Of a stretch of DNA of 51,939 nt, positions 1 through 51,939 are shown in pieces. The position numbers were made by a program, and so were the translations under genes. Every line of letters begins with the position of its first letter. The first letter of the stretch is position 1. The notes under the pieces were generated by a model. It did no database searches, was not told where the DNA came from, and was given only the letters and a program-made list of their open reading frames with translations. This DNA is from Burkholderiales bacterium (GTDB taxonomy: Bacteria > Pseudomonadota > Gammaproteobacteria > Burkholderiales > Casimicrobiaceae): the NCBI GenBank assembly GCA_905339295.1, contig CAJPFI010000025.1:1-51939 (forward strand), given 5' to 3'.

Positions 1-50
1 GCGGTCGCGGCGAGCGCCGCGACGAGGAGGCCGGCGATGCGTGGCGACAT
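1..50 (-). CDS. N-terminus of an exported protein, cut by the window edge
   Basis: Only the first 16 codons are in the window. They read Met-Ser-Pro-Arg followed by a Leu/Val/Ala-rich stretch, the shape of a signal peptide. A CCGGAG sequence about 10 bases before the ATG can serve as ribosome binding site. The gene lies 61 bases downstream of the exported amidohydrolase on the same strand, so the two are probably co-transcribed. Nothing can be said about its function. Confidence 0.5.
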   Translation of the reverse strand, partial: MSPRIAGLLVAALAAT

Positions 51-111
51 GGTCGTTGCTCCGGAGGTGGCGGGACGGGGTCGGACCCTCGCGGCGCGGA
101 CGCGGGGGCGG

Positions 112-1569
112 CTAGCCGCCGCGCGCCTTGAGGGCGAGGAACTCGCGGCGCGTCTTCGGGCCGTAGGTGAGGAACGAGGGGTCGGGCCGCTCCCGGTAGT
201 TCTCGCGTTCCCGCGCCACGCGGTCGCGCGGCAGGTGGTGGCGCAGCACGTCGTCGCCCACCTTGTAGATCGCGAGCGCGTTGCGGCCGAACACTTTCGC
301 GCGGATTGCCGGCGTGAGCTTCGGGTAGCCGTGCCGCTCGACCAGCGCGTCGGCGATCTGGAACGTGCGGAACGCCTGGATCTGGTCCTGCGGCGACCCG
401 TACCAGATCGAATCGGTGCCCCACAGCACGTTGTCCTCGCCGACGTGCTTGAGCAGCTTGCCGATCGCGTGCGCCGCCGAGTCCGGGTCGCGCATCAGGA
501 AGCGCCAGGTCGACCCGAGTTCCGCGTAGACGTTGCCGCCGGGACGGATGCCGTTGTCGGCGAGGCTCGTGACCAGCGCGTCGATGCCGTCGCGGCGCCG
601 CGCGTCGTAGGGACCCTCGGGCCGGCCGGCGACGTAGCCAGAGTGGTAGACGAGGAACCTCAGGTCCGGATAGCGCCTCGCGGCGCGGCCGACATCGACG
701 CAGGTCGAGTGCTCGTAGCTCTCGCGCCCGAACGGGAGGCCCTTGTGCACGGCGATCGTCCGCACGCCGAGCCGGCGCGCGTTCTCGCACAGGCGCGACC
801 CGGTGTCGTCGTCGAGGAAGAAGCCCTTCCCGTCCGGCCCCCACTGCGTGTACGTCTTCCACGCCGACACGCGCCATCGCTCGGCGAGCAACGCCATCGC
901 GTCGAGGTCGCCCGGCTGGTTCGGGTTGACGCGCCCGTGCAGGAGCACGCGGTGCATCCCCTCCATCCGCTCGACGATCGCCGCGGTCGCCGCCGCCTCT
1001 TCGATCTTCAGCGGCTCGCGCTCGCGCGTCGACGGGACGAACGACAGCACGACGAGGTCGGTGTCCGAGTCGAGGAAGACGTCGCGCACGAACTGCTCCG
1101 GGCCGACGCACGCGAGGTGCGCAGTGCCGGGAGCGTCGGCGAGCGCGCATCCCGCCGCGCGCGCGAAGCCGCGGAAGCCTTCCGCGGCGCCGGGCGAGGC
1201 GCGCGTCCACGCGCCGCTCGGGTCGACGAAGTGACCCTGCACGTCGAAGACCAGCTCCCGCTTGTCCAGCGTCGAGCGCGCGAGCTGCATGTCCAGCGCC
1301 GCTTCGCGGTCGATCTCGTAGGCGCCGCCGCGGCGCCCGCGCGCGGCGTGCGCGGCGTTCATCGCGAGCAGCGTCGTCGCCACGCCGCACGCGGACACGA
1401 GGAACGCGCGACGCGTGAGCCCGAGCCGCCTGGCGTGAGCGCTCGCCGCCTGCATCGCGGCTTCGCGGGCCCTGCGGTGCACGGGCTCGAGCGGGATCGG
1501 TTCGAACTCGCCGTTCGTCGCCGTGTCGAGCTTGATCGGCAGCCGCCTGCCGTCGGGATCCTGGACCAT
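112..1569 (-). CDS. Exported amidohydrolase-2 family protein
   Basis: This 485-residue protein has a Tat-like signal: a twin-Arg LTRRAFLVS stretch followed by a hydrophobic segment ending in NAAHA. The rest looks like a TIM-barrel metal-dependent hydrolase of the amidohydrolase-2 (PF04909) type: DVQGHF near the start of the barrel, a long middle with AVHKGLPFG and FLVYHSGY, and a late WGTDSIWYGSP segment supplying the last metal Asp. The family hydrolyses or decarboxylates small cyclic or carboxylated substrates; the substrate here is unknown. The ATG at 1569 is preferred because the longer frame runs into the promoter region of the divergent transporter. The gene is divergent from the MFS transporter, which may move a related compound. 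Confidence 0.8.
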   Translation of the reverse strand: MVQDPDGRRLPIKLDTATNGEFEPIPLEPVHRRAREAAMQAASAHARRLGLTRRAFLVSACGVATTLLAMNAAHAARGRRGGAYEIDREAALDMQLARSTLDKRELVFDVQGHFVDPSGAWTRASPGAAEGFRGFARAAGCALADAPGTAHLACVGPEQFVRDVFLDSDTDLVVLSFVPSTREREPLKIEEAAATAAIVERMEGMHRVLLHGRVNPNQPGDLDAMALLAERWRVSAWKTYTQWGPDGKGFFLDDDTGSRLCENARRLGVRTIAVHKGLPFGRESYEHSTCVDVGRAARRYPDLRFLVYHSGYVAGRPEGPYDARRRDGIDALVTSLADNGIRPGGNVYAELGSTWRFLMRDPDSAAHAIGKLLKHVGEDNVLWGTDSIWYGSPQDQIQAFRTFQIADALVERHGYPKLTPAIRAKVFGRNALAIYKVGDDVLRHHLPRDRVARERENYRERPDPSFLTYGPKTRREFLALKARGG

Positions 1570-1693
1570 GCGAGTGAGTCCGCCGCCCCGGGCAAGGTCG
1601 GGGCGCGCGCCCACGCGAAGGATACCCCGGAGGTCGCGTCGCAGGTCGCCCGCCGGTGGGCACGCCGCTGCGCATCGGGAATAATCCGGGCCG

Positions 1694-2929
1694 ATGAGTG
1701 CCTCCGCCTCCGCCTCCGCGGCCCCGCCCGGCGCGGCCAACGCGCCGGTGCCGCGCGGCTACCGTACGTGGGTCGCGCTGGTGCAAGGGCTGATCGTCGT
1801 CGGATGGGCCATGTACGTGCTCTACCTGCCGGGACTCCTCAAGTCCGCCGGCATCGACGCGCGGCTCGCGATCGCGATCCTGATGCTCGACCAGGCGATC
1901 TTCGCCGCGTGCGACTGGGCCGCCGGCGCTTACGCGGACCGGCTGACCGGCAGCGCGCGGCGTCTCGGCCCGGCCGTCACCGCGGTCGCGCTCGTCTCCT
2001 CGGCCGCGATGCTCGCGCTGCCGACCGTGGCGAGGCTCGCCTCCCCCGCCGCGCTGATCGCGACGATCGTGGTCTGGACCGCGGCCTCGTCCGCGCTGCG
2101 CGCGCCGGTGTTCGCCCTGCTCGGGCGTGTTTCCGGCATCGCCAACAAGTCCGGACCGGTCGGCATGGCGTTCGTCGGCCTGTCGATCGCCAGTGCGCTC
2201 ACGCCGCTCGTCACGACCGCACTCGCGGGGCTCGACCCGGCGTTGCCGCTCGGGATCGGGGCGATCGCGCTGGCGGCGGCCGCCCTGTTCGCCACCCGCA
2301 TCGAGTCGCGCTTCCCTGCGCCCGGCGTCGCGACCGGCGAGGCCACTCCCGCGTCGGCGACGCGCTGGGTCGCGCTCGTGGTGCTGCTCGCCGCGATCGG
2401 CATGCAGGTCCAGACGGCGATCCTGAGCAAGCCGGCGTACGTGCGTCTCGCGGGACCCGACGCCAACCTGTGGCTGCCGACGTTCTGGATCGGCTTCGCG
2501 TTCGCGCTGCCGCTGGCGGTGCGGGTCGCGCGCGGCGCCACGCCTCTGGCGCATGCGTCGATCGCGATCCTGGTCGGCGCGGCGATGCTGGCCGTCGCGT
2601 CGCGCGCGCCGTCGCTCGCCGTGCTCGTGGCGACGCAACTCGTCGCCGGCGGCGCGTGGGGTGTGCTGACGACGGTCCTGGTCTCGGCCGCGCTGGCGCT
2701 GGGCGGCGCGTCGGGCACCGGGACGGCGGCCGGCATGGTGTTCGCGGCGCTCGCAATGGCCGCCCTGGTGCGGCTGGGGCTCGTCGCGGCGGGCATCGCG
2801 CCGGCGCCGATCGTGGCCTGGCTGCCGGTGGTCGCGTGGGTCGCGGCCGGCGCACTGCTGGTGGCGCGGGCGCGCACGACCGACGCGCTGCTCGCGGTGT
2901 CGGACGTCCGGGCGATCCGGGCCGGCTAG
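1694..2929 (+). CDS. MFS transporter
   Basis: This 411-residue protein is almost entirely hydrophobic, with about 12 predicted membrane spans after a short Ala/Ser/Pro-rich cytoplasmic start. A short loop with DWAAGAYADRL after the second span resembles the conserved loop 2-3 motif of the major facilitator superfamily, and a SGIANKSGPVGMAF stretch in the middle of the N-terminal half fits a helix 5 region. It should sit in the inner membrane and move a small solute by ion coupling. No substrate signature is visible. It is divergently transcribed from the exported amidohydrolase across a 124-base gap, which suggests shared control. Confidence 0.75.
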   Translation: MSASASASAAPPGAANAPVPRGYRTWVALVQGLIVVGWAMYVLYLPGLLKSAGIDARLAIAILMLDQAIFAACDWAAGAYADRLTGSARRLGPAVTAVALVSSAAMLALPTVARLASPAALIATIVVWTAASSALRAPVFALLGRVSGIANKSGPVGMAFVGLSIASALTPLVTTALAGLDPALPLGIGAIALAAAALFATRIESRFPAPGVATGEATPASATRWVALVVLLAAIGMQVQTAILSKPAYVRLAGPDANLWLPTFWIGFAFALPLAVRVARGATPLAHASIAILVGAAMLAVASRAPSLAVLVATQLVAGGAWGVLTTVLVSAALALGGASGTGTAAGMVFAALAMAALVRLGLVAAGIAPAPIVAWLPVVAWVAAGALLVARARTTDALLAVSDVRAIRAG

Positions 2930-3375
2930 CGCCGGCGGATCGGCAGATTGGCCCGGGTGCGCGAGAAGCGCGCGGCGACCCGCAGCATTGTGGTGAAACC
3001 AGCGACGGCAATCGCGAGCGTCGGCAACGCGTGCATGGCGAAGCTGGCCCAACCCGGCCGCGCCGGGCAATCCATGCCGAGGACGCTCGCGGGCACGTCA
3101 CGCACGTGCGGCCGGAACCCGCACGCCGAATCCCGCGCGGACGGCTGGGCCGGCGGACGGGTCCGGATCGACGGCATCGGCCCGCGGGAGCCGCCGGCGG
3201 CAGGACGGGGGGTCCGCCGACGCTTCCGGCCAGCGTCCGGGGCTCGAGGCGTCCTCCGGCGTGGCGCGGATGCCGCATCGGTGCACGCCGGAGCGCGCCG
3301 CAGGTGCAGGCCGGCGTCGAATCCGGACCGACTATGCTATTGTCATAGCGTCCGATTCCTGTGGATTCGCTTGCG
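2930..3375. other. Intergenic stretch, no convincing gene
   Basis: Frames through this stretch are rich in Arg, Pro and Gly and look like shadows. A 36-codon minus-strand frame ending at 2926 encodes a short hydrophobic segment and a basic tail (from Met at 3036). It could be a small membrane protein, but nothing else supports it. A 19-base dyad-like element at 3332-3350 lies just before the next gene and is listed separately. Confidence 0.4.
3332..3350. promoter_or_regulatory. Dyad element shared with 17035-17053
   Basis: The 19 bases begin and end with CTATG/CATAG-type half sites around ATTG. They match 15 of 19 positions of the element at 17035-17053. The element sits 26 bases before the ATG at 3376 and contains TGCTATTGT, which could also be an extended -10 (TGnTATAAT-like). 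It may be an operator, a promoter or both. Confidence 0.35.
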
Positions 3376-4011
3376 ATGAGCCGACGCACACTCGTCACCG
3401 ACCGGCGCTACTTCGGGCTGGATCCGATCTCGCTTCGCGCGGCGGCCTGTCGCGTCGCCGCGCGCGTTGCCGGCCTGTCCCCGGAGCGCGCCCGCGTGCG
3501 CGGCGCGTTCCTGCGACAGGATTTCGGCGTCGACACCGTCGACGGCCGCGCGCTGCTCGACGGGCTCTGCGCGGACGGGGCCCTCGCGCGACACGCCGGT
3601 CCGACCTCCGATTTCATCGTCATGCCGCGCCTGCTCGAGTACGCGGCCGCGCGCGTGGTCGAGCCGATGCCGCGCATCAAGGCGAAGCAGGTCCTCGCGA
3701 GGGCGTGCGAGCTGGCCGAGCGCGTCAACCGCGAATGGGGCCGCAACCCGCTCGAGATCGCCCTGGTCGTGCCGTACGGCTGCTACCTCGGGCGCGACCA
3801 CCGGCTCGACGAGCTTCCCATCGCGCTCGTCGTGCGCGCGAGGCCCGAGGCGCGGCGCGCGCGCTGGAACCGGATGAGCAAGCAGGACGGTGCACGCGGC
3901 CTGCGCGAGTCGTTCGCGACGCTCTCGACTTTCGTGCGCATCCGACTGGTCACCGAGCTCGATGCCGTGCCGCGCCCGTTCACCGTCGCCTGGCAGGCCG
4001 ACGACGACTGA
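3376..4011 (+). CDS. Nucleotidyltransferase-like protein with N-terminal winged-helix-like region
   Basis: This 211-residue protein is not a standard family I can name. Its first third (about residues 15-85) has the helix pattern of a winged-helix region, ending in a FIVMPRLLEYA segment. The middle, LEIALVVPYGCYLGRDHRLDEL followed by IALVVR, has the strand-turn-strand layout of a minimal nucleotidyltransferase, in which GSx(A)RG is followed by an acidic DxD. Here the Gly-Ser is replaced by Gly-Cys and the second acidic pair is missing (PIALVV), so catalysis is doubtful. The ATG at 3376 is preferred over the GTG at 3361. The 3' end overlaps the next gene by about 50 bases. Confidence 0.55.
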   Translation: MSRRTLVTDRRYFGLDPISLRAAACRVAARVAGLSPERARVRGAFLRQDFGVDTVDGRALLDGLCADGALARHAGPTSDFIVMPRLLEYAAARVVEPMPRIKAKQVLARACELAERVNREWGRNPLEIALVVPYGCYLGRDHRLDELPIALVVRARPEARRARWNRMSKQDGARGLRESFATLSTFVRIRLVTELDAVPRPFTVAWQADDD

Positions 4012-5509
4012 CGCGCGCGCCGCGCCCGAGCGACGCCGCGTCGAGGCGCGCGTCGGGTCTCTGACGCGGGTCCTGTCGCGCGCGCTGCTGGCGCTGGCGC
4101 CGGTCGCCGGGTTCGCCGCGCCCTCGATCGGCGGCTGCCCCGTGTTCCCGGCGGACAACGTCTGGAACGTGCGCGTCGACACGCTTCCGGTGCATCCGCA
4201 ATCGGACGCGCGGGTCGCGACGATCGGCGCGGTCAGGCCGCTCCACCCGGACTTCGGCACCTTCTACGCCGGCGCGCCGAACGGCATCGCGTTCGTGGTC
4301 GTGCAAAGCGGCAGTGCCGGCGCGACGGTCACCTTCGATTTCGACGACGAGAGCGACCCCGGGCCGTACCCGATCCCGCCCGACCCGCCGATCGAGGGCG
4401 GAAGCGCGTCGAACGGCGACCGCCACGCGCTGATCGTCGAGGCGGGCCGTTGCCGGCTCTACGAGCTCTACGCAGCCTGGCCGAACGACGACGGCACGTG
4501 GCGCGCGGGCTCCGGCGCCATCTTCGACCTCGCGAGGAATGCGCTGCGCCCGGCGACGTGGACGTCCGCCGACGCAGCCGGGCTTGCGATCCTGCCCGGA
4601 CTCGCGCGCTTCGACGAGGCGGCGGCGGGCGAGGTGGCGCACGCGCTGCGTTTCACCGCGCCGCAGACGCGGGCGGCGTTCGTGTGGCCGGCACGTCACG
4701 AGGCGTCGAGCCTCGACGGCGCGAACTATCCGCCGATGGGCCAGCGCTTCCGGCTCAAGGCCGGCGTCGACGTTGCGGGCTTTCCTGCGTCGGTGCAGCC
4801 GATCCTGCGCGCGCTCAAGCGCTACGGCATGATGCTCGCCGACAACGGCTCGCCGTGGTACCTGTCCGGTGCGCCGGACCCGCGCTGGAACGACGACGAG
4901 CTGCACGCGCTGGCGGCGCTGGCCGGCGCCGACTTCGAGGCCGTCGACGTCTCGTCGCTTGGGGTCGATCCCGACGCCGGCGCGACGCGTGCCGGCACGC
5001 CGGCGGGCGGGCGCACGGCGATCGAGTTCCACCGCGCGTCGGCCGACCACTCCTTCGTGTCGTCGGATGCCGCCGAGATCGCCGCGCTCGACGCCGGCGT
5101 GTTCGCCGGCTGGACGCGCACCGGCGAGTCGTTCGGCGTCGAGCCCGCCGGCACCCGCTCGGGCGCGCAACGCACGCCGGTGTGCCGGTTCTACGGCCGC
5201 CCCGAGGCCGGTCTCGACTCGCACTTCTTCTCGGCCTCGCCCGCCGAGTGCCGGCAGGTGATCGACCGCTATGGCGCCGACTGGCAACTCGAGTCGCCGG
5301 AGGTGTTCGTCGTGGCGTTGCCCGACGCGGCCTCCGGTGCATGCCCGACGGGCACCGTGCCGCTCTACCGCGTGTTCAACGGGCGGCGCGATGCGAACCA
5401 CCGCTACACGGTGTCGCCCGCACTGCGCGCACGGATGGTCGCGGCGGGAGGGATCGCCGAGGGCTACGGACCCGACGCGGTCGCGATGTGCGCGCCCGCG
5501 CCGCCCTGA
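3962..5509 (+). CDS. Secreted protein with C-terminal DUF5648-type repeats
   Basis: The mature protein appears to start after a hydrophobic LLALAPVAGFAAP stretch, a likely signal-peptide core. The N-terminal two thirds begin with CPVFPADNVWNV and contain DESDPGPYPIPPDPPIEGG, CRLYELYAAWP and WTSADAAGL, a conserved secreted-protein pattern without a named function. The last 150 residues carry DUF5648-like units (FHRASADHSFVSS, CRFYGRPEAGLDSHFFSAS, YRVFNGRRDANHRYT), a repeat common in exported proteins of soil bacteria. The start is uncertain: only the ATG at 3962 and a GTG at 3890 lie upstream of the signal, and both overlap the preceding gene. A CTG start nearer 4061 would place the signal peptide at the very N-terminus. 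Confidence 0.7.
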   Translation: MPCRARSPSPGRPTTTDARAAPERRRVEARVGSLTRVLSRALLALAPVAGFAAPSIGGCPVFPADNVWNVRVDTLPVHPQSDARVATIGAVRPLHPDFGTFYAGAPNGIAFVVVQSGSAGATVTFDFDDESDPGPYPIPPDPPIEGGSASNGDRHALIVEAGRCRLYELYAAWPNDDGTWRAGSGAIFDLARNALRPATWTSADAAGLAILPGLARFDEAAAGEVAHALRFTAPQTRAAFVWPARHEASSLDGANYPPMGQRFRLKAGVDVAGFPASVQPILRALKRYGMMLADNGSPWYLSGAPDPRWNDDELHALAALAGADFEAVDVSSLGVDPDAGATRAGTPAGGRTAIEFHRASADHSFVSSDAAEIAALDAGVFAGWTRTGESFGVEPAGTRSGAQRTPVCRFYGRPEAGLDSHFFSASPAECRQVIDRYGADWQLESPEVFVVALPDAASGACPTGTVPLYRVFNGRRDANHRYTVSPALRARMVAAGGIAEGYGPDAVAMCAPAPP

Positions 5510-5559
5510 CGCGGCGCCGCCTGGTCTACAGTAGCGGGCCGTCCTCCCGGTCCGCCGCC

Positions 5560-6126
5560 ATGACGCTGCTCGTCGCCGGTCTCGTCCTGTTCCTCGGTAT
5601 CCACCTCCTGCCGACGCTTCCTCGCCTGCGCGCGGCGCTCGTCTCGCGCGCGGGCGACCGCGGCTACAGGATCGCGTTCTCCGTCGCCTCGGCGGTCGGG
5701 CTCGTGATGATCGTCGCCGGCTTCGGTCGAGCGCCGCGCGCCGAGGCGCTGTTCGCGCCGTCGCCGCTCGCCGTCTCCGCGGCGCCCTGGGCGATGGCGC
5801 TGGCGTTCACGCTGTTCGCCGCCGCGAACCTGCGCGGGCACCTGCGCCGCATCGTGCGGCACCCGATGCTCGCCGGCACGATCGTGTGGTCGGGCGTGCA
5901 TCTCGCCGCGAACGGCAAGGTCGCGAGCTCCGTGCTGTTCGGCGCCTTCCTCGCCTGGGCGCTCGTCGACCTCGCGTCCGCGATCCGGCGCCGTGCCGTG
6001 CGCACGTTCGCGCCGCGGATCACGCACGACGCCATCGCGGTCGCGGCGGGCATTGCGGCCATGCTGGCCTTCGCGATGCTCCACCGCGTGCTGTTCGGCG
6101 TGCGCGTCGTTCCGTTCGGGCTGTAA
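5560..6126 (+). CDS. nnrU: NnrU family membrane protein
   Basis: This 188-residue protein has about five to six membrane spans. The features of the NnrU family are visible: an opening LVLFLGIHLLP segment with a conserved His, RGYRIAFS-like text after the first loop (GDRGYRIAFSV) and a central RHPMLAGTIVWSGVHLAANG. NnrU was first linked to nitric oxide and nitrite metabolism, but relatives occur in many genomes with no denitrification genes, and none are seen here. The stop is 3 bases before the next ATG, so it is probably translated together with the BrkB-like gene. Confidence 0.85.
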   Translation: MTLLVAGLVLFLGIHLLPTLPRLRAALVSRAGDRGYRIAFSVASAVGLVMIVAGFGRAPRAEALFAPSPLAVSAAPWAMALAFTLFAAANLRGHLRRIVRHPMLAGTIVWSGVHLAANGKVASSVLFGAFLAWALVDLASAIRRRAVRTFAPRITHDAIAVAAGIAAMLAFAMLHRVLFGVRVVPFGL

Positions 6127-6129
6127 CGC

Positions 6130-7077
6130 ATGACGCGCGCGAGCGACACGCCGTCGATTCCCGCCCCGCCGGCGGCGACGCGCCTGCGCAGCTACGTCTC
6201 CCCCGCGGTCGGGATCGCGCGCCACCCGTGGCCGTTCGTCGTCGAGGTCTTCCGCGAGTTCGGACGCAATCACGGGCTGCTCCTCGCCGGCGCGGTCGCC
6301 TACTACATGCTGCTGTCGATCGTGCCGCTCCTGATCCTGCTGGTCGTGGCGATCTCGCACGTGCTCGACCCGGCGGCGCTGATGGACACGCTGGCGCGCT
6401 ACCTCGACCTCATCGTGCCAGGCCAGGCCGAGCCGATCGTCACCGACCTGGCCGGATTCGTCCGCCAGGGAGCGGTGGTTTCGGGCGTGATCGTCGCCAC
6501 GCTGCTGTTCTTCAGCTCGCTCGCCTTCGGCGTGCTGGAGAACGCGTTCGCGGTGATCTTCCACCACCGGCGCCGCGAACGGAAGCGCAGCTGGCTCACC
6601 TCCGCGCTGATTCCCTACGCGTTCATCGCCGTCCTCGGCGTCGCGTTCATCGTGATCACGGTCGTGTCCGGCGCGCTGCAGGTACTCGCGGTGAGCGAGA
6701 TACAGCTGTTCGGCAAGCTCCGCACGTTCGGCGCGCTGTCGGTGTGGATCGTCTACCTGGTCGGCGTCGCAGGCGAGATCCTGCTTCTCACCGCGATCTA
6801 CCTCGTGATGCCCGCCGGCCGGCTGCGGCCCAGGCACGCGCTCATCGGCGGCGTCGTCGCAGGCATCCTGTGGGAGCTGACGCGCCACGTGCTGGTCTGG
6901 TACTTCGCGACGATGTCGCAGATCAGCGTCGTCTACGGCTCGTTCGCGACGACCATCGCGATCCTGCTCTCGTTCGAGATCGGCGCGACCGTGCTCCTGC
7001 TCGGGGCGCAGGTGATCGCGATCTACGAGCGGCGCGTGCGGCGCGCCGGGGGCGTCCTGCCGGCTCCCCAAGCCTGA
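6130..7077 (+). CDS. YihY/BrkB family inner-membrane protein
   Basis: This 315-residue protein has six predicted spans and the sequence layout of the YihY/virulence factor BrkB family: an early FREFGRNHGLLLAGAVAYYMLLSIVPLL segment (positions about 40-65), PAGRLRPRHALIGGVVAGILWE in the second half, and a final VYGSFATTIAILLSFEIGATVLLLGAQ. Members are often misnamed ribonuclease BN. Their true role is unclear; BrkB is linked to serum resistance in Bordetella, and others have been proposed as transporters. It follows nnrU with a 3-base gap. Confidence 0.88.
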   Translation: MTRASDTPSIPAPPAATRLRSYVSPAVGIARHPWPFVVEVFREFGRNHGLLLAGAVAYYMLLSIVPLLILLVVAISHVLDPAALMDTLARYLDLIVPGQAEPIVTDLAGFVRQGAVVSGVIVATLLFFSSLAFGVLENAFAVIFHHRRRERKRSWLTSALIPYAFIAVLGVAFIVITVVSGALQVLAVSEIQLFGKLRTFGALSVWIVYLVGVAGEILLLTAIYLVMPAGRLRPRHALIGGVVAGILWELTRHVLVWYFATMSQISVVYGSFATTIAILLSFEIGATVLLLGAQVIAIYERRVRRAGGVLPAPQA

Positions 7078-7086
7078 CGGCGGGGC

Positions 7087-7114
7087 TTGCGGTCCGGCGC
7101 CGCGCAGGTAAGAT
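7087..7114 (+). promoter_or_regulatory. Possible sigma70-like promoter of the 7184 gene
   Basis: TTGCGG (7087-7092) and TAAGAT (7109-7114) are separated by 16 bases, and the coding region begins 69 bases after the -10 hexamer. The -10 has five of six consensus bases; the -35 keeps only TTG and is weak. This would make the secreted-protein gene independent of the nnrU-brkB pair. Confidence 0.35.
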
Positions 7115-7183
7115 TCGCCCGGTTCGGAGGCGCTTCGGCCACGTCCGAGCGGGCGACAGACCCGCGCCACCTCGGGAGCCACC

Positions 7184-7921
7184 ATGCTGTCTCGCCTGCA
7201 CGCGGCGCGGTTCGACCTGCGCGCCCTCGCGCGCCTGCTGACCTTCCTCCTCGTCGTAACGCTGCCGGGCGTCCCGGCGCCGGCGCGTGCCGCCGTGTCG
7301 CCGTTCCCGCCGATCTCGATCGGGACGATCCCCACCGGAGGCACGATCTCGGGCGACATCGTTCTGCCGCTCGTCATCCCGTTCTCGGCGATCCCGGCCT
7401 CGCTCGACGCGACCGTCCTCTACGACACCGTCACGCCCGCCGAGATCCTCGCGCTGTCGCTGCTCGGGCTTTCCGTGCCGGTCACGGTCGGCCAGGTCAA
7501 GTCGACGTTCCCGGCGTGGACCGTTTCCATCGCGATCCCCGTCGTTCAGCTCGACAGCCCGACGGGGGCCTTCCAGATGTCGGACCTGGGCTGCACGGCC
7601 GCGAACTGCAGCTATCGCGTGACGTTCCACCCGGTCACGCCGGGAACGCACACCGCGCAGTTCACTGCCGACGTGGCAAGCATCACGATCCAGGATGGCG
7701 GCGCGCTCGGCGTGCTCGTGAACGCGTTCCTGCCGTTCACGCTGGGCCTGATCAATGCAATGCTCGTGCTCGACCTGGTCGGCGCGGCGGTCTCGGCGCC
7801 GGTCCCTGTGCCGGGTCCCGGCATTCCGGAAATCGCCGTGCTCGCCGCGCTGCTCGCGACCGCCGGCGCGCTCGCGCTCGTGCGCAGGCGACCTCAGCGA
7901 CGGCAGGCGGGAGGCAGGTAG
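7184..7921 (+). CDS. Secreted protein with exosortase/IPTL-CTERM-like tail
   Basis: This 245-residue protein starts with a basic region and a clear signal peptide (LLTFLLVVTLPGVPAPARA). The body is Ser/Thr/Pro/Val-rich and looks like beta-structure, with one DLGCTAANCSYRVTF segment holding two close Cys. The C-terminus has three parts in order: a Pro-rich IPE motif, a 20-residue hydrophobic span and an Arg cluster (RRRPQRR). That is the layout of PEP-CTERM and IPTL-CTERM sorting signals, which are cleaved by exosortase or archaeosortase-like enzymes. No sortase is encoded in this window. The final 28 bases overlap the convergent gene that ends at 7894. Confidence 0.65.
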   Translation: MLSRLHAARFDLRALARLLTFLLVVTLPGVPAPARAAVSPFPPISIGTIPTGGTISGDIVLPLVIPFSAIPASLDATVLYDTVTPAEILALSLLGLSVPVTVGQVKSTFPAWTVSIAIPVVQLDSPTGAFQMSDLGCTAANCSYRVTFHPVTPGTHTAQFTADVASITIQDGGALGVLVNAFLPFTLGLINAMLVLDLVGAAVSAPVPVPGPGIPEIAVLAALLATAGALALVRRRPQRRQAGGR

Positions 7922-8883
7922 CGCGTCGGGATGTCGACGGGCACGCACATCCACCGCACCTGCCGGTCCTCGTCGACGGCCGGCGCAAGCAGAATCGACT
8001 TGCCCGCCGCGCCGGGAACGGACGGACCGAGCGAGACGCGCACGCGTCCGCTGGACGGGCTCACCGCCACGTCCTCGACGTATCGCCGGTCGTTCTGCGC
8101 GACCAGCAGGGCGACGTTGCGGGCGTGCGCGAACGTCCCGGTGCGGTCCCACGCCGACTCGACGGCGTCCTGCACGACCGTGAGCGACGCGAGCGCCGTC
8201 GCGACCGCGTCGCGCGCCGCGTGCGCGACGTACTCCGCCCGGATCGGCGGCCAGAGCAGCGTCGCCGCGACGACGATCGACCCGCCGCCGAACGCGATGG
8301 CCGCGGCCAGCGAGGTCGGCTTGCGTTGCGACAGCGCCTCGACCGCCTTCGACGCGCTCCTCGCGCCGCTTTCCACGCTCGCGACATCGCGCCGCACCCG
8401 ACCCCACAGCAGCGCGTCCGCCGCGAGCGTCGACAGCACCGCCGGGAACAGCCAGACCGACACCGCGAGCGCGGCCCACCACGTCGCGTCGGATCCGTCG
8501 AGCGACGCGCCGAGCGCCGCGAACGCGAACGCCCCGGCGACCGGCAGCAGCGAGAACGCGATGCCTTCGGGCCAGAGCTTGCGGTAGAAAGCCCACACCG
8601 GCGGGGCCAGGAACGCGGGCCAGTGCCAGCCCGGGCGCGCGCGGCCGCTGCGCTCGAAATCGAGGAAGCGAGGCACGTAGCGGTCCGCCTCGGGGCCGAC
8701 GGCGATTCGGAAGAGCACCGCGAGCGCGGGCCTGACGACGGTCGCCGACGGCGCCTGGCCGATCCCCGCGATGCGGACCGTGTCGTTGGCGAACGTCGAT
8801 CCGACCGCAGCGGGCAGCCCGCCGCCCAGTACGGGCGTCGTGCCGCTCGGGGCCGGGCATGCGCCGGCGGTCGCCTCGTTCAT
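7894..8883 (-). CDS. DUF2628 membrane protein fused to a pilin-like C-terminal domain
   Basis: This 329-residue protein joins two parts. Residues about 80-165 resemble DUF2628: WHWPAFLAPPVWAFYRKLW followed by membrane spans. From about residue 190, a hydrophobic helix (AAAIAFGGGSIVVAATLLW) continues into an amphipathic helix, then a beta-rich part ending WMCVPVDIPTRYLPPACR. That ending, with a Trp-x-Cys and a YLPxxCR closing Cys, copies the C-terminal disulphide region of type IV pilins and minor pilins. No prepilin-peptidase site is visible in front of the helix, so it is unlikely to be assembled as a normal pilin. It follows the cyclase-FHA gene on the same strand, 54 bases downstream. Confidence 0.65.
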   Translation of the reverse strand: MNEATAGACPAPSGTTPVLGGGLPAAVGSTFANDTVRIAGIGQAPSATVVRPALAVLFRIAVGPEADRYVPRFLDFERSGRARPGWHWPAFLAPPVWAFYRKLWPEGIAFSLLPVAGAFAFAALGASLDGSDATWWAALAVSVWLFPAVLSTLAADALLWGRVRRDVASVESGARSASKAVEALSQRKPTSLAAAIAFGGGSIVVAATLLWPPIRAEYVAHAARDAVATALASLTVVQDAVESAWDRTGTFAHARNVALLVAQNDRRYVEDVAVSPSSGRVRVSLGPSVPGAAGKSILLAPAVDEDRQVRWMCVPVDIPTRYLPPACRR

Positions 8884-8937
8884 CCGGCCATTGTTGCCGT
8901 CCGTCGGGTCGTTGGCAACCCTGCCGTCGCGGCAGCC

Positions 8938-9828
8938 CTACTGCGTGTCGAACTCGACGGTCTCGGCCGGGTCCTCGTGGTAGGCATGGCCGAACGAGAT
9001 GCGGCCGCGGCCGCGCAGCGTGAACTCCTCGCGGCGCAGCTCCACTTCCTTCTCGCCCTGCACCGTGCAGTAGGTGCCGTTCGTGCTGTGGTCGATCAGC
9101 ACGAACTTGTCGCGCCGCCGCTCGATGCGGGCGTGCAGGCGCGACGCCATCCGGTCGGCGATCACCATGTCGCTCTGCGCGTCGCGGCCGAAGGTGTAGA
9201 GGTTGACGTCGGCGCCGAGCTCGACGCGCTTGTCGCCGTGCGCGAGCTTGAGCATCGCGGCACGGACCGCCGCGCGCGGCGCCATCGCGGTCAGCTCCTC
9301 GCGCGACTCCTGCCAGATCAGCTCGAACACCGCGATGTCGTTCTGCTTGCCGCGCACCGTGTGCGTGTCCTGCGTGCGCGTGCGCGAGCGCAGCGACGGG
9401 GACAGGATGTTGACCGTGTCGGCGGACAGAAGCGTCTGGCCGGCCTTGGCGAGCGACGTGAGGCGCGCCGCCAGGTTGACCGAATCGCCGAACACGTCGT
9501 TGCTGTCGTCGATCACCGGCCCGTAGTGGAAGCCGGCGTGGATCGCGAGCGGCGTGCCGCGGCTGGTCTTCATGCCCGACACCTGGGTCTGCATCGTGAT
9601 CGCGGCGTAGGCGGCGTTCGCGGCGTTCGGGAAGATCGCCATCGCCTCGTCGCCGATCGTCTTGACGATGCGCCCGCCGTGTTCCTCGCAGACCTGCCGG
9701 ATTACGTCGAGCGCGCGCGCGATCGTGGCGAGCGCCTCGGCGTCGCCGAGCGTCTCGTAGAGCCTCGTGCTTCCGGCGATGTCGGCGAACAGGATCGCTG
9801 CCTGTCGCTGAGCGGGGGCGGTTTCCAT
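8938..9828 (-). CDS. Class III adenylate/guanylate cyclase with C-terminal FHA domain
   Basis: This 296-residue cytoplasmic protein has a class III nucleotide cyclase domain (about 8-180). The first metal Asp is in ILFADIAGSTRL (D16), the second in KTIGDEAMAIF (D60), and the FGDSVNLAARL segment supplies the transition-state Asn (N118) and Arg (R122). All look intact, so it should make cAMP or cGMP. The last third (about 205-290) is a forkhead-associated domain: FGR, then ASRLHARI, then DHSTNGTY, the usual Arg, Ser-x-x-His and Asn-Gly-Thr landmarks for binding phosphothreonine. The divergent neighbour is a Ser/Thr kinase, an obvious candidate partner for this FHA domain. Confidence 0.88.
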   Translation of the reverse strand: METAPAQRQAAILFADIAGSTRLYETLGDAEALATIARALDVIRQVCEEHGGRIVKTIGDEAMAIFPNAANAAYAAITMQTQVSGMKTSRGTPLAIHAGFHYGPVIDDSNDVFGDSVNLAARLTSLAKAGQTLLSADTVNILSPSLRSRTRTQDTHTVRGKQNDIAVFELIWQESREELTAMAPRAAVRAAMLKLAHGDKRVELGADVNLYTFGRDAQSDMVIADRMASRLHARIERRRDKFVLIDHSTNGTYCTVQGEKEVELRREEFTLRGRGRISFGHAYHEDPAETVEFDTQ

Positions 9829-9855
9829 GCAGTGCGCGTCGTCGTCGAGCCCGAG

Positions 9856-9883
9856 AGTATAGGGGATAGGCAGGCAGCATCAA
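9856..9883 (-). promoter_or_regulatory. Likely sigma70-like promoter of the cyclase-FHA gene
   Basis: Read on the minus strand, TTGATG (9883-9878) and TATACT (9861-9856) are separated by 16 bases. The start codon at 9828 is 27 bases beyond the -10 hexamer. The TATACT has five of six consensus bases. Confidence 0.5.
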
Positions 9884-10040
9884 GACCGGGCGTCAGCCTC
9901 GGACCCCGGCCGGGAGGCGTCAATGCGAACATTCCCGCCGATCCGCCGCCACGCGGGGCTTTGCCGGAGAGCGCTTGACGCAGTATCCTCGCCGGGCGCG
10001 GGACCGGGCCACGGACCCGCCGCGGGGACGGAAAACGACA

Positions 10041-11684
10041 ATGGAACGGCTGGGACGCTATCAGATCCGCGAGATCATCGGCGAAGGCGCGATGGCGCGG
10101 GTCTACAAGGGCTACGACCCGGAGATCGACCGGGAGATCGCGATCAAGCTGCTGAAAAGCCAGCTTGCCGACGACGACCAGTACCGGATGCGGTTCCTGC
10201 GCGAGGCGAAGGGCGCGGGCACGCTGTCGCACCCCAACATCGTCACGATCTTCGACGTCGGCGTCGACGGAAAGCACCCGTACATCGCGATGGAGCTGGT
10301 CGACGGCATGACGCTGACCGACCTGATCCGCTCCGACCAGCGCATGTCGAACCGGGACGTCGTGGAGATCGGGATCCAGCTCACGCGCGCGCTCGACTAC
10401 GCGCACAAGAAAGGCATCATCCACAGGGACATCAAGCCCGGCAACATCATGCTTGTGTCGTCGGGCAACCAGGTCAAGGTGACCGACTTCGGCATCTGCC
10501 GCATCGACGGCGGCGACCACGAGCTCACGCAGCACACGCAGCTGGGCGACGTCCTCGGGACGCCGAACTACATGTCGCCCGAGCAGGTGCTGGGCCAGAA
10601 GGTGGACTCTCGCTCCGACCTGTTCTCGGTGGGCGTCGTCCTCTACAAGCTCGTGACCGGCCAGCTCCCGTTCGAGGGCGACTCGATCATCAGCGTGGCG
10701 ATGAAGATCACGCAGACCGATCCGCCCACGGTCGAGAAGCTCCGCCCCGACGTCCCGCTCTCGCTGCGCCGGGTGATCGAACGCTCGCTCAAGAAGCAGC
10801 CCGACAAGCGCTTCCAGACCGGCGAGGAGTTCGCGCAGGCGCTGATCGGCGTGGCGCGCGAACTCAAGGACGAGGAGGAGAAGAAGGGCAAGGGCAAGGG
10901 GCTGTCGCTCTCGGTCCGCTGGGCCGGGATCATGGCGGCGATCGTCGCGGTCACGATGACGCTCACCGCCGGCATCCTCTACCAGCGGCAGTACGCCGCG
11001 ATGCTCGACCAGGTGAAGGGCTACGGCGGGTCGCTCGCCAAGTTCATGGCGACGCAGAGCGCGGTGCCCCTGCTCGCGGAGGACTACGCGGCCATCGACG
11101 TGTTCGTGCAGGAGACCCTCGCCAGGCAGGACTTCCCGTACCTGATCGTGGCCGACGACGAGGGGGTGGTCCGCGGCAGCAACGACCCCAAGCAGGTCGG
11201 CCAGCGATACGCCGCGCCGGCGTCGACGCTCGTCGGTTCCGAGGACTCGGAAGTCACGGTGCGCACGCACGAGCTTGCGAGCGGCAACGTGCTCGACTTC
11301 GCCGTGCCGATCCTGTTCCAGAAGCGGCCGATCGGCTCGGTGCACCTGGGGATCCACGAGGCGCCGCTCGCGAAGGTGGCCAACCTCGTCTACGTGCTGC
11401 TCGCGATCCTGACGCTCGTGACCGTGGCGGCCGTCGCGGCCGGCACCTACCTGCTCGCGCGCCGCATCGCGGCGCCGATCCGCGTGCTCAAGAGCTCGCT
11501 CGACGAGATCGCGCACGGGCGCTACGACGTGCGCATCGGCGAGACGCGCAAGGACGAGTTCGGCGAGCTCTACATAGCGTTCGACAAGACAGCCGAGGCC
11601 CTGGAGGCAAGACATGAACCCGCGACCGCGTCCGCTCACGCCACCGCAGCCGCCGCCGAGCCGGTCGCCCCGCAGCCCGGCTGA
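10041..11684 (+). CDS. Membrane Ser/Thr protein kinase with periplasmic sensor and terminal HAMP domain
   Basis: This is a 547-residue Hanks-type kinase. The kinase domain (1-270) is complete: GEGAMARV glycine loop (G14-G16), catalytic Lys36, HRDIKPGN (H128-D130), DFG at D149 and an SPE in the activation segment. A basic linker leads to a span at about 293-314, a roughly 130-residue periplasmic region with cache-like text (FPYLIVADDEGVVRGSN), a second span at 447-472 and a HAMP domain (473-525) ending in DEFGELYIAFDKTAEALE. No output domain follows the HAMP. The ATG at 10041 is chosen because it starts the conserved RYQIREIIGEG region directly. The 3' end overlaps the deacetylase gene by 71 bases. 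Confidence 0.9.
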   Translation: MERLGRYQIREIIGEGAMARVYKGYDPEIDREIAIKLLKSQLADDDQYRMRFLREAKGAGTLSHPNIVTIFDVGVDGKHPYIAMELVDGMTLTDLIRSDQRMSNRDVVEIGIQLTRALDYAHKKGIIHRDIKPGNIMLVSSGNQVKVTDFGICRIDGGDHELTQHTQLGDVLGTPNYMSPEQVLGQKVDSRSDLFSVGVVLYKLVTGQLPFEGDSIISVAMKITQTDPPTVEKLRPDVPLSLRRVIERSLKKQPDKRFQTGEEFAQALIGVARELKDEEEKKGKGKGLSLSVRWAGIMAAIVAVTMTLTAGILYQRQYAAMLDQVKGYGGSLAKFMATQSAVPLLAEDYAAIDVFVQETLARQDFPYLIVADDEGVVRGSNDPKQVGQRYAAPASTLVGSEDSEVTVRTHELASGNVLDFAVPILFQKRPIGSVHLGIHEAPLAKVANLVYVLLAILTLVTVAAVAAGTYLLARRIAAPIRVLKSSLDEIAHGRYDVRIGETRKDEFGELYIAFDKTAEALEARHEPATASAHATAAAAEPVAPQPG

Positions 11685-12714
11685 CGCGCGCGGCGCGGCG
11701 GCGCTCGCCGTCGCGGCGCTCGTGCTCGCCGCCTGCGCGGAGGCGCCGACGCGCCCGGCCCCCCAGGCGCCGGCCCCGGCGTTCACGTTCGCGCCGGTCG
11801 AGACCGGACCGCTGCTCGCGCGCGACGCGTCGTTCATCGTCGTCGTCCCCAAGGCGGGCGAGGACCTGGCCGCGCTTGCCGAGCGCTGGCTGGGCGACCG
11901 GTCGCGCCGCTTCGAGATCGCGGAGTTCAACCGCATCGACGAGGCGCGCGCCGGGCGCGCGGTCGCGATCCCGGTCCATCCGCTCAATCCCGGCGGCGTC
12001 GAGCCGGCGGCCGTCCAGACGGTCACGATCCTCACCTACCACCGCTTCGGCCCGCGGGCGTCGTCGATGACTGTGACGGCGGGGACGTTCGACGCGCAGA
12101 TGCGCTACCTCGCGCAGAACGGCTACACGGTGATCCCCATGTCGCGCCTGGTCGACTTTCTCGACGGCAAGGTCGCGCTGCCGAAAAAATCGGTCGTGAT
12201 CACGATCGACGACGGCTACCGGTCGACCTACGACGTCGCCTGGCCGGTGCTCAGGAAGTACGGGTTCCCGGCGACCGTCTACCTGTACACGGATTTCGTC
12301 GGCGCGCCGGACGCCCTCACCTGGCCGCAGATGAAGGAACTGACCGCGACCGGGCTCATCGACATCCAGCCCCATTCGAAGTCGCATGCGAATCTGACCA
12401 TGAAGCTCGGCGACGAGACCGACGCCCGTTACCGCGAACGCATCCGCCGCGAGATCGACGGGCCGATCGACGTGATCCAGGAACGACTGGGCGAGCCGAC
12501 GCTCTCGTTCGCGTTCCCGTACGGCGACGTGAACGACACGGTCGTCGAGTTCCTTCGCGCGAAACAGGTCAGGATGGGGGTCACCGTGACCCCGGGGGGA
12601 AACCCGTTCTTCGCGCCGCCGGCCATGCTCCGCCGCACGATGGTGTTCGGGGGCGACGACCTCGACACGTTCCGCGGCAAGCTCGTGACCGCGCTCCCGA
12701 TCTCACGTCAATGA
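11614..12714 (+). CDS. Lipoprotein with LysM-like region and NodB polysaccharide deacetylase domain
   Basis: This 366-residue protein begins with a Pro/Arg-rich cytoplasmic tail, then a hydrophobic segment ending in a lipobox (LAAC, Cys near 42), so it should be lipid-anchored. A LysM-like region follows (about 70-125, VPKAGEDLAALAERWLGD to AVAIPVHPLNP). The rest is a NodB-type carbohydrate esterase 4 domain: TILTYHRFG, ITIDDGYRSTYD with the metal and base Asp pair, and HSKSH with the two metal His. It probably removes acetyl groups from peptidoglycan or another glycan. The ATG at 11614 has a good GGAGG ribosome site inside the kinase gene, so the 71-base overlap looks real. No later ATG precedes the lipobox. 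Confidence 0.85.
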   Translation: MNPRPRPLTPPQPPPSRSPRSPADARGAAALAVAALVLAACAEAPTRPAPQAPAPAFTFAPVETGPLLARDASFIVVVPKAGEDLAALAERWLGDRSRRFEIAEFNRIDEARAGRAVAIPVHPLNPGGVEPAAVQTVTILTYHRFGPRASSMTVTAGTFDAQMRYLAQNGYTVIPMSRLVDFLDGKVALPKKSVVITIDDGYRSTYDVAWPVLRKYGFPATVYLYTDFVGAPDALTWPQMKELTATGLIDIQPHSKSHANLTMKLGDETDARYRERIRREIDGPIDVIQERLGEPTLSFAFPYGDVNDTVVEFLRAKQVRMGVTVTPGGNPFFAPPAMLRRTMVFGGDDLDTFRGKLVTALPISRQ

Positions 12715-13727
12715 CGACGCGAACGATCGCACGGTCGCTCGCCGCGGCGGCCGTCGCGGCGCTCGTCGGCGCCTGCGCGCAGGCACCGGCCACGCCCGAC
12801 GACGCTCCCTCCGCGACGGCGCCGACGCCGCCCCGCGTGCTGCGCGCCGACGGCCCGCGCGAGGAGGCGGTCCGGCGCCATCGCGACCTCGCGCGCGAGG
12901 CGCGGGCGAGCGGCGACCTCCCCACGGCGCTCGATCACCTGCACATCGTGGCGATGCTGCTGCCCGGCGACGAGGGCGCGCGCGGCGAGGCGAACGCGTT
13001 GCGCGACCAGATCCGGCGCGGCGTGCGCGAGCACCTGGAGTCCGCTCGCGCGGCGATGCGCGCCGGCGACGCGTCGCGCGCGTCCACGTCGTTCCTGCAC
13101 GTCCTCGCGCTCGAGCCGCGCAATGCCGAGGCGTCCCGCGCCATGCGCGAGATCGACCGGCAGAACATGGCGCGCGCGCAGGCGAACCGCGCGGCCCGCG
13201 CGCGCGTGCAGGACCTGTTCGCCGACGCGCGCATCGGGAAGGCGGCGCCGGCCGCCGGCAGGCCCGCCGCGGCCGACGCCAACAACGACGGCTACGACCT
13301 CGAGCAGCGGCTCGAGATGTTCAAGGCGGGCGACTCCGCGGGCGCGTTGCGCGAGCTCAGGGTGTGGGTCGACGCGCACCCGAAGGACCGCGCGACGCGA
13401 CAGAGGATCGGCGCGGTCGTCGCCGAGCGCGCGAGGGAACTGGAGGGCGCCGGCCAGCGCGAAGGCGCGCTCGAGCACTACGAGCACGCGCTCGCGCTGC
13501 GCGGCGAGCCGCAGGCGCAGTGGAGCGCGCGCGTGGCCGCGTTGCGCAAGGCGCTCGGCAACGACTATTACGCGCAGGGCGTCAAGCTGATGCGAAGCGA
13601 CCTGCCGGGCGCCGTCCGCGCGCTCGAGGCGTCAGTGAAGTTCGATCCGCAGAACGCGAACGCCGCCGGCCGCCTGCGCGACGCGAAGGCGGCGCGGGAC
13701 AAGCTGTCGCGCATGCCGGCGAAGTGA
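12711..13727 (+). CDS. TPR-like lipoprotein
   Basis: This 338-residue protein carries a lipoprotein signal (AALVGAC, Cys near 22) followed by an Ala/Pro/Thr linker. The mature part is alpha-helical with repeated tetratricopeptide-like pairs: REARASGDLPTALDHLHIV, AAMRAGDASRASTSFLHVLAL, EGAGQREGALEHYEHALAL and a last one ending in RALEASVKFDPQN. TPR lipoproteins of this type act as scaffolds in the periplasm. The start codon overlaps the stop of the deacetylase gene (ATGA), so kinase, deacetylase and TPR protein are translationally coupled. Confidence 0.75.
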   Translation: MTTRTIARSLAAAAVAALVGACAQAPATPDDAPSATAPTPPRVLRADGPREEAVRRHRDLAREARASGDLPTALDHLHIVAMLLPGDEGARGEANALRDQIRRGVREHLESARAAMRAGDASRASTSFLHVLALEPRNAEASRAMREIDRQNMARAQANRAARARVQDLFADARIGKAAPAAGRPAAADANNDGYDLEQRLEMFKAGDSAGALRELRVWVDAHPKDRATRQRIGAVVAERARELEGAGQREGALEHYEHALALRGEPQAQWSARVAALRKALGNDYYAQGVKLMRSDLPGAVRALEASVKFDPQNANAAGRLRDAKAARDKLSRMPAK

Positions 13728-13730
13728 CGA

Positions 13731-13754
13731 GCGCCGGGCCGGGCCGCCCGGCGC
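13731..13754. terminator. Hairpin between convergent genes
   Basis: Nine bases (13731-13739) pair perfectly with 13746-13754 around a 6-base loop. It fills the 30-base gap between two convergent stop codons, the position of a bidirectional terminator. There is no T run, so termination strength is uncertain. Confidence 0.5.
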
Positions 13755-13757
13755 GTG

Positions 13758-14696
13758 CTACTTCTTCGCGCCGAACTTCTCGGCCATCCGCTTCCTGAGA
13801 TCCAGCGCGCGCTCGCGCTCGAGCCGCGCCTTGCGGTTGTTGGTGTCGAGCTCGAGGACGCGGTCCCACTTGGCGATCGCGAGGTCGAGGTTCTGGCGCT
13901 GGAACGCCTGCGACGCCTCGCGGTCGAGCGCCCGGATCAGCGCGGTCTTCGTCGTATCGCGCTTGCGCGTGGCTTCGGCGTTCGCCGGGAAGCGCGCCAC
14001 GACGTCGACGTAGGTTGCGTAGGCCGCCTCGAGGTTGCCCGCCCGTTCCAGGTCCGCCCCGCGTTTCATCGCGTCGGCGACGTCGGGCCGCGCCTCCGGC
14101 TCCGCCGGCTTCGGCGGCGGCTCGGCCGCGACCGGCGCGGGCGGCGCAGGCATGACGGCGGGCTGGCGGCCGGGAATCTTGATGACCTGCCCCGCCGAGA
14201 GGCGCGACGGATTGGCGATCTCGTTGTACTTCGCGAGGATCCAGAAGCGGAAGCGGTCGCCCATGTACTGTTGCGCGAGCTTCGACAGCGTGTCGTCGCG
14301 CTGCACCGTGTAGCGGAAATTGGTCGCGCCAAGCTCGCGCTGGGCGTCGGCGTTTATCTGGTCGAGGAGCTTCTTCGCGAGTTCGTTCGCCGGGTCGAGC
14401 TTGAGCGCCTGCTCGAGCGTAAGCTGGGCACCGGCCTCGTCCCCCGTCTGCAGCTGGTCGACGGCCTGCAGCGCGAGCTTCGCGGCCATCGGGCGCGCCT
14501 CGGCCAGCGGGATCTCCGGGGCGGCCGGGACGGCGGGCTGCGCCGGGGCGGCAGTGGACGGCGTCGCCGCGGGTGCCGCAGGCGCAGCGGACGGCGGCGG
14601 CGCCTTGGTGGCCTCGGGCGTCGCGCAGGCGGCGACGACGATCGCGGTGAGCATCGCGACGGCGGTGGAAGCGGAGCGCTGGGATCGACTGGACAT
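13758..14696 (-). CDS. LysM-domain lipoprotein
   Basis: This 312-residue protein has a signal with a lipobox (VVAAC) and a long Ala/Pro linker. The centre has a short helical repeat (QLTLEQALKLDPANELAKKLLDQI) and then a clear LysM motif: FRYTVQRDDTLSKLAQQYMGDRFRFWILAKYNEIANPSRLSAGQVIKIPG, which binds glycan strands of peptidoglycan. The last third is another TPR-like region ending in a charged KKK-type tail. The ATG at 14696 is chosen because it begins a standard lipoprotein signal; the frame continues 20 codons further upstream without one. It is convergent with the TPR lipoprotein gene and shares its theme of envelope glycan binding with the deacetylase. Confidence 0.8.
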   Translation of the reverse strand: MSSRSQRSASTAVAMLTAIVVAACATPEATKAPPPSAAPAAPAATPSTAAPAQPAVPAAPEIPLAEARPMAAKLALQAVDQLQTGDEAGAQLTLEQALKLDPANELAKKLLDQINADAQRELGATNFRYTVQRDDTLSKLAQQYMGDRFRFWILAKYNEIANPSRLSAGQVIKIPGRQPAVMPAPPAPVAAEPPPKPAEPEARPDVADAMKRGADLERAGNLEAAYATYVDVVARFPANAEATRKRDTTKTALIRALDREASQAFQRQNLDLAIAKWDRVLELDTNNRKARLERERALDLRKRMAEKFGAKK

Positions 14697-14941
14697 GGCC
14701 GGGAGAAGTCCTCGTGCGCACGGACCGGGGCGACGGCATCCGTGGATTGCCGACACTATTGCACGGCTTGCGCCAACCTGCCAACCGACACGAGCGGATC
14801 GGCGCCTTCACGCGGCCGGACGACGGTCCGTCTGCTGCGCCGCAAGATACCGCGATCGGGATTGCCCGCGACCGGATCCTCCTCCTGCGCAGTGCGCCAT
14901 GGCGCGCTAGACTGCCGATCCCTCATTCCGCCGTCACCGCC

Positions 14942-15238
14942 ATGCGCCGCTCCCTGTCCCTGCCCTTCGCCACCGTCCTCGTCGCCAGTGCCCTTTGCGC
15001 GCTGCCCGTTCACGCCCAGCCGCTTGCCGTCTCCGCCGACGACACGGTCGAGACGGTGCTCTCCGCGCACAAGGGCAAGCGCGTCACCGTGAAGCTCGGC
15101 CCCGGCGACGAGCTGACCGGCGTCGTCAAGGCGGTGACGCCGCAGGTCGTCCACCTCTCCGAGATCGCCGGGCGCGAGTTCTTCGACGCGGTCGTCGACA
15201 CGCGTCGCGTGGTCGCCGTGCTGGTCCGCGTCAGGTAG
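14942..15238 (+). CDS. Small exported protein with an SH3/Sm-like core
   Basis: This 98-residue protein has a signal peptide (MRRSLSLPFATVLVASALCALPVHAQ). The mature 70 residues read as a compact beta-barrel-like unit: VETVLSAHKGKRVTVKLGPGDELTGVVKAVTPQVVHLSEIAGREFFDAVVDTRRVVAVLVRV. The pattern of a GxxVTV strand, an ELTGVV strand and an IVAVLVRV closing strand recalls Sm-like folds, but this is inference from the pattern only. The frame is open further upstream without a signal-like start, so the ATG before the signal peptide is used. Function unknown. Confidence 0.65.
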   Translation: MRRSLSLPFATVLVASALCALPVHAQPLAVSADDTVETVLSAHKGKRVTVKLGPGDELTGVVKAVTPQVVHLSEIAGREFFDAVVDTRRVVAVLVRVR

Positions 15239-15305
15239 GGCCTGGTCCGGGCATCCGATTCCCCGCCCTCCGCGCAACGGAGGGCGCCAGACCGGGGAGA
15301 CCGCC

Positions 15306-16046
15306 GTGGCCGCCCAGCCGACGCTGCTGTTGATCGCCGACATCGCCGGATACACGCGCTTCATGAAGCTGCACGCGGTGAGCGTGGTTCACGCCCACGA
15401 GGTCGTGTCGCAGCTGCTCGAGGCGGTGATCGACGCCGCCGCGCCCGAGCTGAGGCTCGCGAAGCTCGAGGGCGACGCGGCGTTCTTCTACCTGCCGCTC
15501 GCCGAGGACCGCGCGTCCGACGCCGCGTGGATCGCCGGGCGCGCGGCGGCGATTCATGGCGCGTTCCACCGACGCGCCGCGGACCTCGCCGCCAACACGC
15601 TGTGTCCGTGCGACGCATGCCAGCAGGCGGGCGAGCTCAAGATCAAGCTGGTCGGCCACCTGGGCGAGGTCGCGATGCGCAAGGTGAAGCGCGTGACCGA
15701 ACTGGCAGGCATCGACGTCATCGTCGTCCACCGGATGCTCAAGAACGCGGTGCCCGTGGTCGAGTACCTGCTGATGACCGAGCCGTTCTACCGCCGCGTC
15801 GAGCCGCGCACCGCGCCGCTCGCCACGTCCCTCGCGCTCGAGCTCGAGGGCCTGGGCCCCACCGCCGCCTGGTACGTCGACCTGCGGGACGTCGATCCGG
15901 CGCCGGTCGCGGCGACGAGGATGGGCCTCGGCGCGCGCCTCGTGCGCCATCTGGGTCTCTCGTGGCGCTCGCTCCCGTTCTACGTCGGCGCGAAGCGCGC
16001 TTGCGAGGGATTCCGCAACGTCGATGTGTCGCGCCATGCCGCGTAA
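15306..16046 (+). CDS. DUF2652 protein, class III cyclase-like
   Basis: This 246-residue protein fits DUF2652, a family related to class III nucleotide cyclases. The opening LLLIADIAGYTRFMKLH has the first metal Asp pattern (F/IxDIxGxT) and AKLEGDAAFFYL carries the second Asp in the position of the usual KxxGD. A Cys-rich insert (CPCDACQQAGELKIK) follows, and the later cyclase landmarks are weak. Cyclase activity is therefore possible but unproven. The gene starts with GTG at 15306; no better start is visible. Residues from 175 on (TAAWYVDLRDVD...) are specific to the family. Confidence 0.7.
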   Translation: MAAQPTLLLIADIAGYTRFMKLHAVSVVHAHEVVSQLLEAVIDAAAPELRLAKLEGDAAFFYLPLAEDRASDAAWIAGRAAAIHGAFHRRAADLAANTLCPCDACQQAGELKIKLVGHLGEVAMRKVKRVTELAGIDVIVVHRMLKNAVPVVEYLLMTEPFYRRVEPRTAPLATSLALELEGLGPTAAWYVDLRDVDPAPVAATRMGLGARLVRHLGLSWRSLPFYVGAKRACEGFRNVDVSRHAA

Positions 16047-16124
16047 GCGCGCCGGGCCTCGCTTGCGCCTGGCCCCGCGGCAAGCCCGGCCCGGGCGTGG
16101 ATGCCCCGGCAGCCTCGACAGGCC

Positions 16125-17015
16125 CTAGTTGCCGTACTCCCGCTCTTCGCGCGCGGGGCAGGCGGGCACGCGGCCGTAGTGCCCGACGCAGTGCTCGATG
16201 CGCAGCGACTCCTGGCACACGGTGCGTGCGATCGTATCGTCCGCCGGGCAGCGCGCGAGCGCATCGGCAAGCCGCTGCCAGCGATCCGGCGCGGCCTTCG
16301 GCATGGGCGCCTGTGCGACGACAACGGGCGGCAGACGCGGGGCGTCCACCGGTCCGAACGCGCTCAGTCCGGGCATCGACGCGCCGCCTGCGTTCGCCGG
16401 GGCGGGCGCACGCGGCGCGGATGCGGACGCCCCTAGTGCGGCGTCAGCGGCGCGGGGCAGCGCGATGCTTGAGGGCAATGTGCGCGGATCGAGCGTTTCG
16501 CGCATGAGCGCGATGCCTGGCGCGGGCGTGCGCGCCGCCGCGCCGGCGGGCCCGGCCGGCGCCGCCCCGGAACCCGGCTTCGACCGGCTGTCGGTCGTCG
16601 CCGACGCGTTGATCGCCTCGGCCTCCGTGCGGGCGGGCGCGGCGAGGCTGCGCGGCGCGATGGCGTCGGCGTCGCCGTTCGTGCGCGCCATCCACGCGCC
16701 GGACGCGCCGACCACGCCGGCGGCCGCGAGCACCCATGCGAATCGCGACACGCGCGCGAGGCGGCGCGGCGATTCCGCCGTGCCGGCCGTCCCGACCGGG
16801 ACGGCCGGGACGGGATTCACCCGCGGCGGTCGCTGGCGCGGACGGCGCCTCGGCACGATCGCCTCCGACACCGTCGTGTCGCGCGCCCGCTTGAGCGCCG
16901 ACTTGCACGGCGCGCAAAGGCGCTCGCCCGGCGCGGTGGGCTGGCGGCAGATCGAGCACGTCGTCGATCGGGGCGGGCGGCGTATGTCCGGCATGGGCGT
17001 GCGCACGGCCGGCAC
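16125..17015 (-). CDS. Paralogue A: zinc-ribbon membrane protein with C-terminal four-Cys domain
   Basis: This 296-residue protein has three parts. Residues about 18-40 hold a zinc ribbon with two Cys-x-x-Cys pairs (CSIC and CAPC). A single membrane span follows (FAWVLAAAGVVGASGAWMA), then a long Ala/Pro/Ser-rich linker. The last 50 residues form a compact domain with the spacing C-x10-C-x8-C-x9-C-P, a preceding RWQRL helix and a closing YGN. The same domain ends two more proteins in this window, at 21508-22518 and 24868-25533. The likely topology is zinc ribbon inside, cysteine domain in the periplasm with two disulphides. Role unknown. It is divergent from the lipoprotein gene at 17134. Confidence 0.7.
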   Translation of the reverse strand: MPAVRTPMPDIRRPPRSTTCSICRQPTAPGERLCAPCKSALKRARDTTVSEAIVPRRRPRQRPPRVNPVPAVPVGTAGTAESPRRLARVSRFAWVLAAAGVVGASGAWMARTNGDADAIAPRSLAAPARTEAEAINASATTDSRSKPGSGAAPAGPAGAAARTPAPGIALMRETLDPRTLPSSIALPRAADAALGASASAPRAPAPANAGGASMPGLSAFGPVDAPRLPPVVVAQAPMPKAAPDRWQRLADALARCPADDTIARTVCQESLRIEHCVGHYGRVPACPAREEREYGN

Positions 17016-17034
17016 CGGCCGTCGTTGTACGCTA

Positions 17035-17053
17035 CTATGACATTGTCATCGCA
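17035..17053. promoter_or_regulatory. Dyad element ATGACA-T-TGTCAT type
   Basis: ATGAC and GTCAT half sites face each other around ATT, making a 13-base near-perfect dyad within a 19-base element matching 15 of 19 positions of 3332-3350. It lies between the divergent genes starting at 17015 and 17134. An operator for a dimeric regulator is the simplest reading. Confidence 0.4.
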
Positions 17054-17133
17054 CTCCGGAATTGCCGCCCGTCGGCTCCCGGCGCCCGATCGCCGGATGG
17101 GCGAACGCGCGCCGCTTCAGCTAGCATCGCCCG

Positions 17134-17823
17134 GTGAACCCCGCCTACCCGATCGCGCTTTGCGCGGCCGCCGCCCTGCTCTCCGGCTGCGAGCGCGTCG
17201 CGGCGCTCGCCACCGGCACGCCGTTCGCGAGCTTCGAGGCGCGCTGCGCCGCGCTCGAGGACGGCCGCATCGATGTCGTCCGCGTCCCGAGCGAGGTGAC
17301 CGAGGACTATGCGCACGATCACGCCGACCTCGCGCGGCTCGCGGAGTCCGCCTCCCCCAGGCACCGCACCGTGGGCCTCACGCGCGCGAAGTTCGGCTAC
17401 CGCTCGACCCTCGAGCTCGACGGGCTCGAGGACCCGCGCGGCGCCCGATCCTGCGCACGGCCCCGCGTGCGCATCGAGGTCGCCGCGTCGTCGATGACCG
17501 TCTATGTCGCGCGCGAGTTCCGCGGAGATCCGTGCCGCGAGCCGCTCATCCTCGAGCACGAGCACAGGCACGTCGACGTGTTCGAGCGCTACGCCGACGA
17601 GGCCTCCCCGGCGCTCGAGCGCGAGCTCGATGCGCTCGTCGGACGCCGCGTCCGCCACGGCGCGACGATCGCCGAGGTGCAGCAGGCGCTCTCCGCCGAG
17701 CTCACCGCGCACCTCGAGGCGTTCATGGCGAGCGCGCGCGACGAGCTCGCCGCGCGGCACGCGGCGGTCGACACGCACGAGGAGTACGGCAAGCTCGCGC
17801 GCATGTGCGGCGCCACGCCCTGA
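17134..17823 (+). CDS. Lipoprotein, putative metallopeptidase-like (HExxH)
   Basis: This 229-residue protein has a short lipoprotein signal (ALLSGC, Cys near 19). In the second half, ILEHEHRHVDVFERYADEA carries HEHRH, which fits HExxH, followed by a helix with acidic residues. The pattern resembles DUF922-like proteins with a putative zinc site. Three or four other Cys may form disulphides. The GTG start at 17134 is chosen because the signal peptide begins there. Its 3' end is 21 bases from the convergent creA-like gene. Peptidase activity is inference only. Confidence 0.55.
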   Translation: MNPAYPIALCAAAALLSGCERVAALATGTPFASFEARCAALEDGRIDVVRVPSEVTEDYAHDHADLARLAESASPRHRTVGLTRAKFGYRSTLELDGLEDPRGARSCARPRVRIEVAASSMTVYVAREFRGDPCREPLILEHEHRHVDVFERYADEASPALERELDALVGRRVRHGATIAEVQQALSAELTAHLEAFMASARDELAARHAAVDTHEEYGKLARMCGATP

Positions 17824-17844
17824 CGCCTGCGCGGCGCTGCGGCG

Positions 17845-18333
17845 TCAGCGCGGCGCGAGCGGGATCGCGTGGCCGAGCACCGGCAGCGCGGTGACCGCGT
17901 TGTCCGGGTGCCCGTCGATCAGCCGGTCGGCGTAGGTGAGGTAGACCAGCGTGTTGCGCCTGGCGTCGACGATGCGCACGACGCGCACGTGCTTGAACAC
18001 GAGCGACGCGCTTTCGCTGAACACCTCCTCCTGGCGCGGCAGCGGTTCACGGAACGCGATGGCGCCCGCCTGCCGGCACGCGACCGAGAAGCGCGCCGGG
18101 TCCTCCGCCAGGCCGAGCGCGCCCTTGATGCCGCCGGTCTTCGCCCGCGAGACGTAGCAGGCGACGCCCGACACCTTGGGGTCGTCGAACGCCTCGACGA
18201 CGACCTTGTGGTCCGGCCCGAGCAGCTTGAACGCGGTGTCGACCGAGCCGATTTCCTCGGCGTTCGCGATCCCGAGCCCCGCCGCCGCCGCGATCGCGGC
18301 CCATCCCGCACTCCGTCGTCCCGCGCCACGCAT
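17845..18333 (-). CDS. creA: CreA family periplasmic protein
   Basis: This 162-residue protein has an Ala-rich signal ending near NAEEIGSVDTAF. The family's recognisable stretch is present: DHKVVVEAFDDPKVSGVACYVSRAKTGGIKG(A)LGLAEDPARFSVACRQAG, then FKHVRVVRIVD and NTLVYLTYADRLIDG. CreA-like proteins are found across Proteobacteria and their function is not known. It is divergent from the uracil/xanthine permease gene, with a 110-base gap. Confidence 0.9.
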   Translation of the reverse strand: MRGAGRRSAGWAAIAAAAGLGIANAEEIGSVDTAFKLLGPDHKVVVEAFDDPKVSGVACYVSRAKTGGIKGALGLAEDPARFSVACRQAGAIAFREPLPRQEEVFSESASLVFKHVRVVRIVDARRNTLVYLTYADRLIDGHPDNAVTALPVLGHAIPLAPR

Positions 18334-18443
18334 CGTCGTCCCTCCGCATCACCGGAACCGATCGTAGCAGGAGCGTCCCGACGACATTGACCGGCCCTAG
18401 AATGCTGCGACCGCGGCGAGGCGACCGCGCAAGGGAGGAGACG

Positions 18444-19727
18444 ATGCGTACAGAAGGCTTGTTCCCGGCATGGCCGGTGAAGACAGTGGGCGTGATCGCG
18501 CCCGACGAGCGGCTGCCATGGCCGCAGACCGTCGCGATGGGCGCGCAGCACGTCGTCGCGATGTTCGGCGCGACCGTGCTCGCGCCGCTCCTGATGGGCT
18601 TCGACCCGAACGTCGCGGTGCTGATGTCGGGCGTCGGCACGCTGGTGTTCTTCGCGATCACGCAGGGGCGCGTGCCGAGCTACCTGGGCTCGAGCTTCGC
18701 GTTCATCGGCGTCGTGATCGCCGCGACCGGCTACGCGGGAAGCGGCGCGAATGCGGCCCTGCCGGTCGCGCTCGGCGGCATCGTCGCGTGCGGGCTCGTC
18801 TACGCGCTCGTCGGCTTCGCGGTGATGGCGAGCGGCACTGGCTGGGTCGAGCGCCTGATGCCGCCGGTGGTCACCGGGGCGGTGGTCGCCGTGATCGGGC
18901 TCAACCTCGCGCCGATCGCGGTCAAGGGCGCGACCGGCACGCCGTTCGACGCCTGGCTGGCGGTCGTGACCATCGTGTGCGTCGGCGGCGTCGCGGTGTT
19001 CACGCGCGGCCTGGTGCAGCGCCTGCTGATCCTCGTGGGGCTCCTGATCGCATGCGTGATCTACGCGGCGCTCGCCAACGGCATGGGACTGGGCAAGCCG
19101 ATCGAGACCGCCGCGATCGCCGCGGCCCCGTGGATCGGCGCGCCGCGCTTCGCCGCGCCGGTGTTCGACGGCAACGCGATCGCGCTGATCGCGCCGGTCG
19201 CCGTGATCCTCGTTGCCGAGAACCTCGGTCACCTGAAGGCCGTCGCGGCGATGACCGGCCGCAACCTCGATCCGATGATCGGCCGCGCGTTCGTCGGCGA
19301 CGGCGTCGCGACGATGATCGCCGGCAGCGTCGGCGGCACTGGCGTCACGACCTACGCGGAAAACATCGGCGTGATGGCGGTCACGAAGATCTACTCGACG
19401 CTGGTGTTCGTCGTCGCGGCGCTGATCGCGATCCTGCTCGGCTTCTCGCCCAAGTTCGGCGCGCTGATCCAGGCGATTCCGGCTGCCGTGCTGGGCGGCG
19501 TGTCGATCGTGGTGTTCGGCCTGATCGCCGCCGCGGGCGCGCGCATCTGGGTCGACAACAAGGTCGACTTCTCGGCCAACCACAACCTGATCGTGGCTGC
19601 CGTGACACTCGTGCTCGGCGCCGGCGACTTCACGCTCGAGCTCGCCGGATTCACGCTGGGCGGCATCGGCACGGCGACGTTCGGCGCCATCCTGCTCAAC
19701 CTCGCCCTCGCGCCGCGCCCCCGCTAG
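18444..19727 (+). CDS. Uracil/xanthine permease family transporter
   Basis: This 427-residue protein belongs to the nucleobase-cation symporter 2 family (UraA/RutG-like). Visible signs are the opening TVAMGAQHVVAMFGATVLAPLLMGFDP, the QGRVPSYLGSSFAFIG segment, VIGLNLAPIAVKGA, VAVILVAENLGHLKAVAAMTGRNLDPMIGRAFVGDGVATM and GGTGVTTYAENIGVMAVTK. The NLGHLKA and TYAENIG motifs hold the substrate Glu residues of this family. It should import uracil or a related base with protons. The ATG at 18444 follows a strong GGGAGGAG ribosome site. Confidence 0.92.
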   Translation: MRTEGLFPAWPVKTVGVIAPDERLPWPQTVAMGAQHVVAMFGATVLAPLLMGFDPNVAVLMSGVGTLVFFAITQGRVPSYLGSSFAFIGVVIAATGYAGSGANAALPVALGGIVACGLVYALVGFAVMASGTGWVERLMPPVVTGAVVAVIGLNLAPIAVKGATGTPFDAWLAVVTIVCVGGVAVFTRGLVQRLLILVGLLIACVIYAALANGMGLGKPIETAAIAAAPWIGAPRFAAPVFDGNAIALIAPVAVILVAENLGHLKAVAAMTGRNLDPMIGRAFVGDGVATMIAGSVGGTGVTTYAENIGVMAVTKIYSTLVFVVAALIAILLGFSPKFGALIQAIPAAVLGGVSIVVFGLIAAAGARIWVDNKVDFSANHNLIVAAVTLVLGAGDFTLELAGFTLGGIGTATFGAILLNLALAPRPR

Positions 19728-19788
19728 CGCGGGTGGACACGCGCCGCGGTTCGCGGTTGAATGGGGCACCCGTTCCGGAGATCCGCCG

Positions 19789-20256
19789 ATGGACGCGACC
19801 CGACCCAGGCACCGCCGCCTTGCCGCCATCGTGGCGGCCGTGCTCGCCTGCGGGACGCTGGCCGCGCCCGCGCTCGCGGCCCCGCCCTGCTACACGGTCT
19901 ACGACGCCCGGGGCGGGATCGTCTACCGCGGTCACGCGAGCCCGTTCGACGGCGCGCTCGATCCGGCGTCGCACGGGCGCGCGGCAATGCGCGCCCGCGG
20001 CGAGCACCTCGTGTTCTTCGAGGCGGACCACTGCGTGCCGGTGGCGCGCGCCGGCGGGTCCGGCGGCCGGCCCCTGACCGCCGACGACATCGTCGCGGAC
20101 TTCCCCGGCCGCGCGCCCCCGGGTACCGGCGGAGTCACCGGGGCGGCCGGCGGAGGTGCGCCGATGTCCGCGGGCCCGTCGTTCGGCGGCCCTGCCGCAC
20201 GCATCACCGCGCCGGCGAGCAGCGCCATCCAGACCCGCGTCGGCGCGTACCGCTGA
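19789..20256 (+). CDS. Small exported protein of unknown function
   Basis: This 155-residue protein has a signal peptide ([21 protein letters not shown]). The mature start [26 protein letters not shown] followed by [14 protein letters not shown] has one Cys pair likely to be oxidised in the periplasm. The second half is Gly/Ala/Pro-rich and probably flexible. I do not recognise a family. It lies 61 bases after the permease gene and may be co-transcribed with it. Confidence 0.55.
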
Positions 20257-20375
20257 TCCGCCCGGATTCGACGCATCCGCGGCGGCGCGTCCGGCGCGCA
20301 TCGGCGATCGCCCGTGACACGCGCGCTCGCGCGCGACTACACTCGCGGTCGTTCCCACAGCACCGCGACTCCTCC

Positions 20376-21125
20376 ATGAGCCCGAACAAGATCGCCATCG
20401 TCACCGGCGCCGGCACCGGCATCGGCCGCGCCGTCGCGCTTGCCCTCGCCCGCCACGGCTGGCACGTCGCGCTCGCCGGGCGGCGCCGCGAGCCGCTCGA
20501 GGCAGTCGCCGCCGAGGCGCCCGCGGGCGGCACGCGCGCGGTGCCGACCGACGTCGCCGATCCCGCATCGGTCAGGGCACTGTTCGACGAGACGGTGCGC
20601 ACATGGGGGCGCGTGGACTTCCTGTTCAACAACGCCGGTGTCGGCGCCCCGCCGATCCCGCTCGAGGATCTGACGTTCGACCAGTGGAAGAACGTGGTCG
20701 ACATCAACCTGACCGGCTCCTTCCTGTGCCTCCAGGCGGCGTTTCGCGCGATGAAGTCCCAGACGCCGCGCGGCGGGCGCATCGTCAACAACGGATCGAT
20801 CTCCGCGCATGCGCCGCGACCGAACTCGGCGCCCTACACGTCGACCAAGCACGCGATCACCGGATTGACGAAGGCGGCGTCGCTCGACGGCCGCAAGTAC
20901 GACATCGCTGTCGGCCAGATCGACATCGGCAACGCCGCGACGGAGATGGCCGCGAAGATGGCGACCGGCGTGCCTCAGGCGAACGGTCAGGTCGCGATCG
21001 AGCCGCTGATGGACGTCGCGCACGTCGGCGACGCGGTGCTCCACATGGCGGAACTGCCGCTTGCGTCGAACGTCCAGTTCATGACGATCATGGCGACGAA
21101 GATGCCCTTCGTCGGCCGCGGGTGA
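20376..21125 (+). CDS. Short-chain dehydrogenase/reductase
   Basis: This 249-residue protein is a classical SDR. It has the nucleotide-binding [10 protein letters not shown] (T-G-x3-G-x-G), an AGRRRE stretch after beta-2 typical of NADP preference, [17 protein letters not shown] with the catalytic Ser and the YTSTK catalytic Tyr-x3-Lys. The late segment [14 protein letters not shown] replaces the usual PGxxxT loop. Substrate cannot be inferred. It starts with ATG at 20376. Confidence 0.9.
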
Positions 21126-21507
21126 CGCGGGCGGCCGGAGCGCGACGACCGGACGCGGTGCCGCGCGCCGCCACGGCCCCCCGGCAACCGTCGCCACGCC
21201 CGTCGGCGTCCCAGGCTCGGCCCGGGTGAACGACCCGGGCGGCGATCGCGGCCGGCGTCGCCCTGCACGGGACCGAAACGACGCAACCTTCCAGTCGGGG
21301 GCGACGGCGCGACGCCGCGCGCAGGGTGACGCAGGGCCCACTCCCGAGGGCGGGCACCGGGCCGACGCCGCGGGTCGCGCGTCCGGAAGGGTGGACGCAC
21401 GGACGCAACGTGGGGCATCCAGCGATTGGCTCGAGTACGCCAGCGCGCTGCGACGACGTGTTCCGCGGGGATTCCCCGGGGCCCGTCGGCGCTGGCGTTG
21501 ACCCGCC
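21126..21507. other. Intergenic stretch with one hairpin
   Basis: No frame here looks like a protein; translations are Arg/Pro/Gly-rich. The hairpin at 21220-21240 is the only structure seen. The stretch separates the end of the SDR gene from the end of paralogue B. Confidence 0.4.
21220..21240. terminator. Hairpin after the SDR gene
   Basis: GCCCGGGT at 21220-21227 pairs perfectly with ACCCGGGC at 21233-21240 around a 5-base loop. It sits about 95 bases after the SDR stop. It lacks a T run, so it could be a terminator or only a processing or protection stem. Confidence 0.4.
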
Positions 21508-22518
21508 CTAGTTCCCGTAGTCCGCCTGCCTCCCGCTCGGGCACTCGCTCGCGCGGCCCCACCAGCCTTCGCAGTAGCGCATGCGCACGCGCTGACCGCA
21601 GATCAGGTTCTCGAACAGGCCGCCCGACGGGCACGCGGCGATCTCCTCGCGCATGCGCTCCCAACGCGTCTGCGGTGCCGCGCCCGCGTGCGCCACCGCG
21701 GAGCTCGCGACGACCGGTGCGGGCACGGGAGCCGGAAGGACGGTGACGGCGCGACGCGCGCGCTGCCCGGCGCCCGGCGCGGGCTTGCGCACGGATCCGA
21801 TCGAGCGTGCCATCGGACGCGCCTGCTGCCGCGTCGCGGCGCGAGCCGCAGCCGCCGCGGCCGCCCCGTCGGCGGGCGGCAGCGCGTCGACGGTGTCGCC
21901 ACGCTCCCGCGTCTCGGCGTCGGGCGTCGCGCTCGCGACGGGCTCCGGCGCGGCGCCGCCGGTTCGCTCGATCCGCTCCTTCGGCGTCACGACCGCGGGC
22001 GCGACCGTCACGCGCGCGACCTCGTCCTGCAGGCCGCCGATGCGCTCGACGAAGACGAACGTGGCGAATACGAGCGCGCCAAGCGCGCTCCAGGCGACCA
22101 ATCGCTCTCCGCGCAGGCTCGCGCGGCGCGGCTCGAAGATCGGCTCGACCGGTTGCGGGTCGCGCGGGCGCGGAATCGGCGGCGGTCTGGACGGTGCGGT
22201 GGACACCGGCGCATCGGCCGGTCCCGGCGCGGCGGTGCGGCCAGCGTCCGACGCGACGGTCGTCGTGCGGGCGGCCGGCGTGGAGTCGGCGCGACGTGAC
22301 GGGGGCGGCGGAACCATCGGGGCGTGAGGGCGGGCTCGCGTGTTGCCGGGTGCGCGCTCGGACCGCAGGACCGAGCCGCAACGGGAGCAGACCCTGGCCC
22401 CCGGCGCCAGGCGAACGCCGCAGTGCCGGCGTGACGCGCCTGCGGCGGCGGGCGCGTCGACACCCTCGCCCTTGGTCAAGGGTTGCCGCCCCGCGTCACT
22501 CCCGACACCGTCCACCAC
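21508..22518 (-). CDS. Paralogue B: membrane protein with C-terminal four-Cys domain
   Basis: This 336-residue protein has a partial zinc ribbon near the N-terminus (RRHCG then CSRCG) in which one expected Cys is missing. A span (LVAWSALGALVFATFVFV) leads to a helical, then Ala/Pro/Arg-rich linker. The C-terminal 50 residues have the same C-x10-C-x8-C-x9-C-P spacing as paralogues A and C, with RWERM in front and the identical YGN end of A. The only start in frame before the ribbon is GTG at 22518, so the start is uncertain. It lies downstream of the subtilase on the same strand, 266 bases away. Confidence 0.65.
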   Translation of the reverse strand: MVDGVGSDAGRQPLTKGEGVDAPAAAGASRRHCGVRLAPGARVCSRCGSVLRSERAPGNTRARPHAPMVPPPPSRRADSTPAARTTTVASDAGRTAAPGPADAPVSTAPSRPPPIPRPRDPQPVEPIFEPRRASLRGERLVAWSALGALVFATFVFVERIGGLQDEVARVTVAPAVVTPKERIERTGGAAPEPVASATPDAETRERGDTVDALPPADGAAAAAAARAATRQQARPMARSIGSVRKPAPGAGQRARRAVTVLPAPVPAPVVASSAVAHAGAAPQTRWERMREEIAACPSGGLFENLICGQRVRMRYCEGWWGRASECPSGRQADYGN

Positions 22519-22645
22519 ACTCTCGCCCCCGAGCGCAATCTCGAAGCAACTTCCGCACCGCGGCGTCGCCGACGAACGACGACCGCCCGCCGGGGTCCCG
22601 GCGGCGAGCGCTCGGCCGCGCAGCGGGGAATCGCCTCCGCGCCCG

Positions 22646-22766
22646 GCGACCGAAGGGCCGCCCCGAGGTCGCCTGCCCCCTCAGGGGGGACGCGTGCCGG
22701 CACGCGTCGGACGGATCACGGCTGCCGCCCCGGGGATGCGGTCCCTTGGAGGAGGCGAACTTCGCC
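22646..22766. repeat. Cluster of four inverted repeats, REP-like
   Basis: Four dyads follow each other between the subtilase and paralogue B: 6-base arms at 22646-22651 and 22667-22672, a short GC stem at 22676-22688, a perfect 18-base palindrome at 22690-22707 and a 13-base dyad (GGCGAA-C-TTCGCC) at 22754-22766. They resemble extragenic palindromic repeats common in GC-rich Betaproteobacteria. A copy count elsewhere in the genome would be needed to call it a repeat family. Confidence 0.4.
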
Positions 22767-22784
22767 CGCTTCGGCGGGGTCGCG

Positions 22785-24626
22785 CTACCCACGCGCACCT
22801 CGCGCCGCCGCGACCGCGTTGCGCGGATGGACGAGCACGCGGCGCCCGTCGGCCGTCCTCTCGGCGGTGTCGCGGATGATCGCGATCACCTGCGGCGGCG
22901 AGAGCCCCGGATTCACCGCGAGTAGCTTCGCGGCGAGATTGGTCACCTGCGGCGCGGCCATCGACGTGCCGGACTCGGGGATGCGCTCGCCGCCCGGGAT
23001 CACGCTGTCGACGAGGTAGCCGTTGGCGTGCACCACGACGGTCTTGCCGTAGCTCGTGAACGACGCCTCGTCGCCCGCCTTGTCGACCGCACCGACGGTG
23101 ATCACGTTGGGCAGCGCGATGTCGGCCGGGACCGCTTCGGCGAACGTCGAGTCCGCGTTCTCGTTGCCCGCCGCGGCGACGAACAGGATCTCCGGCGCGG
23201 ACGACATGGCCCGGACGAACGCGTCCTTGCCGATGTCGAACCAGTCGCGCGCGATCGTCCGTCGCTCGTCGGGCGATTTTCCGATGGCGCACTGCTCGAG
23301 CTGGCCCTCGACGTCGCCGACGCTGCCGCCGAAGCTCATGTTGACCACGCGCACGCCGTGGCGGCGGAAGAACCCGACGTAGGCCTGCAGGTTGCGGGCG
23401 TCCTTGTGCGCGAGCTCGAGGCTCGGGCACGGATCGGGCTGGAGCGTGTACCCGAACTCGATGCGCGCGTTCACCAGCCTGACGTACGGATTGCCGGCCG
23501 CGGCGATGCCGGCGACGTGCGTGCCGTGGATGTAGTTGCCCGCGGCGGAGAGTTCCTCGATCGCGGACCTGTACTGGTCGGGCCGGAGGTTCGACAGGAA
23601 CTGCTTGACCTCGGAAGCCTCCGCGCTGTCGACGTTCGCCTGCAGGTCGGAGAAGCCCTTCAGCCGCGACTTCATGCGCGGCAGCCTGTCCCTGAGCTCC
23701 GCCGGGATCGGGAAAAGCTCGCCCGTCGCCGGATCCGAGTACCTGTCGAACGCGATCATCGCCGGCGAGCCCGATGCATCGCGAACGACACGGTCGCCGA
23801 AGAGCGCGGTGTCGACGCCGCTGTCCCAGATCGCCACGACGACCGGGGCGTATCCGCCTCCCGCGGGCAGCGTCGCCTCGCGCGCCGCCCAGATGTCCGC
23901 CTTCTCGACCCGGTTCGCCGCCAGGTACGCGCCGTACGCGTCGGCCAGCGTCGACTTGAGCGGAAGCTGCACCGCGAGCCGGTACTTCGCGGCGACGATC
24001 CCCGGCGCGAAGTCGGACGACAGGCTGCCCGACCGGTCGACGATCGGCTGGATCACGTCGCGCAGCTGGCCCAGGACAAGCGCCTCGCTGATCACCTCGG
24101 CCGAGGTCCTGGCGCCCTTCACGTTGTTCTCGACGACCGCGTATGGCATGGCGTCGAGCTCGGCGCGCAGGCGCCGCGCGACCTCGGCACGCCAGCCATC
24201 GCCGCCCGTCGCGCCGGTCGCGCGCCGCGCCCCGTCGATCGCGCGGAGCAGCATGCCCGACGTGAGCTTGTCCGCGGGCTTCTCCTCGAGCGCACGGATG
24301 CGCGCGAGCTTCGCCATCGCGTCGTCGTGGCGTCCCTCGAGCCAGTCGAGCTGGAGCAGCGTGCCGAGGAGCTGGCGCTCGGTGGCCTTGTCCGCGATCT
24401 CGTAGCGGTCCAGCACGGACTGCGTGTCGCGACGCACCGCGGCGGCGAACGGCGCGAATGCCGCGGGATCGGCGAGCAGGCGCTCGACCTTGCCGTCGAT
24501 GCGGTACTCGAACCTCGGCAGGTCGGCCGCCTTCTCGATGCGCTGCTTCGCGACCTGGGCCGGCGCGGACTGCGCCAGCGCGAACGTCGCGGCGAGCGCC
24601 GCAAGGGAAACGCGCAGGAATGCCAT
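22785..24626 (-). CDS. Secreted subtilisin-like serine protease (S8)
   Basis: This 613-residue protein has a signal peptide (LAALAATFALAQSAPAQ) and a long N-terminal region (about 25-255) likely to be a prodomain. The catalytic triad is visible: Asp in VVVAIWDSGVD (D268), His in YIHGTHVAG (H367) and Ser in ESGTSMAAPQV (S555), with the oxyanion Asn in VAAAGNENADS. The roughly 100 residues between Asp and His exceed the usual spacing, so an insert is present. It should be exported and act in the periplasm or outside. The ATG at 24626 is chosen because it starts the signal peptide. It lies between two genes for the four-Cys paralogues on the same strand. Confidence 0.9.
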   Translation of the reverse strand: MAFLRVSLAALAATFALAQSAPAQVAKQRIEKAADLPRFEYRIDGKVERLLADPAAFAPFAAAVRRDTQSVLDRYEIADKATERQLLGTLLQLDWLEGRHDDAMAKLARIRALEEKPADKLTSGMLLRAIDGARRATGATGGDGWRAEVARRLRAELDAMPYAVVENNVKGARTSAEVISEALVLGQLRDVIQPIVDRSGSLSSDFAPGIVAAKYRLAVQLPLKSTLADAYGAYLAANRVEKADIWAAREATLPAGGGYAPVVVAIWDSGVDTALFGDRVVRDASGSPAMIAFDRYSDPATGELFPIPAELRDRLPRMKSRLKGFSDLQANVDSAEASEVKQFLSNLRPDQYRSAIEELSAAGNYIHGTHVAGIAAAGNPYVRLVNARIEFGYTLQPDPCPSLELAHKDARNLQAYVGFFRRHGVRVVNMSFGGSVGDVEGQLEQCAIGKSPDERRTIARDWFDIGKDAFVRAMSSAPEILFVAAAGNENADSTFAEAVPADIALPNVITVGAVDKAGDEASFTSYGKTVVVHANGYLVDSVIPGGERIPESGTSMAAPQVTNLAAKLLAVNPGLSPPQVIAIIRDTAERTADGRRVLVHPRNAVAAARGARG

Positions 24627-24867
24627 CGATCCAGTCTCCGGTGGGGGAACGCTGCCGGCGGCCGCGGTCCCCGGATGGGCCGGGCAGTCTATCCGAAGAT
24701 GCGCGCCCGGGAAGGCGGCCGCGCGCCCGATCCGACCGGACGGTCCGGTGCACGACGAAACGCGACGCCCCACGACCAGGCGTCCGTGCTGCGCGGTCGC
24801 TCGCCGCCGTCGCGTCCGCTCGGGCAATCGCGTCCTGGCGCCGCCCGGTGCCGCCGCCCCGAGCGGG

Positions 24868-25533
24868 TCAACTGCCGCCCGGGCATTCCGGGACCGATCC
24901 CCAGTGACCGTCGCAGTAGCGCGCCCTGACGCGCTGCACGCACACGACGCGCGGGATGACGCTCGTGTTGGTGCAGCGGGCGAGCTCGGCGCGCATCTGC
25001 GCCCAGACCTCGGCGCCTGCGATCTCGACCGCCGCGCCACCCGGCGCCGAGTGGCCCGGTTCCGGCGCCGCGGCCAGCGGCGAGACCGCCAAGCGCTCCG
25101 CCGGCGGCGCGGGCACGACGCGCTCGCCCGCGCGCGGCGAATCCGGACTCCAGGGCTCCGCCGGGACCTCCGGGACGGAGCCTGTGTCGATCCCGGCGGT
25201 CGGGTCGGGCGTCCGGACCATCGGCCCTTCCGGCTGCAACGGCGTCGCAGGCCTGAGCACGTGCCGCGACGCTTCCTCGAGCGCGGCGCGTGCCGCCTCG
25301 CGCGCGTTTCGCGCTTCGTCAGCGAGCGAGGCTGGCGCCGACCCGTGCGCTCCGGGCGGCTGGGCGCGGTCGCGCAGCGCCAGCGACGCCACGCCGCCAA
25401 GCGCACCCAGCACGAGGAGCGCGGCGAGGGCGTACAGGGTTCGAATGCGCCGCGGCGCGCTGGCGTAGGCAGGCACGGCCGAAGCGGCTGCCCCGGCGGC
25501 GCTCGGCGGGTTCGACGGGGATGACGCGGGCAC
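24868..25533 (-). CDS. Paralogue C: short membrane protein with C-terminal four-Cys domain
   Basis: This 221-residue protein lacks a zinc ribbon. After a Ser/Pro/Ala-rich start, a basic RRIRT stretch leads to a membrane span (LYALAALLVLGALGGVASLAL), then an Ala/Pro linker. The last 50 residues are the same domain as in A and B: VWAQMRAEL, then C-x10-C-x8-C-x9-C-P, with RARYCDGHWG. The GTG start at 25533 is supported by GAGAGGA seven bases upstream. The gene is 241 bases upstream of the subtilase on the same strand. Confidence 0.7.
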   Translation of the reverse strand: MPASSPSNPPSAAGAAASAVPAYASAPRRIRTLYALAALLVLGALGGVASLALRDRAQPPGAHGSAPASLADEARNAREAARAALEEASRHVLRPATPLQPEGPMVRTPDPTAGIDTGSVPEVPAEPWSPDSPRAGERVVPAPPAERLAVSPLAAAPEPGHSAPGGAAVEIAGAEVWAQMRAELARCTNTSVIPRVVCVQRVRARYCDGHWGSVPECPGGS

Positions 25534-25732
25534 GAATCGGTCCTCTCGCGAGGCGCCGCCGGAGGGGCGGCGCCACCGGTGGCATTATCGCAGGCGGGAT
25601 CGGGCCACGTCCCCGTTCGAGCCGGTGGCCGGCCCGCCCGTCCGGCCGCGAAAGCGGCCGGATCCGGAGTCTCGTAAAATGGTCGAAGTGCCTGCTGGCA
25701 CGAGGGCGGCCGTCAGGGCCGACCCCTCAGCG

Positions 25733-28060
25733 ATGACCGCCGCCCCCCCCCTTCCCCCCACCGGCGCCGACGGCGCGCCGCCGCGGCAGATCGTCGACGG
25801 GCGCGGCCTGCTGCGGCAGGCGTTCGCGCTGTACGCCGCCGATCTCGGCGAACTCGCGCGCACGTCGATCGAGACCACGAACGACCTGTTCGAGCTGTCG
25901 GACTACGTCTCGCGCACGGAGGCGCAGGAGTTCCAGGACAAGCGCGCCGAGTGGCTGAAGAAATTCGACAGCGTGCTCCTGGAGCTGTTCGAGCGGCGCC
26001 TCGCGGGCGACCGCCGACGCGGACGGCGGCCCGACTTCGACGCCTCGCTCGCATCGCTGCGCGTGCTGACCGCCTTCGACCACGACAAGCAGGCCGCGCT
26101 CACCGCCGCGACCGGATTCCTCGTGCGCTTCACGCGCCGGGAACTCGAGGCGATGGACCTGCGCGTGGCCGAGCTCCTGGGCGAGCGCCCGACGCGCGAT
26201 CTCGACAGTCCGTTCTCACCCGCCTACCTGCTCGACGCGCTCGGCGTGACGTCGCGCGCCATCTATCCGGTCGCGAAGATCTGGCGACCGCTGATGGAGC
26301 GCCTCGTCGCCGACATCACGCCCTCGGCGAACAAGGTCTACATCCGCCTGAACCGCTTCCTCGCCGACCGCAACGTGCTTCCCGACATCAAGGCGGCGCT
26401 TCGCGCCAGGAGCGACCTGTGGCCCGAGGACGATCGCGACCTGCTGCCGGCCTTCAGCCGCCTGATGAGCGAGGCGGGGCCGCTTCCCACCGACATCGTC
26501 ATCCCGCCGACGTTTTCCGACCCGAGCGCGCCGCTCGCGCTGCGCTTCGCCGAGAAGCTCCCGTCGCAGCGCATGGCCGACGCGACGCGCGGCGGCGCGG
26601 CGCTGCCCGAAGGGGCGGTGCCGATTCCGGCCGACGCCGCCGCGCGGCTCGCCGCGGCGCCGCAGGTGATCGCGGGCCTTGCCGCGTTGTCGAAGATCGC
26701 CGCCGGCATGCCCGCCGCCGCGGACGCGCTGCAAGGCGACATGCCGAACATCGATCCGCTAATGGCGCTCGGCACGAACTCGCCGCTGTTCAAGGTGCTC
26801 GCGCAATGGCAACGGATCGACCTGCCCGCGGCGATCGCCGAGGCCGCGCCGAAGTCCGAGGACGGCGCCGTCGTCAAGGTGCCGCAGAACCTCGTGCCGT
26901 ACATCCGCCTCGCCATCGCCGACCAGCTCGAGCACGAGACGGACCGCATCACGATGGACGTGATCGCGCTGCTGTTCGACTACGTGTTCGGCGACCCGTC
27001 GATCCCGGAGTCGCTGCGCGAGCTGTTCGGGCGGCTGCAGGTGCCCGTCGTCAAGGTCGGCCTGCTCGACCGTACCTTCTTCTCCGACCGCGCGCACCCC
27101 GCCCGCAAGTTCCTCGATCACCTCGCGGGCGGCGCGATCGGCGCGACCGGCGACCCGCGCTACTTCGACGCGTTCAGGAGCATCGCCACGACGGTGATCG
27201 ACGACGTCTGCTACAGCTTCGAGATCGACGTCGCGGCGTTCGCGCAGGCCGACCGCAAGCTCGTGGCGTTCATCGAGTCCGAGCAGCGCAGCACCGAGAC
27301 CGCCGCAGGCCCCGACGTCGCGACCGCGCTCGCGAACGAGCAGAAGGAGGAGGACCGTTCCGCCGTGCGCGCGAGCGTGCGCGACAAGCTCGCGGGCATC
27401 GACGTGCCGTTCGAGGTGCGCTCGTTCACCGAAACGGTATGGGCCGACCACCTCGCGAACCTGCGCAAGCGCGAGGGACCCGAGGGCGCGGGCCTCGCGC
27501 GGGGACTCAAGTCCGTCGACGACCTCCTGTGGAGCATCACGGCCAAGGAGCGCACGGCGCAGAAGGCGCGCCTCGCGAAGATGGTGCCGGCGCTCGTCAC
27601 GGGGCTGCGCGCCGGGTGCAGGGAGCTCGGCGTCGAGCCGGAGCGCACGCAGCCGTTCTTCGACGCGCTCTACCGACTTCACATCGAGGCGATCAAGCCG
27701 GCGGCCGCGAAGGCGGAGGCCGACGCGGCGCCGCCGGCCGCGGCGCCGAGCCACGGCCTGCCCGCCACGGCCAACGTGCACGACTTCGTGAACGACATGG
27801 TCATCGGCACCTGGCTCGCGTTCGCCTCGGACGACGGGCGCGTGAATGCGCGGCTGCACTGGATCAGCCCGATGCGGACGCGCTACGTGTTCACCAGCCG
27901 CCTGCGCTCGCGCGCGTTCGTCTACTCGCCCGAGGAGCTCGCCTGGGAGATCACCAACGGACGCGCCGCGCTCGTGATGGAGCCGGTGCCGCTGGTCGAC
28001 CGCGCGGTGTCCGCCGCGCTCGACCGCATCGGTGCGCAGCGCGCCGGGAAGGCCGCCTGA
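25733..28060 (+). CDS. DUF1631 family protein
   Basis: This 775-residue protein belongs to DUF1631 (PF07793), a large cytoplasmic family of Beta- and Gammaproteobacteria without a firm function. Signs include the opening LRQAFALYAADL, the middle FSPAYLLDALGVTSRAIYP and VYIRLNRFLADRNVLPDI, and the C-terminal HDFVNDMVIGTWLAFASDDG and LHWISPMRTRYVFTSR, which resembles a PilZ-like end. I prefer the ATG at 25733; an ATG at 25679 lies in a TAAAAT promoter-like stretch. The first codons contain nine C in a row, then TT and six C. Confidence 0.85.
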   Translation: MTAAPPLPPTGADGAPPRQIVDGRGLLRQAFALYAADLGELARTSIETTNDLFELSDYVSRTEAQEFQDKRAEWLKKFDSVLLELFERRLAGDRRRGRRPDFDASLASLRVLTAFDHDKQAALTAATGFLVRFTRRELEAMDLRVAELLGERPTRDLDSPFSPAYLLDALGVTSRAIYPVAKIWRPLMERLVADITPSANKVYIRLNRFLADRNVLPDIKAALRARSDLWPEDDRDLLPAFSRLMSEAGPLPTDIVIPPTFSDPSAPLALRFAEKLPSQRMADATRGGAALPEGAVPIPADAAARLAAAPQVIAGLAALSKIAAGMPAAADALQGDMPNIDPLMALGTNSPLFKVLAQWQRIDLPAAIAEAAPKSEDGAVVKVPQNLVPYIRLAIADQLEHETDRITMDVIALLFDYVFGDPSIPESLRELFGRLQVPVVKVGLLDRTFFSDRAHPARKFLDHLAGGAIGATGDPRYFDAFRSIATTVIDDVCYSFEIDVAAFAQADRKLVAFIESEQRSTETAAGPDVATALANEQKEEDRSAVRASVRDKLAGIDVPFEVRSFTETVWADHLANLRKREGPEGAGLARGLKSVDDLLWSITAKERTAQKARLAKMVPALVTGLRAGCRELGVEPERTQPFFDALYRLHIEAIKPAAAKAEADAAPPAAAPSHGLPATANVHDFVNDMVIGTWLAFASDDGRVNARLHWISPMRTRYVFTSRLRSRAFVYSPEELAWEITNGRAALVMEPVPLVDRAVSAALDRIGAQRAGKAA
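25743..25759 (+). repeat. Poly-C tract in the first codons of the DUF1631 gene
   Basis: Nine consecutive C (25743-25751), two T, then six C (25754-25759) occupy codons 4 to 9 of the chosen frame. Slippage by one base would abort translation within a few codons. Such tracts can be phase-variable, or only error-prone in sequencing. Confidence 0.6.
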
Positions 28061-28169
28061 CGACGCGGCAACGTCCAGCGCCCCGCACGGCGGACGACGG
28101 CCTGCGCGACCGCGTCGGTAAAGCGTACGCGGCCGGGCACCCGCGCGATCGCGCCGGCCGGCCGCGCCG

Positions 28170-29747
28170 TCACGCCGCGCTCACGCGATTGCGCCCTTCC
28201 GCCTTGGCGCGGTAGAGCGCGGCGTCGGCGCGCTCGAGCAGCGACTTCGCCGTGTCGCCCGCGGCGGCGTGCGCCAGCCCGATGCTGACGGTCACTGTCG
28301 GCGCGCCGTCTTCCGCGTGCCGCTCGATGGCGGCGCGGATGCGTTCGCACACGCCGGCCGCGTCGCCGGGATCCGCGTCCGCGAACACGATCGCGAATTC
28401 GTCGCCGCCGAACCGCGCGGCGAGGTCGGTGCGCCGCAACGCCTGCGCGAGCACGCCCGCGATGCGCTGGAGCACGCGATCGCCGGCGACGTGCGAGACC
28501 TTGTCGTTCACGTCCTTGAAGTGGTCGCAGTCGATGATCGCGAGCGCGCAGCGTGCCCCGCCGTGCGCGAGCAGCGACGCAAGGACACGGTCGAACGCGC
28601 GCCGGTTGCCGATGCCGGTCAGCGGATCGCGCTCGACCTCGTCCGACAGCGCCTCGGTCTCGGCGCGGAAGTGGTCCGCCTCGCGCCGCGCGCGCTCGCG
28701 GTCGAGGCGCAGGCCGGACAGGCGTGCCCGCTGCTCGCCGATGTCGGCGGCAATCTCCCGCTCGAGCGCGTGGTGGCGCTTGTAGTGCGCGAGCGCGTCG
28801 GCGTTGCGGTCCGCGCGCTCGAAGGTCTGCGAGATCTGCAGGTGCACGCTGCGCAGCAGCGGCTTCGCCCGCTGGGCGGCGCCGATCGCGTACGCCTGCT
28901 CGAGCGAGGCGAGCGCCGCCGCGATGGCCCCGAGCTCGCGGTCGCACTCGGCGAGGCTCACGAGCGCGTAGCCCTCGGACAGCAGGTCGCCGGACGCGCG
29001 CGTCTTGTCGAGCGCGCGGGCCGCCCACCGGCGGCCCTCGATCCAGTCGCCCCGCTCGATCATCACCGCGCCGAGGCTCGACTCGGCCGCCGCGATCGCC
29101 GGCAGCTCGCCCTCCTCGTTCGCGACGTCGAGCGCCGTGCGGATCATGTCCTCCGCGTTGGCGAGCGCGTCGGCCTTCGCATCGGGGTCCGCGCCGCGAC
29201 ACGACTGGTAGATCGCTGCGCCGAGCGAGTTCGCGCACTCGCAGATCGCGCGCGGTGCGCCGCTCTCGAGCGCGAAGCCGAATGCGCGCTCGAGCGTCGA
29301 CACGCCGGCGACGTGGCCGCCGATCTCCGCGAGCGCGACGCCGAGCACGCGGTGCACCGCGGCGAGGAGCTCGCGGTCGCCGATCCTGAATGCCCGATCG
29401 ACCTCGTTTTCGACCACCGAGATCGCGGTCTCGGTGTCACCGATGCGCAGAAAGCCGGTGCCCAGCGCGAGCGCGGCCTCGACCGAGAGCCGGGCGTCGT
29501 CGAGCGCCTCGGCGCGCGCCTGCACGTCGAGCGCGCGCCGGATCGACGACTCGAACGCGGCGTCCTGGTGATCGGCCTGGGCCAGCGCGAGCGCGGACCA
29601 CGCCGCGACCTCCGCGTCGTCGCACGCCAGCGCGAGGTCGAGCGCGGTCGTCGCCGCCTCGCGCGCCTGCGCGACGCGGCGCGCGGACAGCTGCTCGAAG
29701 GCGTTGCCCAGCGGAGTGCCGGCGAAGGCCGGCGGAATGCGCGCCAT
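28170..29747 (-). CDS. Diguanylate cyclase with N-terminal TPR array
   Basis: This 525-residue protein has a long alpha-helical region of TPR-like repeats (residues about 1-345), for example LALAQADHQDAAFESSIRRAL and ALGTGFLRIGDTETAISVVENEV. A coiled-coil-like segment (RERARREADHFRAETEALSDEV) leads to the GGDEF domain: DPLTGIGNRRAFDRVL, DCDHFKDVND and ARFGGDEFAIVF. The GGDEF motif is intact, so it should make cyclic di-GMP. No membrane span is seen. The start at 29747 precedes the first TPR-like helices; the frame is longer upstream but the extra part is Arg/Pro-rich. It is 43 bases downstream of the sulfotransferase gene on the same strand. Confidence 0.88.
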   Translation of the reverse strand: MARIPPAFAGTPLGNAFEQLSARRVAQAREAATTALDLALACDDAEVAAWSALALAQADHQDAAFESSIRRALDVQARAEALDDARLSVEAALALGTGFLRIGDTETAISVVENEVDRAFRIGDRELLAAVHRVLGVALAEIGGHVAGVSTLERAFGFALESGAPRAICECANSLGAAIYQSCRGADPDAKADALANAEDMIRTALDVANEEGELPAIAAAESSLGAVMIERGDWIEGRRWAARALDKTRASGDLLSEGYALVSLAECDRELGAIAAALASLEQAYAIGAAQRAKPLLRSVHLQISQTFERADRNADALAHYKRHHALEREIAADIGEQRARLSGLRLDRERARREADHFRAETEALSDEVERDPLTGIGNRRAFDRVLASLLAHGGARCALAIIDCDHFKDVNDKVSHVAGDRVLQRIAGVLAQALRRTDLAARFGGDEFAIVFADADPGDAAGVCERIRAAIERHAEDGAPTVTVSIGLAHAAAGDTAKSLLERADAALYRAKAEGRNRVSAA

Positions 29748-29790
29748 GGTCGGGTCAGCGGTGCAAGGCCCGTGCCCGGAACCCGCGCGC

Positions 29791-30567
29791 TCAGGCGCCC
29801 GTCGGCGCGGGGAGCGCGGCGCGCGCCTGGGCGAGCAACCGCGCGCGCGCCGCCTCGACGTCGTCGGGCAGCCTGCCGTCGCGCGGCTCCGAGGGCGGCA
29901 GCGTCCATGCGCCGTCGGGCAGCGCGAGATCGGCCGCGATCCGCGAAAGCAGCTCGCTCTGCCCCGTGACGTAGGATTCGTAGGGGACGGCGAGGACCTT
30001 GCGCCCAAGCGTCCGCAACAGCTCCTGCCACGCGCGATTCTGCCGCGCAAGCTCGTTGGCGAGTCCCAGCGTGAGCCCGGGGTCGTCGAGCGAGGCGTCC
30101 GGCGCCTTCGGTCCCGGCGTCGCGTCGAACGACCAGAACCCGGTCGCGAGCGACACCTGCCACGAGACCGCCTGCGCGACGACGTCGCGCCGGTAGAGGA
30201 ACACGACGAGGTCCGCGCGCGCGAGCAAACGCTCGCGCACGCGCGGATGCGCCTTCAGGTGGTGCCATTGGACCTTGGCGGCGAACACGCCGTTCGCGCT
30301 CGTCCGGCGCGCCTCGAGCTCGTCGATGTAGGCGTCGTCGTCGCCTGCGGCGGCGCCCCAGCGCGCCGCGAGCGGCCTGATCGACCAGTCGCGGAAGTAT
30401 TCGGCCGGCAGGCCGAGTCCCGCGTGGATCATCTGGCGGCACAGCAGGTAGGAGCCCGACCGCGGTGTCGTGCAGATCGCGACGCGCCGATCCGGAGGGG
30501 CCGGCCGCCGAGGCTGGTCCCACTCGGGACGGTCGATCTCGTCGTGATGCATGCGTCGGTAGTGCAC
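29791..30567 (-). CDS. Stf0-type sulfotransferase family protein
   Basis: This 258-residue protein has the PAPS 5'-loop of sulfotransferases, VAICTTPRSGSYLLCRQM, followed by GLGLPAEYF as in Stf0-family trehalose sulfotransferase-like enzymes. Later comes WHHLKAHPRVRERLL and LVVFLYRRDVVAQAVSW, the 3'-phosphate binding part. It would transfer sulfate from PAPS to a sugar or lipid. The start is GTG at 30567, with an ATG at 30552 as an alternative. It shares a 200-base divergent region with the AEC transporter and is followed by the diguanylate cyclase gene. Confidence 0.8.
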   Translation of the reverse strand: MHYRRMHHDEIDRPEWDQPRRPAPPDRRVAICTTPRSGSYLLCRQMIHAGLGLPAEYFRDWSIRPLAARWGAAAGDDDAYIDELEARRTSANGVFAAKVQWHHLKAHPRVRERLLARADLVVFLYRRDVVAQAVSWQVSLATGFWSFDATPGPKAPDASLDDPGLTLGLANELARQNRAWQELLRTLGRKVLAVPYESYVTGQSELLSRIAADLALPDGAWTLPPSEPRDGRLPDDVEAARARLLAQARAALPAPTGA

Positions 30568-30660
30568 GGGCGTCCCGCTCCCGCGTCGGCGGGCGCCCGC
30601 AGTCTATGCGACGCGCGACATGCCGCCAAGCGTCGCGCCGGCGATCTGCCACAATCGCGA

Positions 30661-30767
30661 TCCCCCGGGCGAACGCGGGGCCGACCCGACGCTCGCGCGG
30701 GGGGATGACCCGCGCCCCCGCGCACGGGATGCGAACCCCGGGTCGGCCCCGCGTTTCGCGCACGCCG
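30661..30767 (+). ncRNA. Structured 5' leader candidate before the AEC transporter
   Basis: A 19-base arm (30669-30687) pairs with 30740-30759 with a single-base bulge. Inside, a 9-base stem forms between 30695-30703 and 30715-30723. An upstream CACAAT could be the -10 of the transcript. The structure ends 8 bases before the ATG and could cover the ribosome site. I match it to no known riboswitch, so it is a candidate only. Confidence 0.4.
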
Positions 30768-31715
30768 ATGTCCAACCTCCTCCACTTCGTCGCGCTCACC
30801 GGCCCGCTGTTCGTGCTGATCGCGCTGGGTTACGGCCTCGCGCGAAGCGGCCGATGGCCGGCCAGCGCGACCGACACGCTGACGCGATTCGTCTTCGCCG
30901 TCGTGATCCCGGCGTTCCTGTTCCGCCTGATGAGCGACTTCTCGGCGCTTCCGACGGTCGACCCGCGCGTCCTCGCGGCCTATTTCGGCGCGTGCCTTGC
31001 CGTGTTTGCGTTCGGGCGGGGCGTGTCGCGCGCCGCGTTCCGGCACGACGGCGTCGCGCAGTCCGTGTTCGCGCTGGGCGGCGTCTTCTCGAACACCGTG
31101 CTGCTCGGCATCCCGCTCGTGCAGGTGACGCTCGGCGACGCCGCGATGCCCGCCGTGACGCTGATCGTCGTGTTCAACGCACTGATCCTGTGGACGCTGG
31201 TGAGCGTGTCGGTCGAGCTGGCGCGGCACGGTGCGTTCTCCGCGCGCCAGTTCGCGGCCACCGCGCGCGGCGTGCTCGCGAACCCGGTCGTCGCCTCGAT
31301 CCTGGCCGGCACCGCGTTCGGCTTCACCGGCCTCGCGCTGCCCGGTCCGGTCGATCGTGCGCTCGCGCTGCTCGCGCAGGCCGCCATTCCGCTTTCGCTC
31401 GTCACGCTGGGCATGGGACTGGGCGAGGTCGCGATCCGTTCGGGCTGGCGCGAAAGCGCGGCGATGGCGGCGGTGAAGCTCGTCGCCTTGCCCGCCGCCG
31501 CCTGGGCGCTCGCCGGTCTCGTGGGACTGCCGCACGACGAGACCGTCGTCGTCGTGGTCATGGCAGCGCTGCCGACCGGCGCGAACGTCTACCTGATGGC
31601 GCGCCAGTTCCGTGCGCTCGAAGGCCCCGTGGCCGCGAGCCTCGTGCTGTCGACGGCCGCTGCCGCGCTCACGACACCGGTCCTCCTCGCGATGCTCGGT
31701 GCGCCGGTCCGCTGA
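30768..31715 (+). CDS. AEC (auxin efflux carrier) family transporter
   Basis: This 315-residue protein has about ten hydrophobic spans and the layout of the AEC family: N-terminal FVLIALGYGLARSGRW, then RFVFAVVIPAFLFRLM, GVFSNTVLLGIPLVQ, a central charged loop and a C-terminal half with AQAAIPLSLVTLGMGLG and AALPTGANVYLMARQF. Bacterial members export or import organic acids such as malate. The start at 30768 begins MSNLLHFVALTGPLFV directly after the structured leader. The gene is divergent from the Stf0 gene. Confidence 0.88.
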   Translation: MSNLLHFVALTGPLFVLIALGYGLARSGRWPASATDTLTRFVFAVVIPAFLFRLMSDFSALPTVDPRVLAAYFGACLAVFAFGRGVSRAAFRHDGVAQSVFALGGVFSNTVLLGIPLVQVTLGDAAMPAVTLIVVFNALILWTLVSVSVELARHGAFSARQFAATARGVLANPVVASILAGTAFGFTGLALPGPVDRALALLAQAAIPLSLVTLGMGLGEVAIRSGWRESAAMAAVKLVALPAAAWALAGLVGLPHDETVVVVVMAALPTGANVYLMARQFRALEGPVAASLVLSTAAAALTTPVLLAMLGAPVR

Positions 31716-31743
31716 TCCGGCCGCCGTGGTAACGTCGCGCATC

Positions 31744-32529
31744 ATGGACGTTCGGCTTCGTCGCGTCGCGGTGGCGGCGCTCGCGTGTTCCGCCGCGTTC
31801 GCGGCGCACGCCGCGCACGCGGCGGCGCTGTCCGTCGAATGCGGACCGCCGCCGTCGGGAGCGATGTGCCTCGACGGCCCGTGGTTCGAGTTCGCGACGC
31901 TCACGGTCGACGTGACGCAGGGCGAGGCGAGATCGCGCTACGGGCTCACCGTCGCCTCGGGGCGCGACCTGCTGGCGACGATCGAGGAAGCCAACCCGAA
32001 TTACCGCGGCCGTGCGGAGGTGCTGCTGATCGATGGCAGCCTCGTCGCGGAGAAGAGCGACCGGTCGCTGCCGAGCGCGGGCGCCGACCTGCTCAACGAC
32101 CCGCTGCTCGCCGCGCAGGAGGTCGCCTCGCTCCTGCAGCTCGCGCTGCCGCGCGGACCTCGAAAGGTGACGAAGGCGACACCGGTGCGCGCGGCCGGGA
32201 CGCGCATCCTCGCGATGAACACGCCGGGGATGTCGTCGTATTTCGGACCGCCGTGGACACTCGAGGGAAGCATCGCTCCGCGGGCGAAGGGCGCGTTCGC
32301 GTTCGAGCTGAAGCTCACCTACCGCATCGCGCGGCCCGACGGCACGCTCACCGACCGCGAGCACGCGCATCGCTACACGGGCCGCGTCGGCTACCCGGCC
32401 CGGCGTCCGCGCCTGCCCGACTCGACCCCGCTGGCCGGCTGGAGGATCGAGGCGCCCGGGGGTGCGCTGCTCGAGTTCCCGACGCTCGGCGCGGCGCGGC
32501 GAACGCTGGGCGTCGCGCCGCCGCGCTGA
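31744..32529 (+). CDS. Exported protein of unknown function
   Basis: This 261-residue protein has a signal peptide (AALACSAAFAAHAAHAAALS). The mature part starts with a Cys pair (ECGPPPSGAMCLDGP) and is mixed alpha/beta, with segments LLNDPLLAAQEVASLLQLAL and SSYFGPPWTLEGSIAP. I do not recognise a family. The start at 31744 is chosen for the signal. It follows the AEC gene by 28 bases and precedes the next gene by 10, so the three may form one transcript. Confidence 0.55.
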   Translation: MDVRLRRVAVAALACSAAFAAHAAHAAALSVECGPPPSGAMCLDGPWFEFATLTVDVTQGEARSRYGLTVASGRDLLATIEEANPNYRGRAEVLLIDGSLVAEKSDRSLPSAGADLLNDPLLAAQEVASLLQLALPRGPRKVTKATPVRAAGTRILAMNTPGMSSYFGPPWTLEGSIAPRAKGAFAFELKLTYRIARPDGTLTDREHAHRYTGRVGYPARRPRLPDSTPLAGWRIEAPGGALLEFPTLGAARRTLGVAPPR

Positions 32530-32539
32530 TCCGCCGTCC

Positions 32540-34225
32540 ATGCCCATGACGAGCAACGCGCCGGCCCCGTTGCGCGCCGAGGCCGTTCGCGCGCTCCGCG
32601 CGACGCTCTCGCGCTTCGGCCGCGGAACGCTCATGCTCCGCCGCGCGGCGCTCGACGACGCGAGTCGGCGGGGCTTCGCCGACGCGCGCGCGCTCCTCGA
32701 CTACCACGACCTCATGCTGTTCGTGCGCGCGCATCCCGCGACACCGCGCGAGTACGCGCGGGCGGGCGGCGAACTCGCGCGCGTGGCCGGCGCGCTCCGC
32801 GCGGTCGCGGAGCGCGGTCGCGCAGGCGAGCGCCGTGCGCTCGCGCAGACCGGCGTCGCGTGGTCCGAGGTGAAGGCTTGCTTCGGGCTCCCGATCGCGC
32901 GCTGGCTCGTCGTGCGCCATCCCGGCGCGGCGCGCCTCGACGCGATCGACGACCACCCGCTTCCGCTCGCGGAGGCGATCGCCCCCGCGCTTCCTCCATT
33001 GCAGTCCGACGTCGCCGGCGGCGGGAGCCTCGATGGCGACGGGATCGTCGCGGCCTTCGCCGGCACCGGCGACCGCCTCGCTTGGCTGGTCCGCACGTTC
33101 GACGCGCTGCCGGCGTCGGGCGCGGTGCGCGAGCGACTGTTCGAGGCTACCGGCGCGTGGACGACGATCGCGCTCCGCGGATCGTCGCTGTCGCGCACGT
33201 TCCTGCGCGGCCCGGCGCACGCGCCGTTCGTCGTCCGGCGGCTCGAGCGCGAGGTCGACCTCGCCGCCGCGCTCTTGGCGCCGCTGCCGCGCGCGACGCC
33301 GCCATCGCCCGCGAAGCGCGCGGCGATCGTCGACGCAAGCCGCGGCACGCTCGCGGTGCTCGGCCGCGAGACCGACGCGATGTCGACGACCACCGCGCGC
33401 GACACCGAACTCCACCGCCTCGGCCGCGGCGTCTCGATCGCCCTGCACGCTCCGGCCGCGGGACGCCGCGGCGCGCTCGACGCGCACGTGGGCTTCGTCC
33501 TGTACCGAAACGGCGTTCCGGTCGCCTACGGCGGCGGCTGGCCGTTTGCCGGAGGTTGCCGCATCGGCGTCAACGTCTTCCCGGCGTTTCGCGGCGGCGA
33601 GTCCGCGTGGCTGTTCGCCCAGGTGCTGCGCGCGTATCGCCAGCGCTTCGGGGTCACGCGCTTCGTCGTCGAGCCGTCGCAGTACGGCGAAGGCAGCCGC
33701 GAGGGCCTGGTCTCGGGTGCGTTCTGGTTCTATTGGCGGCTCGGCTTCCGGCCGGTCGTCGCGCGCATCCGCGCGCTCGCGGAGCGCGAGGCCGCGATGC
33801 TCGCCGACGACCCGCGCCATCGCGCGCCGATCGCCGTGCTCCGCCGCTTCACGGCGAGCGACCTCGCGCTCGACGTCGTGCCGGGGCCCGCGCCGCCGGA
33901 CCCGGTCGTGCTGGCCGAACGGGCGTCCGCCTGGCTCGCGAAGCGCGGCCGCGGCGACCCGGCGCGCGCCGAGCGCGAGGCGATCGCCGTTGCGGAGCGT
34001 CTCCTCGGCCGCGCCGCGCCTCGCGCCGGCGCCGTGCACGAGGCCTGGCGCGCATGGGCGCCGCTGCTCGCGCAATGCGACGCGATCGCGCGCTGGCCGG
34101 ACGCCGCGCGCGCCGGCGTCGCGGCGGTGCTCGCCGCGAAGGCGCGCGACGAGTTCGCGTACCAGCGCAGGCTGCTCGGGCACACGCGCCTGTGCGCGGC
34201 GCTGCGCGATCTCGCCCGCGGCTGA
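32540..34225 (+). CDS. Large protein with GNAT-like C-terminal region, function unknown
   Basis: This 561-residue protein has no signal and is likely cytoplasmic. The first 300 residues are Arg/Ala-rich and mostly helical, with an early FGRGTLMLRRAALDD and an LRRLEREVDLAAAL-like middle. From about residue 310 to 450 it reads as a GNAT-type acetyltransferase-like fold: LDAHVGFVLYRNGVPVAYGGGW, IGVNVFPAFRGGESAWLFAQVL and AFWFYWRLGFRPV, although the canonical acetyl-CoA loop (Q/RxxGxG/A) is not clear. The start is ATG at 32540, or 32546. It sits in front of the SET-domain methyltransferase. Confidence 0.5.
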   Translation: MPMTSNAPAPLRAEAVRALRATLSRFGRGTLMLRRAALDDASRRGFADARALLDYHDLMLFVRAHPATPREYARAGGELARVAGALRAVAERGRAGERRALAQTGVAWSEVKACFGLPIARWLVVRHPGAARLDAIDDHPLPLAEAIAPALPPLQSDVAGGGSLDGDGIVAAFAGTGDRLAWLVRTFDALPASGAVRERLFEATGAWTTIALRGSSLSRTFLRGPAHAPFVVRRLEREVDLAAALLAPLPRATPPSPAKRAAIVDASRGTLAVLGRETDAMSTTTARDTELHRLGRGVSIALHAPAAGRRGALDAHVGFVLYRNGVPVAYGGGWPFAGGCRIGVNVFPAFRGGESAWLFAQVLRAYRQRFGVTRFVVEPSQYGEGSREGLVSGAFWFYWRLGFRPVVARIRALAEREAAMLADDPRHRAPIAVLRRFTASDLALDVVPGPAPPDPVVLAERASAWLAKRGRGDPARAEREAIAVAERLLGRAAPRAGAVHEAWRAWAPLLAQCDAIARWPDAARAGVAAVLAAKARDEFAYQRRLLGHTRLCAALRDLARG

Positions 34226-34299
34226 GCCGGCTCGTTTGGTAACATCGCCGGTTCATCCGGATTCAACGCGCGCGAACGACGAGTCGCGCGCCCGATCAC

Positions 34300-34758
34300 A
34301 TGGCCCCGTCCGCACGCAAGCCCGCCCGCGCCTGGCGCGTCCTCTCCTCCCCGATCCACGGCCGCGGCGTCTTCGCGACGCGCACGATCCGCAAGGGCGA
34401 GACCGTGATCGAGTACCGCGGCAGGCGCACGACGTGGGAGGACGCGTCCGGGCAGCCGGAAAGCGGCGACGACCCGCACCACACGTTCCTGTTCTCGCTC
34501 GACGACGGCCGGGTCATCGACGCGGCCGTGCGCGGCAATTCGGCGCGCTGGATCAACCACTCGTGCGCGCCCAACTGCGAGGCCTACGAGGACGAGCGCG
34601 GCCGCGTGTTCATCGCCGCCCGGCGCACCATCCGCGCGGGCGAGGAACTCGCGTACGACTACCGGCTGTCGATCGACGGCAGGGTCGGCCCGCGCATGCG
34701 CAAGGCCTACGCGTGCCGCTGCGGCGCGCGTCGCTGCCGCGGCACGATGCTCGCCTGA
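34300..34758 (+). CDS. SET-domain lysine methyltransferase
   Basis: This 152-residue protein is essentially a bare SET domain with a post-SET end. It has GRGVFA near 21-26, INHSCAPN at 85-92 forming the knotted substrate site, AYDY with Tyr119 and Tyr121, and the post-SET Cys139, Cys141 and Cys146 (CRCGARRC), which would hold a zinc with the Cys of NHSC. All catalytic landmarks are present, so it should transfer methyl from SAM to a protein lysine. Bacterial SET proteins occur in many groups; the target here is unknown. It lies 74 bases after the GNAT-like gene. Confidence 0.88.
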   Translation: MAPSARKPARAWRVLSSPIHGRGVFATRTIRKGETVIEYRGRRTTWEDASGQPESGDDPHHTFLFSLDDGRVIDAAVRGNSARWINHSCAPNCEAYEDERGRVFIAARRTIRAGEELAYDYRLSIDGRVGPRMRKAYACRCGARRCRGTMLA

Positions 34759-34839
34759 CGCCCGCGGCGCGCGGCGCCCCCGCCGCGCCGGCTGGCCGGC
34801 CGATAGGCCGCGTCGATCGTGCCGATAACTATAATTGGA

Positions 34840-34868
34840 TTGAATTACAAGCCCATCGGCCATAACAT
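34840..34868 (+). promoter_or_regulatory. Likely sigma70-like promoter of ahpC
   Basis: TTGAAT (34840-34845) and TAACAT (34863-34868) are separated by 17 bases. The region is AT-rich against a very GC-rich background, and the ahpC ATG is 40 bases beyond the -10. A TATAAT also occurs at 34830-34835 but has no matching -35. Confidence 0.55.
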
Positions 34869-34886
34869 ACGAATCGTTCTCATTCC
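34866..34886. promoter_or_regulatory. Fur-box-like site overlapping the ahpC promoter
   Basis: Read on the minus strand, the site contains AATGAGAACGATTCG, close to known Fur boxes with GAGAATGATTC cores. It overlaps the -10 and the expected start of transcription, so binding would repress. Control of a peroxide-defence gene by Fur or another iron-peroxide regulator is plausible. A clear OxyR pattern was not found. Confidence 0.4.
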
Positions 34887-34908
34887 CTATTTCACCGAGG
34901 AGATTCGC

Positions 34909-35457
34909 ATGAAGACCGTGGGCCAGAAAGTCGAGCCGTTCAGCGTGATGGGCGTGAAGCCCGGATTCAACCAGCACGAGGAGAAGGGCGTGTCGGCGTT
35001 CGAGCCGATCACCGAGGCGTCGTTCCCGGGCAAGTGGAAGGTCGTCTACTTCTACCCGAAGGATTTCACGTTCGTGTGCCCGACGGAGATCGTCGGATTC
35101 GCGAAGCTCGCGTCGGACTTCGCCGACCGCGACGCCGTCGTGCTGGGCGGGTCGACCGACAACGAGTTCGCCAAGCTCGGCTGGCGCCGCGACCACGCGG
35201 ATCTCCGGAGCCTCAACCACTGGCAGTTCGCCGACGTGCAGGGCTCGCTCGTCGACCAGCTCGGCGTGCGCGACCCGAAGGAAGGCGTGGCGCTCCGCGC
35301 GACATTCGTGATCGACCCGGACAACGTGATCCAGCACGTGTCGGTGAACAACCTGAACGTGGGGCGCAACCCCGAGGAAGTGCTGCGAATCCTCGACGGG
35401 CTGCAGACGGACGAGCTGTGCGCGTGCAACCGCAAGGTAGGTGGCACGACGATCTGA
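34909..35457 (+). CDS. ahpC: Three-cysteine AhpC-type peroxiredoxin
   Basis: This 182-residue protein has the peroxidatic Cys57 in FTFVCPTEI and two further Cys at 171 and 173 in DELCACNRK. The mycobacterial AhpC, which is re-reduced by AhpD, has the same pattern of three Cys (61, 174 and 176). It should reduce hydrogen peroxide and organic hydroperoxides. A GAGGAG ribosome site stands before the ATG at 34909. The ahpD gene follows 69 bases later. Confidence 0.93.
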   Translation: MKTVGQKVEPFSVMGVKPGFNQHEEKGVSAFEPITEASFPGKWKVVYFYPKDFTFVCPTEIVGFAKLASDFADRDAVVLGGSTDNEFAKLGWRRDHADLRSLNHWQFADVQGSLVDQLGVRDPKEGVALRATFVIDPDNVIQHVSVNNLNVGRNPEEVLRILDGLQTDELCACNRKVGGTTI

Positions 35458-35526
35458 CGCCGGGTGCGGGGGAAACGTCGCCGACGCTCCCCTGCCTCCT
35501 CCCCCCGACCCTTGCCTGGAGACCCG

Positions 35527-36069
35527 ATGGACACGCTCACCGCCCTCAAGTCCCGCCTGCCCGACTGGGCGAAGGACATCCGGCTGAACCTCGACGCGAC
35601 GATCGCGCGCTCGAGCCTCGAACCGCATCTCGCCGCCGGCGCCGCGCTCGCCGCGGCTTACGCGGCGCGCTCGCCCTCGCTCGTGGCCGCGTTCCGCGAC
35701 CCCGGGGCGCTCGACGTCCGCCACGCCGAAGCCGCCCTCACCGCCGCCGCGCTGATGGGCATGAACAACGTCTGGTACCCGTTCGTCGAGATGGCGGGCG
35801 ATCCGGACCTCAGGACGATGCGAGCCGAGCTGCGCATGAACGCCTACGCCACGCACGGCGGCGTCGACAAGGTCGCGTTCGAACTCTACGCGCTCGCCGC
35901 GTCGATCGTCGGCAAGTGCGAGTTCTGCGTGGCCTCTCACGCGACGCAGCTGAAGGAGGCCGGCCTCACGACGCAGCAGCTCCGCGACGTCGGCCGCATC
36001 GCGGCGAGCGTGAACGCCGCCGCGCTCGCGCTCGAGATCGCGCCGGCGACCGAGCCGGTCGCCGCGTAG
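35527..36069 (+). CDS. ahpD: Alkyl hydroperoxidase AhpD
   Basis: This 180-residue protein has the AhpD active site: Glu119, then Cys131-x-x-Cys134 and His138 in EL(YALAASIVGK)CEFCVASH. The Glu to Cys distance of 12 residues is that of characterised AhpD proteins. With AhpC it should pass electrons from lipoylated dehydrogenase subunits to peroxide. A GGAG ribosome site precedes the ATG. An N-terminal LTALKSRLPDWAKDIRLNL is also typical. Together the two genes form an operon of 1.2 kb. Confidence 0.94.
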   Translation: MDTLTALKSRLPDWAKDIRLNLDATIARSSLEPHLAAGAALAAAYAARSPSLVAAFRDPGALDVRHAEAALTAAALMGMNNVWYPFVEMAGDPDLRTMRAELRMNAYATHGGVDKVAFELYALAASIVGKCEFCVASHATQLKEAGLTTQQLRDVGRIAASVNAAALALEIAPATEPVAA

Positions 36070-36138
36070 CGCCGGGCGGGCCCGGGGCCGGCGTCCGTGG
36101 GGCCTCCGGTGGCTGGCGCGGCGCCCGCCGCGCCGCGC

Positions 36139-36504
36139 TCAGGCGGACCCGCGTGCCACGCAGGCCGCGAAGAACGCCGCGGCGTGGCGCTCGGGCGAGC
36201 GCGGCCGGTCGAACACGTCGCGCGCGGCGGCCCGCAGGAACTGCTCGTCGTCCGCGTCCTTCGCGAACCACCGGATCGAGACCGGGAACGCGTGTATCGC
36301 GGCCAGGTCGCCTTCGAGCCGGTCGAGGAACGCGTCGCGCGAGATTCCGTTGTCGCGCGAGGCGGCCGCATTGGCGACGAACTCCGAGCCCTCGATGCAC
36401 TCGACCAGCGTCGAGGGGCCGCCGCGCGCCGCGCCCGGGGCGGCGGCGGCGAGCAGCCCGAGCACCGCGGCGAGCATCGTGAAGAGCTTCGGTCGTGAGG
36501 TCAT
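36139..36504 (-). CDS. Small exported protein of unknown function
   Basis: This 121-residue protein has a signal peptide (LFTMLAAVLGLLAAAAPGAARG). The mature part (STLVECIEGSEFVANAAASRDNG, RLEGDLAAIHAFPVSIRWFAKDADDEQFLRAAARDVFDRP) is helical, with two Cys that may pair (VECIE and AACVAR). I know no family for it. The start at 36504 is chosen because it is the ATG before the signal. It is divergent from the esterase-like gene. Confidence 0.6.
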   Translation of the reverse strand: MTSRPKLFTMLAAVLGLLAAAAPGAARGGPSTLVECIEGSEFVANAAASRDNGISRDAFLDRLEGDLAAIHAFPVSIRWFAKDADDEQFLRAAARDVFDRPRSPERHAAAFFAACVARGSA

Positions 36505-36666
36505 CGCGCGCTCCGTGCCCGCTCCGACGGCGGGCTGACCTGGCGATGCTAGCCCGGCGAACGGTGCATGCGCATCTTGCCCCGCAGCATCGGGCCGATT
36601 GCGCGCGAGGTCGCGCGTCGTCACAATCCGGACGCCTGCGGGAGACCCCGCGCACCGACACCCCCC

Positions 36667-37788
36667 ATGGCCAGAAAGCATCACGCCGCGCCCGCCGGCC
36701 GGCTCGTCGTCCTCGAGCACGTCTCACGCGTGCTGGCGCGCAATCCCCTCGGCGACCCGCACGTGCGCAGGTTGCCGGTGTGGCTGCCTCCCGGCTACGA
36801 CGAGGGCACCTCGCGCGGCCGCTCGACCGGGCGCGGCCGGCGCTACCCGGTGCTGTTCGACCTGGTCGGCTTCACCGGCTCCGGGCTCGCGCACGTCAAC
36901 TGGCGCCCGTTCGACGAGAACGTGCCCGAGCGCGTCGCGCGCCTCATGCACGACCGCCGGATGGGACCGTGCATCGTCGTCTTCCCGGACTGCTTCACGA
37001 GCCTCGGCGGCAACCAGTACGTCAACTCGCCGGCCATCGGGCGCTATGCGGACTACCTCACGCGCGAGCTCGTCCCGTTCGTCGACCGCGAGTTCCGCAC
37101 GCTCGCCTCGCGCGACCACCGCGGCTGCTTCGGCAAGTCCTCCGGCGGCTACGGCGCGATCGTGCACGGAATGAAATGCGCCGGCACCTGGGGCGCGGTC
37201 GCGGACCACTCGGGCGACGCGATGTTCGAGTTCTGCTACTACACCGACCTGCCGCGCACGCTCAACGAGCTCGACCGTTACCGCGTGCCTAAGCGACGCC
37301 CGGGGCGGGTGGACACGGTGCGCGACGCGAAGCGCGCCGCCGACGGGCGCGACGACGGCCGCATCCGCCGCTTCCTCGACGCGCTGTGGGCGAAGGCGAA
37401 AGTCACCGACGCCGAGGTCCACGCGCTGATGATGCTCGCGATGGCCGCGACCTACGACCCGCATCCGCGCGACCCGCTGGGCTTCAGGATGCCGGTGAAC
37501 CTCGAGACGGGCGCGCTGATCCCGGCGCGATGGCGTCGCTGGAAGGCGCACGACCCGGTCGAGATGGTCGCCGGCCACGCGGCGGCACTGCGGTCGCTGA
37601 AGGCGATCTACATCGACTGCGGCTGGCGCGACCAGTACCACCTGCACTACGGCGCGCGGCAACTCTCGCTCGCGCTCGCGAGGCGCGGGATCCGCCACGT
37701 CTACGAGGAGTTCGACGACACCCACTCGTCGATCGACTACCGGATGGACGTGAGCCTGCCCATCCTCTACCGCGCGCTCAGGCCTTGA
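36667..37788 (+). CDS. Esterase-like alpha/beta hydrolase
   Basis: This 373-residue protein is of the esterase D/putative esterase type (PF00756-like). It begins with RRLPVWLPPGYDEG and PVLFDLVGFTG, has the nucleophile motif GKSSGGYGA, and ends with DCGWRDQYHLHYGARQL, then FDDTHSSIDYRM, which should supply the acid and His. No signal peptide is visible. The substrate is not apparent; relatives hydrolyse small esters or act on siderophores. ATG at 36667. Confidence 0.82.
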   Translation: MARKHHAAPAGRLVVLEHVSRVLARNPLGDPHVRRLPVWLPPGYDEGTSRGRSTGRGRRYPVLFDLVGFTGSGLAHVNWRPFDENVPERVARLMHDRRMGPCIVVFPDCFTSLGGNQYVNSPAIGRYADYLTRELVPFVDREFRTLASRDHRGCFGKSSGGYGAIVHGMKCAGTWGAVADHSGDAMFEFCYYTDLPRTLNELDRYRVPKRRPGRVDTVRDAKRAADGRDDGRIRRFLDALWAKAKVTDAEVHALMMLAMAATYDPHPRDPLGFRMPVNLETGALIPARWRRWKAHDPVEMVAGHAAALRSLKAIYIDCGWRDQYHLHYGARQLSLALARRGIRHVYEEFDDTHSSIDYRMDVSLPILYRALRP

Positions 37789-37947
37789 GTCGCGGACACG
37801 CCCGCGGGCGGCGCGGGCCGCTCGCCGGCCCATCCATGCAGGCACGATCCGCGCGGCACGCTGTCCGGAACCGTGTCGTCCCGGGATCCAGGCACATGAA
37901 GCGCCTGGCGGGCGTGATGGCCGTGACCGCCGCGGTCGATCTCGACC

Positions 37948-38354
37948 GTGCATGACGCGACCATCCTCGTTGAAGACGGCACTCCCGACGACCTGCGCGT
38001 CCCCGGGTAGATCCTGCATCCGACCTGACGGGAGGTGAGCGCGAGTGGCGGCGTGCGCGCTCGAGCGCGCGGGCACGGCACCGCCCCGACCTGATCCCGC
38101 CCGACGCGAGCATGCCTGCCCTGAGTGGCCACGCGGCCCCGGACCGGCTGTCCGCCGACGCGTCCACGCGCGACATCCCGGCGATCTTCGTCGGCGCGAT
38201 GGACCCCGACAACGGCGGGGAACCATCGCTCGCGCGGCACGCGGCGACGCGCGACAACGAAACCGGCATCCATCTGCGCCGACGCACCCCGGCACTCGCG
38301 CGGCGCGTCGAACGTCGCGGCGGCGTTCGCCTTCGACGCGCCAGGGATTCCTGA
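37948..38354 (+). pseudogene. Decayed response-regulator receiver domain
   Basis: A GTG frame at 37948 reads MHDATILVEDGTPDDLRVPG and then stops, very like the ILVVDDTPDNLRLL start of receiver domains. About 30 bases later another frame carries RPDLIPPDASMPALSG (compare PDLILLDVMMPxMSG) and then STRDIPAIFVGAMDPDN (compare TRDIPVIFVTAM). The two parts are joined by a frameshift and an in-frame stop. The phosphoacceptor Asp position is still an Asp, but the conserved acidic pair is altered and the Lys-Pro end is missing. It reads as a broken copy of a two-component regulator. No kinase gene is near. Confidence 0.7.
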
Positions 38355-38361
38355 GAGCGCG

Positions 38362-38583
38362 TCAGGCCTGCGCGTGCGGCCACGAACGGGTACGCTCGCG
38401 CGTCCGCGCCGCGAGCCAGTTCGTCATCCCCGTGCGCAGGGCGCGATACGCGCCGCCCACCGCCCGAACGGCCGCCGCTGCAAAGCCGGCGACCGCTTCG
38501 GCGCGGGCCATCTGCGCCTGGGCGAGGTAACGGTCGTGGTCCGACAGGGCCATGAGCCGGGGAGTCAGGGGGTCGTTCTTCAT
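38362..38583 (-). CDS. Small basic protein of unknown function
   Basis: This 73-residue protein reads MKNDPLTPRLMALSDHDRYL, then a helical AQMARAEAVAGFAAAAVRAVGGAYRALR and a basic, aromatic end. The composition is protein-like and fits small conserved proteins of unknown role. An AAAGG lies upstream of the ATG at 38583, at a slightly long distance. It is divergent from the LysR gene with an AT-rich 164-base gap, a common layout for a regulator and its target. Confidence 0.55.
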   Translation of the reverse strand: MKNDPLTPRLMALSDHDRYLAQAQMARAEAVAGFAAAAVRAVGGAYRALRTGMTNWLAARTRERTRSWPHAQA

Positions 38584-38747
38584 GCGTCGCCATTGCCTTT
38601 CGAGGGACCGCGCCGCCGGGGCCCGCCTGGGGCCGAATCGAAGGTGATTCGACGTGCACATCATGATTAAGTCCACCTTGACAAACAATAGCCTTATCTG
38701 GAAACTCATTCATTCCATTAAGGCACGAATAGTCGGGGCAACTTGCC
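38584..38747. promoter_or_regulatory. AT-rich divergent promoter region of the LysR gene
   Basis: This gap between the small basic protein and the LysR gene is far more AT-rich than its surroundings. A TTGACA (38678-38683) is a perfect -35 hexamer on the plus strand, but a good -10 is not seen at 17 bases. On the minus strand TTGTTT and CATGAT lie 17 bases apart. A CTTA...TAAG dyad near 38693-38722 could be a LysR site. Confidence 0.4.
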
Positions 38748-39719
38748 ATGGACACACTTTTCGCGATGGACGTGCTGCTCCGCTCGGTCGAGCGCGGCGG
38801 ATTCGCGGGCGCGGCGCGCGAACTGGGCGTCTCGCCCTCGGCTCTCTCGAAGGTGGTCGCCAAGCTCGAGCGCCGCCTCGGCGTCAAGCTGCTGCATCGG
38901 ACCACCCGGCGCCTGCGGCCGACCGCCGAGGGCGAGACTTATCTCGAGCGGGCGCGGCGGATCGTCGACGCGGTAATCGACGCCGACAACGAGGCCATGA
39001 GCCATGGCGGCGCGCCGTCGGGACGGCTCCGGATGGTCGTCGGCGTGTCGTTCGGCACCTATGCGCTCGTGCCGGCGCTGCCCGAGTTCCTGATGCGCTT
39101 TCCGGCGATCGAGCTCGACCTCGTGATGGGTGAGCGGGCCGTCGACCCGGCCGAGACCGGTGCGGACCTGTCGATCCGGCTCGGGCCCCTCGCGGACTCG
39201 ACGCTGATCGCGCGCCGGATCACCGACGTCGAGCGGGTGATCTGTGCGTCGCCCGACTACGTCGCCGCCCACGGGGCGCCGCGCGACCCGGCGTCGCTCG
39301 TGGCGCACTCCTGCCTCTCCCTGTCGGAGGCCCCCGACCTCGCCCTCTGGCCGTTCACGGTCGGCGGCAGGCGCACCGTGATCGACGTGCGCGGACGCGG
39401 ACGCGTGACCGCCAACAACGCGGAGACGCTGCTGGAACTCGCCCTGATGGGCCAGGGCGTCGTGCGCCTTCCCGACGTGATCGTCGGTCCGTCGCTCCGC
39501 GAGGGGAGGCTCGTCCGCCTGCTCGCGGAAACGCATGTCGCCGAACCCGTCCCGGTGCAGGCGATCTACCCGTACACCCGGCAGCGGCCGCCCAAGGTGG
39601 GCGCGATGATCGACTTCCTGGTCGAGAAGTTCGCCGATGCCCCGTGGCGCGGGCCGCCGCCGGCCGCGCGCGCGCCACGGCCGCGGGTGCGCCCGCGGCG
39701 GCGGCCCGCGATCCCGTAA
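38748..39719 (+). CDS. LysR family transcriptional regulator
   Basis: This 323-residue protein has the N-terminal winged-helix of LysR regulators (SVERGGFAGAARELGVSPSALSKVVAKLERRLGVKLLHRTTRRLRPTAEG) and a substrate-binding half (positions about 90-300). The text GRLRMVVGVSFGTYALVPALPEFLMRFPAIELDLVMGERAVD is that of the family's effector domain. A Pro/Arg-rich tail of about 25 residues ends it. Targets may be the divergent small gene or the downstream quinone oxidoreductase. Confidence 0.9.
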   Translation: MDTLFAMDVLLRSVERGGFAGAARELGVSPSALSKVVAKLERRLGVKLLHRTTRRLRPTAEGETYLERARRIVDAVIDADNEAMSHGGAPSGRLRMVVGVSFGTYALVPALPEFLMRFPAIELDLVMGERAVDPAETGADLSIRLGPLADSTLIARRITDVERVICASPDYVAAHGAPRDPASLVAHSCLSLSEAPDLALWPFTVGGRRTVIDVRGRGRVTANNAETLLELALMGQGVVRLPDVIVGPSLREGRLVRLLAETHVAEPVPVQAIYPYTRQRPPKVGAMIDFLVEKFADAPWRGPPPAARAPRPRVRPRRRPAIP

Positions 39720-39795
39720 GGCACGCACGCGCGCCGGCAGGCGAGTTGAGGCACACTCGACGCACGCGCCTGCGTCCCGCCGGCGCGACACCGTG

Positions 39796-40764
39796 ATGCG
39801 CGCGATCACCTACGACCGCTACGGAGCGTCCGACGTCCTCAGGATCGTCGAGATCGCCGAGCCCGTGCCGCGCTCGGGCGAACTCAAGGTCCGCGTGCGC
39901 GCGGCGAGCCTGAATCCCGTCGACGTGAAGATCCGCGCCGGCCACACGCGCCTCGTCCCGATGTTCGAGCGGCCGCCGCGCGGGACCGGCGTCGACTTCG
40001 CCGGCGAGGTCGTCGGCACCGGCGGCGGCGAGGTCGCCGGGTATTTCCCCGGGGCGCGCGTATTCGGGTCGCTCTCGCCGTTCGGGCGCGCGGGTTCGTT
40101 CGCCGAATACGTCTGCGTGACGCCCGACCGCATCGCGTTGACGCCTTCGTCGCTCGGCGACGGCGAGGCCGCCGCGCTGCCGATCGCCGGCGGGACGGCC
40201 GTGCAGGCGCTCGACGACCACGCACACCTCGTGCACGGACAGCGTGTGCTGGTCAACGGCGCGACCGGCGGCGTGGGCCATTTCGCCGTGCAATACGCGC
40301 GCCACGTCGGCGCCCACGTCACGGCGGTCTGCGGCCCCGCCAACGTCGCGTTCGCCCGCGACCTCGGCGCCGACGCCGTGCTCGATTACACGCACGAGGA
40401 TTTCACGGCGGGCACGGCGATCTTCGACGTGATCTTCGACGCCACGGGGCACGTGCGGTGGCGGCGCTGCCGGAACGTCCTCGCGCCCGGCGGCGTCTAC
40501 ATCAACACGAGCCCCGATGCCGCGTCGGTCCTCGCCACGATCGCCGAGGCCGCCGCCGCGCGGCTCACCGGCCGGCAGCGTGTCGTCGGTCTCGTCCTCA
40601 AGGGCGGCGCCGAAGCGTGGCGCAGGCTCGCGCGCCTCGCCGAGTCCGGCGCGCTGAGGCCGCACATCCGCGCGACGATCGGGCTGGGCGATGTCGCGGA
40701 GGCCGGGCGGCAGATGGAAACCGGCCACGGCCGCGGCAAGGTCGTCGTCGACCCGTCGCGATGA
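39796..40764 (+). CDS. Zinc-independent NAD(P)H quinone oxidoreductase (MDR family)
   Basis: This 322-residue protein is a medium-chain dehydrogenase/reductase of the quinone oxidoreductase group. It has SLNPVDVKIRAG near 38-50, GTGVDFAGEVVGTGGGEV, GQRVLVNGATGGVGHFAVQYARHVGAHVTAV with the nucleotide-binding GxxGxG-like loop, and a late GLGDVAEAGRQMETGHGRGKVVV. The zinc Cys and His of alcohol dehydrogenases are missing. It should reduce quinones or enones with NADPH. ATG at 39796, overlapping the TPR gene at its end (ATGA). Confidence 0.9.
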   Translation: MRAITYDRYGASDVLRIVEIAEPVPRSGELKVRVRAASLNPVDVKIRAGHTRLVPMFERPPRGTGVDFAGEVVGTGGGEVAGYFPGARVFGSLSPFGRAGSFAEYVCVTPDRIALTPSSLGDGEAAALPIAGGTAVQALDDHAHLVHGQRVLVNGATGGVGHFAVQYARHVGAHVTAVCGPANVAFARDLGADAVLDYTHEDFTAGTAIFDVIFDATGHVRWRRCRNVLAPGGVYINTSPDAASVLATIAEAAAARLTGRQRVVGLVLKGGAEAWRRLARLAESGALRPHIRATIGLGDVAEAGRQMETGHGRGKVVVDPSR

Positions 40765-41246
40765 CGCGCCCGCCCCGCCTCCGCAACGTGCCGACGACTC
40801 TCGCGCGTTCCGCGCTCCGCGTCGCCGCCTCGCTGGCGCTGGCCGCCTCCGCATGGGCCGGTTACGACGTGACGCCGTCGGTCGCGGTTCCCAACCCCGA
40901 CGCCGAGGTCGCCGCCGAGGCGCTCAGGATCGGCGACTGGCAGCGCGCCGCCGAGAACTTCGAGGCCGCGCTGCGGGCGGAACCGGCGAACGCCGGCTTC
41001 CACGGCGGACTGGGCCATGCCTACCGCAAGCTCGGCAAGCTCGACCTTTCGCTGCGCCATCTCCGCGAAGCGCTGAAGCTCGACGCGAGCTCGCGCGGCG
41101 CGCACGAGTCGATCGGCGAAGCCTACCTTGCGGTCGGCGACCGAGCGAAGGCGCGCGCGCATCTCGCAGCGCTCGAGTTGCTGTGCCGCGGCCGCGGCTG
41201 CGACGAGTACCGCAACCTCGAGCGCGCGATCGCCGCGGCAAGGTAG
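40761..41246 (+). CDS. Exported TPR protein
   Basis: This 161-residue protein has a signal peptide (ALRVAASLALAASAWAG) and three TPR-like helices pairs: EALRIGDWQRAAENFEAALRAEPANAGFHGGLGHAYRKLGKLDLSLRHLREALKLDA and then SIGEAYLAVGDRAKARAHLAALELL. The last part holds LLCRGRGCDEYRNLERAI, with two Cys likely paired in the periplasm. The start at 40761 overlaps the stop of the preceding gene. Confidence 0.8.
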   Translation: MTRPPRLRNVPTTLARSALRVAASLALAASAWAGYDVTPSVAVPNPDAEVAAEALRIGDWQRAAENFEAALRAEPANAGFHGGLGHAYRKLGKLDLSLRHLREALKLDASSRGAHESIGEAYLAVGDRAKARAHLAALELLCRGRGCDEYRNLERAIAAAR

Positions 41247-41762
41247 ATCGGGACGCTGCCGCAGCGAAAACGGCGTGAGCGCGACGTCGCGCCCGGGCGG
41301 GCGGCATCCGACGCACAGCGCCACGCCGTCGGCCGCCGCGACCCGCTTCGCGCCCGGCGCGAGCGATGCCGGAAGCGCGGGATGGGCACAGGACCGCATC
41401 GCCGCGGGACGCGGTCCCGAGGACACGTGCCGCGCGGACTCGCGGGGCCAGCTCCGACAGCACCCGGCCGACAGCCCGCTTCGCAACGCATCGGCGTCGA
41501 CCGGGGACACGTCGGCCGCGCGCGACGGCGCGGCGGCGAGCGCGCGGGCGAACCATGCGGCGCGCATGCACCGGGCGGGATGAGGGGTGGACAGCTCGGC
41601 GCTCCGCGGGACACGGGCGCGAAGGCGCCTGTGGTCGCGGCCGCCGGTCGGCGCCCAACGGTCGTTCGCGCCAGCGAATGCATCTCGCGTCCCGCGCAAG
41701 CGCGGTGCACCGGGCGCGATGCAACCGCGCGCCTATAATGGTCGTCGCCGAAGGATTACACG
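41247..41762. other. Intergenic stretch, no convincing gene
   Basis: Frames on the plus strand are Arg/Gly-rich shadows. A minus-strand frame starting at 41567 (MRAAWFARALAAAPSRA...) has a more protein-like composition for 100 residues but runs on through the TPR gene, so it is not called. A consensus -10 (41734-41739) for the next gene lies at the right end. Confidence 0.4.
41734..41739 (+). promoter_or_regulatory. Consensus -10 hexamer before the 41763 lipoprotein gene
   Basis: TATAAT is a perfect sigma70 -10 in a GC-rich setting, 24 bases before the start codon. No good -35 is seen 17 bases upstream. An AAGGA ribosome site is between it and the ATG. Confidence 0.5.
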
Positions 41763-42191
41763 ATGACCGTTGCCCGTCCCTTCGCGGCCGTCCTGGCCGC
41801 CGTCGCTCTCGCTTCCGCGCTGGTCGCCTGCGGCGTACCGCCCGACCCGTCGCGCGAGCAGCCCGCGCTCGCGAGCGCGGTCGCCGATGCGCTGCCCGCG
41901 CTCAGGGCCGCGGGCATCAGCAAGATCCACGCGTGGTCCGATCGCCTCGAGCAGCCGGTGCAGGTGACGAGCGCGGGCGGCCCGCTGTACTTCCCGTACC
42001 CGCGTGGCATGCCGCTCGCGCGCTTCGCGCTGCACGCCGACGCCGAGCGCGTCGTCGTGCTCTCGGACGACTACGACCCCGCCGCGCACGATCGCTACGT
42101 CGAGTCGATGCGCCGCGTGATCGCCGAGTCGCTGCGTCTCGCCGGCGAGAACGCCGCCCGGCTGGAAACGCGCGAGAAGGCGTCGCGCTGA
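41763..42191 (+). CDS. Small lipoprotein of unknown function
   Basis: This 142-residue protein has a lipoprotein signal (ALASALVAC, Cys near 23) and a mature part with SKIHAWSDRLEQPVQVTSAGGPLYFPYPRGMPLARFALHADAERVVVLSDDYDPAAHDRYVESMRRVIAE. I do not recognise the family. It is 29 bases upstream of the zinc metallopeptidase gene and is probably in the same transcript. Confidence 0.6.
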   Translation: MTVARPFAAVLAAVALASALVACGVPPDPSREQPALASAVADALPALRAAGISKIHAWSDRLEQPVQVTSAGGPLYFPYPRGMPLARFALHADAERVVVLSDDYDPAAHDRYVESMRRVIAESLRLAGENAARLETREKASR

Positions 42192-42220
42192 CCACACACG
42201 TACGAGCAAAGGAGCCAACG

Positions 42221-43120
42221 ATGCGCTGGGGCGACATGCGACGCAGCGAGAACGTCGAGGACCGGGGAGGCCCGTCCGGACGCGGAGGCATGCCGCTCGG
42301 CGGCGGCATGAAGATCGGCGGAGGCACGCTGGTCGTCCTGATCATCCTGAGCCTCGTCTTCGGCATCAACCCCCTGCAGTTCCTCGGCATGGCCGGTCCC
42401 GAGACGGGCGCGCCCCCGCCGCCGGCGCCACAGACGACCGCTCCGGGCAGCCCCGCGCCGGGCGCCCCCGCGCCGGCCGACGCGCGAAAGGACTTCTCCG
42501 CGCGCGTGGTCGGCGACACCGAGGACGTCTGGAACGCGCTGTTCAAGGCCATGGGCATCGACCGCTATCCGCCGACGACGCTCACGCTCTACCGCGGTGC
42601 GGTGCGCTCGGGCTGCGGCACGGCGTCGTCGGCCGCAGGTCCCTTCTATTGCCCCGCCGACCAGCGCGTGTATCTCGACACCGCCTTCTTCGACGAGCTG
42701 TCGCGCCGCTTCGGCGCGCCCGGCGACTTCGCGCAGGCCTACGTGATCGCGCACGAGGTCGGCCACCACGTGCAGAACGTCACCGGCACGATGCAGAAGT
42801 TCGAGCGCGACGCGCAGCGACTCGACGGGCGGGCACGCAACGCGCTGTCGATCCGGCTCGAATTGCAGGCGGACTGCTATGCCGGCGTCTGGGGCCATTT
42901 CGCGCAGCGGCGCAACCTGCTCGAGCCGGGCGACCTGGAGGAAGGCCTGCGCGCGGCGGCGGCGGTCGGCGACGACACGATCATGAAGCGCACGCAGGGC
43001 TACGTCGTGCCCGACGCGATGAACCACGGATCCGCCGAGCAGCGCATGCGCTGGTTCCGCGCCGGGCTGAAAAGCGGCGACCCGCGCACCTGCGACACGT
43101 TCGGCGTCGCGCAGCCGTAG
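42221..43120 (+). CDS. YpfJ-like neutral zinc metallopeptidase
   Basis: This 299-residue protein is a member of the YpfJ/KPN_02809 (PF04228) family. It starts with the typical MRWGDMRRSENVEDRGG, has one membrane span (GGTLVVLIILSLVFGINPLQFLG), then a Pro/Ala linker. The catalytic part carries SGCGTASSAAGPFYCPADQRVYLD, the zinc motif HEVGHHVQN and LELQADCYAGVWGHF. The HExxH with following His is intact. Substrates are not known. It starts with an AAAGGAG ribosome site. Confidence 0.92.
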   Translation: MRWGDMRRSENVEDRGGPSGRGGMPLGGGMKIGGGTLVVLIILSLVFGINPLQFLGMAGPETGAPPPPAPQTTAPGSPAPGAPAPADARKDFSARVVGDTEDVWNALFKAMGIDRYPPTTLTLYRGAVRSGCGTASSAAGPFYCPADQRVYLDTAFFDELSRRFGAPGDFAQAYVIAHEVGHHVQNVTGTMQKFERDAQRLDGRARNALSIRLELQADCYAGVWGHFAQRRNLLEPGDLEEGLRAAAAVGDDTIMKRTQGYVVPDAMNHGSAEQRMRWFRAGLKSGDPRTCDTFGVAQP

Positions 43121-43206
43121 CGTCGCGCGGCGATGGGGCCGGCACGACGCGCGTCGAGCGCGATGCGCATGCGCGGCGCATGACCGGTCCGGCGCACGCC
43201 GGGGCG

Positions 43207-43923
43207 ATGTCGACGCGCTGTCCGTCGTGCGGCAGCGCGATGTCCGTGCACCGCCTCGAACGCAAGCCGGTCGGCGAGACGAGCGTCGACCTGTGCGCGG
43301 GCTGCCGGGCGCTGTGGTTCGACGGCTTCGAGAGCGCGCAGCTCGCGCCCGGCTCCACGCTCGCGCTGCTCCGGGCGATCCACGAGGCCGACGACGCGCC
43401 GAAGAACACGCTCGCCGCGCGCCTCGCCTGTCCGCGCTGCTCGGGGACATTGGTGCTCACGCGCGACCTGCAGCGCTCGACGCGCTTCTCGTACTTCCGC
43501 TGCGAGCGGGGACACGGGCGCTACACGCCGTTCATGCAGTTCCTGCTCGAGAAGAATTTCGTGCGGCCGCTCCCGCCCGCCGAGATCGAGCGGTTGAAGC
43601 GCGCCGTCGGCACCGTGCGCTGCAGCGGGTGCGGCGCGTCGATCGACCTCGTGGCCGACACCGCCTGCGGCTACTGCCGCGCGCCGATCGCCGTGCTCGA
43701 CCCGGACGCGCTGTCGCGCACCGTCGACGCGCTGACCGCTGCCGAGGCGCGGCGCAACCGCATCGACGCCGGCGCGCTCGCCGAGGGGCTGATGGTCGCC
43801 GAGCGGATGCGCAGGACGCTCGCCGGCGACGCCCCGGCGCGCCGGGGCGCGGATGCGATCGCCGCGGCGATCGAGATGGGCGCGACCGCGCTCGACATCC
43901 TGTTCGCCGCGCGCCGCGGCTGA
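43207..43923 (+). CDS. Multi zinc-ribbon protein
   Basis: This 238-residue protein contains three Cys-pair ribbons: CPSCG with CAGCRALWFDG near the N-terminus (TFIIB-type zinc ribbon), CPRCSGTL followed by FRCERGHG in the middle, and CSGCGASIDLVADTACGYC near residue 145. The last 80 residues are helical and end in GATALDILFAARRG. It is cytoplasmic and may bind nucleic acid or serve as an adaptor. The start at 43207 begins at the first ribbon; an ATG at 43180 is the alternative. It follows the metallopeptidase gene by 86 bases. Confidence 0.72.
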   Translation: MSTRCPSCGSAMSVHRLERKPVGETSVDLCAGCRALWFDGFESAQLAPGSTLALLRAIHEADDAPKNTLAARLACPRCSGTLVLTRDLQRSTRFSYFRCERGHGRYTPFMQFLLEKNFVRPLPPAEIERLKRAVGTVRCSGCGASIDLVADTACGYCRAPIAVLDPDALSRTVDALTAAEARRNRIDAGALAEGLMVAERMRRTLAGDAPARRGADAIAAAIEMGATALDILFAARRG

Positions 43924-43941
43924 CGGCCGCGCGCGGGGCGG

Positions 43942-43947
43942 TACAAT
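43942..43947 (+). promoter_or_regulatory. -10 hexamer before the 43986 gene
   Basis: TACAAT differs from the consensus in one base and stands 39 bases before the ATG. A matching -35 is not clear. It overlaps the end of the preceding gene's downstream region. Confidence 0.35.
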
Positions 43948-43985
43948 CGGCCATCGCCGCAAGGCCCGGACCAGGAGCCGCCACC

Positions 43986-44297
43986 ATGATCAAGCCCGCC
44001 GTCCTCCTCGCCGCAGCGTTCGCCTTCGCACTGCCGCCGAACTCGCACGCGCAGACGCCGCAGACCGTTCCTCCGCACAAGTGCGAGAAGCCCGAGTTCC
44101 CGGGCCGCGTCTCGCCGCAGGCCAAGCTGCAGCGATGGACCAGCGACTTCCGCGCCTACCTCGAGTGCGTGAAGGCCTACGTCAACGAGCGCAATGCGGC
44201 GATCGACGCGCAGAGCAAGGCGGCGAAGATCGCCGTCGACGAGTTCAACGCGGGCGTCACCGAGTACAACGAGACGGTCAAGACGTTCGCGAACTGA
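43986..44297 (+). CDS. Small exported protein of unknown function
   Basis: This 103-residue protein has a signal peptide (AVLLAAAFAFALPPNSHAQ). The mature part has CEKPEFPGR and then a helical FRAYLECVKAYVNERNAAIDAQSKAAKIAVDEFNAGVTEYNETVKTF. The two Cys may form a disulphide. Likely periplasmic. I do not know the family. Confidence 0.65.
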   Translation: MIKPAVLLAAAFAFALPPNSHAQTPQTVPPHKCEKPEFPGRVSPQAKLQRWTSDFRAYLECVKAYVNERNAAIDAQSKAAKIAVDEFNAGVTEYNETVKTFAN

Positions 44298-44327
44298 CCG
44301 GCGCGCCGCCGCGGCGCATGCCCCCGA

Positions 44328-45029
44328 TCAGCGCGCGCGGACCTCGACGCCGGTGACGATCGCGTCGAGGCAGGTGAACGCGACGCTGCGAGGCGGCGTC
44401 CCTCCGTCGTCGTCGTAGGCGTGCCTCATCGCCGGCGCGAGCCTGGGCTGCCCGCCCGGCCCGGCGACCGACAACTGCACGCCCTCGCTGCGGTCCGGGC
44501 GCCCGGCCTCGGCGAGGACCGCGCCGCAGTCCTGCCCCGCGGCGACCGCGTGCAGGACCGCGGTCCTGCCGCCGTCGCGCCGCGACGCGGTGTCGCCCGC
44601 CTCGTCGGGCGTCGGCGGCGCGGACGACGCGTCGTCGCCGCGCTCCCAGGTGACGCGGCCGTCGAGGAGCCCGATGCGGCGTGTCCCGCCGGGGTTGCGG
44701 TAGACCCAGACCTCGCTCACACGCTCCACGGCCGAGCCGCCGCGGATCTCGGTCGGCATGCCGTACGCGTCGCGGACGTAGCGCTTCGGCATTCCGGGAA
44801 GGACCTGCCCGACCTTCGCAGCCGCGACCCACTTCGCCTGCTGCGCGGGGGCCTCCTGCGTCGCGCCGTTGTCCGGGTCGATCTCGACGCGCGCCCCCTT
44901 CGCGTCCTTGCCGCAGGGCTCCTGCTGGTAGGTCGTCCGGCCGGCGCCGTCGACGCACTTGAACACCTGCGCGTGCGATGCGCCGGCCACCAGGGCAAGC
45001 GCGAGAGCGGCGACGAGGCGTGCGGGCAT
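44328..45029 (-). CDS. Exported DUF4124 protein
   Basis: This 233-residue protein has a signal peptide (LVAALALALVAGASHAQ) and a short DUF4124 unit, VFKCVDGAGRTTYQQEPCGKDAKGARV, a common periplasmic module of Betaproteobacteria. The rest has VLPGMPKRYVRDAYGMPTEIRGG, SEVWVYRNPGGTRRIGLLDGRVTWE and a final AFTCLDAIVTGVEVRAR. The start is ATG at 45029. It is divergent from aceK. Confidence 0.82.
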   Translation of the reverse strand: MPARLVAALALALVAGASHAQVFKCVDGAGRTTYQQEPCGKDAKGARVEIDPDNGATQEAPAQQAKWVAAAKVGQVLPGMPKRYVRDAYGMPTEIRGGSAVERVSEVWVYRNPGGTRRIGLLDGRVTWERGDDASSAPPTPDEAGDTASRRDGGRTAVLHAVAAGQDCGAVLAEAGRPDRSEGVQLSVAGPGGQPRLAPAMRHAYDDDGGTPPRSVAFTCLDAIVTGVEVRAR

Positions 45030-45182
45030 CTGCGCATGATAGTCCCGGGCGGATCGCGCGCCGGCGCCACGGTATGATGCCGTGCAACACGACCGACGGC
45101 CCATGATGCAACCCTCCCCCTCTCCGGGAGCGCCGAGCGCCGCGCTCCCGCGTCGCCGGACGCGCGCCGCGGCGGTGTGACG

Positions 45183-47003
45183 ATGGCCGGACGCGCCGCC
45201 GCCGCCGAGCTTCCCGCCGTCGCGCGTGACGATCCCGCGCACGCGATCGCGGCGGCGCTGCTCGCGGGCTTCGACAAGCACTACGCGCTGTTCCGCGAGT
45301 GCGCGCGCGCGGCGAAGCGCCATTTCGAGGCGGGCCACTTCCTCGCGATCGGCCACGTCGCGCGCGACCGCATCGACTTCTACGACCGCCGGGTCGCGGA
45401 GACCGCCGAGCGCGTCGAGCGCGAGTTCCGCGGCGCCGGCCTCGAGGGCGGCGGCGCGGATGCCCTGTGGGGGCGCGTCCGGCGGCACTACGTCGCGATG
45501 CTCGCCGAGCACCGGCAGCCCGAGTGCGCCGAGACCTTCTTCAACACGGTGTCGTGCAAGCTGCTGCACCGCAGCTACTTCCACAACCGCGCGCTGTTCG
45601 TCCGGCCGGCGGTCGCGACCGACTACCTCGACGCCGACCTGCCGGCGTACCGCTCCTACTATCCGCGCGAGCGCGGGCTGCGCGCCGCGGTCATCGACCT
45701 CATCCTCGACTTCCGGCTCGACCGCCGCTTCGCCGATTTCCGCCGCGACCTCGCGAACGTGCTCCGCGCCTTCCGCCGGCGCATGCCGCGGCCGGTCAGG
45801 CTCGAGGCCAACTTCCAGATCCAGGTGCTGTCGAGCCTGTTCTTCCGCAACCGCTCGGCCTACGTCGTCGGCCGCGTGGTCAACGGCGTGCAGTCGCACC
45901 CGTTCGCCGTCGCGATCCGCCACACGTCCGGCGGCGAACTCTACGTCGACGCGCTGCTCGCCGACCCGGTCGAGCTCGCGCTCCTGTTCTCGGCCAACCG
46001 CGCCTACTTCCTCGTCGACATGGAGGTGCCGAGCGCGACCGTCGAGTTCCTGCGCATGATCCTGCACGACAAGACCGCCGCCGAGCTCTACACGATCGTC
46101 GGCCTGCAGAAGCACGGCAAGACGCTCTTCTTCCGCGACTTCCTTCACCACCTGCGCCACTCGACCGACCGGTTCGAGAACGCGCCGGGCATCCGCGGCC
46201 TGGTGATGGCGGTGTTCACGCTGCCGTCCTATCCGTACGTGTTCAAGATCATCAAGGACCGGATCGCCGCGTCGAAGGACACCGACCGCGCCCGCGTCAC
46301 GCAGAAGTACGCACTGGTGAAGCACCACGACCGCGCCGGCCGAATGACCGACATCCTCGAGTACTCGGACGTCGCGCTGCCGCGCGCGCGTTTCACGCCG
46401 GAGCTCCTCGACGAGCTCAGGTCGCTCGCCGGCTCGCAGGTCGAGGAGGAAGGCGACTGGGTCGTCATCCGGCACCTGTACATCGAGCGGCGCCTGCGCC
46501 CGCTCAACCTGGCGCTCCAGAACGCCGACGCGGCGACGCGCGAGCGCGCGATGACCGAGTACGGCAACGCGATCCGCGAGCTCGCCGCGGTCAACATCTT
46601 CGCCGGAGACCTGCTGTTCAAGAACTTCGGCGTCACCCGCTACGGGCGCATCGTGTTCTACGACTACGACGAGATCGAGTACATCACCGACTGCTCGTTC
46701 CGGACGGTCCCGCCGCCGCCGCCCGGCCACGACGAGATGTCGGACGAGGTCTGGTATCGCGTGGGGCCGCGCGACGTCTTTCCCGAGGAGTTCGCGACGT
46801 TCCTGCTCACCGACGCGCGCAACCGCGAGGCCTTCCTTCGCCATCACGCCGACCTGCTGGACGCGCGCTGGTGGCAGGCCACGCAGCAGGCGATCCGCGC
46901 CTCGGGACCGGCCGAGGTGCTGTCCTACCCGGCGGACGTGCGTTTCACCGCGCCGGCCGCCGTGCGCCATCCTCACGCGCCGTCGCATGCGGCGCCGGGC
47001 TGA
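45183..47003 (+). CDS. aceK: Isocitrate dehydrogenase kinase/phosphatase
   Basis: This 606-residue protein is AceK. The N-terminal regulatory half (1-310) leads to a kinase fold with GLQKHGKTLFFRDFLHHLRHSTDRF, VFTLPSYPYVFKIIKDRI with the ATP Lys, and DLLFKNFGVTRYGRIVFYDYDEIEYI with the metal Asp and the DYDE signature. AceK controls isocitrate dehydrogenase and so the flow into the glyoxylate shunt. The ATG at 45183 is preferred over the GTG at 45177. A TATGAT -10 at 45072-45077 sits within a CACGG/CCGTG dyad, and a small hairpin lies in the leader (45125-45150). Confidence 0.95.
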   Translation: MAGRAAAAELPAVARDDPAHAIAAALLAGFDKHYALFRECARAAKRHFEAGHFLAIGHVARDRIDFYDRRVAETAERVEREFRGAGLEGGGADALWGRVRRHYVAMLAEHRQPECAETFFNTVSCKLLHRSYFHNRALFVRPAVATDYLDADLPAYRSYYPRERGLRAAVIDLILDFRLDRRFADFRRDLANVLRAFRRRMPRPVRLEANFQIQVLSSLFFRNRSAYVVGRVVNGVQSHPFAVAIRHTSGGELYVDALLADPVELALLFSANRAYFLVDMEVPSATVEFLRMILHDKTAAELYTIVGLQKHGKTLFFRDFLHHLRHSTDRFENAPGIRGLVMAVFTLPSYPYVFKIIKDRIAASKDTDRARVTQKYALVKHHDRAGRMTDILEYSDVALPRARFTPELLDELRSLAGSQVEEEGDWVVIRHLYIERRLRPLNLALQNADAATRERAMTEYGNAIRELAAVNIFAGDLLFKNFGVTRYGRIVFYDYDEIEYITDCSFRTVPPPPPGHDEMSDEVWYRVGPRDVFPEEFATFLLTDARNREAFLRHHADLLDARWWQATQQAIRASGPAEVLSYPADVRFTAPAAVRHPHAPSHAAPG

Positions 47004-47168
47004 CGTCGCCGGGGAGCCCGGGGTGCCTTCGCCGGCGCCGCTCGGCGGTCGGGATGGGCCTCTCCTCGGACGCGGCGCGCGAGCGCCCGCCGCGACGTCA
47101 TACTGTCACGCTGAAAGGAACGGAGGCGGCCGCCCCGGCGCGCCGCGAATGCGGGGGAGCATTCTGTC

Positions 47169-48509
47169 GTGGCGTATCTCAGCCTGTTCACGGTCCTGAG
47201 GCAGGGGCCGGGACCCTCGTCGGTGCACACCGCCGGGCCCTGGCTCGCCGCGCGGCGGTTCGTGCACGAACTCGCGGCGTCCGGAGCGTTGCCTTCGGTC
47301 GCCCGGCTCGCCGTCGAGCTCTACGGCGGCGCGGCGTGCGTCGGGCGCGAGTGCGGCGCCGACGGCGCGATCGTCGCCGGACTCGAGGGCCTCGACCGGA
47401 CGCAATGCGGGGCCGGCGCCACGGCGCGCGCGCTCACCGCCGCGGCCACGCGCCGCGCCGTCCGCCTGGAAGGACGTCATGCGATACGTTTCGATCCGGC
47501 GAAGGACATCGGCTTCCGCGTCGACCGCACGGTCGCCTACGACGGCAACGCGTTGCGCTTCGCGGCGTTCGACGCGAGCGGCACCACGGTCGCCGATCGC
47601 GTCTACCTCGTGGCCGGCGACGATCTGGTGCTCGCGCCGGGCGAGTCGCCGGGCAACCGGCCCGCGCTGCGCGTCCCCTACGACTACGACGCCACGGCCG
47701 CCTCGCTGGTCGATGCATGCCGCGCGGCCGGCGGCCGCCGGATCGCCTTCGTCGCGCTGGCGAACGAGGGAACGATCGCGAGCCCCGGCGAGGTCCGTGC
47801 GCGCCTCCTCGCGTTGCGCGACGCGATGCAGTCGTCGATCGATCGGGGACTGGTCGCCAGCGGCGCGCTGCCGGGGCGGCGCAGGCGCGTCGCCTCCGGG
47901 CTGGCGGACGCGCTCGACGACACGAAATCGACGGCGGCGCAGCGTTGCCGCGTCTACGCGCTCGCCGCCGCGGAGGAAAATGCGGCGGGCGCCGGCAGCG
48001 TCGCGGCGCCGTCGCACGGCGCGGCCGGCGTGGTCGCGGCACTGTTGCGCCACTCGCTCGCGACCCGCGCGCCGGCGGGCGACGGCGACGCGGTCGACTA
48101 TCTCGCCTGCGCGGGCGCGACCGGCGCGCTCCTGCGCCGCGCCGGACTGCGGCAGGTCGGCTGCCAGGGCGAGGTCGGCGTCGCCGCGGCGATGGCGGCG
48201 GCGGGCTACGCGTCGATCATGGGCGCCACGCCGGCACAGGCGCTCTACGCGGCGGAACTCGCGCTCGAGCCGCACCTTGGCCTGGCGTGCGATCCCGTCG
48301 GCGGGCGTGTCGAGTCGCCCTGCATCGAGCGAAACGGGCTGGCGGCGGCGCGCGCGTGCGCCGCGGCGATGGCCGCGGTGCGCGTCCCCGAGCCTCGCTT
48401 CGCGCTCGACGCGGTCGTCCGCTCGCTCGTGGAAACCGCGCGCCCGCTCGCGGGGCGGTTCAAGCAGGCGTCGCTGGGCGGCGTCGCGATGTCGGTCCCC
48501 GACTGCTGA
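47169..48509 (+). CDS. L-serine dehydratase, iron-sulphur type (single chain)
   Basis: This 446-residue protein has the features of single-chain iron-sulphur L-serine ammonia-lyase: GPGPSSVHTAGPWLAARRF (compare GPSSSHTVGPM), GCQGEVGVAAAMAAAGY, LEPHLGLACDPVGGRVESPCIERN. The three Cys that hold the 4Fe-4S cluster (GCQGE, ACDPV, PCIER) are present. It should turn L-serine into pyruvate and ammonia. It begins with GTG at 47169, with a poor ribosome site. The long middle (about residues 150-260) is more divergent than usual. Confidence 0.85.
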   Translation: MAYLSLFTVLRQGPGPSSVHTAGPWLAARRFVHELAASGALPSVARLAVELYGGAACVGRECGADGAIVAGLEGLDRTQCGAGATARALTAAATRRAVRLEGRHAIRFDPAKDIGFRVDRTVAYDGNALRFAAFDASGTTVADRVYLVAGDDLVLAPGESPGNRPALRVPYDYDATAASLVDACRAAGGRRIAFVALANEGTIASPGEVRARLLALRDAMQSSIDRGLVASGALPGRRRRVASGLADALDDTKSTAAQRCRVYALAAAEENAAGAGSVAAPSHGAAGVVAALLRHSLATRAPAGDGDAVDYLACAGATGALLRRAGLRQVGCQGEVGVAAAMAAAGYASIMGATPAQALYAAELALEPHLGLACDPVGGRVESPCIERNGLAAARACAAAMAAVRVPEPRFALDAVVRSLVETARPLAGRFKQASLGGVAMSVPDC

Positions 48510-48582
48510 TCGCGCGCGCCGGTTCGCCGCGGGCGCGCGTTTGCGTTACGCTTCCGGGCGTCCCGACGCTCCGGAGTCCACG

Positions 48583-48960
48583 ATGCCGCCGCCCGCCTCA
48601 CCGATCCGACGCACGCTTGCGCCCGCGATCGCCGCGTCGGTCTTCGCCGTCGCATGCGCGGCACCGGAAAAGCAGCCCGACGTGCCGTCGCAGGACACGA
48701 TTGCCTGCCAGTTGAACGGCCAGCGCATGGTGATCCGGTTCCTGCCCGACGAGGTCCGGTTCCTCACCCCCGAAGGCGAGCGCGTGACCCTGCAGAAGGT
48801 CCCCGCGTCGTCGGGCGTGCGCTACACGAACGGGCTGGTCGAGATCCGCGGCGGTGGCGGAACGCCGACGATGCCCGAGGGACTGCACTACGTTCGCGAC
48901 GGCAACGCCTGGCCGCTGCGCGACTGCGTGCCGCTGATGGTTCCGGCACCGGCGAAGTGA
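48583..48960 (+). CDS. MliC-like lipoprotein
   Basis: This 125-residue protein has a lipoprotein signal (FAVACAA). The mature part has TIACQLNGQRMVIRFLPDEVRFLTPEGERVTLQKVPASSGVRYTNGLVEIRGGGG, followed by a second Cys in RDCVP. The SGVRYTN piece resembles the SGxxY motif of MliC/PliC inhibitors of C-type lysozyme. The family match is moderate. Its stop overlaps the GTG of the next gene. Confidence 0.6.
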   Translation: MPPPASPIRRTLAPAIAASVFAVACAAPEKQPDVPSQDTIACQLNGQRMVIRFLPDEVRFLTPEGERVTLQKVPASSGVRYTNGLVEIRGGGGTPTMPEGLHYVRDGNAWPLRDCVPLMVPAPAK

Positions 48961-49967
48961 CGGCAGTGGGCGCCCGCGCCGTTCCCGGCGGGTCGGGCAG
49001 CCCGCAGGACTCCCCCGCGACGATCGGCGTCATCGGCCCCGGTGCGATGGGGCTCGGAATCGTCGCGTCGCTCGTGCGCGGCGGGTTTCGCGTCGCCGCG
49101 CGCGACGTTCGCGCCGAGGCGAACGCGCGTGCGGCGGGGGCCGGCGCCACCGTCCTCGACTCGCCGGCGGCGGTCGCCCGAGCCGCCGCGATCGTCGTCG
49201 TGATTGTCGTCGACGACCGACAGGTCGACGACGTGCTGTTCGGCGCCGACGGCATCCTCGCCGCCGGTGCGCGCGACCGGATCGTACTGGTCGCCTCGAC
49301 CGTCGATCCCGCGTACGTCCGCTCGCTGCCCGAGCGCTGCGCTCCGCACGGCGTCACGATCCTGGACACGCCGGTCTCCGGGGGACCGGCGAGGGCGGCC
49401 GACGGCACGATGACGATGATGGTCGCCGGCGACCCCGGCGCGCGCGAACGGTGCGCGGGCGTGTTCGCTGCGATCGCCGGCCGCACGTTCGCGATCTCCG
49501 GGCGCGTCGGCGACGCGGCGGCGACCAAGATCGTCAACAACCTGCTCGCCGCGACGAATCTCGCCGCGGCCGCCGAGGCGCTGGCGCTCGCCGACGCGCT
49601 CGGCCTCGACGTGCGAGCGACCGCGGACGTGATCTCGGCGAGCTCGGGCGCGAGCTGGATCTTCGACGATCGCGTGCCGCGCGCGCTCGACGGCGACTAT
49701 GCGCCGCGCGCCGCGGCGCGGATCCTCGCGAAGGATGCTGGCATCGCGTGCGACGCGGCCGGGCGCCTGAACGCCGACGCGACGTTCGCGCGGGCGGCGC
49801 GCGCCGCCTTCGTCGACACGGTCGACGCCGGCTACGGCGAGGACGACGACGCGGCGATCATCCGCCGGGCGCGCGAGCGGCTCGGTCACTCTCGGCAGGC
49901 CGAGCCCCGTGCCGGGACGCTCAGCGTCCCGGCACGGGGCCGTCGACGCCGTAATGGCCGAACCTGA
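48957..49967 (+). CDS. Beta-hydroxyacid dehydrogenase family (3-hydroxyisobutyrate dehydrogenase-like)
   Basis: This 336-residue protein has an N-terminal Rossmann fold (IGVIGPGAMGLGIVASLVRGGF), then DTPVSGGPARAADGTMTMMVAGD, the conserved substrate-binding DxPVSGG signature of the family, and KIVNNLLAATNLAAAAEALALA with the catalytic Lys. Substrate not known. The GTG at 48957 overlaps the stop of the lipoprotein (GTGA); a second GTG at 48966 is possible. The last 20 residues (EPRAGTLSVPARGRRRRNG...) are encoded by the perfect hairpin at 49904-49940 and overlap the convergent gene by 47 bases. Confidence 0.87.
   Translation: MTAVGARAVPGGSGSPQDSPATIGVIGPGAMGLGIVASLVRGGFRVAARDVRAEANARAAGAGATVLDSPAAVARAAAIVVVIVVDDRQVDDVLFGADGILAAGARDRIVLVASTVDPAYVRSLPERCAPHGVTILDTPVSGGPARAADGTMTMMVAGDPGARERCAGVFAAIAGRTFAISGRVGDAAATKIVNNLLAATNLAAAAEALALADALGLDVRATADVISASSGASWIFDDRVPRALDGDYAPRAAARILAKDAGIACDAAGRLNADATFARAARAAFVDTVDAGYGEDDDAAIIRRARERLGHSRQAEPRAGTLSVPARGRRRRNGRT
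49904..49940. terminator. Perfect 18-bp hairpin between convergent genes
   Basis: Bases 49904-49921 pair perfectly with 49923-49940, leaving one central base, in practice a short loop of a few bases. It is placed at the 3' ends of two convergent genes, the spot for a bidirectional terminator. It lies inside the coding sequence of the dehydrogenase and covers the last codons of the solute-binding protein. Confidence 0.65.
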
Positions 49968-51708
49968 ACTGGCGAATCGGGTGCGCGCGATAGTTCGTCA
50001 CGCGTGCGTGCCACGCGTGATCCTCGACGATGTGCTGCGTGAGCCGGATCGGCGCGTAGGCGACGATGAGCTCGTGCATCCGTCCGAACAGCGCGGTGCG
50101 GCGCGGCCCGTCCGGCAGCCTGCGCGCCTCGTCGTGGAGCCGGTCGTACTCGGGAAGACGGAAGCGCGCCTGGTTCTCCTGCCCGGCATTCGGGCCGTAG
50201 AGGAGCTGCATGAAGTTCTCGGCGTCCGGGTAGTCGGCGTTCCAGCCGTCCGAGCGGAACGGGATCTTTCCGGCGCGTGCCATCTTGCGCAGCTCGGGCA
50301 GCTTGTCCTTGCGGATCGCGAGCTTGAGACCGATCGCGTCCATGTTCTTCTTCCACAGTTCGTCGGCGTCGCGCTGCGACGCGGTCGGCACCGACCAGCG
50401 CTCGAGCACGAGCGGCTTGCCGTCGGGCGTCTCGCGCCAGCCGTCGCCGTCGCGGTCCTTGTAGCCGAAGCGCTCGAGCAGCGCGCGCGCCGCCGGCGGG
50501 TCGTAGGCCTGCGCGCCGAACCGCCGGGCCGGATCGTGGCCGGCGATGCCCGGCGGCACGAGGCTCTGTGCGAGGATGCCGCGGCCCTTCTGCAGCACGC
50601 GCAGCGCCTCCGCGGCGTCGTAGGCCATCGCGATCGCGCGCCGCAGCGCGATCTTCGCGGGCTCGTAGCCGCCGACCACCGGGTCGTCCATGTTGAAGTA
50701 GAACCAGTAGGTGTTCGGGCGCAGCGCCGCCTCGTGCCTGATCCCCTTCGCGGCGAGGCGCGGCATGAGCCTGCCGTCGGCGAGCAGCTCGTCGACGAAC
50801 GTGGACGACACGCGCGCGTCGACGTCGATCTCGTGGTTCAGGAACGCGAGCCAGCGCGACTGCGCCTCCTCGATCACGCTGATCTCGACGCGGTCGAGCA
50901 GCGGCAGACGCTTGCCCCTGAGCGCCGCGGCGATCGCCTGCGACTCGGGCGGGACCGGGCCGGCAGGCACGTAGCTCCTGGCGCGGTGGTCCGGATTGCG
51001 CTCGAGCACCATGCGCGAGCTGCGCTTGTACTCGACGAGCCGGAACGCGCCGGTGCCGACCGGCTTCGCGCCGAGGTCCGCGCCGTACGCCTCGACGACC
51101 TCGCGCGCGACCGCGCCGGTGTTGGGAATCGCGAGCACGTAGGGGAACCGAAGGTCCGGCGCGTTCAACCGGATGCGCAGCGTGTAACGGTCGACGACCT
51201 CGAGTCCCGGCAGCGGCGCGTCATAGTCGAAGCGCCCGGTCTTCACCGCCTTCGCGCGCGCCTCCTCGCCGCCGGCGAGCTTGCCCTCGAGCAGCCACAG
51301 CCAGGGAGACTTCACCGCCGGATCGAGAATGCGCCTGAACGTGTACGCGTAGTCCGCCGCGACCAGCTCGCGCGGCTTGCCGCCGAACGCCGGATCGGAC
51401 GCGAAGCGGATGCCCTTGCGCAGCCTGCACAGCCACGTGCGGCCGCCGTCGGTCGACACCGGCAGCGCCTCGAGCGTGAGCGGCACGACCGTCAGCGGGC
51501 GCACCAGGTAGTCGAAGTCGAGCATCGACTCGAACACCTCGGCGATCACCGCGTCGGACGCGGCATCGGAGGCGAACTGCGGGTCGAAGCTCGTCTCCGC
51601 GATGTTGAGCACCGTGCGCAGGACGCGCGGCGGTTCGGCCGCGAGCGTCGCCGACGCGCAGGCGAGCGCGATGGACGCAAGGCAGGCAGCGACCAGTCGG
51701 TGCGGCAT
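49921..51708 (-). CDS. Family 5 extracellular solute-binding protein (peptide ABC transporter)
   Basis: This 595-residue protein has a signal peptide (LVAACLASIALACASATLA). The mature part follows the DppA/OppA-like layout: RVLRTVLNIAETSFDPQFASD, the middle KPVGTGAFRLVEYKRSSRMVLERNPDHR and EISVIEEAQSRWLAFLNHEIDVDA, then ALRRAIAMAYDAAEALRVLQKGRG and a late WKKNMDAIGLKLAIRKDKLPELRKM. It should bind peptides or related molecules in the periplasm for an ABC importer; no permease or ATPase gene is in the window. The ATG at 51708 starts the signal peptide. An IS end lies 92 bases upstream. Confidence 0.9.
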   Translation of the reverse strand: MPHRLVAACLASIALACASATLAAEPPRVLRTVLNIAETSFDPQFASDAASDAVIAEVFESMLDFDYLVRPLTVVPLTLEALPVSTDGGRTWLCRLRKGIRFASDPAFGGKPRELVAADYAYTFRRILDPAVKSPWLWLLEGKLAGGEEARAKAVKTGRFDYDAPLPGLEVVDRYTLRIRLNAPDLRFPYVLAIPNTGAVAREVVEAYGADLGAKPVGTGAFRLVEYKRSSRMVLERNPDHRARSYVPAGPVPPESQAIAAALRGKRLPLLDRVEISVIEEAQSRWLAFLNHEIDVDARVSSTFVDELLADGRLMPRLAAKGIRHEAALRPNTYWFYFNMDDPVVGGYEPAKIALRRAIAMAYDAAEALRVLQKGRGILAQSLVPPGIAGHDPARRFGAQAYDPPAARALLERFGYKDRDGDGWRETPDGKPLVLERWSVPTASQRDADELWKKNMDAIGLKLAIRKDKLPELRKMARAGKIPFRSDGWNADYPDAENFMQLLYGPNAGQENQARFRLPEYDRLHDEARRLPDGPRRTALFGRMHELIVAYAPIRLTQHIVEDHAWHARVTNYRAHPIRQFRFGHYGVDGPVPGR

Positions 51709-51800
51709 GGGGACGACCCGAAGCTCGGGCGACGCCGGCATCCTACGCGAAACGCCGACCGACCCTTACGCGGGACGGCCGGCGCGAAGACCTCGTCGCT

Positions 51801-51939
51801 AGTGGACTGTAACACTTAATTCGGTAGTATCATCATGCCTGCGGAGGGCGTGATGAAACTCACGAAGAGCGAGCAGACTGAATTGCAGCGACAAGCCAGT
51901 GCCAGGAACGGTCGAGCGGATTCGGCGCGCCGTGCGCGG
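51801..51939 (+). mobile_element. Left end of an IS630-type insertion sequence, cut by the window edge
   Basis: From 51802 a GTGGACTGTAACACTTAA-like end follows a TA dinucleotide (51800-51801), the target used by IS630/Tc1-like elements. The base composition changes abruptly from GC-rich to AT-rich. A transposase start follows at 51853. The right end is outside the window. Confidence 0.7.
51853..51939 (+). CDS. IS630-type transposase, N-terminal fragment
   Basis: The first 29 codons read MKLTKSEQTELQRQASARNG, then RADSARRAR, resembling the helix-turn-helix start of IS630-family transposases (L..eER..L...R......RARi). The reading frame runs out of the window. The IS sits in front of the solute-binding protein gene and could alter its expression. 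Confidence 0.65.
   Translation, partial: MKLTKSEQTELQRQASARNGRADSARRAR

Follow-up and report, generated by a model that had tools for sequence, protein, structure and literature searches.

Three membrane proteins with a common C-terminal domain

The window, a stretch of 51,939 nucleotides of Burkholderiales DNA, contains three genes on the minus strand that encode proteins A (16125..17015), B (21508..22518) and C (24868..25533), and all three frames are open over these coordinates. At ~73% GC, the gene finder missed or shortened some Ala/Pro-rich genes, and we therefore took the architecture of A, B, C and their relatives from stop-to-stop frames. Start codons are uncertain; for A, either GTG at 17015 or an internal ATG at 16994 may be used.

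Hydropathy analysis revealed a single clear membrane span in each protein, located on the minus strand at 16686..16742 in A (hydropathy 1.57, with basic residues on the N side), 22045..22101 in B (1.97) and 25375..25431 in C (2.31). The span is followed by an Ala/Pro-rich, cysteine-free linker of about 120–130 residues and a C-terminal four-Cys domain. Ahead of the span, A carries a full zinc ribbon (CSIC-x10-CAPC, minus strand, 16905..16958, read from the translation), B retains three of the four ribbon cysteines (22378..22422, minus strand) and C has none. This graded architecture agrees with the first-pass annotation. Both ribbon assignments missed the curated Pfam cut-offs (DZR_2 on A: E 0.0046, 17.2 of 27 bits; Zn_Ribbon_1 on B: E 7e-4, 19.7 of 25 bits), while two relatives from other families (L119 and L136) pass a Pfam zinc-ribbon cut-off. 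The 9 aligned rows of the A group retain all four ribbon cysteines. B has lost the first one, as three aligned B orthologues have CRLCG; in the span region, RGERLVAW is invariant in 4 aligned B-group rows. Across the aligned relatives, the linker has drifted, in contrast to the conserved domain and ribbon.

A gene for an S8 (subtilase) peptidase (22785..24626; PF00082, E 7.8e-32) occupies the space separating C from B and has the same orientation. The order C-S8-B also occurs in the relative G004, and membership of the peptidase in a common system is only putative.

The C-terminal domains of A (16128..16283), B (21511..21666) and C (24871..25008), all on the minus strand, are homologous over ~45 residues (BLASTP: A/B 5e-12, B/C 1e-13, A/C 2e-10). 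As claimed beforehand, all three show the spacing C-x10-C-x8-C-x9-C-P, a preceding Trp and a G-x-[YW]-G core, and A and B share the terminal YGN. The first-pass annotation had named similarity outside the four cysteines as one point on which its proposal could fail; it lies far above shuffled sequences in every pair. Over the 38 non-Cys positions, z-scores were 7.6 (A/B), 9.6 (B/C) and 8.0 (A/C), exceeding all 100,000 shuffles each time. A six-frame translation of the window contains three instances of C-x10-C-x8-C-x9-CP at most 14 residues from a stop codon, exactly those of A, B and C, and 40 Markov-1 simulated windows gave no such pattern near a stop. The domain is short and the sequence GC-rich, which would favour a chance or convergent cysteine spacing in Ala/Pro-rich tails, but the BLASTP values, shuffles and simulations refute chance for A, B and C and leave this explanation a negligible probability. 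The 4.03-Mb genome from which the window derives (G000) contains three matches to the domain, all in this region.

AlphaFold models of the domain consist of two helices (pLDDT 78–80), and no CxxC motif occurs within it. The four cysteines are invariant across the domain rows, an invariance partly selected because the search profiles themselves contain them. Twin CX9C (CHCH) proteins have two C-x9-C pairs, one per helix; the C-x10-C-x8-C-x9-C spacing excludes this family.

Distribution of the domain and its relation to TagY

No model in the copies of Pfam, NCBIfam and PHROGs used here covers the four-Cys domain, which we thus regard as newly defined relative to the Pfam and NCBIfam copies. Searched against PDB sequences, the domain had a single match, at E 0.69, which was taken as chance, and Foldseek and VIA-align returned no significant structural match. 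Among the papers listed by literature searches, we recognised descriptions of such a domain only in those on TagY. The first-pass statement that no named family can be assigned therefore holds for these model collections and gives way in one respect, the kinship to TagY-like proteins described below.

A search of genome contigs found only one relative. Plasmids gave no match for the window-type domain, and six Paraburkholderia records, two of which were inspected, matched the T6SS-type domain. The domain was found in 1 of 299 genomes of a phylum sample (its own genome) and in 2 of 274 genomes of a class sample; only part of the first-look candidates was scored in these large samples, so that domains may have been missed. 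Candidates L088, L089, L109–L112 and L165 were judged spurious and dropped, L166/L178 was kept despite a weak E-value (0.014) with profile A2, and four matches (E 5e-4 to 7e-4) that lacked a separate locus were left out.

Within the genus of the window, 18 of 22 genomes keep the domain. Orthologues of A in G004, G015 and G001 lie between orf17134 and a LysM gene, and in the tree the A and B groups, each with their own orthologues, are well supported and the C group weakly. The duplication proposed in the first pass is borne out by these data: because A, B and C each group with orthologues at matching places in relatives, it is, judged from tree and gene position, old and local rather than recent. 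A fixed operon partner was rejected, since neighbourhoods differ between lineages and the domain genes thus have no partner in common. In other lineages, the domain gene lies behind release factor 3; in G322, a cytochrome c gene adjoins it, and in a single protein from G441 a cytochrome-c-like segment, just under the Pfam cut-off, is located between span and tail.

TagY (BCAL0353 type) is described as a conserved accessory protein of T6SS-1 with no assigned function, encoded opposite tagX in the T6SS-1 cluster (PMC6612558). According to the same paper, its short N-terminal region bears two conserved motifs and is followed by one span, a long low-complexity linker and a C-terminal region of ~40 residues with four cysteines, predicted to be periplasmic; the R. 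solanacearum TagY lacks this four-Cys domain. Profile A2, built from the bacterial family of the window alone, matches the tails of T6SS-cluster proteins (1.4e-8 to 5e-8), and hhalign gave 97.6% for the window-type against the T6SS-cluster domain. Profile comparison thus shows the domain of A, B and C to be kin to these tails. The T6SS-cluster proteins fit TagY by place and build, on which the name rests. Distant T6SS rows (f8, f35, f29, f57) score only 0.05–8.6 with A2 and were tied in by Cys spacing, tree and the wider profile A4 (E 3e-8 to 6e-5 per genome), in whose construction two T6SS-cluster rows were included. All 10 T6SS-located rows (75 rows in all) show a shortened C-x4-C form, and no zinc ribbon was found in them.

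With VipB as the sole T6SS marker and most genus genomes being incomplete drafts, VipB is missing from 17 of the 18 domain-bearing genus genomes, including G000. None of the ten scanned neighbour genes in the window belongs to a T6SS family. Outside the family of the window, VipB occurs in 20 of 27 domain genomes (a raw count without an order-wide base rate), and 10 of these 20 are among the 17 genomes whose domain gene lies outside a T6SS cluster; domain and T6SS are hence often found together there. Owing to the near-complete lack of VipB in the genus, we assign the proteins of the window to a T6SS-free branch, characterized by a ribbon, one span, a cysteine-free linker and a TagY-type tail. 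The novelty is this tail on zinc-ribbon proteins in a genome where a T6SS was not found.

Possible role of the four-Cys tail

In our proposal, A, B and C each cross the inner membrane once. The N-terminal zinc ribbon of A, and ancestrally of B, would face the cytoplasm, as suggested by the basic residues preceding the span; a cytoplasmic location is also the usual reading of a CxxC..CxxC ribbon ahead of a single span. The linker would run through the periplasm to the ~45-residue domain, most likely a small helical hairpin with two disulphides formed in the periplasm. The periplasmic position of the tail, part of the first-pass proposal, is supported, though not proven, by the G441 relative, in which the cytochrome-c-like segment lies between span and tail. 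As a binding or sensing tip, the hairpin could link a ligand or partner in the envelope with the cytoplasm via the ribbon. In T6SS-1 bacteria, one branch (TagY) may have been taken into the secretion cluster, while in the genus of the window the T6SS-free branch would have duplicated locally and then diverged. We place the probability of this account as a whole, a ribbon-span-linker adaptor with a disulphide-held TagY-type tip, at roughly 55%.

For the cysteines, our preferred reading is stabilising disulphides in what would be the binding tip of an envelope adaptor, with putative pairing, ligand and function. For TagY, its authors proposed redox sensing, binding of a metal or an Fe-S cluster (PMC6612558). 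Periplasmic coordination of a transition metal or Fe-S cluster, for which the invariance of all four cysteines and the cytochrome-like segment of one relative also speak, strikes us as unlikely, albeit as the most serious competitor: the domain lacks CxxC, and the commoner spacings among its rows are 10-8-9, 10-8-11, 10-4-9 and 9-8-9. Moreover, in the predicted models Cys 2 and Cys 3 sit nine residues apart on one helix, a geometry that probably does not bring them together. The sole Fe-S match in Pfam, Fer4_19 in B, was rejected as an assignment (E 6e-4, 20.2 of 24 bits, only 16 residues, 1 of 37 members). A thiol-redox sensor, in which stress opens at least one of the two disulphides and the ribbon relays the signal, finds some backing in the cytochrome c associations of G441 and G322; since these come from two genomes only, the redox motif CxxC is absent and four invariant cysteines equally fit a structural role, we judge it improbable. 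Homology with T6SS-cluster proteins and the absence of VipB from G000 might also mark A, B and C as orphaned parts of a lost secretion system. This scenario appears very unlikely, because 17 genus genomes without VipB retain the domain, several copies are kept, conservation of domain and ribbon contrasts with a drifting linker, and A and the B orthologues carry an N-terminal ribbon that is found in 0 of 10 T6SS-located rows.

The domain occurs on zinc-ribbon proteins in a genus mostly without T6SS; elsewhere, its gene follows release factor 3 or it is attached to a cytochrome-c-like segment. This distribution suggests a role other than secretion as such. The one published tagY mutant had no secretion phenotype (TssD secretion not significantly changed, given by the authors as 'results not shown'; PMC6612558). 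Proteins of the window type could serve as a source of small soluble domain versions for structure and binding work. It is conceivable, although we regard this as a long shot, that the TagY-type domain represents a periplasmic receptor module of general use in Burkholderiales that predates its role in T6SS and reports envelope state (peptidoglycan or electron-transport redox) across the membrane to the zinc ribbon; T6SS-1 would have borrowed it to time firing, and the genus of the window would have expanded it to a three-receptor set.

Comparison with known systems

SPOR proteins such as FtsN are envelope proteins with a peptidoglycan-binding periplasmic part. Together with the T6SS accessory proteins TagN and TagV, whose periplasmic parts are likewise known or proposed to bind peptidoglycan, they resemble A, B and C by analogy only; TagV is an outer-membrane lipoprotein, unlike A, B and C. 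The N-terminal-cap membrane proteins of Pfam DZR and Zn_Ribbon_1 have, like A, CxxC..CxxC ahead of a single span. They differ in that A and B stay under the cut-offs, C has no ribbon and the C-terminal domain lies outside these models. For TagY, the comparison runs through the T6SS-cluster proteins that fit it, which have a homologous four-Cys tail, a single span and an extended low-complexity linker in common with A, B and C. TagY has short conserved N-terminal motifs where A has a zinc ribbon, and A, B and C lack the RILANLEG-like motif of several T6SS-located relatives. T6SS-located rows show C-x4-C in place of C-x8-C, and the TagY gene resides in the T6SS-1 cluster, whereas the genome of the window has no VipB and holds three paralogues.

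Homology and duplication of the three copies

The three minus-strand reading frames A (16125-17015), B (21508-22518) and C (24868-25533) end in the same C-terminal domain, C-x10-C-x8-C-x9-C-P, as the first-pass annotation had proposed and ORF reading bore out. BLASTP comparisons between pairs returned 5e-12 (A/B), 1e-13 (B/C) and 2e-10 (A/C), with 9, 16 and 14 identical residues, respectively, at the 38 non-Cys positions. The similarity outside the cysteines holds up against chance, none of 100,000 shuffles matching the score of any pair, and A, B and C are homologous. The domain pattern occurs three times in the six frames of the window and was absent from 40 simulated windows. All three domain matches of the genome (4.03 Mb, 60 contigs) lie within the window, which is the entire contig C25.

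The suggested origin by duplication was confirmed by matching places in relatives and by a tree, itself built on few columns. In the window and in the related genomes G004 (of the same genus), G015 and G001, orf17134 and LysM flank the A copy, and an SDR gene lies by the B copy. DUF2652 adjoins the A copy and S8 lies by the C copy in the window and G004; DUF1631 lies by the C copy in the window, and the G004 contig stops at that point. In the tree, A groups with the G001 and G015 copies (98/87), then with that of G004 (98/72), and B with the copies of all three genomes (98/97), while the pairing of C with the G004 copy (92/71) is not firm. Matching places and tree pairings together date the duplications to before the separation of these species.

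Copy C was not found in G015; there, a 47-residue S8 peptidase remnant (L034:16840-16980) separates the B orthologue from DUF1631 and resembles the scar of a deletion. A cyclase-like and a kinase-like gene lie upstream (8941-11681, named from sequence reading) and stay neighbours of this locus in some of the relatives (four loci each for clusters c31 and c32). ARAGORN called a 97-base tRNA-Ala(cgc) at 29535-29631, within the called ORF 28173-29747; this tRNA is probably false.

Architecture and range of the family

The comparison spans 75 domain rows. Of these, 44 stem from fetched loci of the window's bacterial family, counting the three of the window, and 31 from later loci, among them L137, which is a family genome too. 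Cys spacings were 10-8-9 (35 rows), 10-8-11 (13), 10-4-9 (11), 9-8-9 (10), 10-4-8 (2) and 10-8-8, 10-8-10 and 10-8-12 (1 each), with one row cut by a contig end. The window's branch combines a zinc ribbon, one span, an Ala/Pro linker and the four-Cys domain. After a crude length filter, and with four further rows cut by contig ends excluded, 37 of 40 family rows have the ribbon ahead of the span, the ribbonless ones being window B (three Cys remain), window C and a 117-residue fragment; ribbons occur in 3 of the 31 later rows. The linker is free of Cys in 44/44 family rows and 29/31 others. When orthologues of A (9 rows) and B (4 rows) are aligned, the C-terminal domain is conserved and the linker drifts; the ribbon cysteines are retained, except the first of window B. 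The extreme C-terminus reads [YHRQN]-G-[NQG] in 28/44 family rows, including the YGN of A (16128-16136) and B (21511-21519); C does not fit.

Searching with a profile built on 37 domains of the window's bacterial family (E <= 0.001) gave matches in 28/64 family genomes and 18/22 genus genomes, own included. Two of the 28 (G028, G070) look spurious on reading. Of the 22 family genomes with multiple matches, 15 have two or more on a single contig inside a stretch of about 11 kb; the matches of the remaining seven are spread over separate contigs. The same profile matched 26/399 genomes of an order sample, and a wider profile that includes two rows from type VI secretion (T6SS) clusters matched 34/399 of a separate order sample (completeness >= 90); the weakest order-sample matches include spurious ones on reading. 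Because class and phylum samples gave only 2/274 and 1/299 matching genomes, respectively, against these family and order counts, the domain is, by profile matching, centred on Burkholderiales, as far as sample searches scoring a subset of the first-look candidates can show.

Another branch of 11 rows, all from family f4, lies within about 270 bases (between match ends) of peptide release factor 3, a gene named from sequence reading rather than family search; a match to the release factor query at L176 (36%, 8.4 kb off) was excluded from this count. Two f4 genomes, G198 (L127) and G294 (L130), carry second domain copies that are not behind this gene. At L127, sequence reading places them close to a 902-residue protein and paired lipoyl-domain genes; genes of similar sizes are present at L130.

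Predicted topology and role

Basic residues lie on the N-side of the span. In one relative, from G441, two ribbons and a span are followed by a cytochrome-c segment with the motif CAACH (Cytochrome_CBB3, 26.1 bits against a cut-off of 27, E 1.1e-5), and the domain comes last. As haem attachment to c-type cytochromes takes place in the periplasm and this segment lies between span and domain, the domain of this relative should be periplasmic, and we infer the same location for the window's domains. In G322 the domain gene has a separate cytochrome c gene next to it. In both genomes, which represent two distant families, the domain gene also adjoins that of a multi-span protein whose C-terminus is a zinc ribbon (L119:8185-9312 and L136:6776-7885; BLASTP 3e-26).

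Two AlphaFold runs, with differing first sequences and the same five sequences, both predicted two helices (pLDDT 80.3 and 77.9; pTM 0.58 and 0.53), and Foldseek and VIA-align returned no significant fold match. The cysteines probably form disulphides, and helix geometry would favour pairs 1-2 and 3-4. We consider a binding or sensing role of the domain, with putative signalling to the ribbon.

Relatives in type VI secretion clusters

The T6SS marker VipB (PF05943) has no match in the window's genome. It occurs in 1/22 genus genomes (G014, also domain-bearing) and 14/64 family genomes, 12 of these in genus g2, in which no credible domain was found; within the family, VipB and a credible domain occur together in G014 and G082. 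Outside the family, by contrast, VipB is present in 20/27 domain genomes, a raw frequency uncorrected for the base rate of the order; among these 27, 10 of the 17 genomes whose domain gene lies away from a T6SS cluster carry VipB elsewhere.

One branch of distant relatives is located in T6SS clusters. TssM and TagF accompany 10/75 rows on the fetched piece (tblastn), nine of them with an M15 peptidase, whose gene the domain gene adjoins in opposite orientation in 7/10. All ten belong to the 13 rows of the C-x10-C-x4-C form; no T6SS genes were found on the fetched pieces near the other three (L137, L171, L178). Around the L170 copy, Pfam identified TssM (IcmF domains), VgrG, TagF and the M15 peptidase, and in Paraburkholderia largidicola (AP028202.1) the gene is annotated as 'hypothetical protein' inside a TssH-TssA-OmpA-TagF-TssM cluster. 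Judged by sequence, the window domains are akin to the tail of these T6SS-cluster proteins.

Several of the TagY-type clusters also encode a protein of ~500 residues (cluster c6; L170:11143-12687), hydrophobic in stretches near its N-terminus and weakly similar to a 3-oxoacyl-ACP synthase model (E 3.5e-5). This may be TagZ.

In PMC6612558, the gene for the T6SS-1 accessory protein TagY lies upstream of tagX in reverse orientation; TagX is a peptidase of the VanY type (pfam13539) encoded in T6SS clusters (PMC5061870). TagY has one span, a low-complexity linker and ~40 residues with four Cys, predicted to be periplasmic. The authors' suggestions are an Fe-S cluster, binding of metal or sensing of redox state, and TssD secretion was reportedly not significantly altered in their tagY mutant. 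A Ralstonia TagY-like protein without the cysteine-rich domain is described in PMC11481896. The T6SS-located domain proteins match TagY in position and anatomy, and it is on these two features rather than on comparison with the TagY sequence that we suggest the name TagY for them.
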